Shown here one piece after another: positions 1 to 64,000 of a stretch of DNA of 64,000 bases. The translations under genes and the position numbers were made by a program. This DNA comes from Phytoactinopolyspora mesophila. GTDB lineage: Bacteria; Actinomycetota; Actinomycetes; Jiangellales; Jiangellaceae. The notes beneath the pieces are model-generated. The model saw nothing but the letters and a program-made list of their open reading frames with translations. It was not told where the DNA came from and did not search any database. The first letter of the stretch is position 1; each line of letters opens with the position of its first letter. The stretch is taken from assembly GCF_010122465.1 (NCBI RefSeq), contig NZ_WLZY01000002.1, positions 261,076 through 325,075 of the forward strand, given 5' to 3'.

Positions 1-1034
1 GACCGCCGCCGGCCGCCCTGGAGTTGCTCGGTAGCAAGACATCGGCACGTGCCACGATGTCTGAAGCCGGTCTGCCGCTGTTGCCTGGGAGCCGGGAATA
101 TCTGGATCCGGATTCAGCGCTGGACTTGGCCTGGAGCATCGGATTCCCGGTGATCGTGAAAGCCGCCGCTGGCGGCGGCGGGCTGGGCATGCATGTCGTC
201 CACGAGCCTGAGCGGTTTATCGACGAGTATCTCTCGACGAGCTCTACGGCGGGGATGCTCTTCGGCGACCGCCAGGTCTATGTCGAGAAGTACCTGGAGC
301 CGGCCCGGCATGTGGAGATCCAAGTCCTGTGTGACGCCTACGGCAACGCCGTTCACTTGGGTACGAGAGACTGTACCCTTCAGCGGCGGCATCAGAAGCT
401 GGTCGAAGAGGCACCGGCTCCTCGGCTGCCGCTAGAGCTTCTCGAAGAGATGGGCGAGGCGGCATGCCGTGGCGCCGTGAAAGCCGGATTTCAGGGTGCA
501 GGTACCTTTGAGTTCCTGGTGGGCGACGCTGGCCGCTTCTACTTCCTGGAAGTCAACTGCCGGATCCAAGTCGAGCATCCCGTGACCGAAATGGTGACGG
601 GGATCGATCTTGTCCAGGAACAGATGCGTATCGCCGGCGGCGCTCCTCTGAGCATCCGCCAGTGTGATGTGAAGCTCGATGGAGTGGCGATCGAATGCAG
701 AATCAATGCCGAGGACCCGAAGCGTGGATTCACCCCGGCACCCGGAACGATCCAGGAGTGGGTGCCATCGGCGGGCCCTTTCGTGCGGGTGGACAGCCAT
801 GTTCGGCCCGGGTACACCGTGCCGCCGGAATACGATTCGCTCCTCGCCAAACTCATCGTCTGGGCCCCGGACCGCGCCGGCGCGATCGTTAGGATGAAGC
901 GAGCCCTGAGCGAGTTTCATGTTGCCGGACCGGGGATCGAGACCACGCGAGAGTTCCTGATGGAACTGATTGAACACCCCTACTTCCACACCGCTGATCA
1001 CAGCACATCACTTGTGGAGGCGCTGACATCTTGA
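1..1034 (+). CDS. accC: Biotin carboxylase subunit of an acyl-CoA carboxylase, 5' truncated
   Basis: The reading frame is open from the left edge (codons from base 3) to a TGA at 1032-1034, so the first ~110 residues of a ~450-residue protein lie outside the window. It would carboxylate biotin on BCCP with ATP and bicarbonate for malonyl-CoA or related acyl-CoA synthesis in the cytoplasm. Visible ATP-grasp landmarks are the glycine-rich loop (VKAAAGGGGLGMHV), EKYLEPARHVEIQVL, the RDCTLQRRHQKLVEEAP segment and the metal/ATP site FLEVNCRIQVEHPVTEMV. The C-terminal biotin carboxylase domain follows (YDSLLAKLIVWAPDR). The usual NTRLQVEH is NCRIQVEH here, a mild variation. No carboxyltransferase or BCCP gene follows. 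The next gene is convergent, so this is the last gene of its operon. Confidence 0.93.
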   Translation, partial: PPPAALELLGSKTSARATMSEAGLPLLPGSREYLDPDSALDLAWSIGFPVIVKAAAGGGGLGMHVVHEPERFIDEYLSTSSTAGMLFGDRQVYVEKYLEPARHVEIQVLCDAYGNAVHLGTRDCTLQRRHQKLVEEAPAPRLPLELLEEMGEAACRGAVKAGFQGAGTFEFLVGDAGRFYFLEVNCRIQVEHPVTEMVTGIDLVQEQMRIAGGAPLSIRQCDVKLDGVAIECRINAEDPKRGFTPAPGTIQEWVPSAGPFVRVDSHVRPGYTVPPEYDSLLAKLIVWAPDRAGAIVRMKRALSEFHVAGPGIETTREFLMELIEHPYFHTADHSTSLVEALTS

Positions 1035-1126
1035 CGCATGCCCGGGACCCGGGCCGGATTTTCCCACCGTCAAAGGTCCCGAGCACATCAAGGCCGAGCG
1101 TCACACCCCCTCGGTACCGGCTGCGG

Positions 1127-1930
1127 TCACCCGTGGCGCTTGGTGACAAACTCGAGGAGTTCGCGCAGGTCGTACCGGACCTGGGCGGCGCGGCCGTAAC
1201 GGGTGAGTTTGCCGCGGCTAGCCCATTTGCGGATAGTGGCATTCGGAACTCCGGCGACCAAGGCGGCCATCTCCGTCGTCAGCAGCGGGCCCGCTCCCGG
1301 ATCGGCGTCCGGCCGGAGCAGCGGCGAGTTCAGCGCGGCACACCGGCCGTGCCGGACGCCCGCCGCGGGGCCGGCGACGTCGGCCAGGCGGCGCTCTTGG
1401 CTGTAGGTGCACCGCACCTGGTAGTCGGCGGGCATCTGGCTGCGCGTGGTCACATGCGCGGTACCGTCGCAGTCACGCTCGTGGCACGGCCCGATCTGGA
1501 GCCGGACGCTCGCATCCGGTTCCATGACGCGCTGTGCGGCCGTGGCCACTTCGTGTATCTCGCTCACCAGATCACCAGCGGCGGGATGGTCGGACAGCCA
1601 GTCGAGCTGTGTCAAGAGAAACTCGGAGAGCGAGCGTACGCTTCGTTCGGGCCGGGAACTCAACTCCCTTTCGTCGACGACGAGGCCGGCCCAGGACGCG
1701 AGAATGGACATGATGTCCTCGCGGGCGGACAGCGCGGCTTGGTTCAAGCCCGGAGAACCGCCGCGGGTGCCACCGCGAACCCGCTCCGAGATAGGTCGAT
1801 GTCGCTGGGCGAGCATGGCTTCGCACTGCTTGAACAGCGCGGGTAGGGCGCTGAGCTCTTGTGCGGTCTGGTCATAGCATGCCGGACAGATCCTGATCCC
1901 ACCGAAACCACAAGACGTTTCACATGTCAT
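1127..1930 (-). CDS. OvmZ-like protein with N-terminal cysteine cluster and C-terminal MerR-type HTH
   Basis: This encodes 267 residues. The N-terminus carries a cysteine cluster (MTCETSCGFGGIRICPACYDQ) that could bind zinc. The last ~60 residues form a helix-turn-helix of excisionase/MerR style (LLTTEMAALVAGVPNATIRKWASRGKL). The middle holds further Cys/His pairs (GPCHERDCDGTAHV, RCTYSQERR). I recall similar actinomycete proteins being called OvmZ, often without known function, so this is a probable DNA-binding regulator rather than an enzyme. The start ATG at 1930 faces a 650-base AT-richer intergenic region shared with the divergent SARP gene, so joint control is possible. Function is inferred only from the fold-level motif. 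Confidence 0.75.
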   Translation of the reverse strand: MTCETSCGFGGIRICPACYDQTAQELSALPALFKQCEAMLAQRHRPISERVRGGTRGGSPGLNQAALSAREDIMSILASWAGLVVDERELSSRPERSVRSLSEFLLTQLDWLSDHPAAGDLVSEIHEVATAAQRVMEPDASVRLQIGPCHERDCDGTAHVTTRSQMPADYQVRCTYSQERRLADVAGPAAGVRHGRCAALNSPLLRPDADPGAGPLLTTEMAALVAGVPNATIRKWASRGKLTRYGRAAQVRYDLRELLEFVTKRHG

Positions 1931-2584
1931 GGCCCCTCCAAACGAGCTTCGTTCTTAGCAAGGTTTTCTCGCTGCGTGCCCTCCCTCTCGGAACCTCGTT
2001 CAGCTCGCTCGTGCGCACACGACCGCCCTACTGAGCGAGCACAGATGAAATTGGCGCCATCAGGGCGCTGAAGGTTGTTCGACGAGACGCTGAGAATTAA
2101 CGTATCGCTTGGAATCAAAACCTACTTTTCATTTACCTCCGTTCTTGAGGTCGCTGCATTAGACAGTAATGGGCCGGTGTTGCAAATCCGTTGACAAACC
2201 GTTGACATGGCGCGACCTGCAGAAAGGCAGATTTGCTCCACATTCTGAGACTGGTGATGCCGGGCAGGTGAGCGTGACCGGTCCACATGCCGTGCTGTCA
2301 GCTGGGGGTTCGCGGCTCATCCGGACTTCCTGCCGCGTTCATGGGTGATGACCCGTCATCCATAGGTGAATCACCTGGACCTGGTATGACGTGTCACGGT
2401 TTCGGACGTCCAGGTTGACTAATCTGTCAGCGTTCGTCCGTGTATACCGTGAATATCCCGATGTCGACTACCATCGCCGAAATGTCGACGGTCATGAACG
2501 GGGAGCGAAGTGGCGAGCAGTACAGCTAGTCATCCCTGGATGGCTCCGCATGATGGGCGAAGTTGATCGCGATCGGAGAATTCA
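1931..2584. other. Intergenic region between divergent regulators
   Basis: These 654 bases separate the OvmZ-like gene and the SARP gene. They are visibly AT-richer than the flanks around 2090-2215, as expected for divergent promoters. Two copies of ATGTCGAC occur at 2461-2468 and 2482-2489, upstream of the SARP start. Direct repeats of roughly this spacing are typical of SARP binding, but two octamers alone are weak evidence. Short open frames here have poor third-position GC, and I see no convincing gene. Confidence 0.5.
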
Positions 2585-5410
2585 ATGGCAGTGGAGTTCA
2601 ACATCCTCGGGCCCGTCGAGATCATCGCGCCGGATGTGACGTTGTCCCTGCCACGTCGCCGTGAGCGTTGCCTGCTAGCTGTGTTGCTATGGGAAGTCAA
2701 CCGGATCGTCCCGGCCGGGCGGCTGGCCGAGTTGCTGTGGGATGGCCACCCGCCGGCGGCCGCGCGTCCCACCCTGAGTAGTCATGTCTCGCGTCTGCGG
2801 GCCGCGCTCGCCGGGTTGGCAGCGGATGGGGAAGGCGTCGAGCTAGAGTCCGCGAATGGGGGCTACCGGATGATCGCGGACCCCCAGTCGATAGATGCAC
2901 ACCGCTTTCGTGCGCTCGTGGACCGGGCCGTGGCGGAGGATCACCCATACGACAGGATCAACCAGCTGCGCACCGCCTTGGAGTTGTGGCGTGGCCCGGT
3001 CGCCGACAATGCCGCGAGTGAATGGCTGCGTGACCGGCTCTTCGCCGACTTGGAGGAGCAGCGCCTGACCGCGTTCGAGTGGATGACCAGTGACGGTCTG
3101 TCGATGGGGTGTGTCAAGGTTCTGCCTGACCTCGCGCGTACCGTGAACGCCAACCCTGGACACGAGCGCCTGGTGGGCTTGTTCATGCGGGCGCTTTGCC
3201 AGGCGGGCCGCAAGGTAGAGGCGCTTGATGTCTATGACCGCACACGTGCCTATCTCACCGGTGAGCTCGGACTTGATCCGGGCCGTGCGTTGCGCGAGCT
3301 GCACCAGTCGATCCTCCGCGACGATCTTCAAGTTGCCCGCCACGGACAGCGCATCGTCGGGCATTTCCCGGTGCCTCGGCAACTGCCCGCGGGCATGGTG
3401 GGTTTTGCGGGTCGGACCGTTGAGCTCGAACAACTTGACTCCATCGTGCCGGACGGCGCGCAATCCCAGGTTCCTGGCGCGCTCGCCGTGATCGCCGGGA
3501 TGCCGGGTGTCGGCAAAACGACTTTGGCTGTCCATTGGGCGCAGCGCGTCGCCTCGCGTTTTCCCGATGGTCAGCTCTATATGAACATGCGCGGGTTCGA
3601 CGCCGGGCGCCGATCGGCCAGCACCGTGGAAACACTCCGCGGCTTCCTGTCCGCGCTTGACGTTCCGGTTGAACAGTTGCCGGAGAGCCTGAGCGCGCAG
3701 ATCGGTCTGTATCGGAGCCTCGTCGCGGGCAAACGCCTGCTGATCCTATTGGACAACGTGATGAGCACGGAGCAGGTACGTCCGCTGTTGCCGGGAGCTC
3801 CCGGCTGCGTAGTGGTCGTCACGAGCCGTAACCAGCTGTTTGGGTTGGTGGCGACAGAGGGTGCATATCCGATCATGCTGGATGTCCCTGATGCGGAGGA
3901 TGCTCGGGAGATTTTGGAGCGACGGCTCGGAGCCGAGCGGATCGCGGTCGACGACGGCGCAGCTAACGAGATCGTGGCCCTTTCCGGGCGGCTTCCACTC
4001 GCTTTGACGATCGTGGCTGCGCAGGCCTCGACTCGGCCGTGTCTTCCGCTGAGAGCCCTAGCGGAGGAGCTGCAGGACCCTGGGCGTTTGCTCGATGCGT
4101 GCAGCGATGTCGGGGAGGACGTCGACATTCGCGCGGTGTACTCGGGCTCGTACCAAACCCTCAGTCCAGAATCGGCGCGGCTGTTCCGACTGCTCAGCTT
4201 GCACGTGGGTCCCGACGTGTCGGTACCGGTCGCGGTCAGCCTGACACGCGCAACGGTGGCAAACGTGCGACGGGCGCTGGCCGAGTTGGCCCGTGGACAC
4301 CTGGTGGTCGAGAGTTCCCCGGGCCGTTTTGGCTTGCACATTCTGACTCACGCGTATGCGGCGGAGTTGCTGACCAGCATCGAAAAGGAGGCGGAGGTGT
4401 CGGCGGCCCGTGAGTGCATGCTCGAGCACTACCTCCACACCGCGTATGCCGGCGCGATGCTGTTACATCCGCACCGTCGTCCCATTGTCTTGACCGGTCC
4501 CCGGTCCGGTGTTCAACCGGAGAAGCTGAGCGCCGACGATGCCCTCGAATGGTTTCGCGCAGAGCGCGAGGTTCTACTAGAGCTCGTTTCACTCGCGGCG
4601 GACCAGAAGTCCGGCGTTGCGCCCTGGCAGTTGGTGTGGGCCATGGCCGGCGCCTTGGAAAGACATGGACGATGGCGGGAACTGGAGGAGGCCTGGCAAC
4701 GGGCTCTCGATGCCGCGCAACAAACCGACGACGTCCCCGGGCAAGCCGTCTGTCATGGGGGTTTGGCCGGTGTGTATATCACGCGCAACTACGTCGAGAA
4801 GGCCCGATCACATGCTGTGCGGGCTCGAGAGATCTTCGACAGGGTCGGCGACCGAGTGGGCAGCGCTCGGTCACTGCTTGATATCGGAGTGGTTATGGAG
4901 CAGTCCGGGCACACAGCCGATGCACTGGAATACCTTCAGCAAGGTCTGCTCGCGTATAAGCGCGAAGGTGACGTGGCAGGCCACGCTCGAGCCCTGACTA
5001 TGATCAGCCGGGTCCATGCCGTGCGGGGCGAGTACCACCTCTCGCTAGAGTGGGGCCGCTCTGCCCTGGCGCTGCTGGAACAGATCAACGACAGGGTGGG
5101 GTACGTTCGAGCCCTGGACAACCTCGGTAGTTCACTGCAGCACGTCGAGGAGTATCCGCTGGCGGCGCACCAACTGGAACGTGCTTTGGAAATAGTTCGA
5201 GAATTGGGGGACAAATACCGCGAGGTCGATGTGCTCGTCCATCTGGGGGACGTGTACTTCGAGATGGGTAAGGCTCAACTTGCGGGTGAGGCCTGGAACT
5301 CCGCGCTCGCCGTGAGCTACGAGATCGGCCGGAAAGACATTGACGGCATTCAATTCAGGGCAGTCGGTCAGGCGGAAGCTGTGCGGTCCCGACATTCTGG
5401 TCGGTCTTGA
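2585..5410 (+). CDS. AfsR/SARP-family transcriptional regulator with NB-ARC ATPase and TPR region
   Basis: This is a cytoplasmic activator of 941 residues. Residues ~1-95 are an OmpR-type winged helix (starts MAVEFNILGPVEI), and ~98-245 are the bacterial transcriptional activation domain. An NB-ARC ATPase spans ~260-560, with Walker A GMPGVGKTTL near residue 305, Walker B LLILLDNV and the GLPLAL-type motif RLPLALTIV. C-terminal TPR-like helices span ~680-920 (repeats around DNLGSSLQHVEEYPLAAHQLERAL). The length and order match AfsR-class proteins, which usually switch on antibiotic clusters or development. The ATG at 2585 is preceded by GGAG with a 6-base gap. No biosynthetic cluster lies nearby, so the target is unknown and the gene may be a global or orphan regulator. 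Confidence 0.92.
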   Translation: MAVEFNILGPVEIIAPDVTLSLPRRRERCLLAVLLWEVNRIVPAGRLAELLWDGHPPAAARPTLSSHVSRLRAALAGLAADGEGVELESANGGYRMIADPQSIDAHRFRALVDRAVAEDHPYDRINQLRTALELWRGPVADNAASEWLRDRLFADLEEQRLTAFEWMTSDGLSMGCVKVLPDLARTVNANPGHERLVGLFMRALCQAGRKVEALDVYDRTRAYLTGELGLDPGRALRELHQSILRDDLQVARHGQRIVGHFPVPRQLPAGMVGFAGRTVELEQLDSIVPDGAQSQVPGALAVIAGMPGVGKTTLAVHWAQRVASRFPDGQLYMNMRGFDAGRRSASTVETLRGFLSALDVPVEQLPESLSAQIGLYRSLVAGKRLLILLDNVMSTEQVRPLLPGAPGCVVVVTSRNQLFGLVATEGAYPIMLDVPDAEDAREILERRLGAERIAVDDGAANEIVALSGRLPLALTIVAAQASTRPCLPLRALAEELQDPGRLLDACSDVGEDVDIRAVYSGSYQTLSPESARLFRLLSLHVGPDVSVPVAVSLTRATVANVRRALAELARGHLVVESSPGRFGLHILTHAYAAELLTSIEKEAEVSAARECMLEHYLHTAYAGAMLLHPHRRPIVLTGPRSGVQPEKLSADDALEWFRAEREVLLELVSLAADQKSGVAPWQLVWAMAGALERHGRWRELEEAWQRALDAAQQTDDVPGQAVCHGGLAGVYITRNYVEKARSHAVRAREIFDRVGDRVGSARSLLDIGVVMEQSGHTADALEYLQQGLLAYKREGDVAGHARALTMISRVHAVRGEYHLSLEWGRSALALLEQINDRVGYVRALDNLGSSLQHVEEYPLAAHQLERALEIVRELGDKYREVDVLVHLGDVYFEMGKAQLAGEAWNSALAVSYEIGRKDIDGIQFRAVGQAEAVRSRHSGRS

Positions 5411-5824
5411 CTGTCGTTCTTCCCGTTTCGCGGGGAATTGCTGAATATATTCGGCATGAAATGCAAAGCCCGCTTATTTGCTGGGTTAGGTTCGAATGGT
5501 GTCCAGGTTTTCATGAACTTCATCCATTCGGCGAAATAAAGGATTTCGATGAGTATGGTCGACGCTCCGAAGTGACGGTTCCAAGACGTGCATCCCCGGG
5601 TGCGGGGAACTGGCGAGCTTGTTTACCGATCAGCCTCCATTATTTGTGTGTTCACGAAGTGAAATAGTGCATACATGCCAGGGCCTTGGCGCGCTGCGCA
5701 GGGGGCCAACTTATCTGGATGGAGGACCACTTTACGTCGGTTCTTGTGAGGCCGCGTAGGGTCTTGGGGACTGTGATGAACGCCCTGTTTGGTGCAACCA
5801 GGTCAGGTTTCGGTGAACTTCGGT
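5411..5824. other. Intergenic region, no convincing gene
   Basis: These 414 bases lie between the SARP stop and the stop of the convergent DinB-like gene. An 86-codon frame starts with a TTGA overlap at the SARP stop (5407-5667), but its third-position GC is low (many ATT, TAT, GAA, CTT codons) and I recognise no motif, so I do not call it. The stretch 5440-5570 is distinctly AT-rich for this genome. No strong hairpin was seen. Confidence 0.4.
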
Positions 5825-6364
5825 CTACTCTCCGGTGGCTCCGTCCACCGACTCTCGCAGGAGGTCGGCGTGGCCGTTGTGGCGCGCGTATTCCTCGATC
5901 ATGTGACACAGGATCCACCTCAGGCTGGGTTCCCTGGCGTCGGACGGCGCCGGCGGGGCGAGTCGGTCCAGTCCGCCGTCGGCCAGCGCCTCATCAACCA
6001 GGGCGCGCGAGCGTTGCACAGCCTCCGACCAGAGTGCGCGGAGCTCCTCCGGGGCGTCGTCGGCCGCCGTGTCCCAGTCCCAGTCGGGGGTCGCATCCCA
6101 GTCGACCGTGTGCCATGGAGGGCCCGCGTCGCGCCCGTGCAACCGCCACGAGAACCATCCGTCCTCGACGCAGGCCATGTGTTTCAGCAGCCCGCCGAGA
6201 GTGATCGACGACGCGCCCACGGTGGCCGTGAGACCCGCCGCGTCCACCCCCGAACATTTCCACGCCAGGGTTGCGCGCTGGTAATCCAGGAACCCCAGCA
6301 GGGTGGCTGTCTCATCGGAGGCCAGCGGAGGCTCCGGGCGCCCATGATCGTCGAGGGTCGTCAT
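5825..6364 (-). CDS. DinB/YfiT-like metal-binding protein
   Basis: With an ATG at 6364 it encodes 179 residues. It fits the DinB-like four-helix bundle family, whose members use three histidines to bind a divalent metal and are often thiol- or stress-linked transferases. Visible features are LGGLLKHMACVEDGWFSWRLHG (first His in the helix before the VEDGW segment) and RWILCHMIEEYARHNGHADLLRE near residue 150-172, which supplies the other histidines in the family's HMxxExxxHxGxxD pattern. No Shine-Dalgarno precedes the ATG. A TACACT box sits 8 bases upstream, so the mRNA is probably leaderless. Longer upstream frames would run through the 6447-6518 inverted repeat and are rejected. Confidence 0.82.
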   Translation of the reverse strand: MTTLDDHGRPEPPLASDETATLLGFLDYQRATLAWKCSGVDAAGLTATVGASSITLGGLLKHMACVEDGWFSWRLHGRDAGPPWHTVDWDATPDWDWDTAADDAPEELRALWSEAVQRSRALVDEALADGGLDRLAPPAPSDAREPSLRWILCHMIEEYARHNGHADLLRESVDGATGE

Positions 6365-6446
6365 GGGAGGTGAGTGTAGGGGCCGCGACACCGGCCCCGC
6401 ACGATCATTTTTCCAGCCGTGCGCCCGTTGCGATGGCCGAATTCCT

Positions 6447-6518
6447 CGACTTTGATACCGCCAGGTGGTGTTCATGGCAGCTACGGACCGTGAACACCAC
6501 CTGGCGGTATCAAAGTCG
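6447..6518. repeat. Perfect 28-bp inverted repeat (CCAGGTG family, copy 1)
   Basis: The arms 6447-6474 and 6491-6518 are exact reverse complements around a 16-base loop. The core reads ATACCGCCAGGTG. The element lies between divergent genes (DinB-like and hydrolase), so it is not a simple terminator. A second member occurs at 21307-21382, with two stem positions changed on both arms. Confidence 0.95.
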
Positions 6519-6601
6519 CGCCGACGCCGCCGTTCCGGTGAGTTTTCGGAGCGCGGCGAGTCGGGAAGGGTAGGTATCGAGACCACTCCCGAGGAGTCAC
6601 C

Positions 6602-7474
6602 ATGACCGAGCCGCAGACCCACACCTTGGACGTACCCGGCGCCGTACTCCATTACGACGTCCGGACCAACGAATCCAGCGCCGATCCGGTGCTGATGTTG
6701 ATCGGATCGCCCATGGGCGCGGCCGGATTCGGCACGCTGGCCGGCCATTTCACCGACCGCACCGTGGTCACCTACGACCCGCGTGGGGTCGAACGCAGTA
6801 AGCGCACCGACGGCGCGGCGGAAACCACACCCGCCGAGCATGCGGATGATCTGCACCGGCTGATCTCGGCGTTGGGCGCCGGGCCGGTCGACATCTTCGC
6901 CAGCAGTGGCGGTGCCGTCAACGCACTGGTGCTGGTGTCACGGCACCCGGAGATGGTCCGCACACTCGTTGCTCACGAGCCGCCTGCGGCACAGGTGCTG
7001 CCGGATCGCGAGGAAGTGCTGGCCGCGTGTGCGGGAATCGGCCAGACCTACCAGCAAAGCGGCTTCGGCCCGGCGATGACGAAGTTCATCGCGCTGGTCG
7101 GCTATCCAGGCCCGCTCCCGGCCGGGTTCGCCGACCAGCCCGCTCCGGATCCGGCCGGCTTTGGGCTGCCGGCCCACGACGACGGAAGCCGCAACGACCC
7201 GTTGGTAGGACAGAACATCGTTACCTGCACCCACTACCAGCATGACTTTGACGCCCTGCAAGCGGCGCCCACGCGGCTCGTGATCGCGACGGGAACGGAG
7301 TCGGAGGGGCAGATGGCGTATCGCGCCGCGGTGGCGATGGCCGAGCGGCTCGGCACGACGCCGATGGCGTTCCCCGGCGACCACGCCGGTTTTCTCGGTG
7401 GCGAGTACGGCATGACCGGGAAGCCGGACGAGTTCGGCGCTGTGTTACGCGAGGTCCTCACCCAGCGGAGCTGA
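6602..7474 (+). CDS. Alpha/beta hydrolase
   Basis: This encodes 290 residues and has GAGGAG seven bases before the ATG. The fold is recognisable from the early strand LMLIGSPMGAAGFG (oxyanion region), TVVTYDPRGVERS, a nucleophile elbow-like DIFASSGGAVNALVL with serine in a S-S-G-G context, and a late FPGDHAGFLGG supplying the catalytic histidine. It is likely a soluble esterase or lyase-type hydrolase of unknown substrate. It is monocistronic: an inverted repeat lies upstream and the convergent small membrane gene lies downstream. Confidence 0.85.
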   Translation: MTEPQTHTLDVPGAVLHYDVRTNESSADPVLMLIGSPMGAAGFGTLAGHFTDRTVVTYDPRGVERSKRTDGAAETTPAEHADDLHRLISALGAGPVDIFASSGGAVNALVLVSRHPEMVRTLVAHEPPAAQVLPDREEVLAACAGIGQTYQQSGFGPAMTKFIALVGYPGPLPAGFADQPAPDPAGFGLPAHDDGSRNDPLVGQNIVTCTHYQHDFDALQAAPTRLVIATGTESEGQMAYRAAVAMAERLGTTPMAFPGDHAGFLGGEYGMTGKPDEFGAVLREVLTQRS

Positions 7475-7526
7475 ACGCTCGGCAACGGCGTTGCCCGCGA
7501 GCCTGGTGCAGCCTTCTTTATGGCTC

Positions 7527-7820
7527 TTATTCTTCGTCGTTGCCCGGGCCCTCATCTTCCCGCAGCTGCCCAAGTGCAGGACCTGGCCGCTCGGCGCGGT
7601 GCGGGCGTCGTGCGCGTCCGTAGGTGAGGGCCCACACCGCGCCGATGATGATCGCCAGGCCGATCCAGGCGCCGAGCACAACGAGGATGACCGGGGCGTT
7701 GCTGGCAAGCCATGACGCTACCGCGGCACGAGTGGTCTCATCTGGCGCCGGCGAAATCGGGCCGACGAGCAAGGTGGCGATGAGAACGAGCGACGTCGCG
7801 CTGAGCTGGTTGCGGGGCAA
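7527..7820 (-). CDS. Small two-helix membrane protein
   Basis: I place the start at a TTG (7818-7820) because GGAG sits 7-8 bases upstream. A longer frame from 7919 would overlap the tRNA-Asn gene. The product has 97 residues. It has an N-terminal hydrophobic segment (SATSLVLIATLLVGPIS), a second helix (VILVVLGAWIGLAIIIGAVWAL), and a basic then acidic cytoplasmic tail (GRARRPHRAERP ... EDEGPGNDEE). No family is recognised. It ends 53 bases from the convergent hydrolase. Third-position GC is high, which supports coding. Confidence 0.5.
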   Translation of the reverse strand: MPRNQLSATSLVLIATLLVGPISPAPDETTRAAVASWLASNAPVILVVLGAWIGLAIIIGAVWALTYGRARRPHRAERPGPALGQLREDEGPGNDEE

Positions 7821-7907
7821 TGAGGGTCTCCGGCATACGTGTACATCCAGAGGCGTACCGAGCCCCCGGTCGGCTCTGGGGTCGACCGTTTCCCCTGGCG
7901 GATCGCG

Positions 7908-7983
7908 TGGCTCCCGCACCTGGACTCGAACCAGGAACCCTCTGATTAACAGTCAGATGCTCTGCCAATTGAGCTATGCGGGA
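7908..7983 (-). tRNA. tRNA-Asn (GTT)
   Basis: The reverse strand folds as a cloverleaf of 76 nt. The acceptor stem pairs TCCCGCA with TGCGGGA, and the discriminator base is G. The anticodon loop CTGTTAA gives anticodon GTT, and the T-loop is GGTTCGAGTCC. A CCA end is encoded at 7908-7910. Confidence 0.96.
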
Positions 7984-8284
7984 CCGGAAGATGTGAAACA
8001 TCAACCGACGCAGAAGGTTACCAGGAAGTGCGCCCTACTTCCCAATCGGCACCCGCTCGCGGCGCCGGAAGGGGGCCGAGTGGACAACAGTGGAGGACAA
8101 GACGTAAGAATGTCAGGACAAAGTATTGACGAAGGACTGTTCACGGAGCAGACTCACAGGCAACTCGCGGTCACGCGGACGGGTCGGATCCGGCCCATCG
8201 GCCGGCGAGGGACAAGTGGGTAGACCGGGATCGCGCCAGCGGTCGATCCGGGTTGTCCAGCACGCCACGGATAGGAGCGGCAGC
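7984..8284 (+). promoter_or_regulatory. Leader and probable promoter of the inositol operon
   Basis: No gene is evident between the tRNA and the first dehydrogenase. A possible promoter is TTGACG at 8126-8131 with CAGACT 17 bases later (8149-8154), which would give a ~125-base leader. The -35 is good and the -10 is mediocre. No regulator gene of IolR type lies beside it. Confidence 0.35.
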
Positions 8285-9286
8285 ATGCGGATCGGGTTAG
8301 TCGGCGTCGGGCGCATTGGGGCGTCTCACGCCCAGGTGGTCCGGGATCATCCCGACGTCGGCGACGTAGTTGTGGCTGACGTCGATGCGGCTCGGGCGGC
8401 CAAGGTCGCAGCCGAACTGGGAATCCGTGCCGTCGATACGCCGGAGGCGGCATACCGGGACGTCGACGCCATCGTGATCGCGGCGGCCACATCCGCTCAT
8501 GCCGAACTGATCATCAGCGCCGCCCGCCAGGGCTTGCCCGTCTTTTGCGAAAAGCCGGTAGCGCCCGATGTCGCCGGCACGGTACGCGTGGTAGATGAGA
8601 TCGAGCGGGCGGGGATTCCGAACCAGATCGGCTTCATGCGCCGTTTCGATACCGGTTACGCGGCCGCGCGAGAGGCGTTGCGGTCCGGTGCTCTCGGTGA
8701 GTTGCGGCGGGTGCACATGGTGACCGCCGACGCCGAGCCGCCGCCGGCGGCCTATGTCCCGCACTCCGGTGGCATCTTCCGCGACTGCCATGTGCACGAT
8801 TTCGACATCCTGCGCTGGGTGACCGGCCGTGAGGTCGCCGAGATCTACGCATTGGGTGCCAACCGCGGCGCCTCATATTTCGCCGAGGCGAACGACGTCG
8901 ACGAGTCCGCCGCGCTCCTGACCCTCGATGACGGCACTATCGCCACCGCGCAGGGTTCGCGCTACAACGGCGCCGGCTACGACGTGCGCATGGAACTGGC
9001 CGGGACCGAGGCCACGTATGCGGTTGGCCTCGACGACCACACGGCGGTCGTGTCGGCCGAATCCGGCGTCAGCTTCCCGGGTGGTGAGCCGTACCGGGAG
9101 TTCTGGTCCCGGTTCCTGCCCGCTTATCAGGCAGAGATCAACACGTTCATCGAAGTGGCCGCTGGCAGACAGGCGAGCCCTTGCACCGCCGCCGACGCGC
9201 TCGAGAGCTTCTATGTCGCCGAAGCCGCCACCCGCTCGCGGACTGAGCACCGCCCGGTGCGCGTGGAGGAGGTCCGGATAGCGTGA
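8285..9286 (+). CDS. Gfo/Idh/MocA oxidoreductase, probable inositol 2-dehydrogenase
   Basis: This encodes 333 residues and is the first gene of the inositol operon. It has an N-terminal Rossmann domain (MRIGLVGVGRIGASHAQVV), the family's lysine motif in FCEKPVAPD, and the catalytic Asp/His helix GIFRDCHVHDFDILRWV. It would oxidise myo- or scyllo-inositol (or a related polyol) with NAD(P)+. The ATG at 8285 follows GGAG by nine bases; a longer in-frame extension upstream has no family similarity. It overlaps iolC by GTGA. A second Gfo/Idh gene (16632-17654) closes the operon, so the two probably handle different inositol stereoisomers. Confidence 0.88.
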   Translation: MRIGLVGVGRIGASHAQVVRDHPDVGDVVVADVDAARAAKVAAELGIRAVDTPEAAYRDVDAIVIAAATSAHAELIISAARQGLPVFCEKPVAPDVAGTVRVVDEIERAGIPNQIGFMRRFDTGYAAAREALRSGALGELRRVHMVTADAEPPPAAYVPHSGGIFRDCHVHDFDILRWVTGREVAEIYALGANRGASYFAEANDVDESAALLTLDDGTIATAQGSRYNGAGYDVRMELAGTEATYAVGLDDHTAVVSAESGVSFPGGEPYREFWSRFLPAYQAEINTFIEVAAGRQASPCTAADALESFYVAEAATRSRTEHRPVRVEEVRIA

Positions 9287-10239
9287 ACTCGCCGTACGAG
9301 GTTCTGACCATGGGCCGGATCAGTGTGGATGTCTATCCGCAACAGATCGGCGTCGGTCTGCAGCAGGTTGAGAGTTTCGGCAAGTACCTGGGGGGCAGCT
9401 CCACGAACGTGGCGGTCGCAGCGGCCCGGCACGGGCGAAAAACGGCCACCATCACGCGGACGGGCGACGACCCGTTCGGTGCCTTCCTGCACGACGCCCT
9501 GCGTGAGTTCGGTGTCGCCGACCACATGGTCACACCGGTGCCCGGGTTGATGACCCCGGTGACTTTCTGCGAGATCTTCCCGCCGGACGACTTCCCGCTC
9601 TACTTCTACGGGCGAGTGCCCGCCCCGGACATGCAGATCAGCGTGGACGAACTCGACTTCGACGCGATCCGGGCGGCCGACGTCTTCTGGGTGACGGTCA
9701 CTGGGCTGTCCGAGGAGCCGAGCCGCAGCGCCACCCTGGCGGCGCTCGAAGCACGCGCGCGTACCGGAATCACCGTCCTCGATCTGGATTACCGGCCGAT
9801 GTTCTGGGAGTCCCGGGAGGCCGCCCGTGAACAGGTTCAGAAGGCGCTGCCGCATGTGACGGTGGCCGTCGGGAACCTCGACGAGTGTCACACCGCTGTC
9901 GGGACGACGGATCCGGCGGCAGCGGCCCAGGCGTTGCGTGCCGCCGGCATCACCACCGCGGTGGTCAAACAGGGGCCGAAAGGGGTGCTCGCCGCTGACC
10001 AGACAGGAACGTACGAGGTTCCGCCCACTCCGGTGAACGTCGTCAACGGCCTCGGAGCCGGAGACGCGTTCGGCGGTGCGCTGTGCCACGCGCTGCTGGC
10101 CGGCTGGGACCTCGAACGCACGATCCGCTTCGCCAACGTGGCCGGGGCCATCGTCGCCTCCCGGATCGCCTGCTCGTCTGCTATGCCGTCGACCGCGGAG
10201 GTCGAGGCCGTGCTCAAAGGAGAAACCGATGTCCGCTGA
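9283..10239 (+). CDS. iolC: 5-dehydro-2-deoxygluconokinase (PfkB family)
   Basis: This encodes 318 residues from a GTG that overlaps the previous stop (GTGA). The PfkB signatures are GGSSTNVAVAAARHG near residue 43 and the catalytic NGLGAGDAFGGAL near residue 256, where the Asp of GAGD acts as base. In the pathway it phosphorylates 2-deoxy-5-keto-gluconate before aldolase cleavage. Assignment to IolC rather than another sugar kinase rests on its place between inositol dehydrogenase, iolB and iolD. It overlaps the next gene by 11 bases, which implies translational coupling. Confidence 0.9.
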   Translation: MNSPYEVLTMGRISVDVYPQQIGVGLQQVESFGKYLGGSSTNVAVAAARHGRKTATITRTGDDPFGAFLHDALREFGVADHMVTPVPGLMTPVTFCEIFPPDDFPLYFYGRVPAPDMQISVDELDFDAIRAADVFWVTVTGLSEEPSRSATLAALEARARTGITVLDLDYRPMFWESREAAREQVQKALPHVTVAVGNLDECHTAVGTTDPAAAAQALRAAGITTAVVKQGPKGVLAADQTGTYEVPPTPVNVVNGLGAGDAFGGALCHALLAGWDLERTIRFANVAGAIVASRIACSSAMPSTAEVEAVLKGETDVR

Positions 10240-11134
10240 CCGCATTGATCTCGGCGGCCGGGTCAGGACCATTGTCGAGGCTCGAACCTCGCGTCCGGAG
10301 GCGATCGCCGAGGCAGCTGCCCGGCGGGTGCGTCCGGCGAGCTTGGTCGGCCCGTCGGGCAAGCTGATGGTGATCGCTGCCGACCATCCCGCGCGGGGAT
10401 CGCTGCGGGCCGGCGGTGATCCGATGGCGATGGCCGACCGTGCCGACCTGCTGGACCGGCTGCTGGTGGCGTTGTCCCGTCCCGGTGTCAATGGCGTCCT
10501 CGGCACCGCTGATCTGCTCGAAGATCTACTCCTGCTGGGTGCGCTTGACGGCAAGGTCGTCGTCGGTTCGATGAACCGAGGAGGGCTGGCCGGAACGTCG
10601 TTCGAGATCGACGACCGCTTTACCGGCTACGACGCCGCCGCCATCGAGCGGATGGGCTTCGAGATGGGCAAAATGCTGCTCCGGATCGACCCGGAGGACC
10701 CGGCCACCGTCACCACGATGAAGTCATGCGCGGACGCGGTCTCCGATCTCGCCGCACGGCAACGGGTAGCCATGGTCGAGCCGTTCATCTCACACCACGT
10801 CGACGGCCGGATCCGCAACGACCTCTCCACCGACGCGGTGGTCCGGTCGGTGGCCGTCGCGTCCGGGCTGGGCACAACGTCGGCTTACACCTGGCTGAAG
10901 CTGCCGGTCGTCGACGACGACCCCGACGGCATGGAACAGGTGCTGGCCGCTTCGACGCTTCCGGCAGTGCTGCTCGGCGGCGAGGTCCCGGACGATCCCG
11001 ACGTCGCGTTCCGGCAGTGGGAGAAGGTGTTGCGGCTGCCGACCGCGATGGGGCTGGTGGTGGGCCGGACGTTGCTCTATCCGCCGGACGGTGACGTCGC
11101 CGGTGCGGTGGACACGGCGGTGAGCCTGCTGTGA
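10229..11134 (+). CDS. Cgl0159-like (beta/alpha)8 aldolase-type protein of the inositol cluster
   Basis: This encodes 301 residues with AAAGGAG seven bases before ATG 10229. It is a TIM-barrel protein with MVIAADHPARGSL near the N-terminus, a central VEPFISH segment and VVGRTLLYP near the end. From memory this family accompanies actinobacterial iol clusters where the usual IolJ aldolase is absent. It would therefore plausibly split 6-phospho-2-deoxy-5-ketogluconate into DHAP and malonate semialdehyde. That activity is inferred from position, since the operon encodes no other aldolase. Similar proteins are often labelled deoxyribose-phosphate aldolase. Confidence 0.75.
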   Translation: MSADRIDLGGRVRTIVEARTSRPEAIAEAAARRVRPASLVGPSGKLMVIAADHPARGSLRAGGDPMAMADRADLLDRLLVALSRPGVNGVLGTADLLEDLLLLGALDGKVVVGSMNRGGLAGTSFEIDDRFTGYDAAAIERMGFEMGKMLLRIDPEDPATVTTMKSCADAVSDLAARQRVAMVEPFISHHVDGRIRNDLSTDAVVRSVAVASGLGTTSAYTWLKLPVVDDDPDGMEQVLAASTLPAVLLGGEVPDDPDVAFRQWEKVLRLPTAMGLVVGRTLLYPPDGDVAGAVDTAVSLL

Positions 11135-11197
11135 GGTCGTGGACGACACGCCTACCCGCCCACGGGGCCGGTTCGACCAACATGATCGGGTGGTGAG

Positions 11198-12115
11198 ATG
11201 AAGCGCAACGAGTTCTATCTGCCGGCCGGCGCCGCCGCCAACGGGCCGTACGTGCTGGATGTGACGCCGGAGACCGACCAGCCGCTGGGGTATTCGTCGC
11301 TGCGGATCGTCGAACTGTCGCCCGGGGCACAGCACGCCTTCAGCACGGGAGACGAGGAGATGTTCGTCCTCCCGCTCTCGGGCTCGTGCACCGTGGTGTG
11401 TGACGGCGAAGAGTTCACCGTCGCCGGCCGCGACAACGTCTTCAACCGGGTCACCGACTCCGTGTACGTGCCGCGTGACTCCGAGGTCGTCATCACGTCG
11501 ACGACGTCCGCGGGGACCGGCCGCTTCGCGCTACCGGCGGCGCGTTGCGCTAACCGGCTTCCGGCCCGGTACCGGCCCGCGGAGGACGTGCCGGTGGAGA
11601 TCCGTGGCGCGGGCAACTCGACCAGGCAGGTCAACAACTTCGGCTCGGCGCACACGTTCGAGGCGGATCGGCTGATCGCGGTAGAAGTGATCACTCCGGC
11701 GGGCAACTGGTCGTCGTACCCGGCTCACAAGCACGACGAGGACCGCCCTGGTGAGGAGTCGATCCTCGAGGAGATCTACTACTTCGAGATCTCCGACGGC
11801 CCGGACAACGGGGGTGCGCCGAGCCGGGGAACCACCGGCCGGGACGGCTTCGGATTCCACCGGGTCTACGGCACGCCCGAGCGGCCCATCGAGGTCCTCG
11901 AAGAGGTGCGGACTGGCGACGTCGTGCTGATTCCGCACGGCTGGCACGGCCCTTCGGTGGCCGCGCCGGGCTATCACATGTACTACCTCAACGTGATGTC
12001 CGGACCGGGAGCGAAGCGTGAGTGGCTCATCTGCGACGATCCCGCGCATGCCTGGGTGCGCGGCGAGTGGGAGTTGCAGGACCCAGACCCACGGCTACCG
12101 TTGAGCAGCCCATGA
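11198..12115 (+). CDS. iolB: 5-deoxy-glucuronate isomerase
   Basis: This encodes 305 residues. It is a bicupin of the IolB/KduI family that isomerises 5-deoxy-D-glucuronate to 2-deoxy-5-keto-gluconate. Typical features are YSSLRIVELSPG, the acidic EEMFVLPLSGSCTVV strand, the metal site SYPAHKHDED followed by EEIYYFEI, and the closing VLIPHGWHGPSVAAPGYHMYYLNVM. The ATG at 11198 follows a GGTGGTGAG stretch. Its TGA stop (12113-12115) lies inside the 12111-12164 inverted repeat. Confidence 0.96.
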   Translation: MKRNEFYLPAGAAANGPYVLDVTPETDQPLGYSSLRIVELSPGAQHAFSTGDEEMFVLPLSGSCTVVCDGEEFTVAGRDNVFNRVTDSVYVPRDSEVVITSTTSAGTGRFALPAARCANRLPARYRPAEDVPVEIRGAGNSTRQVNNFGSAHTFEADRLIAVEVITPAGNWSSYPAHKHDEDRPGEESILEEIYYFEISDGPDNGGAPSRGTTGRDGFGFHRVYGTPERPIEVLEEVRTGDVVLIPHGWHGPSVAAPGYHMYYLNVMSGPGAKREWLICDDPAHAWVRGEWELQDPDPRLPLSSP

Positions 12116-12164
12116 TCATTGGCTTTTGACCACCGAATCCGGTGGTGAAACGTCAATGATCATG
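12111..12164. repeat. ATGATCAT inverted repeat between iolB and iolD
   Basis: The outer arms CATGATCATTG (12111-12121) and CAATGATCATG (12154-12164) are exact complements. Inner CACC/GGTG pairing continues the hairpin with a few mismatches. The left arm contains the iolB stop codon. Being inside the operon, it could act as an mRNA-stabilising or attenuating hairpin. Confidence 0.85.
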
Positions 12165-12190
12165 CGACAAGGCGCCAAGAGGAGACAGAG

Positions 12191-14071
12191 ATGAGCGAGA
12201 CGGTTCGGCTGACGGTCGCGCAGGCGACGGTGCGGTTCCTCGCCCAGCAATACACCGAACGCGACGGCGTGGAGCACAAGCTCTTCGACGGCTGTTTCGG
12301 CATCTTCGGCCACGGCAACCTCGCCGGGCTGGGCCAGGCGCTGCTGGAAGCCGAGGTCGGCGATCTCGGCGCGCTCACCTACCGGCAGGCGCGCAACGAA
12401 CAGGGCATGGTGCACGCGGCCAGCGCGTTCGCCCGGATGCGCAACCGGCTGTCCACCATGGTGTGCACCGCCTCGATCGGCCCTGGCGCCACCAACATGG
12501 TCACCGGCGCGGCACTGGCCACCATCAACCGGCTGCCCGTGTTGTTGCTGCCCGGCGACGTCTTCGCGACCCGGATCGCCAACCCGGTGCTCCAGGAGCT
12601 GGAGAGCACGGCGGGGTACGACGTCTCGGTCAACGACGCCTTCCGCCCCGTGTCCAGGTTCTTCGACCGGGTCTGGCGTCCGGAGCAGCTGCCGTCGGCG
12701 CTGCTCGGAGCCGTGCGCGTGCTCACCGATCCGGCCGAGACCGGTGCGGTCACCATCGCGCTGCCGCAGGATGTGCAGGCCGAAGCCCACAACTGGCCGG
12801 TAGAGCTGTTCGATCGCCGCGTCTGGCACGTCCCGCGGCCGGTCCCGGAGCCCGCCGCCCTGGCGCGTGCGGTGGAAGCGATCCGCGCTGCCAAGCGCCC
12901 GATGATCGTCGCCGGGGGCGGCGTCATCTACAGCGAGGCCACGGATGCGTTGCGTGCCTTCTGTGAGGCCACCGGCATCCCGGTGGGGGAGAGCCAGGCC
13001 GGCAAAGGGTCGTTGCCCTACGATCACCCGCTCGCGCTCGGAGCCGTGGGCAGCACGGGGACGACGGCGGCCAACCGGATCGCCCGCGAGGCCGACCTGG
13101 TGATCGGCATCGGCACCCGTTACAGCGATTTCACCACGGCGTCGCGCACCGCGTTCCAGAACGACGACGTGCGCTTCGTCAACGTCAACATCACTGGGTT
13201 CGACGGCGCCAAACATGCCGGGCTACCCGTCGTCGCCGACGCCCGCCAGGCCCTCGTCGCCCTGACCCGGGAGCTGTCCGGCTACGACACCGGCGCCGAC
13301 TACCGGGACCGGGCCCGGGTGCTGGCGGCCGAGTGGGACCGCACCGTCGAGGCCGCCTACCAGCTCGGCCGGCAGCCGCTGCCTGCTCAGTCGGAAGTGA
13401 TCGGAGCGGTCAACGAGATCTCCGGCCCACGTGACGTGGTGATCTGCGCGGCCGGCTCCATGCCGGGTGACTTGCACAAACTATGGCGTACCCGGGATCC
13501 GAAGGGTTACCACGTCGAATACGGCTACTCCTGCATGGGGTACGAGATCGCCGGTGGTGTGGGCGCGAAGCTGGCGTCTCCGGATCGCGACGTGTACGTG
13601 ATGGTGGGCGACGGGTCCTACCTGATGATGGCCCAGGAGCTGGTCACCGCCGTCCAGGAAGGCGTCAAGATCATCGTCGTCCTGGTGCAGAACCACGGCT
13701 TCCAGTCGATCGGAGCGTTGTCCGAAGAGGTCGGTGTGCAGCGGTTCGGGACCAAGTACCGGTACCGGGACGAGGCCACCGGCCGCCTGGACGGCGACAA
13801 GCTCCCGGTCGACCTCGCGGCCAACGCTGCCAGCCTGGGAGTTCAGGTGCTCAGGGCCGCTGGTATCGAGGAGTTCCGCGCCGCGCTCGGGGAGGCCAGA
13901 CAGGCCACCGGCCCGGTCCTGGTGCACATCGACACCGACCCCCTGGTTCCCGCGCCGGACGGCGAGGCGTGGTGGGACGTCCCGGTGGCCGAGACGTCGG
14001 AGCTCGACGCCACCCGTGAAGCCCGTGCCATCTACGAGAAGAACAAGGCTGACCAGCGTGACTACCTATGA
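12191..14071 (+). CDS. iolD: 3D-(3,5/4)-trihydroxycyclohexane-1,2-dione hydrolase (ThDP enzyme)
   Basis: This encodes 626 residues, the usual length. It is a thiamine-diphosphate enzyme that opens the cyclohexane ring to 5-deoxy-glucuronate. The catalytic glutamate is in RQARNEQGMVHAA (~residue 70), the central domain follows, and the ThDP/Mg motif runs from VGDGSYLMMAQEL (~residue 473) to VQNHGFQSIG. The FDGCFGIFGHGNLAGLGQAL segment is typical of IolD. The ATG at 12191 is preceded by AAGAGGAGA. The long frames on the opposite strand here are composition shadows. Confidence 0.97.
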   Translation: MSETVRLTVAQATVRFLAQQYTERDGVEHKLFDGCFGIFGHGNLAGLGQALLEAEVGDLGALTYRQARNEQGMVHAASAFARMRNRLSTMVCTASIGPGATNMVTGAALATINRLPVLLLPGDVFATRIANPVLQELESTAGYDVSVNDAFRPVSRFFDRVWRPEQLPSALLGAVRVLTDPAETGAVTIALPQDVQAEAHNWPVELFDRRVWHVPRPVPEPAALARAVEAIRAAKRPMIVAGGGVIYSEATDALRAFCEATGIPVGESQAGKGSLPYDHPLALGAVGSTGTTAANRIAREADLVIGIGTRYSDFTTASRTAFQNDDVRFVNVNITGFDGAKHAGLPVVADARQALVALTRELSGYDTGADYRDRARVLAAEWDRTVEAAYQLGRQPLPAQSEVIGAVNEISGPRDVVICAAGSMPGDLHKLWRTRDPKGYHVEYGYSCMGYEIAGGVGAKLASPDRDVYVMVGDGSYLMMAQELVTAVQEGVKIIVVLVQNHGFQSIGALSEEVGVQRFGTKYRYRDEATGRLDGDKLPVDLAANAASLGVQVLRAAGIEEFRAALGEARQATGPVLVHIDTDPLVPAPDGEAWWDVPVAETSELDATREARAIYEKNKADQRDYL

Positions 14072-14152
14072 CGACCGGACTGACCGCTGACAATCGCGGC
14101 CACCTCTGATCAGGACCGCGGACGATTCGTTGACGACGACATTGGGGACACC

Positions 14153-15649
14153 GTGACAACCATCAAGCATTGGATCGACGGCCGGCTGAGCAGCGGCGCG
14201 TCGAGCCGGACCAGTCCGGTCTGGAACCCGGCTACGGGCCAGCAGCAGGCCGAGGTCGTTCTCGCGGAGACGGCCGATGTCGACGCCGCGGTCGCCGCGG
14301 CACGGCAGGCGTTCGAGTCGTGGTCCCAGACATCGCTGTCCAAGCGGACCAAGATCCTCTTCAGTTTCCGTCAGCTGGTCGACGCGCGGGCCCAAGAGCT
14401 GGCCGAGATCATCGCCGACGAACACGGCAAGGTGGTCTCCGACGCACTCGGCGAGGTACAGCGTGGCCTCGAGGTCGTGGAATTCGCCTGCGGTATTCCG
14501 AACCTGCTCAAGGGCGACTACTCCGACCAGGTGTCCAGCGGTGTGGACGTGTTCAGCTTTCGCGAGCCACTCGGCGTCGTCGCCGGCATCACGCCGTTCA
14601 ACTTCCCGGTCATGGTGCCGATGTGGATGCACCCAGTGGCGATCGCCTGTGGCAACACGTTCGTGCTGAAGCCGAGCGAGCGTGACCCGTCGGCGTCCAT
14701 GCTGGTCGCTGAGTTGTGGGCGGAGGCAGGCCTGCCGGACGGCGTGTTCAACGTCGTGCACGGTGACAAGACCGCCGTCGACGCGATCCTCGACCACCCG
14801 GACATCGCCGCGGTCTCGTTCGTCGGCTCCACCCCGATCGCCCGCTACATCCACCAGCGGGCCAGCGCGAACGGCAAGCGAGTGCAAGCTCTGGGTGGTG
14901 CGAAGAACCACGCCATCGTGATGCCGGACGCCGACGTCGATTTCGCCTCCGACCACATGGTGGCGGCGGCGTTCGGGTCGGCGGGGGAGCGGTGCATGGC
15001 CATTTCCGCGGCGGTGACCGTGGGCGATGCCGGTGACGGCCTCGTGGACGCGGTCGCGGCCAAGGCCGAGAAAGTCCGGGTAGGACCTGGTCGCGACCCG
15101 GCCAGCGAGATGGGACCGGTGGTCACCGCGCAGGCGCGAGACCGGATCGTGGGTCTGATCGGATCCGGTGCCGAGCAGGGTGCGACATTGACCGTGGACG
15201 GCCGCGGCTATGCCGTCGACGGCCACGAGAACGGGTTCTGGGTGGGCCCCACCGTCATCGACCGGGTGACACCGGACATGGACGTGTACCGCGAGGAGAT
15301 CTTCGGCCCCGTGCTGTCCGTCGTCCGGGTGGAGACCGTCGACGACGCGATCGCGCTGGTCAACGCCAACGCCTACGGCAACGGCACCGCCATCTTCACC
15401 TCCAGCGGCGAGGCGGCGCGGCGCTTCCAGCGTGGCGTACAGGTCGGGATGATCGGCATCAACGTACCCATCCCGGTGCCGATGGCTTACTACTCCTTCG
15501 GCGGCTGGAAGGACTCCCTCTTCGGTGACAAACACGTGCACGGCCCGGAAGGTGTCTCCTTCTACACCCGAGCCAAGGTGATCACCTCCCGCTGGCCGCA
15601 CGTGGACAACCCCGTCGGCGCCAGCTACCACTTCCCCACCCACTCCTGA
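14153..15649 (+). CDS. mmsA: CoA-acylating methylmalonate-semialdehyde dehydrogenase
   Basis: This encodes 498 residues from a GTG with GGGGA just upstream. It belongs to the aldehyde dehydrogenase superfamily, MmsA/IolA branch, and oxidises malonate semialdehyde to acetyl-CoA, ending the inositol pathway. Motifs are the dinucleotide site GVVAGITPFNFPVMVPMWM, VSFVGSTPIARYI, GGAKNHAIVMPDAD and the nucleophile in SAGERCMAIS (~residue 282). The late NVPIPVPMAYYSFGGWKDS is diagnostic. It can equally be called iolA. The stop overlaps the first base of the 15649-15699 palindrome. Confidence 0.95.
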   Translation: MTTIKHWIDGRLSSGASSRTSPVWNPATGQQQAEVVLAETADVDAAVAAARQAFESWSQTSLSKRTKILFSFRQLVDARAQELAEIIADEHGKVVSDALGEVQRGLEVVEFACGIPNLLKGDYSDQVSSGVDVFSFREPLGVVAGITPFNFPVMVPMWMHPVAIACGNTFVLKPSERDPSASMLVAELWAEAGLPDGVFNVVHGDKTAVDAILDHPDIAAVSFVGSTPIARYIHQRASANGKRVQALGGAKNHAIVMPDADVDFASDHMVAAAFGSAGERCMAISAAVTVGDAGDGLVDAVAAKAEKVRVGPGRDPASEMGPVVTAQARDRIVGLIGSGAEQGATLTVDGRGYAVDGHENGFWVGPTVIDRVTPDMDVYREEIFGPVLSVVRVETVDDAIALVNANAYGNGTAIFTSSGEAARRFQRGVQVGMIGINVPIPVPMAYYSFGGWKDSLFGDKHVHGPEGVSFYTRAKVITSRWPHVDNPVGASYHFPTHS

Positions 15650-15699
15650 TGATCATGAACACTTCGTGACCGTATAGGTCGACAAGTGTTCATGATCAT
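15649..15699. repeat. ATGATCAT inverted repeat after mmsA (16-bp perfect arms)
   Basis: The arms 15649-15664 and 15684-15699 (ATGATCATGAACACTT and its complement) flank a 19-base loop containing a further GACC/GGTC pairing. The element begins at the last base of the mmsA stop codon. Confidence 0.93.
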
Positions 15700-15726
15700 G
15701 GGCCAGGTCTCTTCGGAGGTTCAGAC

Positions 15727-16635
15727 GTGACAATTACCGGAATCGCGAACGCGCCGGTCAGCTTCGGCATTTTCGAGCTGACCACGGGAGCTGATTTCCC
15801 CGAGCCCGAGACGATCCTCGGCCCGCTGCGTGACGCCGGATACGACGGCATCGATCTCGGCCCGGTCGGCTGGTTGGGTGCGGGCCAACAGATTCAGGCG
15901 CGGCTACGTGAGCACGCGATGGCGCTGGCCGGCGGCTGGTTCGACATGCCCTTCACCGCGGACGACGATGCGTTCGGTGCGGCGCTCGACGGACTTGAGG
16001 ACGCATTGCGGATCTTCGTGGCCGCCGCCGAGGTGGACCCGGACCGGTTGCCGCTGCCGACGCTCGCCGATTCCGGCTCGCCGGCCCGCCGCGCCAATCC
16101 GGGAGGTTCGCCGGAGGTGATGCTGGATGACGCCGGGTGGAAGCGGTTGAGCTCCAACGTCGCCAAGGCTGCTGAGAGGGTGCGTGCCGCGGGGCTGGAG
16201 CCGACGTTCCACCACCACGCCTGCACGTACGTGGAGACCCCCGAGGAGATCGACATCTTCCTGGACCGGACCGACGTGGGGCTGACGTTCGATACCGGCC
16301 ACCTGATCATCGGCGGGGGTGATCCTGTCGAGGGGTGGAGACGCTGGCGAGATCGGATCAACCACCTGCATCTGAAAGATGTGCGCCGGGAAGTGCTGGC
16401 GCAGGTCGTTCGCGAGCGCGCCGGCATGCGCGCGGTGTGGGAGCGCAAGGCCTTCGTCGCTCTTGGCGCCGGTGACCTCGAGCTAGCCGAAATAATGGAC
16501 GCGGTGATTGCCGACGGGTTCGACGGCTGGCTCGTCGTCGAGCAGGACGTGGTGCCGTCGCCGTCCGACCCGCCTGGCCAGGCGATCGACGACCAGCGAG
16601 CCAACCGCGAGATACTGCGACGATGGATTCCATGA
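15727..16635 (+). CDS. iolE: Inosose dehydratase-like sugar isomerase/epimerase
   Basis: This encodes 302 residues from GTG 15727 with CGGAGG upstream. It is an AP-endonuclease-2-type TIM barrel (xylose isomerase-like). Metal ligands are suggested by FHHHACTYVETPEEI, LTFDTGHLIIGG, NHLHLKDV and WLVVEQDVVPS. In context it dehydrates 2-keto-myo-inositol (inosose) to the dione used by IolD. The IolI inosose isomerase has the same fold, so iolE is favoured by operon logic, not by a unique motif. It overlaps the following dehydrogenase by ATGA. Confidence 0.85.
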   Translation: MTITGIANAPVSFGIFELTTGADFPEPETILGPLRDAGYDGIDLGPVGWLGAGQQIQARLREHAMALAGGWFDMPFTADDDAFGAALDGLEDALRIFVAAAEVDPDRLPLPTLADSGSPARRANPGGSPEVMLDDAGWKRLSSNVAKAAERVRAAGLEPTFHHHACTYVETPEEIDIFLDRTDVGLTFDTGHLIIGGGDPVEGWRRWRDRINHLHLKDVRREVLAQVVRERAGMRAVWERKAFVALGAGDLELAEIMDAVIADGFDGWLVVEQDVVPSPSDPPGQAIDDQRANREILRRWIP

Positions 16636-17654
16636 ACCCGCATGTGCGCGTTGGCGTGATCGGCACCGGAGTGATCGGCAAGGAGCACATCCGCCGGCTG
16701 ACACATGTCACCGCGGGCGCTGAGGTGGTCGCCGTCGCCGACGTCGACCCGGCACGCGCGCGAGACGCGGTGGCTGGCCTGACCGGTGCCCGGGTCCATG
16801 CGGACGGTCTCGAGGTGGTCCGTGACGACCAGGTGGATGCCGTCGTCGTGGCGTCGTGGGGCCCAACCCACGAGGAGTATGTCCTGGCCGGTATCGACGC
16901 CGGCAAGCCGGTCTTCTGCGAGAAGCCGCTGGCGGCGACGCAGGAGGCTTGCGTGCGCATCATCGACGCCGAGCTGGCGGCCGGGCGGCGGCTGGTCCAG
17001 GTCGGCTTCATGCGGCGCTACGACGCCGCGTACCGTGCGCTGAAGGACGTGCTGGCGAGCGGTTCGATCGGGCTGCCCCTGATGATGCACTGCGCGCATC
17101 GCAACCCGTCAGTGTCGTCGCACTACACCCCGGACATGGCTCTGACCGACACCGCGGTGCACGAGTTCGATGTGACACGCTGGCTGCTCGATGAGGAGAT
17201 CGTGGCGATCAACGTCTTGACGCCCCGGCCGAATCGGCGCGGTGGGGAGTTGCAAGATCCGCTTCTCATCCTGCTCGAGACCGAGAACGGCGTGCTGGTG
17301 GATGTCGAGACGTCGGTGAACATCGGCTACGGCTACGACATCCGTCACGAGGTGGTCGGCGAGGACGGCACGGCCGAACTGGGCGCCGGCAGTCCGGTGG
17401 TGCTCCGCCGCGACGGCGGTGCCACTGGGCCTATCCCGGCCGACTGGGAGGAACGCTTCTCCGGGGCGTACGAGGTCGAGATGCAGGAGTGGGTGCACTC
17501 CGTGGCGGCCGGCGCATCGAGCGGGCCTACCTCGTGGGATGGTTACGCCGCCGCCGTGTTGTCCGACGCCGGCATGGAGTCGCTACGTACCGGGGCCAAG
17601 GTCGCGGTGAAGCTGCGACCCAAACCCGACCTTTACGCCACCCGCACCCCGTGA
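16632..17654 (+). CDS. iolG: Myo-inositol 2-dehydrogenase (Gfo/Idh/MocA)
   Basis: This encodes 340 residues if translation starts at ATG 16632, which overlaps the iolE stop as ATGA; an ATG nine bases earlier is also possible. The features are Rossmann start VRVGVIGTGVIGKEHIRRL, FCEKPLAATQEA with the family lysine, VGFMRRYDAAYRAL, and the catalytic helix DTAVHEFDVTRWLLDEE. This region resembles authentic inositol dehydrogenases more closely than the first gene of the operon does. It oxidises myo-inositol to scyllo-inosose with NAD+. The TGA lies in the first bases of the 17651-17738 repeat. Confidence 0.9.
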   Translation: MNPHVRVGVIGTGVIGKEHIRRLTHVTAGAEVVAVADVDPARARDAVAGLTGARVHADGLEVVRDDQVDAVVVASWGPTHEEYVLAGIDAGKPVFCEKPLAATQEACVRIIDAELAAGRRLVQVGFMRRYDAAYRALKDVLASGSIGLPLMMHCAHRNPSVSSHYTPDMALTDTAVHEFDVTRWLLDEEIVAINVLTPRPNRRGGELQDPLLILLETENGVLVDVETSVNIGYGYDIRHEVVGEDGTAELGAGSPVVLRRDGGATGPIPADWEERFSGAYEVEMQEWVHSVAAGASSGPTSWDGYAAAVLSDAGMESLRTGAKVAVKLRPKPDLYATRTP

Positions 17655-17738
17655 TCGACAGTACGTTGTGGTCGCGATCTGGTGATCGTCAGCACGTTGT
17701 GGTCGTGGTTTTACCGCCATATCCCGCTCACGATCACC
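17651..17738. repeat. GGTGATCGT repeat element, copy 1 (duplicated left arm)
   Basis: Two direct 24-base copies (17651-17674 and 17682-17705, 22 of 24 identical) are stepped exactly 31 bp apart. They are followed by CCGCTCACGATCACC at 17724-17738, which pairs with the GGTGATCGT part of the second copy. The right arm matches the arms of the 42339 element better than its own left arms. The element sits between convergent genes, starting at the iolG stop. Confidence 0.85.
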
Positions 17739-17784
17739 CCTGTGAGGGGTGCCCGCCGAGCGGCGTGTCAGCGACAACGGTGAG

Positions 17785-18687
17785 TCAGCGTTCGAGGACG
17801 TGGGCGGTGTAGCGCTGCTTCATCTGGGCGACCACCGTGTCCGGGTCCGCGGCCCAGATGTCCGCGTGGAAGATCTCCACCTCGATGTCACCGTCATAGC
17901 CGGCCTGTTCGACGAGTCGGCGGAAGTAACGGAAGTCGATGTGGCCGTCGCCCATCATGCCGCGGGACAGCAACGCGTCGCCGGGGAACGGGGTGATCCA
18001 GTCACAGACCTGGAAACTGGAGATCCGCCCAGCGGCGCGGGCGATCTGCCGTTCGACCTCCGGATCCCACCAGACATGGAACGTGTCGACGACGACGCCG
18101 ACCGCCTCGGCGGGATGCTGTTCGGCGATGTCCAACGCCTGGCCGAGGGTGGACAGCACCCCGCGGTCAGCGCAATACAGCGGATGCATCGGTTCGAGCG
18201 CCAGCTGGACGCCGCGCTCGATCGCGTAGGGGACAAGCTCGGCGATGCCGTCGGCAACTCGCTGCCGCGCGCCGGGCAGGTCGCGATCGCGCTCCGCCGC
18301 CGGCGACGACGCCGAAGCCGCGGGCATGGCCGCCGCGCTTCCGGGCAGTACCGGCTGACCGGAGCCACCCGGTTCCGGCAGCCCGCCGACCACCATCACC
18401 AGGCATGGCGCACCCAACTCAGCGGCCTCCTCGATCGCGCGCCGGTTGTCGTCGATCGAGCGGCGACGCTCCGGCCCCTCGTGCGCGGTGAGGAAACCGC
18501 CGCGGCACAGTGACGAGACCCGTAGCCCAGCGTCTCGCACGAGCTTCGCCGACTCGCTCACACCGGCCTCGTGTACCGGTTCGCGCCACAGGCCGATGGC
18601 CTCGATACCGGCCCGGACACAGCCGTCAACCGCTTCGCGCACCGACCACGAGTTGGTCGTCTTCTGGTTCAGCGACAGCCGCCGCAT
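17785..18687 (-). CDS. Sugar phosphate isomerase/epimerase (TIM barrel)
   Basis: This encodes 300 residues starting MRRLSLNQKTTNSWSV. The fold is AP-endonuclease-2/xylose isomerase-like. Metal-site candidates are LALEPMHPLYCADRG, VGVVVDTFHVWWDPE, GHIDFRYFRRL and DIEVEIFHADIW. A ~35-residue Ala/Ser/Pro-rich insertion (around GSAAAMPAASASSPAAE) is unusual and may be a loop. It is the last gene of a reverse-strand unit with the DUF993 and Gfo/Idh genes, and likely converts a keto-sugar in that pathway. The substrate is unknown. Confidence 0.85.
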   Translation of the reverse strand: MRRLSLNQKTTNSWSVREAVDGCVRAGIEAIGLWREPVHEAGVSESAKLVRDAGLRVSSLCRGGFLTAHEGPERRRSIDDNRRAIEEAAELGAPCLVMVVGGLPEPGGSGQPVLPGSAAAMPAASASSPAAERDRDLPGARQRVADGIAELVPYAIERGVQLALEPMHPLYCADRGVLSTLGQALDIAEQHPAEAVGVVVDTFHVWWDPEVERQIARAAGRISSFQVCDWITPFPGDALLSRGMMGDGHIDFRYFRRLVEQAGYDGDIEVEIFHADIWAADPDTVVAQMKQRYTAHVLER

Positions 18688-18738
18688 TCATTCCACCCCC
18701 GTGGGTCTCGTGCGCCGATCAACTGCCAAGCACCTGCG

Positions 18739-18800
18739 GTTGATCATGGGCGGATGACACCTTTTCGGCCTCGAATAGGCGGCATGTGCCCATGATCAAC
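18739..18800. repeat. TTGATCAT inverted repeat (13-bp arms)
   Basis: The arms GTTGATCATGGGC (18739-18751) and its exact complement (18788-18800) enclose a 36-base loop with partial internal pairing. It sits between two genes of the same strand, just downstream of the DUF993 stop. A relative lies at 30093-30155. Confidence 0.9.
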
Positions 18801-18818
18801 GGGAAGGGGGGTGTGCAT

Positions 18819-19976
18819 CTATAGTGCTCCGTAGGTCGTCAGCAGCGCCGTCATGCGCGCCGCGGCCAAATCCGGATCCGGCAGCAGCCGCGCGGCGTCG
18901 GCCAGCCGGAAGGTCTCCACCAGATGCGGCAGGCTGCGCGCACTCTGCAGGCCGCCGACCATGGTGAACCCTGGCTGAAGGCCGGAGAGCCAGGACAGGA
19001 ACGCGATGCCGGTCTTGTAGTAGTACGTCGGGGCGCCGAATACGTGGCGGGCCAGCGGGACGGTGGGCGCGAATGCCGCGTCGTACGCGTCGTCGTCGCC
19101 GTTGTCCAATGCCCGCAACGCCGCCGACGCCGCGGGCGCGATCGCGGCGAAGATGCCCAGCAGCGCGTCGCTGTGGCTGGCGCCGTCGCCCCGGATCAAC
19201 TCCGGGTAGTTGAAGTCGTCGCCGGTGTAGAGGCGCACACCGTCAGGTAGCTGGGCCCGGAAGGCCTTCTCGTGGTCGGCATCGAGCAGCGACACCTTGA
19301 CCCCGTCGATGTTGGCGGCGTGATCGCGGATCAGCTCGACGACCTGTGCGGTGGCGGTGTCGACATCGGCCGAACCCCAGTACCCGTGCAGCGCTGGATC
19401 GAACATCGGCCCAAGCCAGTGCAGGATGACCGGCGAGCCGGCCATCGGAATGGTGCGGTCGTACACGGCTCGGTACTCGTCGGGGGTCTTGGCAACGGCC
19501 GCCAGGTGCCGGCTGGCCATCAGGATCACCTGCGCGCCGGCGTCCTGCACCGTGCCGATCTGGGTCTCGTAGGCGGCTACTACCTCGTCGAGCGTCGTCG
19601 CCGGTTCTTGCAGGTGATCGGTGCCAGCGCCGGCCGCGATGCGGGCACCGACGGATGCCGCCTCCGTGGCGCTGCGCCGGATCAGCTCCTGCGTCGTCGT
19701 CCAGTCCAGCCCCATGCCGCGCTGAGCGGTATCCATCGCCTCGGCCAGGCCCAGACCGTAGGACCAGAGGTGGTGCCGGAAGGCCAGGGTGGTGTCCCAG
19801 TCGACGACGGCCGGTGCGCCCGGTGTGTTGCCGCCCAGGGGATCGGCGACGACGTGCGCCGCCGCGAAAGCGACCCGGGACTGGAATGGCCCGGTGGGCT
19901 TGGTCCAAACGCCCGGCTCGTGCAGCGTGTGCACGATGGTGCCACCGTTGGCGGTGGGCAGCTCGACCGTGGTCAT
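18819..19976 (-). CDS. DUF993 dihydrodipicolinate synthase-like protein
   Basis: This encodes 385 residues from ATG 19976, chosen for the perfect GGAGGTGAC just before it rather than a longer upstream start. It is a predicted TIM barrel of the DapA-related DUF993 family. Recognisable parts are LWSYGLGLAEAMDTAQRGMGLDW, SPVILHWLGPMFDP, DGVKVSLLDADHEKAFRAQL and LYTGDDFNYPELI. The Lys in GVKVSL is the candidate Schiff-base residue. It likely performs an aldol or retro-aldol step on an oxidised sugar. The operon partners are a Gfo/Idh oxidoreductase upstream and a sugar isomerase downstream. Confidence 0.88.
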   Translation of the reverse strand: MTTVELPTANGGTIVHTLHEPGVWTKPTGPFQSRVAFAAAHVVADPLGGNTPGAPAVVDWDTTLAFRHHLWSYGLGLAEAMDTAQRGMGLDWTTTQELIRRSATEAASVGARIAAGAGTDHLQEPATTLDEVVAAYETQIGTVQDAGAQVILMASRHLAAVAKTPDEYRAVYDRTIPMAGSPVILHWLGPMFDPALHGYWGSADVDTATAQVVELIRDHAANIDGVKVSLLDADHEKAFRAQLPDGVRLYTGDDFNYPELIRGDGASHSDALLGIFAAIAPAASAALRALDNGDDDAYDAAFAPTVPLARHVFGAPTYYYKTGIAFLSWLSGLQPGFTMVGGLQSARSLPHLVETFRLADAARLLPDPDLAAARMTALLTTYGAL

Positions 19977-20052
19977 GTCACCTCCGTACGTTGCGTCCTG
20001 CACCCCGAGCGCCGGGGGCCACGTCCCGCAGGACGCAAGGTCCGCCGCGCGC

Positions 20053-21204
20053 TCACAGCGTCAGCTCCGGCAGCTCGATTCGCCGGCCTTCCACCGACGA
20101 CGTGAGGCCGGCCTCGGCCAGGCGAACGCCACGTGCCCCGGCCAGGAAGTCATAGGGGTGCTCGGCGTCTTCGACGACATGCCGCACGAACAGTTCCCAC
20201 TGGGCCTTGAACCCGTTGTCGATCTCGGCGTTGGCCGGCACGTCCTGCCATTGCGAGCGGAACGGCTCGGTCTCCACCAGATCCGGGTTCCACACCGGCT
20301 TGGGCGTGGCGCCGCGATGTTGTGCGACGCATCCGTGCAATCCGGCGACGGCACTGCCCTCGGTGCCGTCGACCTGGAATTCGACCAACTCGTCGCGGTG
20401 GACGCGGACACACCACGACGAGTTGAGCTGGGCGATGATGCCGCCGTCGATCTCGAAGATGCCGTACGCGGCGTCGTCGGCGGTGGCGTCGTACGGCTTG
20501 CCCTGCTCGTCCCAGCGTTGCGGGATGTGGGTGACCGCCTTCGCGGTGACCGCATTGATCGAACCGAACAGGTTGCTGAGGACGTAGTCCCAGTGGCAGA
20601 ACATGTCGCTGACGATGCCGCCGCCGTCTTCCTTGCGGTAGTTCCAGCTCGGCCGCTGGGCGGACTGCCAGTCGCCCTCGAAGACCCAGTAGCCGAACTC
20701 GCCACGGACCGAGAGGATGCGGCCGAAGAAGCCACTGTCGATCAGCCGGCGCAGTTTGACCAGGCCGGGGAGGAACAGCTTGTCGTGGACGACGCCGTTC
20801 TTGACGCCGGCTTCACGTGCCCGGCGGGCCAGGTCGAGCGCGGCGTCGACACTCTCGGAGATCGGCTTCTCGGTGTAGATGTGCTTGCCGGCCTCGATGG
20901 CCTTGACAATCGAGGCCTCGCGGACCGAGGTCAGCTGTGCGTCGAAGTAGATCTGCATGTCCGGGTCGGCGAGCGCGGCATCGACGTCGGTGGTCCAACG
21001 GGTTAGACCGTGCCGGTCGGCGATCTCCTGCAGCTTGGTTTCGTTGCGGCCGACCAGCAGCGGTTCTAGTTGAATCCGGCTTCCGTCCGCGAGCTCGACT
21101 CCGCCTTGTTCGCGGATCGCCAGAACGGACCGGATCAGGTGTTGCCGGTAACCCATCCGGCCGGTGACGCCGTTCATGATGACGCCGAGCGAAGTGCCTG
21201 CCAT
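20053..21204 (-). CDS. Gfo/Idh/MocA oxidoreductase of an unidentified sugar pathway
   Basis: This encodes 383 residues with GGGGAGG before the ATG. The N-terminal nucleotide domain is unusual for the family (LGVIMNGVTGRMGYRQHLIRS), and the conserved lysine is in IYTEKPISESVDAAL. The C-terminal domain contains GGGIVSDMFCHWDYVLSNLFG, where the catalytic His/Asp pair lies, and an added Trp-rich segment. It is the first gene of the operon, with a GGAA-N6-TACC palindrome in its leader (21217-21230). It probably oxidises a sugar hydroxyl or lactone. The substrate is not deducible. Confidence 0.87.
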   Translation of the reverse strand: MAGTSLGVIMNGVTGRMGYRQHLIRSVLAIREQGGVELADGSRIQLEPLLVGRNETKLQEIADRHGLTRWTTDVDAALADPDMQIYFDAQLTSVREASIVKAIEAGKHIYTEKPISESVDAALDLARRAREAGVKNGVVHDKLFLPGLVKLRRLIDSGFFGRILSVRGEFGYWVFEGDWQSAQRPSWNYRKEDGGGIVSDMFCHWDYVLSNLFGSINAVTAKAVTHIPQRWDEQGKPYDATADDAAYGIFEIDGGIIAQLNSSWCVRVHRDELVEFQVDGTEGSAVAGLHGCVAQHRGATPKPVWNPDLVETEPFRSQWQDVPANAEIDNGFKAQWELFVRHVVEDAEHPYDFLAGARGVRLAEAGLTSSVEGRRIELPELTL

Positions 21205-21216
21205 TCAATCCTCCCC

Positions 21217-21230
21217 GGAAAGCGCTTACC
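21217..21230. promoter_or_regulatory. LacI-type operator before the Gfo/Idh-DUF993 operon
   Basis: GGAAAGCGCTTACC is a near-perfect palindrome centred on GC, immediately upstream of the Shine-Dalgarno. It shares the GGAA-N6-T(T/A)CC form with a site in front of the LacI gene that starts at 26517, which makes that regulator a candidate. Confidence 0.65.
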
Positions 21231-21306
21231 AACGAAGATACACCATTCCCCTGTCCGGCGTCAGCAGGAGGTGCCGGTTATGTCACGTGTTCTGTGATCG
21301 CGCCGG

Positions 21307-21382
21307 CGCGACTTCAATACCGCCAGGTGACCTTCGGGGCCGTTTCGAGTGCTGAACGACACCTGGCGGTATTGAAGTCGCG
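21307..21382. repeat. Perfect 23-bp inverted repeat (CCAGGTG family, copy 2)
   Basis: The arms 21307-21329 and 21360-21382 are exact complements around a 30-base loop. The core CAATACCGCCAGGTG matches copy 1 (6447-6518) except at two positions, and both are compensated on the opposite arm. Confidence 0.95.
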
Positions 21383-21411
21383 GGTGGCCGACGGTCACGA
21401 GCATTTGCCGG

Positions 21412-22302
21412 TTACGACCCGGCCAATTGCTCGTGATCATTGGCGAGAGGGGCGAGCGCGTGTTTGATCGTCTCGTCGATCTCTGTGGTGCACTGGTGGA
21501 CCCGGTCGCCGGCTGGGCGCAGCAGGCCGTCCTCGCCGGCGGCGTGGAGCTCGGCCACCTGCTCGGCGAAGTCTCGCGGTACTCCCGCTTGCTCCAACGT
21601 GCTGACCCACTCCTGACGTGGCACGTTCACGACGTCGACGGTGGTGCCGAGGGCTGCCGCGAGCTTCTCCGCCACCTGGCGCTCCGTGTACGCCGGTCCG
21701 TCCAGGTCGATCACCTCGCTGTGCGTGGGTCCCTCAAGCAAAAGGGCAGCTGCGACAGCGCCGATGTCCCGGGTGGCGATCATCGGAGTCGCGACGTCGG
21801 CGGACGAACCGAAGTTCGGATAGATGCCGACGTTCCGGACGGTGTCGAGCACGTCCTCGAACTTCTCCTGGAAGTGAGCTGACCGGATCGCGCTGAGCAC
21901 CGTCCCGGTAGAGCGCAGCTCGTTCTCCAGGAGGTGCAGCCAGCGGATCGGCCCGGTACCGGATGGGAGGTGAGCGCCGACGGAGGACAACATGACGACG
22001 TGTGGCACGCCGCTGTCGCGTGCGGCGCCCGCGATGGAATCGATCAGCCGACGCTGGGAGTCGGCGTCGGTGGCGCCCGGTATGAACGGAAGCATGACGA
22101 ACCATCCGTCGGCTCCCGTCACGGCGTCGGTGAGCGTGGTTCGGTCGGTCAGGTCCACCACGGCCACCTCAGCTCCTCGCTTCGCCCACGACGTGCCCTT
22201 CGCGGCGTCCCGGACCAACGCTCGTACCGGCGCGCCGTGGGCGAGCAACTCCCTGGCGGTGGCGCCTCCGACATGGCCCGTGATACCTGTGATCGCGTAC
22301 AT
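21412..22302 (-). CDS. NmrA/NAD(P)-binding reductase-like protein
   Basis: This encodes 296 residues. The start at ATG 22302 is supported by AAAGGAG seven bases before it and by the dinucleotide motif directly after (MYAITGITGHVGGATARELL, a GxxGxxG site). The atypical short-chain dehydrogenase fold continues with VVMLSSVGAHLP, the HFQEKFEDVL segment and a substrate lobe. Relatives are quinone reductases or NADPH sensors related to QorB. The gene diverges from an AraC regulator 172 bases away, which probably controls it. Such pairs often respond to quinones or aldehydes. Confidence 0.87.
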   Translation of the reverse strand: MYAITGITGHVGGATARELLAHGAPVRALVRDAAKGTSWAKRGAEVAVVDLTDRTTLTDAVTGADGWFVMLPFIPGATDADSQRRLIDSIAGAARDSGVPHVVMLSSVGAHLPSGTGPIRWLHLLENELRSTGTVLSAIRSAHFQEKFEDVLDTVRNVGIYPNFGSSADVATPMIATRDIGAVAAALLLEGPTHSEVIDLDGPAYTERQVAEKLAAALGTTVDVVNVPRQEWVSTLEQAGVPRDFAEQVAELHAAGEDGLLRPAGDRVHQCTTEIDETIKHALAPLANDHEQLAGS

Positions 22303-22474
22303 GACCTGCTCCTTTCGGTCTTTTTGAGACATCGGGTAGTGATGTCAATTCGACCGGAAACCCGCCTCGTCGAACATGCTTGTGACGCCTGAGCACATGT
22401 CCGTGCGTCTGGCCGCCGCGTCGGGCCGTCACACATTGCTGGTCGCCATGTGCTGGGCCTCGTAAGCTGATCGG

Positions 22475-23434
22475 GTGGACGCACTCGATGGACTGCTGGA
22501 CGGCGCCCGGGCGCGCGGAGCGTTGTTCCACCAGACCGTGCTGGAGCCACCTTGGTCGTTGTACATCGCCGAAGAGGTGCCGCTGACGCTGGTCACCATG
22601 GCTCGCGGTGACGCATGGATCGTCCCCGAGGGCGACGAAGCCCCGGTGCGGTTGCACACCGGGGACGTCGCGGTGGCGCGGGGCACCGTTCCCTACGTCG
22701 TCGCCGACGATCCATCGACGCCGCCCCAATTGATCATCCACTCCCAGAACCGGGCGAAGACCCTCGACGGGGTGGACCTCACCGAAGAGCTGACAATGGG
22801 GGTGCGAACCTGCCGGCTGGCGCCGAACGGATCAGACGTCCTGCTCAGCGCCGCCTATCCCTTGCGGCATGATGTCAACGAGCGCCTGCTGGCCACCCTG
22901 CCCCCGGTGCTCGTGGTGCCGCGAGCGGATGCCCGTGGGCCTCTGATGGACCTGCTCATCTCGGAAGTGGACCGGGACGAACCTGGTCAGCAGGCTGTCT
23001 TGGACCGGCTACTGGACCTCGCCCTGATCGCGACGCTGCGCGCCTGGTTCGCCCGCCCAGAGGCTGAGGCTCCGGGGTGGTACCGAGCCCAGCGAGACCC
23101 CGTGGTCGGCCCCGCGCTGCAGCTCATCCACGACCAGCCCGCCAGCGCATGGACGGTTGCGGAACTGGCCGGCAACGTCGGCGTCTCCCGGTCGGTGTTC
23201 GCCCAGCGCTTCGCCGAGCTGATGGGCGAGTCGCCGATGGCCTATCTGACGGGCTGGCGCATCGCGGTGGCGGCTGATCTGCTCCGCGAGACCGATGCGA
23301 CCATCGAGGCCATCGCCCGCAAGGTCGGTTACGCCAACGCCTTCGCGCTGAGTGTCGCCTTCAAACGGGTTCGCGGGGTCACACCGAGCCAGTTCCGGAC
23401 CTCAACTCCGCGAGAGTTCGTCGAGGCGCCGTAG
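22475..23434 (+). CDS. AraC-family transcriptional regulator
   Basis: This encodes 319 residues. The N-terminal ~170 residues are a cupin-type sensor (LYIAEEVPLTLVTMARGDAWIV ... LHTGDVAVARGTVPYVV), and the C-terminal ~100 carry the two HTH motifs (WTVAELAGNVGVSRSVFAQRF; IEAIARKVGYANAFALSVAFKR). The start is GTG 22475. A TAAGCT box at 22463-22468 ends exactly seven bases before it, so the transcript is probably leaderless. It is divergent from the NmrA-like reductase and likely its regulator. Its 3' end overlaps the convergent SRPBCC gene by 33 bases. Confidence 0.9.
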   Translation: MDALDGLLDGARARGALFHQTVLEPPWSLYIAEEVPLTLVTMARGDAWIVPEGDEAPVRLHTGDVAVARGTVPYVVADDPSTPPQLIIHSQNRAKTLDGVDLTEELTMGVRTCRLAPNGSDVLLSAAYPLRHDVNERLLATLPPVLVVPRADARGPLMDLLISEVDRDEPGQQAVLDRLLDLALIATLRAWFARPEAEAPGWYRAQRDPVVGPALQLIHDQPASAWTVAELAGNVGVSRSVFAQRFAELMGESPMAYLTGWRIAVAADLLRETDATIEAIARKVGYANAFALSVAFKRVRGVTPSQFRTSTPREFVEAP

Positions 23435-23866
23435 CTCGGCCTTCAACGCGAGCCGCACCGCCGCCGGTGGCAAGGCGCGCCGGACCGGAGCGGGGAAGCG
23501 TAGTGCCTGGAGCCGGCCGAACCGGGTGCCGTCGGGGTGGGGGACCGCCGCCATGCCGACGACGAGGAACCGGCTCTGCATCCAGCACCAGCGTGGTCTC
23601 AGCACGATGTTCATCCGGGCCCGCAGCCCGAGGTGGCCCCGGACGTCGGCGGTCAGCCGGTCGTCGCCGCGATCGGCGATGCGCAGCGAGCGTACGTGTG
23701 GCTGGATGGCCGGCACGGTGCGCTCGAGGTCCGCGGCAACCGACCACAGCCGGTCAGGCTCAGTACCGATGACGCCTTCGACGACGACGGCGCCCGGCAG
23801 GGCCGCGGCAAGGATATGCAGGCGCGCGACGGGGTCTATCTCGGCGACGGGCCATGGTGTGTTCAT
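23402..23866 (-). CDS. SRPBCC-like hypothetical protein
   Basis: This encodes 154 residues from ATG 23866, which overlaps the sigma-factor stop as ATGA. The pattern VVVEGVIGTEPDRLWSVAADLERTVPAI, followed by strands LRIADRGDDRLTADVRG and a C-terminal helix, suggests a helix-grip (polyketide cyclase/START-like) fold. There is no clear catalytic motif. It is the third gene of a coupled unit with an alpha/beta hydrolase and an ECF sigma factor, and may act as a sensor or accessory protein. Function is unknown. Confidence 0.7.
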   Translation of the reverse strand: MNTPWPVAEIDPVARLHILAAALPGAVVVEGVIGTEPDRLWSVAADLERTVPAIQPHVRSLRIADRGDDRLTADVRGHLGLRARMNIVLRPRWCWMQSRFLVVGMAAVPHPDGTRFGRLQALRFPAPVRRALPPAAVRLALKAELRRLDELSRS

Positions 23867-24366
23867 CGTTGCCACTCCTGACGGAAGCGTCTGCGGGCGC
23901 GGAACAGCCGTGAGCGCACGGTGCCCGATGGGACGTCGAGTACTTCGGCGATCTCGGTCTCGGTCAGACCTTCGATGCCGCGCAAGACAAGCACGGCCCG
24001 ATGTTCCGGGGCGAGGCGTTCGAGAACAGCCGTGATGTCAGTGTGAAGTTCGGGCTCCTCAGGTGCCGGTATTCCGGCGAACCAGTCGGCCGGCATGGGC
24101 GGAATCGCCTGACGTTGACGTGCGAGGCGGATGGCGGCGCGGACGGCGATGCGTCGGGCCCAGCCCCACAGCGCCGCTGGTTCGCGGAGCTGGCCAAGCT
24201 TCTGGAAGATGCTCACGAGCGCTTCCTGGGCGGCGTCGGGGCCGTCGTGCAGGGCGATCGGACCACACCATCGACCCACCGCCGGTTCCAGCCGGGCCAA
24301 GAGTTCGTGCATGGCCATCGCGTCGCCGGCCTGCGCCGCGCGGACCAGGTCCGCGTCGTCACTCAT
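23863..24366 (-). CDS. ECF-type RNA polymerase sigma factor
   Basis: This encodes 167 residues starting MSDDADLVRAAQAGD at 24366; the longer upstream frame is hydrolase coding sequence in another frame. Region 2 (DGPDAAQEALVSIFQKLGQLREPAALWGWARRIAVRAAIR) and region 4 (LAPEHRAVLVLRGIEGLTETEIAEVLDVPSGTVRSRLFRARRR) are complete. It overlaps the upstream hydrolase by eight bases and the downstream SRPBCC gene by four. No zinc-finger anti-sigma factor is adjacent, so its control is unclear. Confidence 0.93.
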   Translation of the reverse strand: MSDDADLVRAAQAGDAMAMHELLARLEPAVGRWCGPIALHDGPDAAQEALVSIFQKLGQLREPAALWGWARRIAVRAAIRLARQRQAIPPMPADWFAGIPAPEEPELHTDITAVLERLAPEHRAVLVLRGIEGLTETEIAEVLDVPSGTVRSRLFRARRRFRQEWQR

Positions 24367-25324
24367 CGAGGAAGTCCAGGAGCAGTTGCTCCACCTGCTC
24401 GGGGCAGTCGGCGTGGACATTGTGCCCGCACCCTTCCAGCCGGTGTACCTCGGAGCCGTGAATGCCGTCGCCCAGCCGGCCGGCGAACTCTGCCGGGAGG
24501 AAGGCATCCTGGGCGCCCCACACGATCAAGGTAGGGATGTCCACGTTCCCGAGGTCGCGCTCGGTCTCGGACCAGTCCAAGCGTCGTTGGGACAGCACCA
24601 GCGCACGCCGGTTGTCGGCCTGCAACGCGGTACGGGAGACCTCGTCGACCAGCTCGTCGGTCACGCGCTCGCCGTTCACGAAGGCTTTGTGGAGGAAGTC
24701 GGCGACGTCTCCGCGGCCCATCAGCTTGACCATCGCCTCGCCGACCATCGGAACCTCGAAGATCCGCCAGTCCCACACGTCCGGCTCGTCGATGCCGCTG
24801 GCACCGAGTAGCGTGAGCGAGCTGACCCGCTCCGGATGCAGCTGTGCGTATCGCAGCGACCAGCCGCCTCCCCATGAATGGCCGACCAAGGCGAACTCTT
24901 CCAGCCCGACAGCGTCGACGAACGCGTCCAGTGCAGAGGTCATCGCGGGAACGTCGAAGGAGAAGCCGGGGTCGATCGTCGTCGTGTAGCCGTTTCCCGG
25001 CATGTCTACCAGGTAGACGGTGTACTCGTCGCGGAGGGCCTGGACGGTGTCGCGGAACGTGTAGGACCATTCGCCGCCGCCGTGCACCATCACCACCGCA
25101 GGTCCGTGGCCGAACTTCTGGTACGAGAACCGCGCGACGCCGGTGTCGACGGTGGATGGTGGGTGCTCCTGGTGGAACTCCGACCCAGCCAGGTCGGGCT
25201 CCGGCGGGTTCCAGACGTACGCCAGGCCCGCGAGAGCGAGAACACCCAGCATGACGACGCCGCCGAAGGCGAGCAGTAGCCGGCGCGGCCAACGGCGGCG
25301 GGCGGGTGGGATGGTCTGTGACAT
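24359..25324 (-). CDS. Membrane-anchored alpha/beta hydrolase
   Basis: This encodes 321 residues from ATG 25324, with GGAGGAG nine bases upstream. A basic N-terminus plus the hydrophobic stretch LLLAFGGVVMLGVLALAGLAY forms a signal anchor. The hydrolase domain follows: oxyanion motif VMVHGGGEWSYTF, nucleophile elbow LVGHSWGGGWSLR (Ser in GHSWGG), acid in IVWGAQDAFLP and histidine in LEGCGHNVHAD. The fold is epoxide hydrolase/haloalkane dehalogenase-like and probably acts outside the membrane. It leads a three-gene coupled operon with an ECF sigma factor. Confidence 0.9.
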   Translation of the reverse strand: MSQTIPPARRRWPRRLLLAFGGVVMLGVLALAGLAYVWNPPEPDLAGSEFHQEHPPSTVDTGVARFSYQKFGHGPAVVMVHGGGEWSYTFRDTVQALRDEYTVYLVDMPGNGYTTTIDPGFSFDVPAMTSALDAFVDAVGLEEFALVGHSWGGGWSLRYAQLHPERVSSLTLLGASGIDEPDVWDWRIFEVPMVGEAMVKLMGRGDVADFLHKAFVNGERVTDELVDEVSRTALQADNRRALVLSQRRLDWSETERDLGNVDIPTLIVWGAQDAFLPAEFAGRLGDGIHGSEVHRLEGCGHNVHADCPEQVEQLLLDFLDE

Positions 25325-25464
25325 GTGAGGGCTCCTCCACTGGGTGACTACATGGAAGGAGCCGCCGGGAGCGGCCTGCACTCCACCCGTGACGCATCAC
25401 ACACCCGCGCATTGCTCAGTGATGACCGGGCCGGAAGACGCGCGAAATGCCGCTGGGTCCCTGC

Positions 25465-26517
25465 CTAGCCGCCGTCGACGCGTTCGCGCGGGGGAGTGCT
25501 CTGCCGGATGACTACCTCGCCGGCGATGCTTCTTACCCGCGGCGGTTCGCCTGGAGCGGCATCGAGGGCGAGTTCGAGCGCCACCGAACCGGCCTTCTCC
25601 AGAGGCAGCCGGACGGTGGTCAGCGCCGGGCTGACGTCGCGCAGGGTGCTGATGTCGTCGAAGCCCGCCATGCCGATCTCGCCTGGGAGGTCGATGCCGC
25701 GCTCACGGCATGCGGTCATGGCGCCTACGGCCATGACGTCGTTGGCGGCGAAGACGCAGTCGATCGTCGTGCCCCGGTCCAACAGTTCGGCCATCGCGTC
25801 GTAGCCGCCGTCGCGGGTGAAGCCGCCGTGCACGATGTTGGCCGGGTCGATCTCGATGCTCTCGTCCGCCAGCCCGGCACGGAAGCCCTCGACCCGGTCG
25901 CGAGCGGTGAGCAACGGGTCGGGGCCGGCCAGGATGGCGAAGTGCCGATAGCCCAGCTGGACCAGTTCAGCGGCTAGATCGTGGGCTCCCGCGCGGTTCT
26001 CGAGCCGGACGGTGTCGACCGGGAGCACGTCCTGGCTGATCATGACCACTCGCCCGCCAGTTTGCTCGAAAGCCGTCACTTCTCGATCCAGTGCCTTGGC
26101 ATACGGGCTGTCGGCCATCCGGCTGCCGACGACGATCACCACCCGGCTGTGTTGTCCGCGTAGTGCGCTCAGATGCTCCACCTCGCGGTCCGGGCGTCGT
26201 CCGGTATTGGCCAGCGTGACCAGCATCTGGTGCGACTCCGCGGAGCGGATCACGCCGGTTGCGATGGAGGAGAAGTAGGGGTCGGAGATGTCGTGGACGA
26301 GCAGCCCAGCGATATTAGTGCGGCCCTTGGCGACCGCCTGAGCCTGTGTGTTCGCTGCGTAGTTGAGTTTGCGTGCCGCCTCGAGGACGCGCTCACGGAG
26401 ATCTTCGCCTACCTGCCGGGTGCTGCCGTTGATGGCGCGAGAAGCAGTGGCGAGCGAGACGCCTGCCTCGCGGGCGACGTCCGTCAGCGTCGCAGCGCTG
26501 TTCCCTTGAGTGGCCAT
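25465..26517 (-). CDS. LacI-family transcriptional repressor
   Basis: This encodes 350 residues. The HTH is TLTDVAREAGVSLATASRAIN at residues ~10-30, with the hinge helix RVLEAARKLNYAANTQAQAVAKG. The periplasmic-binding-protein-like sensor runs from ~65 to the end (IAGLLVHDISDPYFSSIATGV ... GMAGFDDISTLRDVSPALTTV). A GGAA-N6-TTCC palindrome lies 28 bases upstream of the start and suggests autorepression. A similar site precedes the Gfo/Idh-DUF993 operon 5 kb away, so it may govern that pathway. Confidence 0.93.
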   Translation of the reverse strand: MATQGNSAATLTDVAREAGVSLATASRAINGSTRQVGEDLRERVLEAARKLNYAANTQAQAVAKGRTNIAGLLVHDISDPYFSSIATGVIRSAESHQMLVTLANTGRRPDREVEHLSALRGQHSRVVIVVGSRMADSPYAKALDREVTAFEQTGGRVVMISQDVLPVDTVRLENRAGAHDLAAELVQLGYRHFAILAGPDPLLTARDRVEGFRAGLADESIEIDPANIVHGGFTRDGGYDAMAELLDRGTTIDCVFAANDVMAVGAMTACRERGIDLPGEIGMAGFDDISTLRDVSPALTTVRLPLEKAGSVALELALDAAPGEPPRVRSIAGEVVIRQSTPPRERVDGG

Positions 26518-26544
26518 GAAAACCTCGTTCGTGATTAACCTGGT

Positions 26545-26560
26545 TGGAAGGCGGTTTCCA
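26545..26560. promoter_or_regulatory. Operator palindrome upstream of the LacI gene
   Basis: TGGAAGGCGGTTTCCA pairs TGGAA with TTCCA around a CG-centred core, the form expected for a LacI-family operator. Its half-sites equal those at 21217-21230. Confidence 0.6.
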
Positions 26561-26606
26561 CTCTACTGGGCGGGCAGGGAACTGTCTGCTTCGAACGCCG
26601 GACATG

Positions 26607-26647
26607 CCGGATGACGGCCCCCTAGTGGGTGGAGGGCCGTCATCCGG
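26607..26647 (-). terminator. Hairpin downstream of the RpoD-like sigma gene
   Basis: The 14-base arms CCGGATGACGGCCC (26607-26620) and GGGCCGTCATCCGG (26634-26647) pair perfectly around a 13-base loop, 57 bases past the sigma stop. No U-tract follows, as is common in high-GC actinobacteria. Confidence 0.8.
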
Positions 26648-26703
26648 TCGTTGGTGCTTGAGCCGAGCCGCTCGTTCTCTGGGGGCGCCCGGCTCTGGGC
26701 GGC

Positions 26704-27687
26704 TCAGCTGGCCCAGGCGAGAAGTGTGTGCTTGCGCTGTGGGTCACGTAGCGCCGCCAAGGCGTGCTTTTCGAGCTGGCGGACCCGTTCGCGGGAGACA
26801 CCGACCTCGTCGGCGACATCCTGCAACGTGTGTTCGCGGCCGTCGGCCAGGCCGTATCGCAGCTCGATGATCCGTGCTTCCCTCGGGGGAAGCGAATCGA
26901 GAACGGTGCGCAACGACTCGATCAGGGCGTGGTGTTCGGCGATGTCCTCGGCGCGCACGACATCGTCGTCCTCGATGATCTCGCCGACCGACGTGTCGCC
27001 GTCCTCACCGATGGGAGTGTCGAGGCTGAGCGGATCACGCGAAACCCGGCGCAGCTCGATGACTCGTTCGACCGGCAGGCCGGCTTCCTCGGCGATCTCT
27101 TCGACCGTCGCATCGCGTCCGAGCAGCCGCTGCAGATCACGGCTGACACGGTGCAGTTTGGCGACGGTCTCCGCAACGTGGACCGGGAGCCGGACGGTGC
27201 GGGTCTGTTCAGCGAGTCCACGCTGGATCGACTGGCGGATCCACCACGTGGCGTAGGTGGAGAACTTGAACCCCTTGGCGTAGTCGAATTTCTCGACCGC
27301 GCGCATGAGGCCGAGGTTGCCTTCCTGGATCACGTCGAGGAACGGGAGCCCACGGTTGGACAGCTTGCGTGCCACCGAGACGACGAGACGGAGGTTGGCG
27401 CGGATCATATGGTCTTTTGCCCGCTCACCATCGTCGGCGATGGCCTGCAGTTCGCGACGGTGCTTGGGCGTGATCTTCCTGCTGCCCTGACCGGCGTCGG
27501 CGGCCCGGAGGAGCTCTCCGGCATACACGCCTGCCTCGATGCGTTTGGCAAGATCCACCTCCTGCTCCGCGGTGAGCAGGGGCGTTTTACCTATTTGCGC
27601 GAGGTATCGCCCGACCAGGTCAGGTTCCCCGTCGGAGCCTGTGCGCTGACTGTTGCGCGTGACACTGGCTTCCGTAGTCACGGTCAT
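26704..27687 (-). CDS. RpoD/SigB-like group 2 sigma factor
   Basis: This encodes 327 residues. Region 1.2 is DLVGRYLAQIGKTPLLTAEQE, region 2 is the near-invariant NLRLVVSVARKLSNRGLPFLDVIQ followed by GLMRAVEKFDYAKGFKFSTYATWW, and region 3 is VAETVAKLHRVSRDL. Region 4 is HTLQDVADEVGVSRERVRQLE. It lacks the long acidic N-terminus of the principal HrdB/SigA, which points to an alternative housekeeping-like factor such as SigB of mycobacteria. A strong hairpin follows the gene. It is monocistronic. Confidence 0.95.
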   Translation of the reverse strand: MTVTTEASVTRNSQRTGSDGEPDLVGRYLAQIGKTPLLTAEQEVDLAKRIEAGVYAGELLRAADAGQGSRKITPKHRRELQAIADDGERAKDHMIRANLRLVVSVARKLSNRGLPFLDVIQEGNLGLMRAVEKFDYAKGFKFSTYATWWIRQSIQRGLAEQTRTVRLPVHVAETVAKLHRVSRDLQRLLGRDATVEEIAEEAGLPVERVIELRRVSRDPLSLDTPIGEDGDTSVGEIIEDDDVVRAEDIAEHHALIESLRTVLDSLPPREARIIELRYGLADGREHTLQDVADEVGVSRERVRQLEKHALAALRDPQRKHTLLAWAS

Positions 27688-27943
27688 GGCCCCTCCCTTC
27701 CTGTGGTAATCGGACGGTACCCAGTTCGTCCGACGAACATACGTTCACAACGCTTCAGACATGTGAGAGATTCCGAAATACCTGAGAAGTTGCTGAGAGT
27801 TGAGCGGATTGCGGGTACGATACGTGCCCGCTGGGACGTGCTCGTCGGTCTTCGCCCTGCTGTTCGCTGGTGGCCCCGGTGGCCACGACGTCGTCCTCAG
27901 GACTCTAGAACGTCGTGGGGATGTGGTCCATTCCCGACACGAG

Positions 27944-29383
27944 TCAGCCTGCCATCATTTCTTCGCGTACTCCGTTTCCGGCTGGCATTCGGCTGGCCTG
28001 TTCCAACGCTATGGCCGCGCTCGGACCCGCGGGCGTGGTGTCCTGCGCCGGCGCCGACCGGCGAGCCAGCGCCACCACGCTCACCGCGGCGAGCACGGCT
28101 GCCATGGCGAGCGCCATGCTCATCGCTCCAGTGCCATCGCCGGCGACGGTCCAGATGACGGTGGCGAGGGCCGGCCCGAGCGCGATTCCAAGCTGCCGGA
28201 CCAGGCTGGTGGTGGCGCCGATGGTGGCCATCAGATGCCGTGGGGCGCGGGCCATCGCCATGTTCTGGTTCTGCCCGGCAAACAGTCCGGCTCCGGCGCC
28301 GGCGATGGCCAGCCGCCAGGCGATGTCGAACGGTCCCCACCCGGTCCCGAGCGGAATCAGGAGCACAATGCCTGCCGTGACGCCGACCGCGCCGGCGATG
28401 GCGACCGGGCGGGCATCCCAGCGGTCGGCCAGCGCTCCGCCGATCATCCCGAAGAGCATGACGCCCGCGGGGAAGGCAAGGACGGTCAGGCCGACGGTGG
28501 TGGGCGAAAGCCCGCCGACCCGCTGGAGGTAGAAGGGCACCATGAACTGCACGGCCATGACGGCGGTCATCTCGACCAGCAGCGCCACATGCGGCCCGAG
28601 CATGCCGGGTGAGCGGATCAGCCGGCGCACCTGAACGCTGCTCGGCAGTCGCCGCCAGATGAACAGAAACGGCACGGCCACCAGAGTCATGGCCAGCCAG
28701 ATCGGCCCGTGGTCAGCCGTGAGGGAGAGTGCGAGGAGGACGGCCACGGCCGCCCCACTGAGCACGGCGGTTTCGGTCAGCCACTCACGCCCGGGAAGTT
28801 TCGGCGACGGGCCGCTGGCCAGTTGCGTGGCGGCGATCGTCATGACAACGACGCTGACCGGGACGTTCATGTAGAAGATCCACGACCAGCCGACTCGCTC
28901 GATGAGGACCCCGCCTAGCGCCGGACCGCTGATGGCGCCCAGCGGACCGAGCGTCATGACGATGGACATGGCGCGTCCGCGGGCCTGAGGCTGGACAGCG
29001 GTGGTGACGACGACCGGAAGCAACGCGAACAGGGCCGCACCGAAGGCGCCCTGCGCGACCCGGGCGGCGATCAGCGAGGAGATATCGGGCGCCAGACCGA
29101 CGGCGACGCTGGCGAGGGCGAAGCCGCCGACGGAACCGAGGAAGGCCTGGCGTCGGCCCATCTGGTCGAGCCAGCGTCCGGCCGGAAGGCTCAGCGCGAC
29201 CATGGGCAGGACGTATCCGAGGACGATCCATTGAGTGAGGGCGGTGCTGATGCCGAATTGGTTCTCGATGGTGGGAAGAGCGACGTGGACCACCGTCACG
29301 TCGGCCTGGGCCATGAATACGGCAAGGCCTGCGGCGACGACGAGCCACCAGCGGTTGCGTTGCGCGGTCTCGGTGTGAGTCAT
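27944..29383 (-). CDS. MFS multidrug exporter (DHA2-like)
   Basis: This encodes 479 residues with about 14 hydrophobic segments. Motif A is LPAGRWLDQMGRRQAF, and motif C-type glycine/proline patterns lie in GPLGAISGPALGGVLIERVGWSWIFYMNVP, the hallmark of drug:H+ antiporters. It is an inner-membrane exporter of unknown substrate. A divergent TetR gene starts 82 bases away with a palindromic region between them (GTGT ... ACAC around 29415-29432), the classical layout of a drug-induced pump. Confidence 0.93.
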   Translation of the reverse strand: MTHTETAQRNRWWLVVAAGLAVFMAQADVTVVHVALPTIENQFGISTALTQWIVLGYVLPMVALSLPAGRWLDQMGRRQAFLGSVGGFALASVAVGLAPDISSLIAARVAQGAFGAALFALLPVVVTTAVQPQARGRAMSIVMTLGPLGAISGPALGGVLIERVGWSWIFYMNVPVSVVVMTIAATQLASGPSPKLPGREWLTETAVLSGAAVAVLLALSLTADHGPIWLAMTLVAVPFLFIWRRLPSSVQVRRLIRSPGMLGPHVALLVEMTAVMAVQFMVPFYLQRVGGLSPTTVGLTVLAFPAGVMLFGMIGGALADRWDARPVAIAGAVGVTAGIVLLIPLGTGWGPFDIAWRLAIAGAGAGLFAGQNQNMAMARAPRHLMATIGATTSLVRQLGIALGPALATVIWTVAGDGTGAMSMALAMAAVLAAVSVVALARRSAPAQDTTPAGPSAAIALEQASRMPAGNGVREEMMAG

Positions 29384-29465
29384 GTCGTGTCCTCCCGCAA
29401 GAACTTCACATAGTGTGCATGTTGTAAACTACACACCGCGAGTAATTCCGTCAAGGGAGGCCCTC

Positions 29466-30077
29466 ATGACGAAGTCCATCGACGCGCCACGGAACGCGCG
29501 CAGTCAGCGCACCCGTGAAGCGCTCCTGGCCGCGACGCGCGAGATCCTGGAGGCCGACGGCTTTGAGGCGCTGACCATGGCTGCTGTCGCCGAGCGGGCC
29601 AACGTGTCACGGCGCGCCGTGTATCTGCACTTCACCTCGCGGACCGACCTGGTCAGTGCGCTGTTCGATTACATCGCGCGCGGTGAGGGGCTCGGTGAGT
29701 CGGTGAAGCCGATCTGGGAGGCGCCCGACGCGGTGGCAGCGCTACATGAATGGGTGCGGCATCTGACCCGCTATCACCCCAAGGTCATGGCCGTGGATCG
29801 CGCCATCGAGCGGGTCAGGCGAGTGGATGCCGACGCCCAGCGGCATCGTGACACGGTGGTTGCCGCGCAGCTGGCGTCGTGTCGCCGCCTGGTCGAATGG
29901 CTGGACAGCGAAGGGCGGCTGGCGGGGGAGTGGAGTGTCGAAGCTGCCACGGACTTACTCTTCGGGCTGATCTGCACGGAATTGTTCGAGCGGCTGATGG
30001 AATTCCGGTCGTGGACGCCGGAGGATCTGCAGCGTCATCTCTGGACGTTGTGCCGAGCGACGTTCGTCCGCGACTGA
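29466..30077 (+). CDS. TetR-family regulator of the adjacent MFS pump
   Basis: This encodes 203 residues from ATG 29466 with AGGGAGG six bases upstream; an in-frame upstream extension has no similarity. The HTH is MAAVAERANVSRRAVYLHFTS, followed by an all-helical ligand domain. It is divergent from the MFS exporter, so it is probably its ligand-responsive repressor. The 3' side is followed by a TTGATCAT hairpin. Confidence 0.92.
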   Translation: MTKSIDAPRNARSQRTREALLAATREILEADGFEALTMAAVAERANVSRRAVYLHFTSRTDLVSALFDYIARGEGLGESVKPIWEAPDAVAALHEWVRHLTRYHPKVMAVDRAIERVRRVDADAQRHRDTVVAAQLASCRRLVEWLDSEGRLAGEWSVEAATDLLFGLICTELFERLMEFRSWTPEDLQRHLWTLCRATFVRD

Positions 30078-30092
30078 TCCACGCCCTCTACT

Positions 30093-30155
30093 CGTTGATC
30101 ATGGCCACCAGGCGCCTATAGGTCGCCGTGTAGAGGATTTTGCCCATGATCAACG
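30093..30155. repeat. TTGATCAT inverted repeat (12-bp arms)
   Basis: The arms CGTTGATCATGG (30093-30104) and CCATGATCAACG (30144-30155) are exact complements around a 39-base loop. The element sits between the convergent TetR and PPOX genes. Its arms match those at 18739-18800 over GTTGATCATGG. Confidence 0.9.
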
Positions 30156-30189
30156 GGAGTGGGGAGTGTGGGTGGGCGCGGCGGGTCTG

Positions 30190-30540
30190 TTACGCAGTGG
30201 CGTCGAGGCCCCAGGAGCGCACCCGGTCCGGATGGATGCGGATAACGGGTGTGGTGCCGTCGACCGCCTCGGCGCGGCCGCGGATCTCGACGCCGCGTGG
30301 TTGCCAGGGCGGTAGCACGTCGTCGACGACGATCGCGGCTTTCCCGGAGCGGGCGACGTCGCGAAACTTCTTGGTATTCGCGAAATCGCGTCCGCCGATG
30401 TCGATGGTGTCCAGTTCCTGGTTGTAGGACCAGCCGACAGGTGTGACATGTGGTGTGCCGTCGGCGCCGACGGTGGCGATCCGGCCGAGGCGGCGCTCGG
30501 ACTGCAGGTAGCTCAGCTCTTCTTCACTGAATGCGCTCAT
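30190..30540 (-). CDS. PPOX-class F420-dependent oxidoreductase
   Basis: This encodes 116 residues from ATG 30540, preceded by GGAGGAC. It has a split beta-barrel flavin/deazaflavin fold: LGRIATVGADGTPHVTPVGW, DTIDIGGRDFANTKKFRDVARSGKAAIVVDD and the RGVEIRGRAEAV strand. Members use F420H2 or FMN to reduce small molecules such as biliverdin or xenobiotics. It is a single gene, convergent with TetR. The cofactor type is inferred from family resemblance. Confidence 0.9.
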   Translation of the reverse strand: MSAFSEEELSYLQSERRLGRIATVGADGTPHVTPVGWSYNQELDTIDIGGRDFANTKKFRDVARSGKAAIVVDDVLPPWQPRGVEIRGRAEAVDGTTPVIRIHPDRVRSWGLDATA

Positions 30541-30661
30541 CGTGTCCTCCGGGGTAGCGATGAGCAATAAAGTACACGATGTGTGAAGTTTTGACTAGGG
30601 CCGCTTGCCCGTCCGACTCAACCGATAGTGTTACCTCCACCCATACGTCTATGACCTGCGA

Positions 30662-30686
30662 GAACCTAACGTGACTACGCTGCGTC
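30662..30686 (+). promoter_or_regulatory. ECF-type promoter in front of the ECF sigma gene
   Basis: GAACC (30662-30666) and CGTC (30683-30686) are separated by 16 bases, the classic -35/-10 of ECF sigma factors. The expected start point falls at about the GTG at 30697, so a leaderless, self-activated transcript is likely. Confidence 0.65.
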
Positions 30687-30696
30687 TCTATCTGAT

Positions 30697-31284
30697 GTGA
30701 AGAGAAAACGCTCAGTCGCGGATGCTGGCGGGCGCGTAGCGCCGGCTCCGGAGACACGTTCCGACGACGAGTTGCTCCGTGCCGCCGGCGCCGGGGACCG
30801 GCAGGCGTTCGAGGAGTACTACGCGCGCAACGCGCCGTGGCTGCTCATCAGATTGCGGCGGCGCTGCGGCGACGCCGAACTGGCTGCCGACGTCCTGCAG
30901 GAGACCTTCCTCGCCGTCTGGCGGGCGGCGGCGTCCTACCAGGGCACGCAACAGGCCGGTGGCTGGCTCTGGTCCATCGCGACCCGCCGCATGATCGACG
31001 CTCATCGACGACGGACGGCACGTGGCGAGCAGGTATCCGGTGACGTACCCGACGATCGGGCCACGGCGCGCTCCGCCGAGGACGAGGTGCTCGCGTCGAC
31101 GCTGGACGCCCACCTGGCCGGGGCACTGCATCGGCTAGCTCCTGAGCTACGAGCGGTTCTGCAAGCCACGGTGCTGGACGGGTTGTCGGTGCGGGAGACG
31201 GCCGTCCTTCTCGATATCCCCGAGGGAACGGTCAAGACCCGCGCCCGTCGGGCACGGCTGCAACTGAAGGAGGCCCTGACGTGA
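30697..31284 (+). CDS. ECF sigma factor, autoregulated
   Basis: This encodes 195 residues from GTG 30697 with no Shine-Dalgarno. Region 2 contains YARNAPWLLIRLRRRCGDAELAADVLQETFLAVWR and AGGWLWSIATRRMIDAHRRR, and region 4 contains LAPELRAVLQATVLDGLSVRETAVLLDIPEGTVKTRARRARL. It overlaps by GTGA with an anti-sigma gene and heads a five-gene operon that ends in an ABC exporter. An ECF-like promoter sits in the right place for positive autoregulation. Confidence 0.94.
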   Translation: MKRKRSVADAGGRVAPAPETRSDDELLRAAGAGDRQAFEEYYARNAPWLLIRLRRRCGDAELAADVLQETFLAVWRAAASYQGTQQAGGWLWSIATRRMIDAHRRRTARGEQVSGDVPDDRATARSAEDEVLASTLDAHLAGALHRLAPELRAVLQATVLDGLSVRETAVLLDIPEGTVKTRARRARLQLKEALT

Positions 31285-32123
31285 CCTGGCACGTATCGCG
31301 ACTCATGATCGAGGCGTACGTCGACGACAACGTGGCTGAGGCGGACGCCTGGTCGATCGAAGCACACGTCATGGAATGTGAGCATTGCCGCCGCGCCGTG
31401 GCCGCCGCCTCCGCCGGCCAGCCGCGGATCACCGCACAGCTGACCAGTGCGAGAACGGCCGTATTGGACAACCTTCCCGCCCAGGGGCGGATTCGGCGAG
31501 GCACCGCAATCCGGGCGCTGCGCATGCTGCTGGCATCCGGGCCCGCGGCTCGCGGTCCGTGGTTGCTGGCAACCCTGATGACCCTGGCTCTCGCGGTCGG
31601 CCTGGAACTGACCGTGGGTGGCACCGGCCTGTTCGGCTCGACGGCACCGGTCCTCCTGTTACTCGCTCCCGTACTGCCCGTCCTCGGAGTGGCAGTGTCG
31701 TACGGATCGGGGCTCGACGACGCCTACGAAGTGATCGCCACCACGCCGTCCGGTGGGTTGCGCCTGCTGTTGATCCGCACCGCGGCGGTGCTCGCCGTCA
31801 CCGTCCCGGCTACGGTCGCCGCCGGCCTGTTGGCCGATATCGGCTGGTCGGTCACCTGGCTGTTACCCGGTCTCACGCTGACGGTGCTCACCCTTCTCCT
31901 CGGCACCTCCATCGGCATCGGGCACGCGGCGGCGGTGATCGGGAGCGGGTGGGCCGTCGTCGTCGTATCCGACATCATCAGCGACACCGGACTCACCCTG
32001 CTCACCGAGACGGCGACAGCGGCCTGGCTGGCCGCGCTCGGCCTCGGCGCCACCGCCGTGGTTTTCCGGCGCGAGGCATTCAACCACCTACACCCGCAGA
32101 TCCGTACTCACAGTGAGGCCTGA
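31281..32123 (+). CDS. Zinc-finger anti-sigma factor fused to a multi-span membrane domain
   Basis: This encodes 280 residues from GTG 31281 (AAGGAGG seven bases upstream). The N-terminal ~75 residues are an anti-sigma zinc-binding domain with the H-x3-C-x2-C motif HVMECEHC at residues 29-36. Instead of the usual single transmembrane helix, about six hydrophobic segments follow from ~95 onward (e.g. LLATLMTLALAVGLELTV, VLLLLAPVLPVLGVAV, LLPGLTLTVLTLLLGTSIGI). It probably holds the co-encoded sigma factor at the membrane. The membrane domain may interact with the ABC proteins encoded next. Confidence 0.85.
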   Translation: MTWHVSRLMIEAYVDDNVAEADAWSIEAHVMECEHCRRAVAAASAGQPRITAQLTSARTAVLDNLPAQGRIRRGTAIRALRMLLASGPAARGPWLLATLMTLALAVGLELTVGGTGLFGSTAPVLLLLAPVLPVLGVAVSYGSGLDDAYEVIATTPSGGLRLLLIRTAAVLAVTVPATVAAGLLADIGWSVTWLLPGLTLTVLTLLLGTSIGIGHAAAVIGSGWAVVVVSDIISDTGLTLLTETATAAWLAALGLGATAVVFRREAFNHLHPQIRTHSEA

Positions 32124-32124
32124 G

Positions 32125-32895
32125 ATGACCGCACCAACAGTCCTTGGCACCCACATCGAGGTCCGCGGCCTCACCGTCCGGTACAAGAAGCGTGCCGCAC
32201 TCGACGGCCTCGACCTCGACTTGGACGCCGGCGTCCACGGCCTGCTTGGTCCGAACGGCGCGGGCAAGACCACTCTCATGCGGGTCTTGGCCACGGTGGC
32301 GAAGCCCACGTCCGGTCGGGTCGCCCTGCTGGGGCACGATCTCAGCGACCAGCGTGCTCTGCGTGTAGTGCGGCGTCGGCTCGGATACCTTCCCCAGCAC
32401 TTCGGCTACTACCCACGGTTCACGGTCCGTGAGTTCGTCGAGTACTTCGCCTGGCTGAAAGAGATGCCCGGGTCGACGGTGCCGCTGGCCGTGGATCACG
32501 CGATCGAGCGAGTCGGCCTCGCCGATCGGGCCGACGAGCGGCTCAAACGCCTGTCCGGCGGGATGCTGCGTCGGGCCGGTATCGCCCAAGCCATCGTCAA
32601 CAGCCCTGACATACTCTTGCTCGACGAACCCACGGCTGGGCTCGACCCTGAGCAACGGGTCGACTTCCGGCAGCTGCTCCGCTCGATCGGAGTGGACACA
32701 TGTGTCTTGGTGGCCACTCATCTGGTCGAAGACGTCGCGGCCGCGTGTTCCGAGGTGACGCTGGCCAACGGCGGCCGGGTGGTCTTCCGGGGCACCCCTG
32801 ACGAGCTGGCGGGTCACGGAGACGGCGCCGCCGACGGCGACTCGCCCATCGAACGTGGTTACACCGCCGTGCTGCGCGCGGACCGGGCCCGGTGA
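32125..32895 (+). CDS. ABC-2 type transporter ATP-binding protein
   Basis: This encodes 256 residues from ATG 32125. Walker A is LLGPNGAGKTTL, the Q-loop is in LGYLPQHFGYYPRFTV, the signature is LKRLSGGMLRRAGIAQAI, Walker B is ILLLDEPTAGLDPEQR and the switch histidine is in VLVATHLVEDV. The class matches exporter or antibiotic/bacteriocin ATPases of the DrrA/NodI type. It follows the anti-sigma gene by one base and overlaps the next membrane gene by GTGA, so it forms a transporter with one or both of the downstream membrane proteins. Confidence 0.94.
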   Translation: MTAPTVLGTHIEVRGLTVRYKKRAALDGLDLDLDAGVHGLLGPNGAGKTTLMRVLATVAKPTSGRVALLGHDLSDQRALRVVRRRLGYLPQHFGYYPRFTVREFVEYFAWLKEMPGSTVPLAVDHAIERVGLADRADERLKRLSGGMLRRAGIAQAIVNSPDILLLDEPTAGLDPEQRVDFRQLLRSIGVDTCVLVATHLVEDVAAACSEVTLANGGRVVFRGTPDELAGHGDGAADGDSPIERGYTAVLRADRAR

Positions 32896-34307
32896 GCGTG
32901 ATGACTGCACAGTCTTGGCGGATCGTGCGTACGGAGCTCGTGCGTGGCGTGACTCCGGTCGCCCTGCTGGCGACGGGGGCATCCGCACTGGTGTTGCTCG
33001 GGGCCGAAGCCTCGGTCTGGGTGGGGCGATGGGGTGCGCTGGCCGAACAGGTGAGGGTGATCCTCCTGGTGCTCGCGCCGGTAGCGGTGGCCGCGGGGGC
33101 ATGGCAGGGCGGCCGGGAACATCGCCGGCGAATGCCCGATCTGATCAGCTCGACGTCTCGCCGACCGCTCCATGGCGTGCTGGTGGCCTGTGTCTCGACC
33201 ACCGCCGGTGTGTGGTTGGGGCTGGCCGTGGCGTGGCTCGCCGCGGTCTTGCTGGTGGCACCAGCCGCTACGTATGCCGGTGGCGGGTGGTGGTGGACAC
33301 TGACGGTGTCGCTGGCCGGCCTGGCGGCGGCCAGCGCTGTCGGGGTGTGCGTTGGTCGGCTGATTCCGGGTCGCCTGGTGGCGCCGGTTGCCGGCGTCGT
33401 CGCCTTCGTCGTCGGTGGCATGGCCACCTACCGGATGGACGGGCTGAGCTGGCTCGTGCCCGCTCTCGGACATCAGAGTCGAGGGCTGAGCAGCTTGGAT
33501 ACCGGCTTTCAGCTGCTGCAGCTGAGCTGGTTCGCCGCTCTGGGGGCCACCGCGCTGGTGCTGGCCGGCGCCAACCGCAAAGCCGTCGCGTTGTTGCCGG
33601 CCACGGCCGCGGCGATTGTGGCGGTCCCGATCATTGCCGGGCCGGGAGAGGCGCGCTGGCACCCGGATCCTGCTGCCCGCGACCTCGTGTGCACCGGTGA
33701 TCGGGGCGCCGAGGTCTGCATGACCAGGGTCAATGCGTTTCTCCTGGAGGAGGCGGCGCCTCGTGTACAAGCGCTGCTGCGACGCTGGGAAGACGTGCCT
33801 GGCGGGTTCGACCGCGCTGTGGACGTGGCAGCGCTGGCACCGGAGACCGGGCCGGTCGTGCCGGATCCGGCGACCGGCGGGCGCACCGCTGCACTCGACG
33901 TCACGGGCGGCCTGATCGTGTGGAACGGGAAGCTGGTGCCCGAGGAGAGCACCGACGTGACGATCGAGACGGTGTTCGGATGGAACCTGCCGGAGGTGTT
34001 GATCCAGGGGTGCGCGGCTGTGGGGCGGGTGGACGACGCCCCGGTCGATATCTGGGCCGTGTCCACCGTCGCCGAGGCGTGGGCCGGCGGCAACCCGGAC
34101 GTCGGGACGGTGCGCGTAGAGGCGGATGCGGAAGGAGACGACGAGCCGGCCGCCGAGACGAGCCGGGCTTCGGCCGAGATCGGCGACGCGCAGCGCTTGG
34201 CCGCGCTTCCGGCGGACGAGCAGAGGGCCTGGATGGGCACATATCTTGAAGCCGCGAGTACCTGCGACGACGAGACCTTGCTCGCCTTGCGGGGGGAGCT
34301 TCGGTGA
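32892..34307 (+). CDS. ABC transporter membrane subunit with large extracytoplasmic domain
   Basis: This encodes 471 residues. The first ~250 residues carry about six hydrophobic helices (VALLATGASALVLLGAE, VILLVLAPVAVAAGAW, VVACVSTTAGVWLGLAVAWLAAVLL and more). The last ~200 are soluble and contain cysteines (LVCTGDRGAEVCMTRVN, IQGCAAVGR, AASTCDDET), which suggests an extracytoplasmic domain with disulphides. It resembles no named family I know. It overlaps the ATPase gene upstream and the next membrane gene downstream, so it is likely a permease half of the exporter. Confidence 0.75.
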   Translation: MSVMTAQSWRIVRTELVRGVTPVALLATGASALVLLGAEASVWVGRWGALAEQVRVILLVLAPVAVAAGAWQGGREHRRRMPDLISSTSRRPLHGVLVACVSTTAGVWLGLAVAWLAAVLLVAPAATYAGGGWWWTLTVSLAGLAAASAVGVCVGRLIPGRLVAPVAGVVAFVVGGMATYRMDGLSWLVPALGHQSRGLSSLDTGFQLLQLSWFAALGATALVLAGANRKAVALLPATAAAIVAVPIIAGPGEARWHPDPAARDLVCTGDRGAEVCMTRVNAFLLEEAAPRVQALLRRWEDVPGGFDRAVDVAALAPETGPVVPDPATGGRTAALDVTGGLIVWNGKLVPEESTDVTIETVFGWNLPEVLIQGCAAVGRVDDAPVDIWAVSTVAEAWAGGNPDVGTVRVEADAEGDDEPAAETSRASAEIGDAQRLAALPADEQRAWMGTYLEAASTCDDETLLALRGELR

Positions 34308-34984
34308 TGGGCGCGCTGACCACAGCCGGTCCGCGAATCCATCGGCACCCGCGTCGTGGAACGTCGTGGGTGAGATTCCTCGGGCTTCATATGCGTGCAC
34401 GGCTGGTGCCTTACGGCGTCGTCGCCGTCGCTTTGGTGGCGGCGGTGAGCTGGGCGGCGGCCGGTTACCTGATGGACAGGCCCTTCTCCTCCGGACCGGA
34501 CGCGCGGATTCCGGTGGTGGTGGCCGCTCCGCTGGTGTGTTCGATCCTTCTCTCGATGGGGCTCGGGGGTCGTGACGAACTCCTCGAGCGCTCGACGGCC
34601 GTCCCGTGGCGGGCCGTCCGTGCCGGGCACGTCGTCGTCATGGCGACGGTGCCCGGTGTCGCTCTTGCCTTGACGGGTATGCGGGCGTCGCAGACGTACG
34701 GCGCGTTCGAGCTGGTCCGCAATACAGCCGGGTTCGCCGGCGTGGTGCTGCTTGCGGCCGTCGCCCTCGGGGCCGGCTTGGCATGGCTTCCGGTGGGGAT
34801 ATACGCGGGGGTGGTCTACCTAGCGGCTCCTCGAGACCTGCCGGAGCACACCGTGTGGTGGACGTGGCCGCTTCAGCCATGGGGCACGACCGGTGCGGCC
34901 TGGGTAGCGGCTGCGCTCTTCGTCGCCGGCCTGATCCTGTACTGCCGCCTCGGTGCCCGCGCCGGCCACGATCACGACCACTGA
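34304..34984 (+). CDS. Second membrane subunit of the ECF-controlled ABC system
   Basis: This encodes 226 residues, starting at GTG 34304 or the ATG directly after it; a GGGGGGAG sits upstream. It has about six hydrophobic stretches (YGVVAVALVAAVSWAAAGYL, VVVAAPLVCSILLSMGLGG, AGFAGVVLLAAVALGAGLAWLPVGI, AAWVAAALFVAGLILYCRL) and a His/Asp-rich end (GHDHDH). It is probably the partner permease for the ATPase. It is the last gene of the sigma/anti-sigma/ABC operon, with no terminator-like hairpin immediately after the stop. Confidence 0.72.
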   Translation: MMGALTTAGPRIHRHPRRGTSWVRFLGLHMRARLVPYGVVAVALVAAVSWAAAGYLMDRPFSSGPDARIPVVVAAPLVCSILLSMGLGGRDELLERSTAVPWRAVRAGHVVVMATVPGVALALTGMRASQTYGAFELVRNTAGFAGVVLLAAVALGAGLAWLPVGIYAGVVYLAAPRDLPEHTVWWTWPLQPWGTTGAAWVAAALFVAGLILYCRLGARAGHDHDH

Positions 34985-35079
34985 ACTGGCTCCTCGCAAC
35001 ACCTCGTGGGCTCGTCCGGGCCGCACCACTAGGACTTCTCGCGCGTCACCGTGCCTGGAGACATGGAGACGCACGAGAG

Positions 35080-35099
35080 AACCCACCAAACATGATCAT
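35080..35099. repeat. Half-element ending in CATGATCAT, copy 1
   Basis: These 20 bases (AACCCACCAAACATGATCAT) recur exactly, inverted, at 56073-56092. A second shared block, CGTCACCRTGCCTG, lies nearby at both places. No complementary arm is present here, so it looks like a degraded palindromic element. Confidence 0.8.
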
Positions 35100-35121
35100 C
35101 TAGGCAGGCGGGGTGCGCGGG

Positions 35122-35135
35122 GCAACACGTGTTGC
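35122..35135. promoter_or_regulatory. Perfect palindrome upstream of the ribose-operon LacI gene
   Basis: GCAACACGTGTTGC is a perfect 14-bp palindrome built from the half-site CAACACG, which is also found at 35199-35226. It is a probable upstream operator. Confidence 0.65.
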
Positions 35136-35198
35136 GGTTGCGTAACGACGGATGACGCGCATGTTGCGTGAGGCGTCGCGCGGGTGCACTATTGGTCG

Positions 35199-35226
35199 TC
35201 AACACGAGTTGCGCAATTCGTGTTGA
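35199..35226. promoter_or_regulatory. 28-bp near-perfect operator palindrome
   Basis: Outer half-sites TCAACACGA and TCGTGTTGA enclose an inner TTGCGCAA palindrome, with one mismatched pair in 14. It lies 35 bases before the LacI start, just after a possible promoter (TTGCGT 35164, CACTAT about 17 bases later), as expected for autorepression. Confidence 0.7.
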
Positions 35227-35260
35227 TAAGCCGAGAGCATTCCCGGAGGAGGCAGTCACC

Positions 35261-36340
35261 GTGGTCGTACGCCGGGCAGACGTGGCCCGTCTCGCGGGCA
35301 CTTCGCCCGCGGTCGTGAGCTATGTCCTCAACGGCGGCCCCCGCACGGTGGCGCCCGCGACCCGCGCCCGGGTTCTCGCCGCGGTCGAGTCGCTCGGCTA
35401 CCGGCCGAACGGCGTCGCGCGCTCCCTTCGGATGAACAAGACGATGACGCTCGGCCTTGTTGTCCCGGATACGGCGAACCCGTACTTCGCCGAACTGGCG
35501 CGTGCGATCGAGGAGGCCGCGTTCGCGCACGGATACACCTTGCTGATCGGCAACGGCGCGGAGGACGACGAGCGGCAGACCGCCTACGTGCGAACCTTCC
35601 TCCAGCGCCAGATCGACGGACTCTTCCTGGTTCCGGCGCATGGCACGCCGAGTTGCCTCCCCGATCTCGAACGGGCCAGAACTCCGTGGATCACTCTCGA
35701 CCGGCAAGTGGCCGGGACCACGGACATTCCGGCGGTGCTGGTCGACAATCGCGGTGGTGCCCGGACGGCTACGGAGCACCTGCTCGAGCACGGGCGTCGC
35801 CGGATCGCTTGTATCGCCGGACCAGAAGACGTCTACCCGGCCACCGACCGAGTGGCAGGCTGGCGCGACGCTATCGCCGATGCTGGACTGCCGGCAGCCG
35901 AGACATCGGTACTCAATGTTCCGTTCGGTCGCCACCCGGGCTACGTCGCCGCCCGGCGGGTGCTGTCGGAGCGGATAGTCGACGCGATCTTCACGGCGAG
36001 TGACGAACAGGCGCTGGGCGCGCTCCGGGCGGTGACCGAACTCGGATTACGGTGCCCCGACGACGTCGCCATCACCTCTTTCGACGGCATTGCCGCGGCC
36101 GCGTACGCCACGCCTGCGCTGACCACCATGTCGCAACCGTTCGGTGAGCTCGGGCGGGTGGCCGTGAGCCGGCTGCTGACCCGCATCACGGACCCGGAGG
36201 GAGACACGGGCATCTCCGTCTTGCCGGTCCAGCTGACGGCCCGTGGCTCGTGCGGCTGCCCGGATCCGCCTGGGGGCGATTCGAACGACGATCCGGCCGG
36301 CGCCGCGACCAGTGAGGAGGCTGAGCGTGCCGACACCTGA
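35261..36340 (+). CDS. LacI-family repressor of the ribose-type operon
   Basis: This encodes 359 residues from GTG 35261, chosen because GGAGGAGG lies ten bases upstream and the HTH follows directly (VRRADVARLAGTSPAVVSYVLN). The sensor domain is of the RbsR/PurR type (LGLVVPDTANPYFAELARAIE ... VAITSFDGIAAAAYATPALTT). A short Cys-containing tail (GSCGCPDPPGG) closes it. The gene is the first of a LacI-RbsA-RbsC-RbsB-RbsD operon and overlaps the ATPase gene by 14 bases. Large palindromes upstream suggest autoregulation of the whole operon. Confidence 0.92.
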   Translation: MVVRRADVARLAGTSPAVVSYVLNGGPRTVAPATRARVLAAVESLGYRPNGVARSLRMNKTMTLGLVVPDTANPYFAELARAIEEAAFAHGYTLLIGNGAEDDERQTAYVRTFLQRQIDGLFLVPAHGTPSCLPDLERARTPWITLDRQVAGTTDIPAVLVDNRGGARTATEHLLEHGRRRIACIAGPEDVYPATDRVAGWRDAIADAGLPAAETSVLNVPFGRHPGYVAARRVLSERIVDAIFTASDEQALGALRAVTELGLRCPDDVAITSFDGIAAAAYATPALTTMSQPFGELGRVAVSRLLTRITDPEGDTGISVLPVQLTARGSCGCPDPPGGDSNDDPAGAATSEEAERADT

Positions 36341-37838
36341 CACTGTTGCCGAGAGTGCGCCGGGCCATGGCTTGGTGTGCCGGGATCTGACGAAGGCTTT
36401 TCCCGGCGTTCGCGCCCTGGACGGCGTCGACCTCGACGTTCGCTACGGCAACGTCGAGGTGGTTCTCGGCGAGAACGGCGCCGGCAAGTCCACGCTGATG
36501 AAGATCCTCTCGGGGGTGCAGCCGCCGGACGCCGGATCGATGCACCTGGACGGAGAAGAATACCGGCCCTCGAGCCCGCGCGAGGCGATGGCCGCCGGCG
36601 TCGCCATGATCCACCAGGAGATGAACCTGGTGCCCGGGTTGTCGGTGGCCGAGAACATCTTCCTCGGAAGACAGCCCACCCGCCGGGGCGCGGTCGACTA
36701 CGCCGAGATGAACCGTGCCGCCGCCACGATAGTCCGCCGTGTTGGGCTCAAGGTCGACGTCACCAGGCCGGTCGGCCGGCTGTCGGTCGCGGCGCAGCAG
36801 CAGGTCGAGATCGCCAAAGCGCTGTCGCTCGACGCCCGGATTCTGATCCTCGACGAACCGACCGCCGCGCTCGGCGCCGAGGAATCCGAGCGACTGTTCG
36901 AGATCGTCGACGAGCTTCGGTCCCAAGGGGTGGGCTTCGTCTACATCACCCACCGCCTCAGGGAGGTGGAACGGGTGGGGGACCGGATCGTCGTCATGCG
37001 CGACGGCCGTCGGGTCGCCGACTGGGACCGGGCCGACGTCGCCGTCGACGCCCTCGTGGAGGCGATGGTGAATCGCGCCGTCGACCAAGTCTTCTCGGAC
37101 CCGAACGAGCCCGACGACGACGAGCTGCTGCGGGTGGAGCGGCTGGGGCGCGAAGGCGCGTTCACCGATGTGTCCTTCGCGCTGCGCCGCGGCGAGGTCC
37201 TGGGTGTCGCGGGACTCGTCGGAGCCGGGCGGACCGAACTGGCTCGCGCTCTCTTCGGCGCGGAGCCGGCGGATGAGGGACGGATCGTGGTTGACGGCCG
37301 CCCGGCCCGGATCGGCAGCCCGGCCGACGCCATCCGGGCGGGCATCGTGCTCGTACCCGAGGACCGCAAAGCAGCAGGTCTCGTCCTCGGTATGTCCTTG
37401 CAGGACAACATCGCGCTGCCGTCGTTGCGCGGCCTGGCCGAACGCGGGATCGTCAAGAAGTCGCGGGTGCGGCAGATGATGCAGACGCTGGCCGGCCAGC
37501 TAGACATCCGCGGTCGCCCCACCCAGGCCGCGGGCACCTTGTCGGGCGGGAACCAGCAGAAGGCCGCCATCGCGAAGTGGATACCGCAGCGGCCCCGGGT
37601 CGTCATCTTCGATGAGCCGACCCGCGGCGTCGACGTCGGCGCGAAGGTGGCGATCTACACCCTCATCGAGGAACTCAGCCGGGAAGGCGTGGGAGTCATC
37701 GTCATCTCGTCGGAGCTCACCGAGGTGCTCGGCTTGGCCCGGCGGGTTCTGGTGCTCTCACACGGACGCCAGACCGGGCTGCTCGAACGTGATGAAGCAA
37801 CAGAGGAGCGAGTCATGGCATTGGCGGTGAGTGGCTGA
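36327..37838 (+). CDS. rbsA: Ribose-type sugar ABC transporter ATPase (two NBDs)
   Basis: This encodes 503 residues from GTG 36327 with GAGGAGG seven bases upstream. It has tandem nucleotide-binding domains. Domain 1 has Walker A VLGENGAGKSTLMKIL and signature RLSVAAQQQVEIAKAL, with Walker B ILILDEPTAAL. Domain 2 has degenerate Walker A GVAGLVGAGRTELARAL, signature GTLSGGNQQKAAIAKW and Walker B VVIFDEPTRGVDVGAK. This is the RbsA/MglA pattern for monosaccharide import. It is coupled to the permease by a TGATG overlap. Confidence 0.95.
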   Translation: MPTPDTVAESAPGHGLVCRDLTKAFPGVRALDGVDLDVRYGNVEVVLGENGAGKSTLMKILSGVQPPDAGSMHLDGEEYRPSSPREAMAAGVAMIHQEMNLVPGLSVAENIFLGRQPTRRGAVDYAEMNRAAATIVRRVGLKVDVTRPVGRLSVAAQQQVEIAKALSLDARILILDEPTAALGAEESERLFEIVDELRSQGVGFVYITHRLREVERVGDRIVVMRDGRRVADWDRADVAVDALVEAMVNRAVDQVFSDPNEPDDDELLRVERLGREGAFTDVSFALRRGEVLGVAGLVGAGRTELARALFGAEPADEGRIVVDGRPARIGSPADAIRAGIVLVPEDRKAAGLVLGMSLQDNIALPSLRGLAERGIVKKSRVRQMMQTLAGQLDIRGRPTQAAGTLSGGNQQKAAIAKWIPQRPRVVIFDEPTRGVDVGAKVAIYTLIEELSREGVGVIVISSELTEVLGLARRVLVLSHGRQTGLLERDEATEERVMALAVSG

Positions 37839-38839
37839 TGTCGGCCACGACGCAAGACCAGGAGACGCAGGCGCGTGAGGCCGAGCGACCCTCCTGGAAC
37901 AGATTCTTCGAGCGGTTCGGATCGAGCGGGCCTCTTGTTGGCCTGCTGGTGCTGGTAGTTGTGCTGTCCTTCTTGTCGCCGGCGTTCTTGACGGTGAACA
38001 ACATGGTCAACGTCTTCCAGCAGATCTCCGTACTGGCGATTCTGGCGCTCGGCATGACAGCGGTGATCATCACCGCCGGGATCGATCTCTCGGTCGGGTC
38101 GATCGTGGGCCTCTCCGGCGTGGTGGCGGGGTGGACTTTCGTGGAGGCCGGCCTGCCTATGCCGGTGGCGTTCCTTGCGGGCCTGGCTGTTGGTGCGCTC
38201 GCGGGTTTCATCAGCGGACTGATGATCACGGTCGGCAAGCTGCCACCGTTCATCGCCACCCTGGCGATGTTGTCGATGGCCAGGGGCCTTGCGCTGGTGA
38301 TCTCGGACGGGCAGCCGATCTCCGGCTACCCGGACTGGTTCCGCAACATCACCCGCTACCAGCTCTTCGGCGTTCTGCCGTTGTCGGTGCTGCTGGTTGT
38401 TGTGCTCTTCCTGCTGGGAGCTGCGTACCTGCGTTACCGGCCGTCAGGCCGTGCGCTCTACGCCATCGGCGGGAACGAGGAGGTCGCACGGCTGTCCGGG
38501 TTGAAGGTGCAGCGGGAGAAGCTCAAGGTCTACACCGCCGCGGGCGCCCTGGCCGGCCTTGGTGGACTCATCCTTTTGTCCCGTCTCGATTCGGCGCAGC
38601 CGACTGCCGGCGCCGGCCTGGAACTCGACGTCATCGCCGCCGTGGTGATCGGTGGTGCCAGTCTGGCCGGTGGGCGCGGCAGCGTTTCCGGCACTCTGGT
38701 GGGCGCGTTGATCATCGGGTTCCTGCGCAACGGGCTCAACCTGCTCGACGTCTCCGCCTTCTGGCAACAGGTGATCATCGGAGCGGTCATCGCGATCGCC
38801 GTGATGACGGACACCTTGCGCCGCCGATCCAAACACTAG
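37838..38839 (+). CDS. rbsC: Ribose-type sugar ABC transporter permease
   Basis: This encodes 333 residues with about ten hydrophobic segments of the BPD_transp_2 family. Conserved parts are ILALGMTAVIITAGIDLSVGS, the loop GFISGLMITVGKLPPFIATLAM, YAIGGNEEVARLSGLKV and LDVIAAVVIGGASLAGGRGSV. It forms the membrane channel with the RbsA ATPase. The start overlaps the rbsA stop. A 130-base gap before the binding-protein gene may hold an RNA-processing site, since binding proteins are usually made in excess. Confidence 0.94.
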   Translation: MSATTQDQETQAREAERPSWNRFFERFGSSGPLVGLLVLVVVLSFLSPAFLTVNNMVNVFQQISVLAILALGMTAVIITAGIDLSVGSIVGLSGVVAGWTFVEAGLPMPVAFLAGLAVGALAGFISGLMITVGKLPPFIATLAMLSMARGLALVISDGQPISGYPDWFRNITRYQLFGVLPLSVLLVVVLFLLGAAYLRYRPSGRALYAIGGNEEVARLSGLKVQREKLKVYTAAGALAGLGGLILLSRLDSAQPTAGAGLELDVIAAVVIGGASLAGGRGSVSGTLVGALIIGFLRNGLNLLDVSAFWQQVIIGAVIAIAVMTDTLRRRSKH

Positions 38840-38969
38840 TGCCCTGCGCTGCTGATAGGCGCCAGATACCCGCGCCTATGAGCAGGTTCGTTCCACCGGA
38901 CTCATCTCGACCCGGGACGACGTCGCTGCCGGCGTCGCCCGGTATTCAACCCGAACTGAAGGAGTAGTC

Positions 38970-39914
38970 ATGAGAAGACCACTGATCGCCGTCGTAGCGA
39001 CGTTGACTCTTGCCGTCGCGGCATGCGGGAACGACGACGGCAACGGCAACGACGGAGACGCCGCTGCTGGTGATGTGACCATCGGCCTGTCCATCTCCAC
39101 CCTCGAAAACCCGTTCTTCGTCACTCTCCGGGACGGAGCCGAGGCGGTGGCCGAGGACGCCGGGATCGAGCTGCGCGTGTCCGACGCGCGCGACGACGCT
39201 CAGTCACAGGCGAACCACGTCCAGGACTTCATCACGCGTAGCGTCGATGTGCTGGTGGTGAACCCGGTGGACACCGCCGCGATCGTGCCGTCGATCGAGG
39301 CGGCCAACGACGCCGGCATCCCCGTCGTCACGGTCGACCGGGGATCGGACGGTGGCGAGATCGCCGCGCACGTCGCCAGCGACAACGTCCTGGGCGGGCG
39401 GCTGGCCGGCGAGTTCCTGTTCGAGCAGATCGGTGACTCCGGTGAGGTGGCGCAACTGGAAGGCATCGCGGGCACCTCGGCCGCGCGGGACCGTGGCGCC
39501 GGCTTCCAGGAGGCGCTCGACGCGGCGTCGGGAATCGACTTGGTCGGTAGCCAGGCGGCCAACTTCAGCCGGGACGAAGGACTGACTGTCGCCGAGAACG
39601 TGCTGCAGGCCAACTCCGGGCTTGCTGGCGTTTTCGCGCAGAACGACGAGATGGCGTTGGGCGCCGTGGAGGCGGCCCGGTCCGCGGGCCTCCTGGATGA
39701 TCTGGTGATCGTCGGTTTCGATGCCACCGACGACGCCCTGGCGGCCATCGACTCAGGTGAAATGGACGCCACCGTCGCTCAGCTGCCCAGCGACATGGGC
39801 GGTGCCGCGATCGAGGCGGCGATCGCGATCGCCAATGGCGACGACGTGGACGCCGAGCAGTCGGTCGAGGTGCAACTGGTCACGGCGGACAACGTCGGCG
39901 ACTTCCTCGAGTAG
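38970..39914 (+). CDS. rbsB: Ribose-type periplasmic-binding lipoprotein
   Basis: This encodes 314 residues with AAGGAG six bases before the ATG. The signal peptide ends in lipobox VAAC (LTLAVAACGNDD), so the protein is lipid-anchored outside the membrane. The type 1 periplasmic-binding fold follows: IGLSISTLENPFFVTLRDGAE, DVLVVNPVDTAAIVPSIEAANDAGIPVVTVDR, ARDRGAGFQEAL, GVFAQNDEMALGA and VIVGFDATDDALAAI. These closely match ribose or galactose binding proteins. The ligand is inferred from the neighbouring rbsD. Confidence 0.94.
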   Translation: MRRPLIAVVATLTLAVAACGNDDGNGNDGDAAAGDVTIGLSISTLENPFFVTLRDGAEAVAEDAGIELRVSDARDDAQSQANHVQDFITRSVDVLVVNPVDTAAIVPSIEAANDAGIPVVTVDRGSDGGEIAAHVASDNVLGGRLAGEFLFEQIGDSGEVAQLEGIAGTSAARDRGAGFQEALDAASGIDLVGSQAANFSRDEGLTVAENVLQANSGLAGVFAQNDEMALGAVEAARSAGLLDDLVIVGFDATDDALAAIDSGEMDATVAQLPSDMGGAAIEAAIAIANGDDVDAEQSVEVQLVTADNVGDFLE

Positions 39915-39929
39915 AGGCTGATCTCGACG

Positions 39930-40328
39930 ATGAAAGAAGGCGGAATCCTGCATCCGCGATTGTCGGCGGTGGTGTCTGCCATGGGGCACGGCGACACCCT
40001 CTGTATCGCCGACGCCGGCCTGCCCATCCCACCCGGCGTCGAACGCATCGACCTCGCGTTCGCCGCCGGGCAGCCCGGGTTCGCCGACGTCTTGGACGCG
40101 GTCCTGGCCGAGCTGCGGGTGGAGGCATACACCATGGCTGAGGAGTCCGTGGAAGTCTGCCCGCGGTTGGTCGAGCACGTGCGACGACGCCTCGACCAGG
40201 CCGACGAGATGCAGGTGTCTCACGACGTGCTCAAGAAGCAGACCCGTGACGTGCGCGCCGTGGTGCGCACTGGGGAGTTCACCCCCTACGCGAACGTCAT
40301 CCTCCGCAGTGGTGTGAACTTCACCTGA
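39930..40328 (+). CDS. rbsD: D-ribose pyranase
   Basis: This encodes 132 residues. It opens with KEGGILHPRLSAVVSAMGHGDTLCIADAGLPIP, which aligns with the RbsD N-terminus including the catalytic histidine in GHGD. It ends with RTGEFTPYANVILRSGVNF, the family's active-site closure. It interconverts pyranose and furanose ribose before phosphorylation. No ribokinase (rbsK) gene accompanies it, so the kinase must be encoded elsewhere. It is the last gene of the operon, followed by a large inverted repeat. Confidence 0.95.
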   Translation: MKEGGILHPRLSAVVSAMGHGDTLCIADAGLPIPPGVERIDLAFAAGQPGFADVLDAVLAELRVEAYTMAEESVEVCPRLVEHVRRRLDQADEMQVSHDVLKKQTRDVRAVVRTGEFTPYANVILRSGVNFT

Positions 40329-40353
40329 TCGCCCCGTCAGGCCAGCCCCCCTC

Positions 40354-40442
40354 GGTGATCGTCAGTGGGTTGTGGTCGCTTTCTGGTGATCGTCAGTGGG
40401 TTTGGGCTGCGGTATCGCGACCACAACCCACTGACGATCACC
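40354..40442. repeat. GGTGATCGT repeat element, copy 2 (duplicated left arm, 26-bp perfect stem)
   Basis: Left arm 40354-40379 is the exact complement of right arm 40417-40442 over 26 bases. A second left-arm copy starts at 40385, exactly 31 bp after the first. The element lies between convergent genes (rbsD and a GntR gene). Confidence 0.96.
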
Positions 40443-40480
40443 GGCAGGTGACTGGCGTTTACCCGCAGCGGGCGGCTGGC

Positions 40481-41242
40481 TCAGGTGATGTCCGGGCGGC
40501 TGGCGCGGGTCAAGGACAGCCCGATCCCGTAGCCGGAGATGATCGTCAATGTGTAGCTGTCGATCGGCGTGTGGGTGCCGTCGTATGCGACCCCGGTCAG
40601 CACGAGCGCTGGTGAGCCCGGTTGCACGCCGCAGAGGCGGGCATCGGCGTCGCCGAGCAGCGCAGGCTCTACTCGCTGCAGGTTTTCCTCGGAACGGTGT
40701 CCCACCTTGGCGAGCGCATCCCCGATCGTCGCGCTGCGTTCCAGCACGTCGGAGGTGATGTGCTCGGCGATGTGGAACGGCAGAATGTCACTGGCGACGC
40801 CGTAGACGACGCCGTGCCGGCGCCGGACGGCGTCGAACCGCACCACCGGGCTGCCAACCGGTATCCGCAGGTCCGCGGCCACTGGCGGGGTAGCGCTGAT
40901 CTCTTCTCTGGCTCGCTGCAACTCGTCCACGTGCTGTGACTCGTCCGCAAGGTCTTCGAGGAACCCGGTATAGACAGGGCCGGAGCGTACCGAGAGCGGT
41001 TCGACGGGCGGATTCTCGGCGACGTAGCTGCCCGAGCCACGCCTGCTGACCACATAGCCGGATTCGCGCAGCGCGGCGATGGCCTGGCGTACGGTACTCC
41101 GGCTGACACCCATGTTCGCCGCCAGGTGCTCCTCACCGGGAAGCCGCGAACCGGGCGTGAGGGAACCGGACAGGATGCGGCCCTTGAGCGCGGTGGCGAT
41201 CCGGGTGTACAGGGGGCGGTCAGCGCGCGGCGGCCTGGTCAT
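40481..41242 (-). CDS. GntR-family (UTRA) regulator beside adenosine deaminase
   Basis: This encodes 253 residues from ATG 41242; a longer frame is deaminase-coding shadow. The winged helix is LYTRIATALKGRILSGSLTPGSRLP followed by HLAANMGVSRSTVRQAIAAL, and the UTRA ligand domain runs from ~95 onward (VVRFDAVRRRHGVVYGVASDILPF ... SYTLTIISGYGIGLSLTR). It overlaps the deaminase stop by 23 bases and is thus co-transcribed with it. The ligand may be a nucleoside, a sugar or a phosphate derivative. Confidence 0.9.
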   Translation of the reverse strand: MTRPPRADRPLYTRIATALKGRILSGSLTPGSRLPGEEHLAANMGVSRSTVRQAIAALRESGYVVSRRGSGSYVAENPPVEPLSVRSGPVYTGFLEDLADESQHVDELQRAREEISATPPVAADLRIPVGSPVVRFDAVRRRHGVVYGVASDILPFHIAEHITSDVLERSATIGDALAKVGHRSEENLQRVEPALLGDADARLCGVQPGSPALVLTGVAYDGTHTPIDSYTLTIISGYGIGLSLTRASRPDIT

Positions 41243-42260
41243 GTTTCTGGAGTTCTTCGCGAATGCGGGACTTCGTCGCTGCCGGGGCGTACGACACGTC
41301 AAGCGCGCGCAGCTGGGCCTGCACCAACTGCTCCCGGCTGAACCCGTGCAGCCGGTGCGCGAGCAGCAACTCGTCGGTCAGGGTGGTTTGGAAGTACGCG
41401 GGGTCGTCGGTGTTGATGGTGACGTGGAGCCCGGAGGCGACGAGTTCGGCCAGCGGATGAGTGTCAGGGCTTGCGGCGATCTTGAGGGCGACGTTCGACG
41501 TCGGGGCCACTTCCAAGGGGATCTGGTGCTCGCGCAGATGATCGACGAGCGTGGGGTCCTCGAGGCAATGAATGCCGTGTCCTATGCGTTCCGCCCCGAG
41601 CGCGCGAAGTGCGCCCCACACGCTCGCCGCGCCGACGGTCTCACCGGCGTGGGGCAGCGACGCGAGACCTGCGGCTTTGGCTCGCTTGAACGACGACGCG
41701 AACAGCTCCGGCGGGAACCCGTCCTCGATTCCGCCGAGCCCGAGCCCGACGACTCCCTCTGGGGCAAGTGGCCCGAGCAGGTAGTTGATGGTGGCCTCGG
41801 AGGAGGGGTCTTCGGTCTGCCGCGAGATGTCGCAGATCCACGCTAGATCCACGCCGTGATCAGCACTGGCGCGACGCCGGCCTTCGTTGAGGCCGTCGCG
41901 GTACTCCTCGAGCGCGACACCGCGTCGCTGGTGGTGGGTAAGGGCGGTGGACGTGACCTCCGCGTAGCGGACGTTCTGGGCGGCAAGCTCAGCCGCTAGG
42001 GCGACCGTGGCGTCGGCGAAATCGTCCGCGGTCCGCAGGACGGCGAGCCCGGTGAAGAACAGCCGGGCGAAGTCCTCGAAGTTCTTGAACTGGTAGAGGC
42101 TGAGCAACTCTTCGGGGGATTCGGCGCCGACGTCCACCCCGTTGCGTTTAGCCAGCCGGAACATGGTCTGGGGGCGCAGTGACCCCTCGAGGTGAACATG
42201 CAGTTCGACCTTGGGCAGCGAGGTCAGCCATGTGGGGTAATCGTTGTGTTGAACTGTCAC
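41220..42260 (-). CDS. add: Adenosine deaminase
   Basis: This encodes 346 residues from GTG 42260. It is an amidohydrolase-fold zinc enzyme converting adenosine to inosine. Diagnostic motifs are VELHVHLEGSLRP (zinc histidines), the SLPHAGETVGA glutamate, ERIGHGIHCLEDP, and the VTINTDDPAYFQTTLTDE aspartates. A palindrome overlapping a TATGGT -10 box lies directly upstream (42265-42281), so the transcript leader is only a few bases. It is co-transcribed with the GntR regulator. Together with the ribose operon next to it, it suggests purine nucleoside salvage. Confidence 0.95.
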   Translation of the reverse strand: MTVQHNDYPTWLTSLPKVELHVHLEGSLRPQTMFRLAKRNGVDVGAESPEELLSLYQFKNFEDFARLFFTGLAVLRTADDFADATVALAAELAAQNVRYAEVTSTALTHHQRRGVALEEYRDGLNEGRRRASADHGVDLAWICDISRQTEDPSSEATINYLLGPLAPEGVVGLGLGGIEDGFPPELFASSFKRAKAAGLASLPHAGETVGAASVWGALRALGAERIGHGIHCLEDPTLVDHLREHQIPLEVAPTSNVALKIAASPDTHPLAELVASGLHVTINTDDPAYFQTTLTDELLLAHRLHGFSREQLVQAQLRALDVSYAPAATKSRIREELQKHDQAAAR

Positions 42261-42264
42261 ATGT

Positions 42265-42281
42265 GTTGTCTACCATACAAC
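42265..42281 (-). promoter_or_regulatory. Operator overlapping the deaminase promoter
   Basis: GTTGT-N7-ACAAC is an exact 5-bp-arm palindrome, and on the reverse strand it contains TATGGT, a plausible -10 box about 11 bases before the GTG. It is the likely site of the adjacent GntR protein. Confidence 0.5.
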
Positions 42282-42338
42282 TTCGCCCGCCGGCCAGGCC
42301 CCACATCACAACCCCCGCACCCCCGCCCTTCCACCCCC

Positions 42339-42459
42339 GGTGATCGTGAGCGGATTGGTGCCCTCAAGGGGGTGATCGTGAGCGGATTATTGCTGCAAAT
42401 TGCGACGATAATCCGCTCACGATCACCCGGAGCGCAGCAATAATCCGCTCACGATCACC
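42339..42459. repeat. GGTGATCGTGAGCGG repeat element with two left and two right arms
   Basis: Left arms start at 42339 and 42371 (step 32). Right arms contain ATAATCC at 42408 and 42440 (step 32). Left arm 42371-42396 and right arm 42434-42459 are perfect complements over 26 bases. The element fills the gap between the PHP-domain gene and the deaminase gene, which lie on the same strand. Confidence 0.96.
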
Positions 42460-42523
42460 GGAAAGGTGGGCGGCGGGGCGTGGACGCCTGCGGGGTTAGG
42501 GGGTGATGGCGACGCCTGCCGGG

Positions 42524-43741
42524 TCAGGGGGTGATGGCGACGACGGCCGCGTCGGGTGTTTCCAGCCGGTACGGTCCGTCGGCGGCCCGGAAGCGGGCAA
42601 GGTCTCCATGCACCGGGCGGCGGTTGCCGTATCGATCGGTCAGCAGTGTGCCGTCGGCCCCGACAGCGACGAGCTCGCCGTCGGCGCGCAGCAGCACCGG
42701 AGCGTCCACCGCCGAGGTGACCGCGACCCGGCCGTGCCGGAGCCCGTCGATCACCGCCGCGGCCGATGCTGGCTCGGCCGGGCCCAAGTCCGATTCGACG
42801 GCCACCCAGGTCACCGGCACTGCGAGGGGGCGCCCGTCCTCGGGGTTGTGGAAGTCGCTTCCGCTGATCGGCACGGTGTCCCAGCCCCACGCGTTCCACC
42901 AGGCCAGCGGGCCGGTCCAGCGAGTGTCCAGCCAGGACCCATGCCAGATCTCAGCCAGCGGCGGCCGGGTCTTCAACGGGTGGCTCCACGCGAAGTCGCC
43001 CATCAGCGGGTGGTTGATGGATAGCAGTCCACCGGCCGACTCCACATGTGAGACCCAACTTTCGGCCGGCTGCCGGAAGTCCACCCACGGAATCGCCCCG
43101 AAAGCGTTGGCATGGCCGCGGTCTGTAGTCACTTCTTGGCCGGGTACGAGCGTGGTGCCGTAGTGGGAGCCGATCCGCTCCAGTCCGGCGAAATGGCTGA
43201 CTGTGTTGTGGTCGGTGACGGCCAGCACATCCAAGCCGGCTTCGACGGCGGCCGCGGCCAGTTCGGCCCGTCCGAAGGAGCCGTCCGAATGGAGGGTGTG
43301 GGCGTGGAAGTCGCAGGCCAGCCAGGTGCGGCCGGTGTCAGCCGGGAGTGTGCGCCGGGGTCTACGTTCGGGCACCGGGGGAGCGGTTGGTTCGGATTCG
43401 GCCGGGCCGGTGGCCGGCATGTCGACCTCGACGACGACGTCCACACCCGCGGCCGGTACCCGATGCAGTCCCAGCAATACCGCCCACACACCGGACTCGA
43501 TCTCCCCAGGCAGGTACCCAGGCGTCGCTGAGCCGGCGGCGATGACGTAGCGCGAGCGGGCTCCGCCGGACCAGCCCCGGAATCCGTCGGCGCCCAGACA
43601 ACCGAGGTCGATGACACCCTGGCCGCGATCGTAGGACAGGCGCACCTCGATCGACGGGGTGCCGGCCGGAACCTCGAAGGGCAGCTCCAGATATGGCGAC
43701 GCGGCCCGGTCTTCGGGGGTCAGTGTGCGGGTGATGCGCAT
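42524..43741 (-). CDS. CehA/McbA-like PHP-domain metallohydrolase
   Basis: This encodes 405 residues with GGAGG before the ATG. The first ~135 residues form a beta-rich domain with YDRGQGVIDLGCLG. The PHP domain follows with metal motifs DFHAHTLHSDGSFG, LAVTDHNTVSHF, LVPGQEVTTDRGHANAF, LSINHPLMG and PISGSDFHNPEDG. A short C-terminal beta domain closes the protein. PHP enzymes hydrolyse phosphoesters, and CehA/McbA relatives hydrolyse carbaryl-type esters. The gene starts directly after the HAD stop, so the two form one operon. The substrate is unknown. Confidence 0.88.
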   Translation of the reverse strand: MRITRTLTPEDRAASPYLELPFEVPAGTPSIEVRLSYDRGQGVIDLGCLGADGFRGWSGGARSRYVIAAGSATPGYLPGEIESGVWAVLLGLHRVPAAGVDVVVEVDMPATGPAESEPTAPPVPERRPRRTLPADTGRTWLACDFHAHTLHSDGSFGRAELAAAAVEAGLDVLAVTDHNTVSHFAGLERIGSHYGTTLVPGQEVTTDRGHANAFGAIPWVDFRQPAESWVSHVESAGGLLSINHPLMGDFAWSHPLKTRPPLAEIWHGSWLDTRWTGPLAWWNAWGWDTVPISGSDFHNPEDGRPLAVPVTWVAVESDLGPAEPASAAAVIDGLRHGRVAVTSAVDAPVLLRADGELVAVGADGTLLTDRYGNRRPVHGDLARFRAADGPYRLETPDAAVVAITP

Positions 43742-44503
43742 CTATCCTCCATGATCATCCACGGTTGTGGGTGCGATCCGGGCGCCGCCAATGATCACGG
43801 CCAGTTCTCTCAGGTCCGGCAAAACCGGGAGTTCGCTGACATCGGCGAGACCTTCGCGATCGATCAGGTAGGCGCGCATGCCGAGACCGGCAGCTGCACG
43901 CACGTTTTCGGCCACGTCGTCCACGAATACCACGTCACCAGGTTCGAGCGCCGCCCGTTCGAGCGCGATCTCGTAGATCCGGGTGGCGGGCTTCTCCGAG
44001 GCCACCATTGCTGAGATGACGAACGGGTCGAAGAACCGCCGCAGGCCCATGTCGCGGTAGCGCAGCTCAAGCGACGGACCGGCGTTGGACACGATCCCCA
44101 GCCGGATTCCCGAGTCCGCCAGGGCCTGTAGGACTGGGAGCGTGTCTTCGTAGGGTTGCTGGTCCAGTTCGAACACCGACGCCTCGGCCAGGGCGCGCAC
44201 AAGCGAGTCCGGAGCGTAGTCGTACAAAGCCCGCAGCACGATCCGGTAGAACCCGATGTACACGTCGACCTCGTCGTCGAACGTCGCCATCTCCTGATGC
44301 CGGGCCAGGTGCCCGGATCCCGCCTCGAGCGCAGCCCGCGTGTGCTCGTCGTCGGGAATCGGGAGCCCGGCGTCGCCGATCAGCTCCGCGAAACGCGGCT
44401 TCGGCCACCAGTCGCCGCCGAGTGGCCGGGCAAGGGTCCCCCCGGAGTCGAAGAACACCGCAGCAACCCGCCCCAGCTCATCACTGACCGTTGTCGGCGT
44501 CAT
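43742..44503 (-). CDS. HAD-superfamily hydrolase with altered motif I
   Basis: This encodes 253 residues if started at ATG 44503; an ATG at 44551 is possible but falls inside a direct repeat, and neither has a good Shine-Dalgarno. The HAD motifs are I: VFFDSGGTLARP, II: GIVSNAG, III: ASEKPATRIYEIAL, IV: DVVFVDDVAENVRAA. In motif I the usual second aspartate (DxDGT) is replaced (DSGGT), so acid/base catalysis is altered. It may be a phosphatase variant or dehalogenase-like. It is followed with zero spacing by the PHP-domain gene. Confidence 0.85.
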   Translation of the reverse strand: MTPTTVSDELGRVAAVFFDSGGTLARPLGGDWWPKPRFAELIGDAGLPIPDDEHTRAALEAGSGHLARHQEMATFDDEVDVYIGFYRIVLRALYDYAPDSLVRALAEASVFELDQQPYEDTLPVLQALADSGIRLGIVSNAGPSLELRYRDMGLRRFFDPFVISAMVASEKPATRIYEIALERAALEPGDVVFVDDVAENVRAAAGLGMRAYLIDREGLADVSELPVLPDLRELAVIIGGARIAPTTVDDHGG

Positions 44504-44521
44504 CGGAGGGCCAGATGTTCT

Positions 44522-44665
44522 CTGAGTCTTCGGCAGATGGAGTCTCTCCATGGTGTGGTGGGCATCACGACCCAGTTCTTCCTAAGGTTGTTCGCGTCAT
44601 CGGAAGTGCCTGAGGCTCGCTGAGTCTTTGGGAGATGGTGTCTCTCCATGGTGTGGTGGGCATCA
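44522..44665. repeat. Two 46-bp direct repeats upstream of the HAD-PHP operon
   Basis: Units 44522-44567 and 44620-44665 are 43/46 identical and 98 bp apart. Each holds a small hairpin (ATGG.GTCTCTCCAT) followed by GGTGTGGTGGGCATCA. They lie between the sugar ABC operon and the HAD gene, both on the reverse strand, and could be duplicated operators. Confidence 0.88.
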
Positions 44666-44749
44666 GCGAGGGAGGCCATGGCGAAGCCCCTCTCCCGACC
44701 GAGTCTGCTGGGCGAGGAGAGACTCCGTCCCCCGGATACTCGACCCTCA

Positions 44750-45868
44750 TCACGACACCGCAGACCCAGTGACGGCCGCCGATGCTACTTCCAGCCGCGG
44801 CGAACCCACCAACCCGCCGTCTCCGGCGCGGTACAGCAGCGTGTGCTCCTGCGGCGCCGCGAGCCGCACCCGCTCGCCCACCTGTGGTGGCACCCTGGTG
44901 GTGGCCTGAACGGAGACGCCGTCCCGCTCGACCGTCACGAGATGGTCGATGCCGAGGAGTTCGACGACGGCGACCTCGCCCTCGAACGACGCTCCGGGTT
45001 CGGTCGTGACCTCGGTGTGCTCAGGCCGGAAGCCCAGCACCACCTCTTCACCCTCGGTGACATGCGCCGCCGCCGACGACGGCACCGGGAACGGCGTGCC
45101 CTTGATGTCGATGTCGCCGTTGCGGACCACACCTGGCACCAGGTTCATCGGGGTCGACCCGATGAACGACGCCACGAACAGCGACGCTGGGCGCTCGTAC
45201 ACCACGGCCGGGGTGTCCAGCTGGCGGAGGTGCCCGAGCTCCATCACCGCGATCCGGTCGGCCAGCGCCAGCGCCTCCGATTGGTCGTGGGTGACGTAGA
45301 TGGTGGTGATCCCCAGTTCTTTCTGCAGCCGCTTGAGGAACGTGCGGGCCTCCAGCCTCAGCCGGGCGTCCAGGTTCGACAGCGGCTCGTCGAACAGGAA
45401 GAGGTTCGCGTGATACGCCACGGCCCGGGCCAGCGCGACACGCTGCTGCTGCCCACCGGAGAGCTGGCCGGGGCGACGTTCCAGCAGCTTCTCCAGCTGG
45501 AGGTTGGAGGCCGCCTCGGCCGCCGTCTTACGCCGCTCTTCCTTGCCTATCTTGCGGACCTTCAGTGGATAGGCGACGTTGTCGACGACGGTCATGTGCG
45601 GGTACAGGGCATAGTCCTGGAACACCATGGCGACGTTGCGTTTGCCGGCCGGCACCTTGGTGACGTCGCGGTCGTCGATCAGGATCTTTCCCGACGTCGC
45701 GGTTTCCAGCCCGGCGATGGTCCGCAGCATGGTCGTCTTGCCACAGCCGGACGGGCCGAGCAACGCGAAGAACTCACCTGCCTCGATGGTCAGGTCGATC
45801 CCGTCAAGAGCGCGGACCCCACCGGGGAACTCCTTGACGAGGGAGCTGAGTGTGACACTCGCCGTCAT
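44750..45868 (-). CDS. MsmX/UgpC-type sugar ABC ATPase, operon 1
   Basis: This encodes 372 residues from ATG 45868 (GGAGGA upstream, ATGA overlap with the permease stop). Walker A is LLGPSGCGKTTML, the signature is LSGGQQQRVALARAV, Walker B is LFLFDEPLSNLDARL and the switch histidine is in IYVTHDQSEAL. The C-terminal TOBE-type regulatory domain (VLGFRPEHTEV) is present. It energises a carbohydrate importer (CUT1). It is paralogous to 50658-51734, and both ATPases belong to duplicated operons. Confidence 0.95.
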   Translation of the reverse strand: MTASVTLSSLVKEFPGGVRALDGIDLTIEAGEFFALLGPSGCGKTTMLRTIAGLETATSGKILIDDRDVTKVPAGKRNVAMVFQDYALYPHMTVVDNVAYPLKVRKIGKEERRKTAAEAASNLQLEKLLERRPGQLSGGQQQRVALARAVAYHANLFLFDEPLSNLDARLRLEARTFLKRLQKELGITTIYVTHDQSEALALADRIAVMELGHLRQLDTPAVVYERPASLFVASFIGSTPMNLVPGVVRNGDIDIKGTPFPVPSSAAAHVTEGEEVVLGFRPEHTEVTTEPGASFEGEVAVVELLGIDHLVTVERDGVSVQATTRVPPQVGERVRLAAPQEHTLLYRAGDGGLVGSPRLEVASAAVTGSAVS

Positions 45869-46731
45869 CGTTTGATTCCTCCGTGGAAGCGGAAGCCGTA
45901 GCGGGCATTCACGAACAGATACATCAACACCACCGGGATCGAATAGAGGAAGGCGAAGGCGGACACCAAGCTCAGATCTGGGCGGCCGGTCTCGTCGTAG
46001 AAGTTGTAGATGACCACGGCCGCCGGGTACAGGTCGGCGCTGCGCAGAAGGATGAACGGGGTGAGGAAGTCGCCCCAGATGTTCACCAGCGCCCACACCG
46101 CGATGACGGCCAGCCCGGGCCGGACCACGGGAACGACGATGTCCTTCAGGATCTGGATCGACGACGCGCCGGCCACCTGCGCCGATTCCTCATAGCTGCG
46201 CGGGACGGAGTCCATGAAGTCTTTGAGGATGAACAACGCGGTGGGGAGCATACCTCCGGTCAGGATGAGCACCACCCCGGTGTGCGTGTTGATCAGCCCG
46301 ATCTCGTAGATGAGCAGGAACGTCGGCACCATGGTCGCCGTGCCGCTCACCACTGCGGAGAACAGCATCAGCATGTACAGCAGCAGGTTCCGGCCCGGAA
46401 TCCGCACCCGGGACAGCGCGTAGCCGGCGAAGGCTGCCGACACCACCACACATCCGGTGGCGATCACCGCCAGCACCAGCGAGTTTCGCAGCGACGTCAC
46501 CGCCCGAGGGTTCTCGAACACACCCTTGAAGTTGTCGAGCGTGAACGACGGCCACGACACGTTCAGCCCTGGCGTGGCATCGAACGGCGCCGTCAGCAGC
46601 CACAACATAGGCACGGCGAAGAACAGCCCGACGATGACGGCGAAGAGGTACAGTCCGATCCGGGAGAGCAATGCTTTGACCGTGGTCATGGGATCGGTCT
46701 CGTCGATCTGCAAGGAGGACATCAGCCTCAT
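45865..46731 (-). CDS. Sugar ABC permease (MalG-like), operon 1
   Basis: This encodes 288 residues with six hydrophobic segments. The EAA loop is YEESAQVAGASSIQILKDIVVPVVRPGLA. Other typical parts are LLTAPFDATPGLNVSWPSFTLDNFKGVF and PAAVVIYNFYDETGRPD. It overlaps its neighbours by ATGA at both ends. It pairs with the upstream MalF-like permease in a CUT1 oligosaccharide importer. Confidence 0.94.
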   Translation of the reverse strand: MRLMSSLQIDETDPMTTVKALLSRIGLYLFAVIVGLFFAVPMLWLLTAPFDATPGLNVSWPSFTLDNFKGVFENPRAVTSLRNSLVLAVIATGCVVVSAAFAGYALSRVRIPGRNLLLYMLMLFSAVVSGTATMVPTFLLIYEIGLINTHTGVVLILTGGMLPTALFILKDFMDSVPRSYEESAQVAGASSIQILKDIVVPVVRPGLAVIAVWALVNIWGDFLTPFILLRSADLYPAAVVIYNFYDETGRPDLSLVSAFAFLYSIPVVLMYLFVNARYGFRFHGGIKR

Positions 46732-47786
46732 GCCTTTTTCCTCCTATCGCGCAGCACCCGGAAGTAGACCAGCGCGATGATCAAGTTGATCACCAGCATG
46801 ACGGCCGACACCGCCGAGCCGAAGCCGAAGTCACCCTGGCCGAAACCGACCCGGTAGACGTAGATGGCGAGCACCTCGGTCTGGTAGTTCGGGCCGCCAC
46901 CGGTCAGCAGGAACGGCGTGAACAGGTTGAACGTCCACATGCTGACCAGCAGCGCGGTGGTCAGCATGTGCCCCCGTACGGCCGGGAACACGATGTCGCG
47001 CAGCGTTTGCCAGGTGGAGGCGCCGGACACCTTGGCGGTCTCCAGGTGCGACGGCGGCAGGGTGTTCAGCGCGGCGTCGAACAACAGCATGGCGAAGGCC
47101 GTGCCGCGCCAGATGTTGAAGACGATGATGGCCAGCAGCGGCTGCCGGAGCAGCCACTCGGTGGTGACGTCACCGGGGATCAGCGCGTTGAGCGTGCCGC
47201 CCTCGCCGTCGAGGAAGGCCCGCCACAGGAATGCCACCACCGAGCCGGGGATGATCCACGACATGATCACCAGGACTTCGATGGTGCGCCGGGTCCAGCC
47301 TCGCCACCGCCGGAACAGCCAGGCGAGGGTGAAACCGAGGCCCATCTGGCCGACGACACCGGAGAACGCCATGAAGATCAGCGTGATCCACAGTGAGCTG
47401 GTGAACAGTGGGTCTTCGAGCGCCCGCGTGAAGTTGTCGGTGCCGACGAACTCCGGTTCGCGGGCCGCGGTTCCGGTGACCCGGTAGTTGGTGAGCCCGA
47501 GGTAAAGCGCCCAGACCGCGGGGAACATCATGAAGACGCCGATGAGTCCCAGGGCGGGAGCGACGAAACCGATCGCGGTCGGCTTGTTGATCACCGCGAC
47601 CTCGGCCGTCGCGTCGGCTTTCGGCCGCGGTTCGGGTTCGGGAACGGATGTGGTGCCCTCGTCGGCGAGGACTGGCTGGACGGTACCGCCACCGGCGGGG
47701 CCGGGCTGTTCGCCGTCGGCGCCGGTGGGGACGTCATGTCCGGGCGCCGCCGCGTCGTTGCGGCGGCGCCCGTCGTCGGCCGTCAT
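46728..47786 (-). CDS. Sugar ABC permease (MalF-like), operon 1
   Basis: This encodes 352 residues. An unusually long hydrophilic N-terminus of about 70 residues (rich in Gly, Asp and Pro) precedes six hydrophobic helices. The EAA loop is HLETAKVSGASTWQTLRDIVFPAVRGHMLT. GAAGGA lies eight bases before the ATG. It follows the binding-protein gene by 65 bases. Its partner is the downstream MalG-like permease. The extended tail is absent from textbook MalF proteins and its role is unknown. Confidence 0.93.
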   Translation of the reverse strand: MTADDGRRRNDAAAPGHDVPTGADGEQPGPAGGGTVQPVLADEGTTSVPEPEPRPKADATAEVAVINKPTAIGFVAPALGLIGVFMMFPAVWALYLGLTNYRVTGTAAREPEFVGTDNFTRALEDPLFTSSLWITLIFMAFSGVVGQMGLGFTLAWLFRRWRGWTRRTIEVLVIMSWIIPGSVVAFLWRAFLDGEGGTLNALIPGDVTTEWLLRQPLLAIIVFNIWRGTAFAMLLFDAALNTLPPSHLETAKVSGASTWQTLRDIVFPAVRGHMLTTALLVSMWTFNLFTPFLLTGGGPNYQTEVLAIYVYRVGFGQGDFGFGSAVSAVMLVINLIIALVYFRVLRDRRKKA

Positions 47787-47851
47787 TCGGCGGTCCTTCG
47801 GTGGACAGCCGGTTCAGTGGGAAGAGATCGCATGGTGTCGGGGATCGCCGT

Positions 47852-49267
47852 TCACCCGCCGGAGACGTTCTCGGCGCCGACGATTCCCTCGAGGTTGGAG
47901 TGGAACTCCTGCGCGGCCGAGTCAACATCGGAACGACCGGCGATCACGTTCTCCACCATCCGCTGGATCGCCTCGGAGACCTGGGGGTATTCCTCGAAGC
48001 CCGGTCGGTACCAGGTGAGCGGCAGCACTTCCTCGGCGACGAAGGTCTGCATGGGGTCGTCGGCGATGCCGATCTCGTTGACGTCCTCTCGTGCGGTGAT
48101 GCGAGGTTCACGTTCGACCCAGTCGAGCTGAGCCTCGTAGGTGGCCATGAAGGACAGCAGCTCCCAGGCCTCGAGCGGGTGCTCGGTGTTCGGGTTGATG
48201 ATCCGGCCCGTGCCGCCGGACGCCGAGACGAAGTCCTGGCCGTTGATACCGGCGCCGGGCTGCTTGGCAGGAATCAACGCCCAGCCGACGAGGTCTTCCC
48301 GGTTCTCGATCGGGAATCCGCCGTCGGGGTTGATGACACCTCGCCAGAGGTAGTCGCTTTCGATCATGATGGCGAGGTTGCCGTCCGCGAACGCCTCGAA
48401 CGACCGGTCGCGGCCGTCGGTGACCAGCTGCATATCGGAGTCGGCCAAGCCCTCGTCGAACACGGTGGAGTAGAACTCCAGTGTCTCCCGTAGTTCAGGG
48501 GTGTCGCCCTGCCAGCCGTCGTCGGCGTAGAGATCGCCGCCGGCACCGAGCAGGATCGGGATGAAGCCCTGCAAGGTGGTGGCTTCCTCCATGTTCACCC
48601 CGGCGTTGAGCTGCATCGGAATGACGTCGGGAAGCTCGGACTGGATGGTACGGGCCGCGTCGAGGATCTCGTCCCACGACGTCGGCTGCCAGTCCGTGGG
48701 CAGACCGGCTTCCTCGAACAGGTCGGTGCGGAAGAACAGCACCCGGCCGTCGGTGCCGAGCGGGATGCCGTAGCGTTCGCCGTCGACGTCCAGGGATCCG
48801 CTGACCGCCTCGGGAATCTGCTCCCAGCCCTCCCAGTCGTTGACGACGTCGCCGACGACGGTGTGCAGTGGCTCGATCAGCCCGCCGGCGGCGAATTCAG
48901 CGGTCCAGAACTGGTCGAACGAGGTGATGTCCGGCCCTTCACCGACCGAGAGGTCGAGGGCGAGCTGTGTCTTGTAGTCGTCCACCCCGCCCTCGATGTG
49001 CTCTACGGTGACCTCGCGGCCCTCGTCGGCCATCTTGGCCTCGAACTCGGGGATGACGTAGTCCTCGATCCAGACGGCGACGACGTCCGGGCGTACGGCG
49101 TTGTGAGAGATTGTCAGGTGAACGGGCTCGTCCGAGGGTTCGGGCGCTTCCTGGGCCGCGTTGTTGTCGTCGGACGTGTCGTTGTCGTCGCCGCCGCAAG
49201 CAGCGAGCACAAGCACGGAAGCGAACAGCGCAGCGGCAAATCTGCTACCTCTGAGGTAGGTCTTCAA
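47852..49267 (-). CDS. Extracellular sugar-binding lipoprotein, operon 1
   Basis: This encodes 471 residues, probably starting at TTG 49267 with GGAGGAAGA directly upstream. The signal peptide ends in a lipobox (VLVLAACGGDD). The mature protein is a type 2 solute-binding protein: ISHNAVRPDVVAVWIEDYVIPEFE, ITSFDQFWTAEFAAGGLIEPL, YGIPLGTDGRVLFFRTDLFEEAGLPTDW. It is acidic near the N-terminus (DDNDTSDDNN), consistent with a linker. It captures oligosaccharide for the CUT1 importer. It is related along its length to the lipoprotein at 53540-54979. Confidence 0.95.
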   Translation of the reverse strand: MKTYLRGSRFAAALFASVLVLAACGGDDNDTSDDNNAAQEAPEPSDEPVHLTISHNAVRPDVVAVWIEDYVIPEFEAKMADEGREVTVEHIEGGVDDYKTQLALDLSVGEGPDITSFDQFWTAEFAAGGLIEPLHTVVGDVVNDWEGWEQIPEAVSGSLDVDGERYGIPLGTDGRVLFFRTDLFEEAGLPTDWQPTSWDEILDAARTIQSELPDVIPMQLNAGVNMEEATTLQGFIPILLGAGGDLYADDGWQGDTPELRETLEFYSTVFDEGLADSDMQLVTDGRDRSFEAFADGNLAIMIESDYLWRGVINPDGGFPIENREDLVGWALIPAKQPGAGINGQDFVSASGGTGRIINPNTEHPLEAWELLSFMATYEAQLDWVEREPRITAREDVNEIGIADDPMQTFVAEEVLPLTWYRPGFEEYPQVSEAIQRMVENVIAGRSDVDSAAQEFHSNLEGIVGAENVSGG

Positions 49268-49323
49268 TTCTTCCTCCAGCCAGCACAGTGGGCCAACTGA
49301 TGTCGGCCTACACCGATCATGAG

Positions 49324-49389
49324 GCTGTCAGCATGTCATGACCTTTTAACTTGGTCTAGACCTCCGCGTAACATTGGCCCAACTGTGAT
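49324..49389 (-). promoter_or_regulatory. Conserved 66-bp promoter/operator block of ABC operon 1
   Basis: The block aligns without gaps (roughly 80% identity by eye) with 55121-55186, upstream of the paralogous operon. It contains GGTCTAGACC at 49353-49362, a perfect palindrome of the type bound by GntR/UTRA (DasR-like) repressors. TTAAAA is a plausible -10 box on the reverse strand. Confidence 0.75.
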
Positions 49390-49451
49390 CGAACAAGACT
49401 CGCTCAGGCCGGCCGCGTGCTGCCAGGAAGCTTGATATACCGGCTGCCAAC

Positions 49452-49498
49452 AAGGAAGCTCATTGTCGCTGGGGCAACCACAAGCTTCCTCATTGCGG
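49452..49498. repeat. AAGGAAGCT palindromic element, copy left of the nuclease-like gene
   Basis: These 47 bases are 42/47 identical to 50574-50620 in the same orientation. The arms 49453-49469 and 49474-49490 pair with four mismatches around a TGGG loop. An extra AGGAAGCT half-arm starts at 49425, 28 bp before the second. The pair of elements brackets the gene at 49534-50448. Confidence 0.93.
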
Positions 49499-49533
49499 TG
49501 CGGTGACATGCTGGCAGCGCGCTGGGTCCGGCC

Positions 49534-50448
49534 TTACGCCGCGTGGCGGAGCTGGTGGTTGATGGCTGACCGTATCTCGCTGAGCACCGCACCGGGTTCT
49601 TCGCGGATCCGGCGCGGCGATACCGGCAGGACCCGCCAGCCGAGGCTGGCGAGGCGGGCACGACGCCGCTCGGTCGCCTCCGGGGCGTCGCCGAACCGAT
49701 GCCACTCGATCGACTCGACCTCGAGAACCAGTCGGATGCTCTCATAGTGGGCGTCGGGCACGAGGTCCGGCGCGTCGGGCAAGGGCTCGTTCCACCGCGG
49801 CTCGTCCAGGTCGCGGCTACCGCGGACGAGGTCACGGAGCTCACATTCGGGCGCGGACCGGCAACCAGCTCGGACGTCGGCGAGCGCTTGCCGGGCGAAT
49901 GCCAGCCCACGAGGATCCATCCGGACGTATTCGGCTCCCAGCCGATCGACTGTTGTCAGGCCGCACTGCACGACCTCACACAGCGCTGCCCTGGCGTCCC
50001 GGAGGCCGTCCACCTCATGGGTTGCGTCGATCGCGGCTCGCTCGGGCGGCGCGCACGGGATACCGCGGATCACGCGGGCCACGGGCATCGAGCGAACCCG
50101 GCGAATGGTGGCGACGGGGATCGCGGCTCGACGCACATACGGCGGCACGAGCAGCACGGCTCCTGGCGTGGCGGGCACATACCGCATGCCATATCCACGG
50201 CACGCGGCCGATCCGGTCAGCACAGCCTCCTCACCGGCGTAGAGCAGCGCGCCTCGCACCCGATGCCGCTCCTGCAACGGCCCGGTGAACGTCACATACA
50301 CACCCGGCAAGAAGCGTTGCCACGGTCCGCGAGGACCCAAGGCATGCCGGATAGCGGCCGGGCTCAGCCCGGCTTGCAACGCTTGCCGCCTCGTGATCAG
50401 CCCGTCCTGCGCGGAAGCCAGCGCGCGCAACGCCGGTGACATCTGCAT
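49534..50448 (-). CDS. AbiEi-like HTH plus DUF559-type nuclease protein
   Basis: This encodes 304 residues from ATG 50448, with GAGGAT six bases upstream. Residues ~5-60 resemble the N-terminal HTH of AbiEi antitoxin-like proteins (AQDGLITRRQALQAGLSPAAIRHALG, then RFLPGVYVTF). The C-terminal ~60 residues match the DUF559/Vsr-like endonuclease pattern: LVLEVESIEWHRFGD near residue 243, then RRRARLASLGWRVLPVSP. No toxin gene is adjacent. It interrupts two paralogous ABC operons and is bracketed by near-identical palindromic repeats. A homologue occupies 62986-64000. Confidence 0.8.
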   Translation of the reverse strand: MQMSPALRALASAQDGLITRRQALQAGLSPAAIRHALGPRGPWQRFLPGVYVTFTGPLQERHRVRGALLYAGEEAVLTGSAACRGYGMRYVPATPGAVLLVPPYVRRAAIPVATIRRVRSMPVARVIRGIPCAPPERAAIDATHEVDGLRDARAALCEVVQCGLTTVDRLGAEYVRMDPRGLAFARQALADVRAGCRSAPECELRDLVRGSRDLDEPRWNEPLPDAPDLVPDAHYESIRLVLEVESIEWHRFGDAPEATERRRARLASLGWRVLPVSPRRIREEPGAVLSEIRSAINHQLRHAA

Positions 50449-50573
50449 GCGCCGATCCTCGCAACGCATCCCCCGAGATGGAACGCCGATGACGGATCTG
50501 TGGATAACCACGGCCGGCGAGTCTGTAGTTCAACCACCACAAGGAAGCGTGACGGCGCCAGTAGGCGCAATAA

Positions 50574-50620
50574 GGAAGCTTATGGTTGCTGGGGCAGCCA
50601 TAAGCTTCCTCATTGCGGCC
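50574..50620. repeat. AAGGAAGCT palindromic element, copy right of the nuclease-like gene
   Basis: The arms 50575-50591 and 50596-50612 pair over 17 bases with one G-T-type mismatch around a TGGG loop. A spare left half-arm starts at 50544, 31 bp upstream. Orientation is the same as at 49452-49498. Confidence 0.94.
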
Positions 50621-50657
50621 CGCGACGTGCGTTGCGGTGCCGGGTATAGCGCAGCAT

Positions 50658-51734
50658 TCAGCCGTGAATCAGCGCGCCCTCGGAGGCGTCGAAGAGCAGC
50701 GTGCGGTCGCGGCGGGGCACTACCCAGCCGCGTGTACCGGAGGGCGGCTCCTCGTCTTCGTCGACCACCACTTGGATCCGGGCTTCGTCGGTCTCCACCG
50801 TGATCAGTGCGGCGGCTCCGAGGTTCTCCACGATGGTGGCGGTTCCTTCGATGGCGTCATCAACCGGTGTGGGGGACCACTGCAGGTACTCCGGGCGTGC
50901 GCCCCAGGTGACCTGGTCACCGTCGTCGACCTGTCCTTCCGCGGACGATGGCAGTGGCAGCGTCGAGCCCGCCACCTTGACTCGGTCGCCGGAGACGGTG
51001 GCCGAATGCAGATTCATCGGCGTGGAGCCAACGAAACCGGCGACGAACGTATTCGCCGGCCGGGCGAAGACTTCGCGCGGACTGCCGATCTGCTGGATCC
51101 GGCCGTCCTTCATGATGGCCATCCGGTCGGCCAAGGCGAGCGCCTCGGCTTGGTCATGGGTGACGAACACGGTGGTGACGCCAAGTTCGCGCTGCAGCCC
51201 TTTGAGAAATGTCCGGGCCTCCAGGCGAAGCCGGGCGTCGAGGTTGGAGAGCGGCTCGTCGAACAGGAACACCTGGGGGTTGCTCGCGACCGCACGAGCC
51301 AACGCGACCCTCTGCTGCTGCCCGCCGGACAGCTGGCCGGGGCGCCGACCGGCGAGGCCGTGTAGCGCCAGGCCTTCGGCGGTTTCCTCAGCGGTCGCCA
51401 GCCGGCTCTTGCGCGGCACCTTCTGGAGTCTGAGCGGATAGGCGATGTTGTCCGCGACGGTCATGTGCGGGAAGAGCGCGTAGTCCTGGAAGACCATGGC
51501 GATCTGACGTTGCCCGGGCTCCATATCGGTGACATCTCGCTCGCCGATGAACAACCGCCCCTCGGTGGCGGCCTCCAGGCCGGCGATGGTGCGAAGCAGC
51601 GTCGTCTTCCCGCATCCGGAGGGACCCAGCAACGCGAAGAACTCGCCGTCTTCGATGGTGAGATCGAGACCGTCGACGGCGCGGACGCCGCCCGGGAACT
51701 CCTTGACCAACTGCTGGGTGGTGATCGCTGCCAT
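50658..51734 (-). CDS. MsmX/UgpC-type sugar ABC ATPase, operon 2
   Basis: This encodes 358 residues from ATG 51734 (TGATG overlap with the permease stop, GGAGG upstream). A 566-residue frame exists, but its extra N-terminus is permease shadow. Walker A is LLGPSGCGKTTLL, the signature is LSGGQQQRVALARAVA, Walker B is VFLFDEPLSNLDARL and the switch region is VFVTHDQAEALAL. The regulatory C-terminal domain has WGARPEYLQWSP. It energises the second CUT1 importer. Confidence 0.95.
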   Translation of the reverse strand: MAAITTQQLVKEFPGGVRAVDGLDLTIEDGEFFALLGPSGCGKTTLLRTIAGLEAATEGRLFIGERDVTDMEPGQRQIAMVFQDYALFPHMTVADNIAYPLRLQKVPRKSRLATAEETAEGLALHGLAGRRPGQLSGGQQQRVALARAVASNPQVFLFDEPLSNLDARLRLEARTFLKGLQRELGVTTVFVTHDQAEALALADRMAIMKDGRIQQIGSPREVFARPANTFVAGFVGSTPMNLHSATVSGDRVKVAGSTLPLPSSAEGQVDDGDQVTWGARPEYLQWSPTPVDDAIEGTATIVENLGAAALITVETDEARIQVVVDEDEEPPSGTRGWVVPRRDRTLLFDASEGALIHG

Positions 51735-52603
51735 CAGCTCTTGATACCTCCGTAGAAACGGAACCCGTAGCGCTTGTTGACGAACAGATACAGCAGCACT
51801 ACGGGGATGGAGAACAGCAGGGAGAACGCTGAGATCAGGGCCAGGTTCGGCTGACCGCCCTCGGTGTACAGGGTGAACATGACGACCGCCGCCGGGAACT
51901 GATCGGGCGAGCGCAGCAGGATGAATGGGATCAAGAAGTTCCCCCACACCTGCACGACACCCCATACGGCGATGGTCGCCAGTCCTGGCCGTGCGATAGG
52001 TACAACGACGTGGCGCAGGATCTGCAAGGACGAGGCTCCGAACACCCGGGCGGATTCCTCGTAAGACTTCGGGGTGTTGTCCATGAAGTCTTTCAGGATG
52101 AAGATGGCGGCGGGGAGCAGGCCGCCGGCCATCACGAGCACCACCGCGAGATAGGTGTCCATCAAACGAAGCTCGGTGATCAGGACGAAGATGGGCACCA
52201 TCGCCGCGGTTCCGGTGACGATCGCCGAGAGCAGGAGCAGGGTGTAAAGCAGCAGGTCGCGCCCGGGAACCCGCACCCGGGACAAGGCGTACGACGCAAG
52301 CGCGGCGAGCACGAGGACGATCGCCATCGTGCCCAGCGAGATGATCACCGAGTTCCATAGAGAGCGCAGCGCGTACGGGTTCTCCAGCAGCACCTGGAAG
52401 TTCCGGAGGGTGAACTCCGGCACGGACAGCCGCAGCGCCGGGGCGCGGTCGAACGGTGCCGTGACGAGCCAGAGCACCGGCAAGGCGAAGAAGGCGATGA
52501 CGAAGCCGATGAAGACGTAGCGCCCGATTCGCCCGAGAGCGGCTCGAGTGAATCTCGCGGCGTCGTGGTGCCGGGTCGGTGCCGGCTGATCCGTGATGGT
52601 CAT
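51734..52603 (-). CDS. Sugar ABC permease (MalG-like), operon 2
   Basis: This encodes 289 residues with six hydrophobic segments. The EAA loop is YEESARVFGASSLQILRHVVVPIARPGLA, and PAAVVMFTLYTEGGQPN follows as in the operon 1 paralogue. The start overlaps the upstream permease by ATGA. The predicted partners are the MalF-like permease and the MsmX-type ATPase on either side. Confidence 0.94.
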   Translation of the reverse strand: MTITDQPAPTRHHDAARFTRAALGRIGRYVFIGFVIAFFALPVLWLVTAPFDRAPALRLSVPEFTLRNFQVLLENPYALRSLWNSVIISLGTMAIVLVLAALASYALSRVRVPGRDLLLYTLLLLSAIVTGTAAMVPIFVLITELRLMDTYLAVVLVMAGGLLPAAIFILKDFMDNTPKSYEESARVFGASSLQILRHVVVPIARPGLATIAVWGVVQVWGNFLIPFILLRSPDQFPAAVVMFTLYTEGGQPNLALISAFSLLFSIPVVLLYLFVNKRYGFRFYGGIKS

Positions 52604-53562
52604 GTGTGACGTCGCTCCCTCAGCACCCGGAGGTAGATCAGCGCGATGACGAGGTTGATCACGATCATGATCAGCGAAAATGCGGCACCCCGGCCGAGCT
52701 CACCGGTCTGCAACGCCAGCCGGTAGATGAGCACCGGGAAGATCTCGGTCTCTTGCCCGGGACCGCCGCCGGTCAGCAGGAATGGTGTGAACACATTGAA
52801 CGTCCACAAGGTCACCAGCAGCATGACGGTCAGGATGTGTCCCCGGATGTTGGGGAACACGACATCACGCAGGATGGCCAAGGTGCGGGCACCAGACATC
52901 CGCGCGGTTTCCAGCTGCGAAGGCGGGACCGAGGCCAGCGCCGAACTGAACAGCAGCATCGAGAACGCGGTGCCGTTGAAGATGTTGAACGCGATGATCG
53001 ACTGCATCGGATACTCGAGCAGCCACGCCGTGCCCTCAGTGCCCAGGATCATGTTCAGTGTGCCGTCACGGCGGTCCAGCAGAACAAGCCACAGCCAGGC
53101 GATCACTGACGCCGGCAGGATCCAGGCAAGCAACACCAAGGTCTCGACCACGCCTCGCATCGTCTTGCCGGCGCTTCGCATCAGCCAGGCGATGGTGAAA
53201 CCCAGAACCATCTGACCGGCCAGGGCAGAGCCGATGACGAAGACGAAGGTACGCGAGAGCGAGCCGAGAAAACGGTCGTCGGTCAACGCGTCGATGTAGT
53301 TGTCCAGCCCGACGAACTCGGGTTCGGCCGCCGCCAGGCCGGTCAGCCGCCAGTTCGTGACCCCCAGGTAGAGCGTCCACAGCGCCGGAAAGACCAGAAA
53401 GACGCCGATCAGAACCATCGCGGGTGCAACGAAGGCGCTGGCCCGTGCCCGGCCTAGCCCAGCAGCGTCCGGGTCGAGCCGTCTCTTGGACTGCCGGCGC
53501 AGGGGCCCGGCGCTGTCGCGGGGCCCCTGCGGCAGCTGATCAGTCGGTGATGTTGTCGGCAC
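52600..53562 (-). CDS. Sugar ABC permease (MalF-like), operon 2
   Basis: This encodes 320 residues. The start is probably GTG 53562, with AAGGGA six bases upstream inside the binding-protein gene; the frames overlap by 23 bases. It has a basic N-terminus (LRRQSKRRLDPDAAG) and six hydrophobic helices. The EAA loop is QLETARMSGARTLAILRDVVFPNIRGHIL. It lacks the long acidic N-terminal tail of the operon 1 paralogue. Confidence 0.92.
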   Translation of the reverse strand: MPTTSPTDQLPQGPRDSAGPLRRQSKRRLDPDAAGLGRARASAFVAPAMVLIGVFLVFPALWTLYLGVTNWRLTGLAAAEPEFVGLDNYIDALTDDRFLGSLSRTFVFVIGSALAGQMVLGFTIAWLMRSAGKTMRGVVETLVLLAWILPASVIAWLWLVLLDRRDGTLNMILGTEGTAWLLEYPMQSIIAFNIFNGTAFSMLLFSSALASVPPSQLETARMSGARTLAILRDVVFPNIRGHILTVMLLVTLWTFNVFTPFLLTGGGPGQETEIFPVLIYRLALQTGELGRGAAFSLIMIVINLVIALIYLRVLRERRHT

Positions 53563-54979
53563 CAACGATCCCTTCGAGCGCGGACTGGTACTGCGCGGCC
53601 GCGTCTTCGGGCGATACGCCGGTGACCACGGCTTCGGTGGCTTCTTGCAGGGCGATCGAGACCGCTGGGTACTCCTCCAGTCCTGGCCGGTAGAACGTGA
53701 TAGGCAGTACCTCTTCGGCGATGAAGCTGATCATGTCGTCGTCGATGAGCTGCTCGTTCACATCCATCCGAGAGGTGATGCGCGGGTCGTCGGCATGCCT
53801 CTCGAACAACGCGTCCGGAGACTCGAGGAACTCCATGAGCCGCCAGGCGACCTCCGGGTTGTCCGAATTCGGGTTCAGGACGCGGCCGCCACCACCCGAC
53901 ATGCTGACGAAGTCCTGGCCGTTGACGCCGGCCCCCGGCTCCATGGCCGGGATCATCGCCCAGCCGATGACGTCGTCGCGGTTCTCCATCGGTGCGAGGT
54001 CTGATCCCGGGTTGATCACCGAGCGCCAGAGATAGTCACCCTCGATCAGCATGCCGATCTCACCCTCGGAGAACATGAGGAAGGAGTTGTCGCGTCCGGC
54101 TGCCTCCTGCTGGAGCAGTGGGTCGCCGAGTTCTTCGTCCCCGTAAACGGCCGCGTAGAACTCGAGCACCTGTTCCATTTGCGGCGATGCGCCTTGCCAG
54201 GTGCCGGCGTCCTCGTCGTAGATGTGCGCGCCGGTGCCCACCAAGAGGGGGAGGAATCCCTGCATGGTGGTGGCTTCTCCCATGGCGGTTCCGCCGTTGA
54301 GCTGAAGGGGAACGACGCCATCGAGTTGCTGGAGTGCGCGGGCGGCGTCAAGTATCTCCGCCCAGCTGGTCGGCTGCCAGTCCTCCGGAAGCCCGGCCTC
54401 GGCGAACAGTTCGGTGTTGTAGTAGATCACCCGGCCGTCGGTGCCGCCCGGAATGCCGTACCGCTGGCCTTCGAACGACATGTTCTCCTGCACGGCCTCT
54501 GGGATCTGGTCCCATCCGTCCCACGCGCTGGAGTCTGGGTGGATCTCCTCCAGCGGCTGGATGTAATCGGCTTGAGCGAACTCGCCGACCCAGATGCCGT
54601 CGAAGCCGCCGATCACGTCCGGCCCTCCTCCGGTGGAGAGGTCGAGAGCAATGGTGGTTTTGTAGTCTTCGTCGTCGGCGCCGCTGCCCTCGAAGACAAC
54701 CTGGACCTCGACGCCTTCGTCGGCCATCATGTTCTCGAACTCGGGAATCGCTGAGTCCTCGATCCACTCGGCGGCCTCGGTGTTCTTGCCACCGCGGATG
54801 GCGTTCTCTGCCAGCGTGATAGTGACGGGCGCGGCGTCGTCGGGCTGTTCTTCCTCGTCCGGAGCGGCCTCGCCGTTGTCGGGGTCGTCAGCGTCGGCAT
54901 CATCTCCGCACGCGGCGAGCACGAGCGCGGATGCGAGAACGGCTGCCGTGAGCATTCCTCGTTTGCGGTAGATCTTCAT
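53540..54979 (-). CDS. Extracellular sugar-binding lipoprotein, operon 2
   Basis: This encodes 479 residues with GGAGGATCA before the ATG. The lipoprotein signal ends in LVLAACGDD, followed by a very acidic linker (DADADDPDNGEAAPDEEEQ). The mature domain is a type 2 solute-binding protein: GPDVIGGFDGIWVGEFAQADYIQPLEE, RYGIPGGTDGRVIYYNTELFAEAGLPEDW, INPGSDLAPMENRDDVIGWAMIPAMEPGAGVNGQDF. The last stretch is also conserved in the operon 1 lipoprotein, supporting duplication of the entire operon. The ligand is probably an oligosaccharide. Confidence 0.95.
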   Translation of the reverse strand: MKIYRKRGMLTAAVLASALVLAACGDDADADDPDNGEAAPDEEEQPDDAAPVTITLAENAIRGGKNTEAAEWIEDSAIPEFENMMADEGVEVQVVFEGSGADDEDYKTTIALDLSTGGGPDVIGGFDGIWVGEFAQADYIQPLEEIHPDSSAWDGWDQIPEAVQENMSFEGQRYGIPGGTDGRVIYYNTELFAEAGLPEDWQPTSWAEILDAARALQQLDGVVPLQLNGGTAMGEATTMQGFLPLLVGTGAHIYDEDAGTWQGASPQMEQVLEFYAAVYGDEELGDPLLQQEAAGRDNSFLMFSEGEIGMLIEGDYLWRSVINPGSDLAPMENRDDVIGWAMIPAMEPGAGVNGQDFVSMSGGGGRVLNPNSDNPEVAWRLMEFLESPDALFERHADDPRITSRMDVNEQLIDDDMISFIAEEVLPITFYRPGLEEYPAVSIALQEATEAVVTGVSPEDAAAQYQSALEGIVGADNITD

Positions 54980-55322
54980 TGATCCTCCAACTGTCGCTGT
55001 GCCGTGCGATCGTGGCTTGGCGAGAGTGACCGCGGGTCAATCAGCTGAGCTGAGACCTCATCTAGTCACTGTGCGTCGAGGTTCACGAGACACCCCCGTG
55101 ATAACTGACTACAACGTCTGGCTGTCAGGATGTCACGACCTTTTAACTCTGACCAGGCCTTTGCCTAACATCTGCCGAACTGTGATTCAGCGGTAGCCTC
55201 ACCGTACGGTGAGTCGGTACCTTGCGGTGGAAGACAACAAGGGGCCGGGTGCACGGCGGATATGCCGCCAATCTTGTCTTAACATATTGTTGTCCGTACG
55301 CGTTCAACGGTGAGGGGTTCGG
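54980..55322. other. Divergent regulatory region between ABC operon 2 and its GntR gene
   Basis: These 343 bases contain the conserved operator block 55121-55186 and, nearer the GntR gene, an AT-rich stretch (TTAACATATTGTTGTCC, about 55278-55294) that is a probable promoter. There is no gene here. The opposed arrangement of regulator and transporter is typical of local repression. Confidence 0.6.
55121..55186 (-). promoter_or_regulatory. Conserved 66-bp promoter/operator block of ABC operon 2
   Basis: It aligns with 49324-49389, sharing GCTGTCAG, ATGTCA.GACCTTTTAAC, TAACAT and AACTGTGAT. The central GGTCTAGACC palindrome of copy 1 is degraded here to GACCAGGCC. Joint control of both operons by the adjacent GntR protein is likely. 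Confidence 0.75.
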
Positions 55323-56066
55323 ATGGCCGAAAATGTTCCGCAACTAGTGGTAGATCGTGCCAGTCCGGTGCCGTTGTACTTCCAGGTCGCACAGCATCTG
55401 GAGCAGTTGATCGAGTCCGGTGTCTATCCGCCCGGGACTCGTCTGGACAATGAGATCTTGCTGGCTGATCAGCTGGGGTTGTCGCGGCCGACCATGCGCC
55501 GGGCTATCGAGTATCTGGTTGATCGCGGCCTGTTGGTGCGTAAGCGCGGTGTGGGGACCCAGGTGGTGCAGCCGAAGGTTCGCCGGCCGGTGGAGTTGTC
55601 CAGCCTGTTCGACGACCTTCGCACCTCGGGCCGGGAGCCGCGAACCGAGGTGCTCCGTTTCGAGGTGGAGCATCCGTCGGAGGTAGTGGCCGAGGCGTTG
55701 GGCGTGGGGACTGACTCCGACGTGTACGTGATCGAACGGCTCCGGTTCACCGGTGACGAGCCGTTGTCGATCATGCACAACTACATTCCCGTCGGCCCGC
55801 TCGAGCTCACTCGGGAAGCGCTGTCCGAGCAAGGTCTGTACGACATCATCAGGGCGGCCGGCATCAGCCTGAAGATCGCGACGCAGTCCATAGGCGGCCG
55901 CGCGGCACGGGCGTCGGAGGCCCGCCTGCTGGACGAGCGTCCAGGCGCGCCGTTGCTCACGATGACTCGCGTGGCCTACGACGATACCGGCCGCGCCGTC
56001 GAATACGGGTCGCACATCTATCGCGCCTCCCGCTACACCTTCGAACTCACCCTCACCACCGGCTAG
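55323..56066 (+). CDS. GntR-family (HutC/UTRA) regulator of sugar uptake
   Basis: This encodes 247 residues. The winged helix is PLYFQVAQHLEQLIESGVYPPGTRL then LLADQLGLSRPTMRRAIEYLVDRGLLVRKRGVG. The UTRA ligand domain runs from ~95 to the end (VYVIERLRFTGDEPLSIMHNYIP ... EYGSHIYRASRYTFELTL). DasR- and NagR-type members sense amino-sugar phosphates. It is divergent from ABC operon 2, and a matching block precedes operon 1, so it probably represses both. Confidence 0.93.
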   Translation: MAENVPQLVVDRASPVPLYFQVAQHLEQLIESGVYPPGTRLDNEILLADQLGLSRPTMRRAIEYLVDRGLLVRKRGVGTQVVQPKVRRPVELSSLFDDLRTSGREPRTEVLRFEVEHPSEVVAEALGVGTDSDVYVIERLRFTGDEPLSIMHNYIPVGPLELTREALSEQGLYDIIRAAGISLKIATQSIGGRAARASEARLLDERPGAPLLTMTRVAYDDTGRAVEYGSHIYRASRYTFELTLTTG

Positions 56067-56664
56067 CCCTGAATGATCATGTTTGGTGGGTTTTCCCCAG
56101 CGTCACCATGCCTGCGGGCCGGGTGAGGCAGGCGAAGCCCTGGTAACGCGAGCCGTCCGGTTCCTTGCGCCTTTGGGATGGGGGGCCGTGGCTGGCCGGG
56201 GTGCTGGTGATCGTCGCGTGAATGGCGACGGGCACCGGTACTCGTGGGCTGTGCGGTCGTGAAGATCGTCGTGCCAGAAACTGCCATCCACCTCAGGGCC
56301 CCGGGGTAGCCGAACACACAGTCGCGCCGCTCACCGGTGATCGGCAGCGGAAGACGGCTTCCAAAACGGCGATCTGAACACGCTGCCGGCCACCGGACGG
56401 CACCAATGATCCTGCCCCGGGCACTCGGTGGCCGTCCTCGCTCCGGCAACGGTCAGGGCAGAAAGTGGGCAGCCGGGCCGATCGTCCTCGAGCCGGAATG
56501 TGGCCATGGCGATGTCCGTCGCCCGTGGTAGAAGCGAGTTTCCGAAATGCGGATATCCTCCACCGTTTGGATAACTTGACATATTTCGGACGGGCGATCA
56601 ATGTTTAGGGCACGTTAACTCCGGATTCTCCGCGCGATTCATTCGTCATTAGTCGGCACTAAGG
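56067..56664. other. Intergenic region with repeat remnants and promoter of the giant secreted protein
   Basis: There is no convincing gene in 598 bases. It starts with the inverted half-element ATGATCATGTTTGGTGGGTT (56073-56092), and another GGTGATCGT remnant lies near 56206. An 8-bp inverted repeat, TCCGAAAT (56541-56548) and ATTTCGGA (56583-56590), surrounds the -35. A consensus TTGACA at 56576-56581 with CAATGT 17 bases later (56599-56604) is the likely promoter, giving a leader of about 55-70 bases. Confidence 0.6.
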
Positions 56665-59600
56665 ATGGGCGAGAATGCCATGAGACGAGTCCACCGGTTC
56701 CTGTTAGCGCTAACAGCAACGTTGGCATTGCTAGCAACGACGATCGTCGGCGCGGTTCTCCCCGCTGCCGTCGCACACGACCACGACGGCGACCACGACG
56801 AATACGAAGTGCTGTTCTTCCACCTCACGACCGGTTTTCGGCATGACTCGATCCCGGCCGCGATTCAGGCCGTCGAGGAACTCGGCGCGGAACACGGGTT
56901 CTCCGTGACCGAGACGCAGGACCCCACGGTGTTCAGTGACGAAAACCTGGACAATTACGCGGCTGTCGTGTTCTTCACCGACGGTGAAAACACCTTGAAC
57001 GCGTCTCAGCGGACCGCATTCGAACGCTACATTCACCGCGGCGGCGGGTTTGTGGGACTACATTCGACGTCCAACATGGACAAGACGGATTGGCCTTGGT
57101 GGTCCGACCTGATGGGCCACGCATTCTTCGCCAACCATCCGCCCATCCAGAGCGCGACCATGCACGTCGAAGACGGTGACCACCCCGCCACGGCGCACCT
57201 CGGTGAAACGTGGGAGTGGCCCGACGACGAGTGGTACAACTTCACCGCCAACCCCCGCGACGCGGGGGCACACGTGCTGCTCACGGTCGACGAGTCCACA
57301 TACAACGGCGGCCAGATGGGCGACGATCACCCGATCGCCTGGTGCAACGAGTTCGACGGCGGCCGCACCTTCTACACGGCCATCGGCCATTCGAGTAGTC
57401 ATTACCAGGATGCGGATATGCGCCAGCACATCCTGGGCGGCATCGAGTGGGCGGCCGGCGTGGTCGACGGCGACTGCGGCGAGCCACGTGAAGGCATCCC
57501 CACCGAGGCGGCGTTCGAGAAGGTCGCGTTGGACGACAACACCGCCAACCCGATGAAGATGGACATCGCGCCCGACGGCCGGGTCTTCTACACCGAACTG
57601 GCCGGCACCTTGAAGGTGTGGCATCCGGACACTCAAGGGATCGGAGTTGCCGGGCAGCTAGATGTCTACCGTGACCACGAGAACGGGCTGATGGGCATCG
57701 CGCTGGACCCGGACTTCGAAGAGAACAACCACATCTATCTCTTCTACAGCGATCCGGACAGCATGGAGGTCGACAACACCGCGGGCGGGCTGCAGCGGAT
57801 CTCCCGGTTCGAACTGGATCCGGTGGGGGAGACGCTGATCATGGACTCCGAGGTCGCCATCCTGGAGTTTCCGCACCAACGGCAGGAATGTTGCCACTCC
57901 TCGGGTGACCTGAAGTTCGACTCCGAGGGCAACCTCTACCTGTCCACGGGCGACGACACCAACCCGTTCGGGTCGCAGAACTTCGCCCCGATCGACTACC
58001 GCGACGGGCGGGCGCCTTGGGACGCCGGGCGCAGTTCGGGCAATACGAATGACCTGCGCGGGAAGATCATCAGGATCACGCCGCTCGACGATCCGGGTGA
58101 CGAGCCCGGTCTCGGCAGCACCTACACGGTGCCTGACGACAACTTGTTCACCGAGGCCAACGACGCCTATCATCACCTCTTCCCGAACGGTGAGTACGAC
58201 GCCGACCTGGCCCGCCCCGAGATCTATGTGATGGGTCTGCGCAACCCCTTCGGCATCGGCATCGACTCCGCGACCGATGAGCTCTGGATCGGTGACGTCG
58301 GCCCGGACTCCAATCCTTCCGGCGGGTCCGATCCGAACCGTGGCCCCCGTGGCTACGACTCGTGGACCAAGGTCACCGAGGCCGGCAACTACGGCTGGCC
58401 GTTCTGCTACATCGCCCAGGAGCCCTACCGGCAGTGGACGTTCCCCAGCGGCCCGGCGGGCGACTTCTATGACTGCGAGAACGGCGCGGTGAACGACTCG
58501 CCGCGCAACACCGGCCTCGAACAGCTGCCGCCGGCGACTCCGCGCACGCTCTGGTATCCGTATTGCCCGTACACCGCGCCGCCGGCATTCCCGGAGATCC
58601 CGAGTGGAAACGTCTCCGGCGGGCAGAACTACGGCTGCGGCCGGGCTGCCTTTATGGGCGACGTCTACCACTTCGATGCCGGCTTGGAAGCCGAAGGCAA
58701 GTTCCCGGAGTACTACGACGGCAAACCGTTCGTCATCGAGTGGGAACGCGACATCATCGCCAGTATCACGATGGACGACGGCGAGTACGTGCCGGGCTCG
58801 TTCGAGGAGTTCATGTTCGGCTACCGGATGGACGACGGGTTGCGCTTCCGCAAGCCGCATGATCTGCAGTTCGGCCCGGACGGCAACATGTACTTGATCG
58901 AATGGGGAGACTCGTTCAACTTCGGTGGTGGCGGGGTCAACCCGGACTCTGGGCTGTACCGGATCAGCTATGTCAAGGGTGGCCGGACGCCGGTGGCGAG
59001 TGCGTCGGCGACTCCGGACAACGGCCAGCCGCCGCTAGAGGTGAGCTTCTCGTCCGAGGGTAGCTTCGATCCCGACGGTGAGGACATCACGTACCAGTGG
59101 AACTTCGGCGACGGCACGACCAGCGACGATCCGAACCCGACGTACACCTACACCGAGCCTGGGGTCTACCCGGTACAGCTGGTCGTCACCGACACCACGG
59201 ACCGGTCGAGCAGTTCGAGCCTGACCATCACCGTCGGCAACACGCGGCCGGAGGTGACTATCGAGTTCCCCCACCACGGCCAGATCTTCGAGTGGGGCGA
59301 CGAGATCCCGTATGAGGTCACCGTCGTCGACGCCGAGGAAGGCTCGACCGACGACGGCGGCATCAGCTGCGACGAGGTCACCGTCCAGCGCGGCCTGTGG
59401 CACTCCACCGGTGAAAGTGCACACGTGCACCCGGGACCGACGCAGACCGGCTGCGAGGGTGTGATCCAGACCCAGGCCGACGCGGACCACGGCGAGGACG
59501 CCGACATCGCTACCGTGATCACGGCCAGCTACACCGACACCGGCGACCATCCCGATGCCCAGCCGCTCACCGGTGGGGTCACTCACCTGCTGCAGCCGAA

Positions 59601-62600
59601 GCGCAAGCAAGCTCAGTTCTTCGACGACGCGTCCGACGGAGTGAGCGTGTCCGCGGCCAACGATTCCCAGACCGGCGGCACCAGCGCCATCGCCGGCCAG
59701 AACGGCGACTGGGCCTCCTATGAGCCGTACAACCTCGACGGCATCGACCAGCTGACGCTGCGCGCGTCGGCGCTGAGCGACACCACGGTCGAGGTACGCC
59801 GCGATGCACCGGATGGCGAACTGCTCGGCACCGCCGATATCGACGGCACGGTGAGCGTCGACCGGGTCGACGGCCCGGACGGATTCGGCAGTGCCGTGCG
59901 GCTCAACAGCTCGGGGCCGCTCGAGTATGTTGAGATGCCCGAAGGCATTGTGAGCGACGTCGACGATTTCACTATCTCCGCCTGGGTGGACTGGAACGGC
60001 AGCCAGACGTGGACGAGGATCTTCGACTTCGGCTCCGGCACAGGGACGTACATGTTCCTCACCCCCAGCGCGGGTGGAACCGGCAACATGAGATATGGGA
60101 TCACCACCTCGGGCGGTGGCGCGGCAGAGAACCAGATCAACGCCCAGCAGCCGCTACCGACCGACGGTTGGCAACATGTCGCGGTCACACAGTCCGGTAC
60201 CACGGGCACCTTGTATCTCAACGGTGAACCGGTCGGCACCAACACCAACATGACGCTCAGCCCGTCCGATTTGGGTGCGACGGAGCAGAACTGGATCGGC
60301 GAGTCCCAGTGGGCGGCCGACCCGTTGCTCAACGGTGCCGTGGACGACTTCAACATCTTCGATCACGCGCTGAGCCAGGAAGAGATCCAGTCGTTGATGG
60401 CGGCGCCGGGTGGTGGCGACGTCGGCGGCGGCAACGTGGCCTGGTACCAGTTCGACGAGGACGGCGGCACGACGGCGCTCGACTCGTCGGCGCAGGAGAA
60501 CCACGCCACCATCGCGGTGTCCGACACGATCGCTTCCTGGGCGAATGTCACCTTCGACCTGGCCGAGACCAGCGGGACGTTCCCGCTGCACCTGGTCTTC
60601 CCTGAGGGCCAGGCCAGGGTGAACTGGATGGAGTTCGGCGACCCGCCGGACGACCCGGGTGACCCGGATGATCCGGAGATGCCGATCTGCGAGGACGAGA
60701 CGGTTGTCGACCGGGACGACTTCGAAGGTGACGGCCTGGACGAGAACCGGTGGACCGTCGTCGAACCGGATGCTGAGAACCTGTCGGTCGAGGATGGGCA
60801 GCTGAACATCCAGACCGTGCTGGGCCGCGACTTCTTCGCCGGCGACGGCACGCTGCCCAACGTCGTCGTTCAAGATTTGCCGGACGGCGCGTGGACCGCG
60901 ACGACCTCGATGAACTGGACGCCGGCTCAGAACTACCAGAACGCCGGGCTCGTGGTGTGGGTCGACGAGGAGCACTATGTGAAGGCCGGCATGGTCCACA
61001 ACAACGGCCGTGCGTTCGAGCTCATCAAGGAGGTGAGTGGCAGTCCGTCGTTCGAGGGCAACGTGAACGTGGGCGGCGACTTCCCGAGTGAGTTCCAGCT
61101 GCGCTATGTGTACGACGGCGACACGCTCGAAGCGCAGTTCTCGGCGGACGGCGACTCGTGGACCAGCATCGGCACCACCGATCTGGGCGGTCTGGACGAT
61201 CCGTCGGTGGGTGTGTACGCCACCAACTCCACCAGCGCGGACGCGACCGAGCCGCCTGTGGCGTCGTACAACTGGTTCTCGCTGGAGTTCGCCGGCGATG
61301 CGGCGGAGCGTTCGGTCAGCGACGACTTCTCCGGCAGCGAGCTGGACGGGTGCCGGTGGGACCGCGTCGTGCGCTACGACACGGATCTGCTGGATGTCTC
61401 CGACGGCGCGCTGCACATCACCACGACGGACCAGGACATCTTCGGCGGAAACAACACGGATCTGCCGAACCTGGTGCTTCAGGAGGCACCGGAGGGTGAC
61501 TGGAGCGTCGAGACGAAGATGCATGCTCCGCTGGAGCGCAACTGGCAGAACGCGGGGCTACTCGTCTACGACGACGATGACAACTACCTGAAGGCCGGGT
61601 TTGTCGCGACGAACCAGCCGGGTGAACCGCGTGCGGTCAGCGCGGAGGTGGTGGCCGAGGTCGGCGCCGCCGCTGAAGTGACGAACGACGCCGCACCGGA
61701 CGACGTCGACGACTGGTGGCTGCGGCTGACCAAGCAGGGCGACACGTACACGTTCGAGTGGCGCCCGGACAGCACAGCCGAGTGGACGACATTCCCGAGC
61801 AGCCCGTCGATCAGCCTGGAGGATCCCGCATTCGGTGTCTATGCCACGGGTAGCTCCTCGCAGCAGGACGACCAGGAGATCACCGTCAGCTGGCAGTGCT
61901 TCGCTCTCGCGGGCGAGGACGAGGACGTGTGCCCCGAATCGGATGATCCGGGTGATCCTCCGGAGGTCTCGGCGGCACTCGATCCGGACGAGCCGGACGG
62001 CGACGCCGGCTGGTACGTCTCGCCGGTGACCGTGACGCTGACGGCCGATGATGGCGCCGACGTGGAGTACCGCCTGGGCGGCGACGAGTGGCTCGAGTAC
62101 GACGAGCCGGTCACCGTGGACGAGGATGGCGAGCACACCGTCGAGTACCGGGCATCGAACGAGTCCGGCACATCCGATGTGGGCTCGGTGTCTGTCTCGC
62201 TGGACCAGGCGCCGCCGGAGACGTCGGCGACGCTCGACGGCGACGAGGACGGCGACGGCTATGTCGGCCCGGTGACCGTGACGTTGGCGGCCGAGGACGC
62301 GACCTCCGGTGTGGGCGAGACGCATTACCGGATGGCCGGCGACGACGAGCCCGTCGAGTACGACGAGCCGTTCGTCGTGATGGGCGAGGGCGAACAGACG
62401 GTGGAGTTCCGGTCGGTGGACGTGGCCGGCAACGTCGAGGAGTGGCAGCAGGTCACCTTCGACGTCGCTCCGCTGGAGTGCCCGGAGCCGGATGACCGGG
62501 AGACCGTCGTCGTAGGCGGTGTGGACAGCGGCGTTGTCAACCGGGACGTGGGCAACGGCTGCACTATCAATGACCTCATCGTCGACCGGGAGGAGTGGCC

Positions 62601-62742
62601 GAACCAGGGCGCGTTCGTCCGGCACGTCCGCGAGGTCACTGGCCAGCTCGTCGACGACGGCGTGATCACCGCCCGGGAGGGCCGGGACATCAACCGCGCC
62701 GCCGCCCAGAACGCCGGCCGCGGATCTCGAGGCTCGGTGTAG
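56665..62742 (+). CDS. Giant secreted multidomain protein: ThuA, PQQ-type sugar dehydrogenase, PKD, CBM6/LamG, concanavalin-like and Ig-like domains
   Basis: This encodes 2025 residues; the start may be ATG 56665 or 56680. A signal peptide covers ~1-38. Approximate domains: ThuA-like 49-267 (GGGFVGLHSTSNMDKTDWPW); glucose/sorbosone dehydrogenase beta-propeller 286-770 (LMGIALDPDFEENNHIYLFY, GDLKFDSEGNLYLSTGD, MGLRNPFGIGID); PKD 774-860 (YQWNFGDGTTSDDPNPTYTY). Then come a sandwich region 862-972, CBM6 halves 981-1060 and 1283-1326 with LamG 1061-1282 between them, two DUF1349/concanavalin-like repeats 1351-1545 and 1552-1748, two Ig-like repeats 1769-1936 and an 80-residue C-terminus. There is no cell-wall anchor motif. 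It probably oxidises or binds glycans outside the cell. The protein is strongly acidic. Confidence 0.93.
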   Translation: MGENAMRRVHRFLLALTATLALLATTIVGAVLPAAVAHDHDGDHDEYEVLFFHLTTGFRHDSIPAAIQAVEELGAEHGFSVTETQDPTVFSDENLDNYAAVVFFTDGENTLNASQRTAFERYIHRGGGFVGLHSTSNMDKTDWPWWSDLMGHAFFANHPPIQSATMHVEDGDHPATAHLGETWEWPDDEWYNFTANPRDAGAHVLLTVDESTYNGGQMGDDHPIAWCNEFDGGRTFYTAIGHSSSHYQDADMRQHILGGIEWAAGVVDGDCGEPREGIPTEAAFEKVALDDNTANPMKMDIAPDGRVFYTELAGTLKVWHPDTQGIGVAGQLDVYRDHENGLMGIALDPDFEENNHIYLFYSDPDSMEVDNTAGGLQRISRFELDPVGETLIMDSEVAILEFPHQRQECCHSSGDLKFDSEGNLYLSTGDDTNPFGSQNFAPIDYRDGRAPWDAGRSSGNTNDLRGKIIRITPLDDPGDEPGLGSTYTVPDDNLFTEANDAYHHLFPNGEYDADLARPEIYVMGLRNPFGIGIDSATDELWIGDVGPDSNPSGGSDPNRGPRGYDSWTKVTEAGNYGWPFCYIAQEPYRQWTFPSGPAGDFYDCENGAVNDSPRNTGLEQLPPATPRTLWYPYCPYTAPPAFPEIPSGNVSGGQNYGCGRAAFMGDVYHFDAGLEAEGKFPEYYDGKPFVIEWERDIIASITMDDGEYVPGSFEEFMFGYRMDDGLRFRKPHDLQFGPDGNMYLIEWGDSFNFGGGGVNPDSGLYRISYVKGGRTPVASASATPDNGQPPLEVSFSSEGSFDPDGEDITYQWNFGDGTTSDDPNPTYTYTEPGVYPVQLVVTDTTDRSSSSSLTITVGNTRPEVTIEFPHHGQIFEWGDEIPYEVTVVDAEEGSTDDGGISCDEVTVQRGLWHSTGESAHVHPGPTQTGCEGVIQTQADADHGEDADIATVITASYTDTGDHPDAQPLTGGVTHLLQPKRKQAQFFDDASDGVSVSAANDSQTGGTSAIAGQNGDWASYEPYNLDGIDQLTLRASALSDTTVEVRRDAPDGELLGTADIDGTVSVDRVDGPDGFGSAVRLNSSGPLEYVEMPEGIVSDVDDFTISAWVDWNGSQTWTRIFDFGSGTGTYMFLTPSAGGTGNMRYGITTSGGGAAENQINAQQPLPTDGWQHVAVTQSGTTGTLYLNGEPVGTNTNMTLSPSDLGATEQNWIGESQWAADPLLNGAVDDFNIFDHALSQEEIQSLMAAPGGGDVGGGNVAWYQFDEDGGTTALDSSAQENHATIAVSDTIASWANVTFDLAETSGTFPLHLVFPEGQARVNWMEFGDPPDDPGDPDDPEMPICEDETVVDRDDFEGDGLDENRWTVVEPDAENLSVEDGQLNIQTVLGRDFFAGDGTLPNVVVQDLPDGAWTATTSMNWTPAQNYQNAGLVVWVDEEHYVKAGMVHNNGRAFELIKEVSGSPSFEGNVNVGGDFPSEFQLRYVYDGDTLEAQFSADGDSWTSIGTTDLGGLDDPSVGVYATNSTSADATEPPVASYNWFSLEFAGDAAERSVSDDFSGSELDGCRWDRVVRYDTDLLDVSDGALHITTTDQDIFGGNNTDLPNLVLQEAPEGDWSVETKMHAPLERNWQNAGLLVYDDDDNYLKAGFVATNQPGEPRAVSAEVVAEVGAAAEVTNDAAPDDVDDWWLRLTKQGDTYTFEWRPDSTAEWTTFPSSPSISLEDPAFGVYATGSSSQQDDQEITVSWQCFALAGEDEDVCPESDDPGDPPEVSAALDPDEPDGDAGWYVSPVTVTLTADDGADVEYRLGGDEWLEYDEPVTVDEDGEHTVEYRASNESGTSDVGSVSVSLDQAPPETSATLDGDEDGDGYVGPVTVTLAAEDATSGVGETHYRMAGDDEPVEYDEPFVVMGEGEQTVEFRSVDVAGNVEEWQQVTFDVAPLECPEPDDRETVVVGGVDSGVVNRDVGNGCTINDLIVDREEWPNQGAFVRHVREVTGQLVDDGVITAREGRDINRAAAQNAGRGSRGSV
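56701..56716. promoter_or_regulatory. Perfect 16-bp LacI-type palindrome inside the signal-peptide codons
   Basis: CTGTTAGCGCTAACAG is a perfect palindrome with the AGCGCT centre typical of LacI-family operators. It lies at codons 13-18 of the giant secreted protein gene, about 100 bases after its likely promoter, where a bound repressor could block elongation. Confidence 0.6.
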
Positions 62743-62743
62743 G

Positions 62744-62836
62744 CGGCGCAGTAGGTCCAGCGGCGCAGTACGTCTAGCGGCGCAGTACGTCTAGTGGCGC
62801 AGTACGTCTAGTGGCGCAGTACGTCTAGTGGCGCAG
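62744..62836. repeat. 17-bp tandem repeat, about 5.5 copies
   Basis: The unit (C/T)GGCGCAGTACGTCTAG starts one base after the stop of the giant gene. Copies 2-5 are identical apart from the first base, and copy 1 has two changes. An 8-base partial copy ends the array. Confidence 0.96.
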
Positions 62837-62871
62837 AGCCCCGCGTGCCCTTCTGGGACGCTCCGCGTATC

Positions 62872-62960
62872 GGTGATCGTCAGTGGGTTGTGGTCGTAGA
62901 GCCGCAGCCACAACGCACTGACGATCACCTCAGCGCGACCACAACGCACTGACGATCACC
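62872..62960. repeat. GGTGATCGT repeat element, copy 3 (duplicated right arm)
   Basis: One left arm (62872-62896) is followed by two right arms (62908-62929 and 62936-62960), stepped exactly 31 bp apart. The stem has one mismatch over 25 bases with the outer arm. The element lies between the giant gene and the second nuclease-like gene, 26 bases from the latter's stop. Confidence 0.95.
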
Positions 62961-62985
62961 AGGGTGGGGTGGGGGGATACGGGCA

Positions 62986-64000
62986 TCAGGCGGCGACCGG
63001 CGCAGCCAGGTACGCCGCTTCGATCTCCGCAAGCACCTCGTGCGGGCAGGCCCGAAGCCGCTGCGGCGAGACTGGAATGACGATCCACCCCTGTGAAGCC
63101 AAGTAGGCACGTCGCTGTTCGGTTCGCTCGTATGCATCGCCACGGCGGTGCCACTCGGCCGAGTCGATCTCGACGATCAGCCGTCGCACCGGCCAGCATG
63201 CGTCGGGTCGCAGCCGCCTAAGTCCAGGGATCAGCTCGTTGAATACCGCCGGTGGTAGGACGTCGGACAGGGCCAGTAAGTCGCGCAACTCGCACTCGGG
63301 CGCCGACCGGCAGCCGGCGACGACGTCGTCGATTGCTCTTCGCGCCAGCGCAGAGCCGTGTCGCGGGCCTTCCTCGAGTTCCCGGACGAGATCCTCTGTG
63401 CTGGCCAATCCGGGTTGAGCAGCTTCGCAGATCAGCGCACGTACAGCGCGGAGTGCGTGGTCGTAGTGGACGCGAGCTCCGGAAGCGGATAGAACCGGTC
63501 GGCCGTTGCTCAAATGAGGCACGGTTCGGGTGACCTCGAGGCCAACGTCTCGTGCGGAATCTAGCGCGGCCCTCGCTAGCGGAGCCAGCGGCACCGTCAT
63601 GTTCGTGGCGACGGCCGGTGAGGCGGGCCCGGGTACCCAGAGCACCGGTTCGGGCAGCCGACGAGTGCACGTGACTCGCACGAAAGCGTGGCTGCTCGGT
63701 CTTGCGGTCGCCGGTACGGCGAGCCGCACATATGGGTCGGTGGGCACGTAGTGCAGACCGTGGCGTGTGCACGCGGCCGCCCCTGTGATGACGGAGGACG
63801 GACCTCCGTAGAGGACAGCGGCGTAGAGGCGGTCGTCGTCGGTGAGTTCGCGGTTGGACGTGGCGTAGACGGCAGGAAGGACGACCTGCCATCGCCGTTG
63901 TTTGATGGCATTCCGGATGGTTGCCCGGCTCAGGCCGGCGGCGCGCGCCTGGGCATGGGTGAGGAGGGCGTACTGGCCGGAAAGCAGTTCTGTCTTCGAG
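62986..64000 (-). CDS. Second AbiEi-like/DUF559-type nuclease protein, 5' truncated by the window edge
   Basis: I read the reverse frame open from the edge (near 64000) to the stop at 62986, ~338 codons. A shorter start at 63747 would drop the N-terminal domain. The N-terminus shows the same AbiEi-like HTH as 49534-50448 (LLTHAQARAAGLSRATIRNAI, then LPAVYAT). The middle shares AGCRSAPECELRDL with it, and the C-terminus has the nuclease-like LIVEIDSAEWHRRGD and RRAYLASQGWIVIPVSP. A palindromic element adjoins its 3' end. The true start lies outside the window. Confidence 0.8.
   Translation of the reverse strand, partial: SKTELLSGQYALLTHAQARAAGLSRATIRNAIKQRRWQVVLPAVYATSNRELTDDDRLYAAVLYGGPSSVITGAAACTRHGLHYVPTDPYVRLAVPATARPSSHAFVRVTCTRRLPEPVLWVPGPASPAVATNMTVPLAPLARAALDSARDVGLEVTRTVPHLSNGRPVLSASGARVHYDHALRAVRALICEAAQPGLASTEDLVRELEEGPRHGSALARRAIDDVVAGCRSAPECELRDLLALSDVLPPAVFNELIPGLRRLRPDACWPVRRLIVEIDSAEWHRRGDAYERTEQRRAYLASQGWIVIPVSPQRLRACPHEVLAEIEAAYLAAPVAA

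Follow-up and report, generated by a model that had tools for sequence, protein, structure and literature searches.

Why should a nuclease gene stand between two near-identical palindromes, and what does the gene have to do with them? We came to this question through a 64,000-nt stretch of the genome of Phytoactinopolyspora mesophila (hereafter, the window), in which such a gene and its two palindromes sit between two paralogous ABC operons. Many genomes carry dispersed REP-like palindromes, whose mode of spread is described as poorly understood (PMC8266576). We propose, with a probability of roughly 0.6, that the feature is a copy of a compact selfish unit arranged as palindrome-nuclease-palindrome, whose nuclease acts on the cognate palindromes. 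On this proposal, many actinobacterial palindrome families would gain a candidate enzyme of quite different chemistry, and a nuclease family annotated merely as AbiEi or DUF559 would gain a possible function. Naturally occurring empty, filled and inverted alleles make the question of palindrome spread testable, and matched nuclease-palindrome pairs of differing sequence are a natural resource for studies of DNA recognition by such enzymes.

A nuclease gene bracketed by matching palindromes

The palindromes bracketing the nuclease gene are 51 bp long, identical at 45/51 positions (88%) and in direct orientation (Table 1). Both form an arm-TGGG-arm hairpin, with 24-nt arms that are 92% complementary in the right palindrome and 22-nt arms that are 73% complementary in the left. 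The right palindrome precedes the nuclease start by approximately 120 bp and follows the stop of an ABC ATPase gene by approximately 40 bp. A reading made from the sequence of the window alone (the sequence-only reading) had described near-identical 47-bp elements in the same orientation, each with such a hairpin and an extra half-arm upstream, and a unit that splits two paralogous ABC operons. These details agree with our analysis: five bases differ over the 47-bp frame, the hairpin is seen on both sides, the half-arms were found at the positions listed in Table 1, and the lipoproteins of the two operons are 55% identical. The observation of a nuclease gene bracketed by palindromes is confirmed. 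The gene product has 304 aa; the ATG at 50448 was preferred over a longer GTG ORF because the homologue alignments fit it.

Table 1. Positions in the window of the nuclease unit, its parts and the second cassette.
Feature	Position	Strand	Remarks
Whole unit	49396..50659	.	1264 bp absent at the P. limicola empty site, both palindromes included
Additional half-arm, outside the left palindrome	49425..49441	+	
Left palindrome	49448..49498	.	36 bp beyond the stop codon of the nuclease gene; hairpin score 13.3
Nuclease gene, AbiEi-like N-terminal part and Vsr/EDxHD-like endonuclease domain	49534..50448	-	
Additional half-arm, inside the right palindrome	50542..50558	+	
Right palindrome	50568..50618	.	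Hairpin score 20.5
Palindrome downstream of the second, paralogous cassette	62872..62929	.	Different palindrome family
Second AbiEi-Vsr-like nuclease gene, truncated at the end of the window	62986..64000	-	Coordinates derived from contig coordinates

The upstream palindrome of the second cassette (locus L177) lies just beyond the window end. The palindrome of this cassette (62872-64000) reads GGTGATCGTCAGTG..., and its family has at least 8 listed sites in the genome.

Predicted domains of the nuclease

The window protein has an AbiEi-like part (residues ~1-195) followed by a Vsr/EDxHD-like domain (residues ~196-301). PADLOC matched it to AbiEi (1.6e-15), Pfam placed AbiEi_4 slightly below the cut-off and gave a weak match to DUF559, and NCBIfam had no match to the window protein. 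Its structure was modelled from an alignment (pLDDT 94.5), the single-sequence model (pLDDT 39.5) being unusable. In the predicted fold, residues 2-193 resemble the AbiEi antitoxin 6y8q (Z 11.1, 184 aligned, rmsd 5.0), residues 198-301 the homing endonuclease I-Bth0305I (3r3p; Z 13.3, 97 aligned, rmsd 2.5) and residues 196-300 the Vsr endonuclease 1cw0 (Z 10.9, 100 aligned, rmsd 2.2). PADLOC, Pfam and the predicted fold are all in keeping with the initial description of an AbiEi/DUF559-type, Vsr-like nuclease and not a Y1 transposase. Residues 58-196 also resemble the nucleotidyltransferase folds of MenT1 (Z 10.0) and ANT(2'')-Ia (Z 6.9).

Four residues of the nuclease domain are probably catalytic: D232 and E243 are invariant in a 40-sequence alignment, and E201 and H250 are conserved at 90% or more. 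No variation occurs in a GCRSAPEC stretch or at the PD positions across the window protein and 20 closer relatives, and dN/dS values of 0.15-0.27 in nine pairs of nuclease genes indicate purifying selection.

The predicted fold of the catalytic domain and the conserved acidic and His positions liken the protein to EDxHD/Vsr-type homing endonucleases such as I-Bth0305I (PDB 3r3p). Unlike these enzymes, it is encoded by a free-standing gene, has an AbiEi-like N-terminal part and is bracketed by palindromes, and its empty sites lack a matching palindrome. The fold of the ~195 N-terminal residues is shared with AbiEi of the AbiE type IV toxin-antitoxin system (6y8q), but here this part is fused to a nuclease and palindromes flank both sides. 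The neighbouring ORFs appear to be ABC transporter genes, and no AbiEii toxin gene was seen adjoining; the unit is therefore not an AbiE toxin-antitoxin pair. The protein could instead be a DNA-binding regulator or a defence or restriction-type nuclease, with the palindromes as its operators or protection sites and the scattered copies as its regulon. AbiEi antitoxins are DNA-binding autorepressors, and the AbiEi-like predicted fold thus favours this interpretation; against it, no AbiEii-type partner was seen among the adjoining genes.

A further relative is the Vsr-fold domain of the MTES_1575-type Vsr REases, which is matched by 11/40 members of the nuclease family. As described, however, that domain is part of giant HEPN/helicase proteins (PMC3710099), whereas the unit described here is a small, single-gene palindrome unit.

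Flanking hairpins across the nuclease family

We compared 80 homologue loci with 140 control ORFs from the same loci. Besides that of the window, these were 79 of the 80 loci retrieved (L191 gave no match locally and was left out), and they came from 21 genomes of the family plus one from a different family. Strong hairpins were present upstream of the gene in 51/80 homologue loci versus 4/140 controls, and downstream in 51/80 versus 9/140. They stood on both sides in 38/80 homologue loci and in none of the 140 controls (Fisher 1.5e-20, a value overstated because the homologue loci are related), and on at least one side in 64/80 versus 13/140. These counts retain a misplaced gene start at three loci (L130, L175 and L178) and a misplaced stop at one (L192), which lower the focal numbers. 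The check proposed in the sequence-only reading, whether homologues carry flanking palindromes more often than control genes, thus came out in its favour both for two-sided hairpins and for hairpins on at least one side. Because the homologues exceed the controls in this way, we conclude that the REPtron-like layout is real and general, solo copies throughout the genome included.

The remaining 42 of the 80 loci are without strong hairpins on both sides. They include the nearest orthologues of the window gene: arrays of motifs flank L112 and L115 on either side, and L113 and L114 have little. L179, L180, L181 and L186 form a diverged clade that lacks hairpins; by eye, GGTCGTG-type motifs are repeated near some of its genes, and at L180 a sequence is common to both flanks (score 30.5).

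Where hairpins stand on both sides (n = 38), they match: similarity averaged 0.77 within a locus versus 0.22 between loci, and a hairpin's own partner ranked first in 28/38 loci and among the top three in 35/38. By our own count, 24 of these pairs are direct, 9 inverted and 5 tied. The two palindromes of L141 differ from each other (similarity 0.38), which might reflect the exchange of one end. In a test that does not depend on hairpins, and for which the gene starts of four loci were moved by hand, sequence sharing between the upstream and downstream flanks exceeded all 800 shuffles in 57/80 loci. The homologue loci are not independent, many of them belonging to eleven syntenic groups, which gives weight to the repetition of the pattern in other actinobacterial families. 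Among 26 further loci (one from Jiangella, the rest from Micromonospora, Pseudonocardia, Actinomycetospora, Nakamurella, Frankiales and others), hairpins were found on both sides in 13 and on at least one side in 21.

The palindromes might also be bidirectional terminators or mRNA-end hairpins that insulate the nuclease gene, with solo copies serving other genes. Such a role would not need matching sequence at both ends of a gene, nor is it reflected in the controls, which never had hairpins on both sides (0/140). Furthermore, a search for intrinsic terminators (stem plus T run) gave 0 sites in 49250-50800, including the window elements. No known RNA family reached the gathering threshold in 49200-50800. 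With no T run and no two-sided control gene, the bracketing elements are not just a terminator pair. The innocent alternative named in the sequence-only reading, a gene insulated by bidirectional terminators, is insufficient alone, and we regard terminators or mRNA-end hairpins as a quite improbable account of these palindromes.

Solo palindromes and close pairs

In the 6.5-Mb Phytoactinopolyspora genome, a strict two-arm pattern of the window family was found 6 times and its reversed counterpart 0 times, which exceeds chance. By our own count, looser patterns yield 11 sites, some of them partial, with 3 hits for the reversed control. Two of the 11 sites bracket the nuclease gene and nine adjoin unrelated genes. 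The possibility that the same elements occur equally around unrelated genes, which had been named as speaking against the proposal, is therefore realised in part, by nine single sites, but not by close bracketing pairs: the window nuclease gene is the only gene bracketed by a close pair of window-family palindromes. By eye, two solo palindromes of this family (L027 and L035) lie beside apparent Phd/VapC toxin-antitoxin genes.

BLAST searches with eight palindromes as one query returned 55-102 matches per genome in all five genomes searched; these numbers include hits on either strand and the copies within the cassettes themselves, and at E values up to 10 some weak matches may be chance. Among the sites listed, those of Micromonospora lupini included, 8/9 same-family pairs less than 5 kb apart enclose a nuclease gene. 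The P. mesophila genome contributes three of three such pairs among the matches listed, one in each of three of its four palindrome families and none for the fourth. All three close pairs of G010 enclose a nuclease (among 40 listed sites), as does the single pair of G017 (among the matches listed). Micromonospora lupini has 22 palindrome sites (control, 0) and one close pair, 159564/160587, which encloses a nuclease match at 159679-160506 (contig identity inferred from positions). The one close pair among the matches listed for G014 (G014:C1:3985926/3986455) does not enclose a nuclease: no homologue protein matched within its 529 bp, which rules out the generalisation that close same-family pairs always do so. 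The pair surrounds a stretch with repeated GATCAGGTG motifs.

Two further cassettes of the P. mesophila genome, L131 (G000:C6:329k) and L130 (G000:C5:277k), each have a near-identical palindrome pair, and the family around L130 has at least 13 listed sites in that genome. In G017, a broken nuclease gene (L375; G017:C3:549600-553100), matched in separate pieces, lies by a single listed palindrome and is perhaps a decaying unit.

The solo sites are often placed near gene ends. By our own count, and with crude gene calls, 20 of the 29 sites inspected are no more than 60 bp from a predicted stop codon, and several lie between convergent genes, as terminators would. Compensatory changes that keep the stem symmetrical also suit a terminator or mRNA-end hairpin: in one family of twelve copies, three stem positions have changed on both sides (8:4, 10:2 and 9:3) with no broken cell there, and 278/288 cells are paired, 9 of the 10 unpaired ones falling in one pair adjoining the loop. 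The flanks of solo copies are only 67-88% identical to those of congeners, which blurs the junctions. At the L239 solo site, the match is continuous across the site in both P. limicola (G003) and G004, and the aligned P. limicola sequence has no palindrome.

The architecture recalls REPtrons, which are described as a RAYT/TnpA-REP gene bordered by REP palindromes that are also scattered (PMC3733652; PMC8266576). As in those descriptions, palindromes border the gene and also lie dispersed at intergenic positions, palindrome sequence varies together with the gene, and palindromes can stand without the gene. The differences are the enzyme, an AbiEi-Vsr-like nuclease and not a Y1/HUH transposase, and the occurrence of the unit in both orientations in place. 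The Y1 transposase family PF01797 was not found in the P. mesophila genome and was found in 5/14 control genomes, on which ground we reject RAYT-driven spread of the palindromes in the former. A GTAG tag at the palindrome foot was not consistent either, being near 2/58 element ends. Because of these two results, we conclude that the unit is no REPtron but follows the same building plan with an unrelated enzyme.

The Jiangella genome G014 (L360/L372, L374) has more than ten listed solo palindromes of the family of a Jiangella site described below (site IV) and lacks the site IV cassette, and no nuclease matching this family was seen in the homologue search of G014. Together with the close pair that lacks a nuclease, these solo copies are what would be expected if other machinery (host recombination or an unseen transposase) spread the palindromes while the nuclease travelled between them or shared their hot spots. 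We give this explanation only a small chance, given that no Y1 transposase was found in the P. mesophila genome, that gene and palindrome match by clade, and that nearly all of the close same-family pairs listed enclose the nuclease.

Palindrome sequence and protein clade

Nuclease lineages tend to differ in the palindrome family that they carry. In the protein tree, close relatives often share a palindrome even across sites, as L168 does with L158, L165 and L171. The outer arms vary between clades and the centre often reads GC-YNNR-GC (by eye). Palindrome similarity correlated with protein identity (r 0.47; 0/999 permutations) and more closely with the identity of residues 61-190 (r 0.55; 0/999 permutations). 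The match of gene and palindrome is clade-related but not strict: 57 different-site pairs with protein identity of at least 70% had a mean palindrome similarity of 0.37, some as low as 0.14, and 52 same-site pairs a mean of 0.57. That the palindrome best tracks the middle of the protein is also what a regulator reading its operators, or a defence nuclease reading its protection sites, would produce.

The short motif of the window's clade differs by species. It reads AAGCTTCC in 4/4 flank copies of the window and AAGCCTCC in 5/5 flank copies of P. limicola, where AAGCCTCC also accounts for 10/13 motif matches of four fetched solo regions (L132-L135). L115 has both forms, AAGCTTCC and AAGCCTCC; L113 and L114 exemplify the pattern poorly. 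Beyond the flanks, the short motif was not found in 4/5 loci of this clade, and two matches at L114 that were counted as outside derive from its upstream flank.

Empty sites and units in both orientations

Both ABC operons are also present in P. limicola, with a left lipoprotein 94% identical to that of the window, and ~31 bp there take the place of the 1264 bp of the window. The alignment pairs window positions 49395/50660 with L235 positions 2143/2175, with flanks 90% and 81% identical; the P. limicola orthologue of the window nuclease (75% identical) is on a different contig. Hence, the comparison of empty and occupied sites between the ABC operons, suggested in the sequence-only reading, bears out a unit that is missing with both palindromes and does not bear out simple homing into an existing palindrome. 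A further site, downstream of an ndk-like gene (site IV), was compared in 12 Jiangella species. Seven are occupied, one of them with an interrupted frame; two are cleanly empty, with 39 and 48 bp and no palindrome, and three hold other short sequence. By eye, the ends of the unit at this site coincide with the outer palindrome ends or fall no more than ~20 bp from them. The comparison of filled and empty site IV alleles, whose flanks are strongly diverged, revealed no obvious target-site duplication. Since the empty sites hold no palindrome, homing into a pre-existing one is not supported.

The unit occurs in both orientations in 7 of the 11 syntenic groups, which were assigned by hand and count only loci with both flanks matched. 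Among cross-orientation pairs, 62/69 have both flanks collinear and the cassette aligned inverted. Site III has the best cases, in which cassettes ~75-80% identical are inverted between flanks that are mostly 83-91% identical, with breakpoints in the palindromes. Members of group IX, which have no hairpins, are inverted too, so inversion is no proof of palindrome action. Host recombination between matching 50-bp palindromes could alone invert the unit, and re-insertion at the same site could also give the opposite orientation.

Paired matching palindromes, dispersed single copies, presence or absence of the whole unit and both orientations in place are shown by these comparisons. Terminators do not account for palindromes that vanish together with the gene at empty sites. 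A regulator or defence nuclease leaves unexplained this same whole-unit absence with both palindromes, the copy just after the stop codon, the units inverted in place and the solo copies abutting unrelated stop codons, and we consider it unlikely. We favour the selfish unit, in which the nuclease may maintain, move or cut at the palindromes, as the sequence-only reading had supposed. The AbiEi-like part, of which residues ~60-190 best track palindrome identity, would recognise the cognate palindrome, and the Vsr/homing-endonuclease-like domain would nick or cut at or beside it. Repair of the break against other copies of the same palindrome could then flip the unit in place, copy it or delete it, and the same repair could spread solo palindromes and homogenise their sequences. 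The unit would thus be REPtron-like in logic and homing-endonuclease-like in chemistry. More broadly, we give even odds to a large, undescribed class of actinobacterial selfish elements in which an AbiEi-guided, Vsr/homing-type nuclease flips, moves and multiplies its own palindromes, an independent and transposase-free version of the REP/RAYT principle. In a literature search of incomplete coverage, no title or abstract connected bracketing palindromes with AbiEi/DUF559/Vsr-like genes.

Different nuclease clades reuse the same intergenic sites, a pattern that shared hot spots and other machinery would also produce. One reused site in Jiangella species lies directly upstream of a typA-like gene, where the cassette is found in either orientation (L117, L121-L124 and L126).
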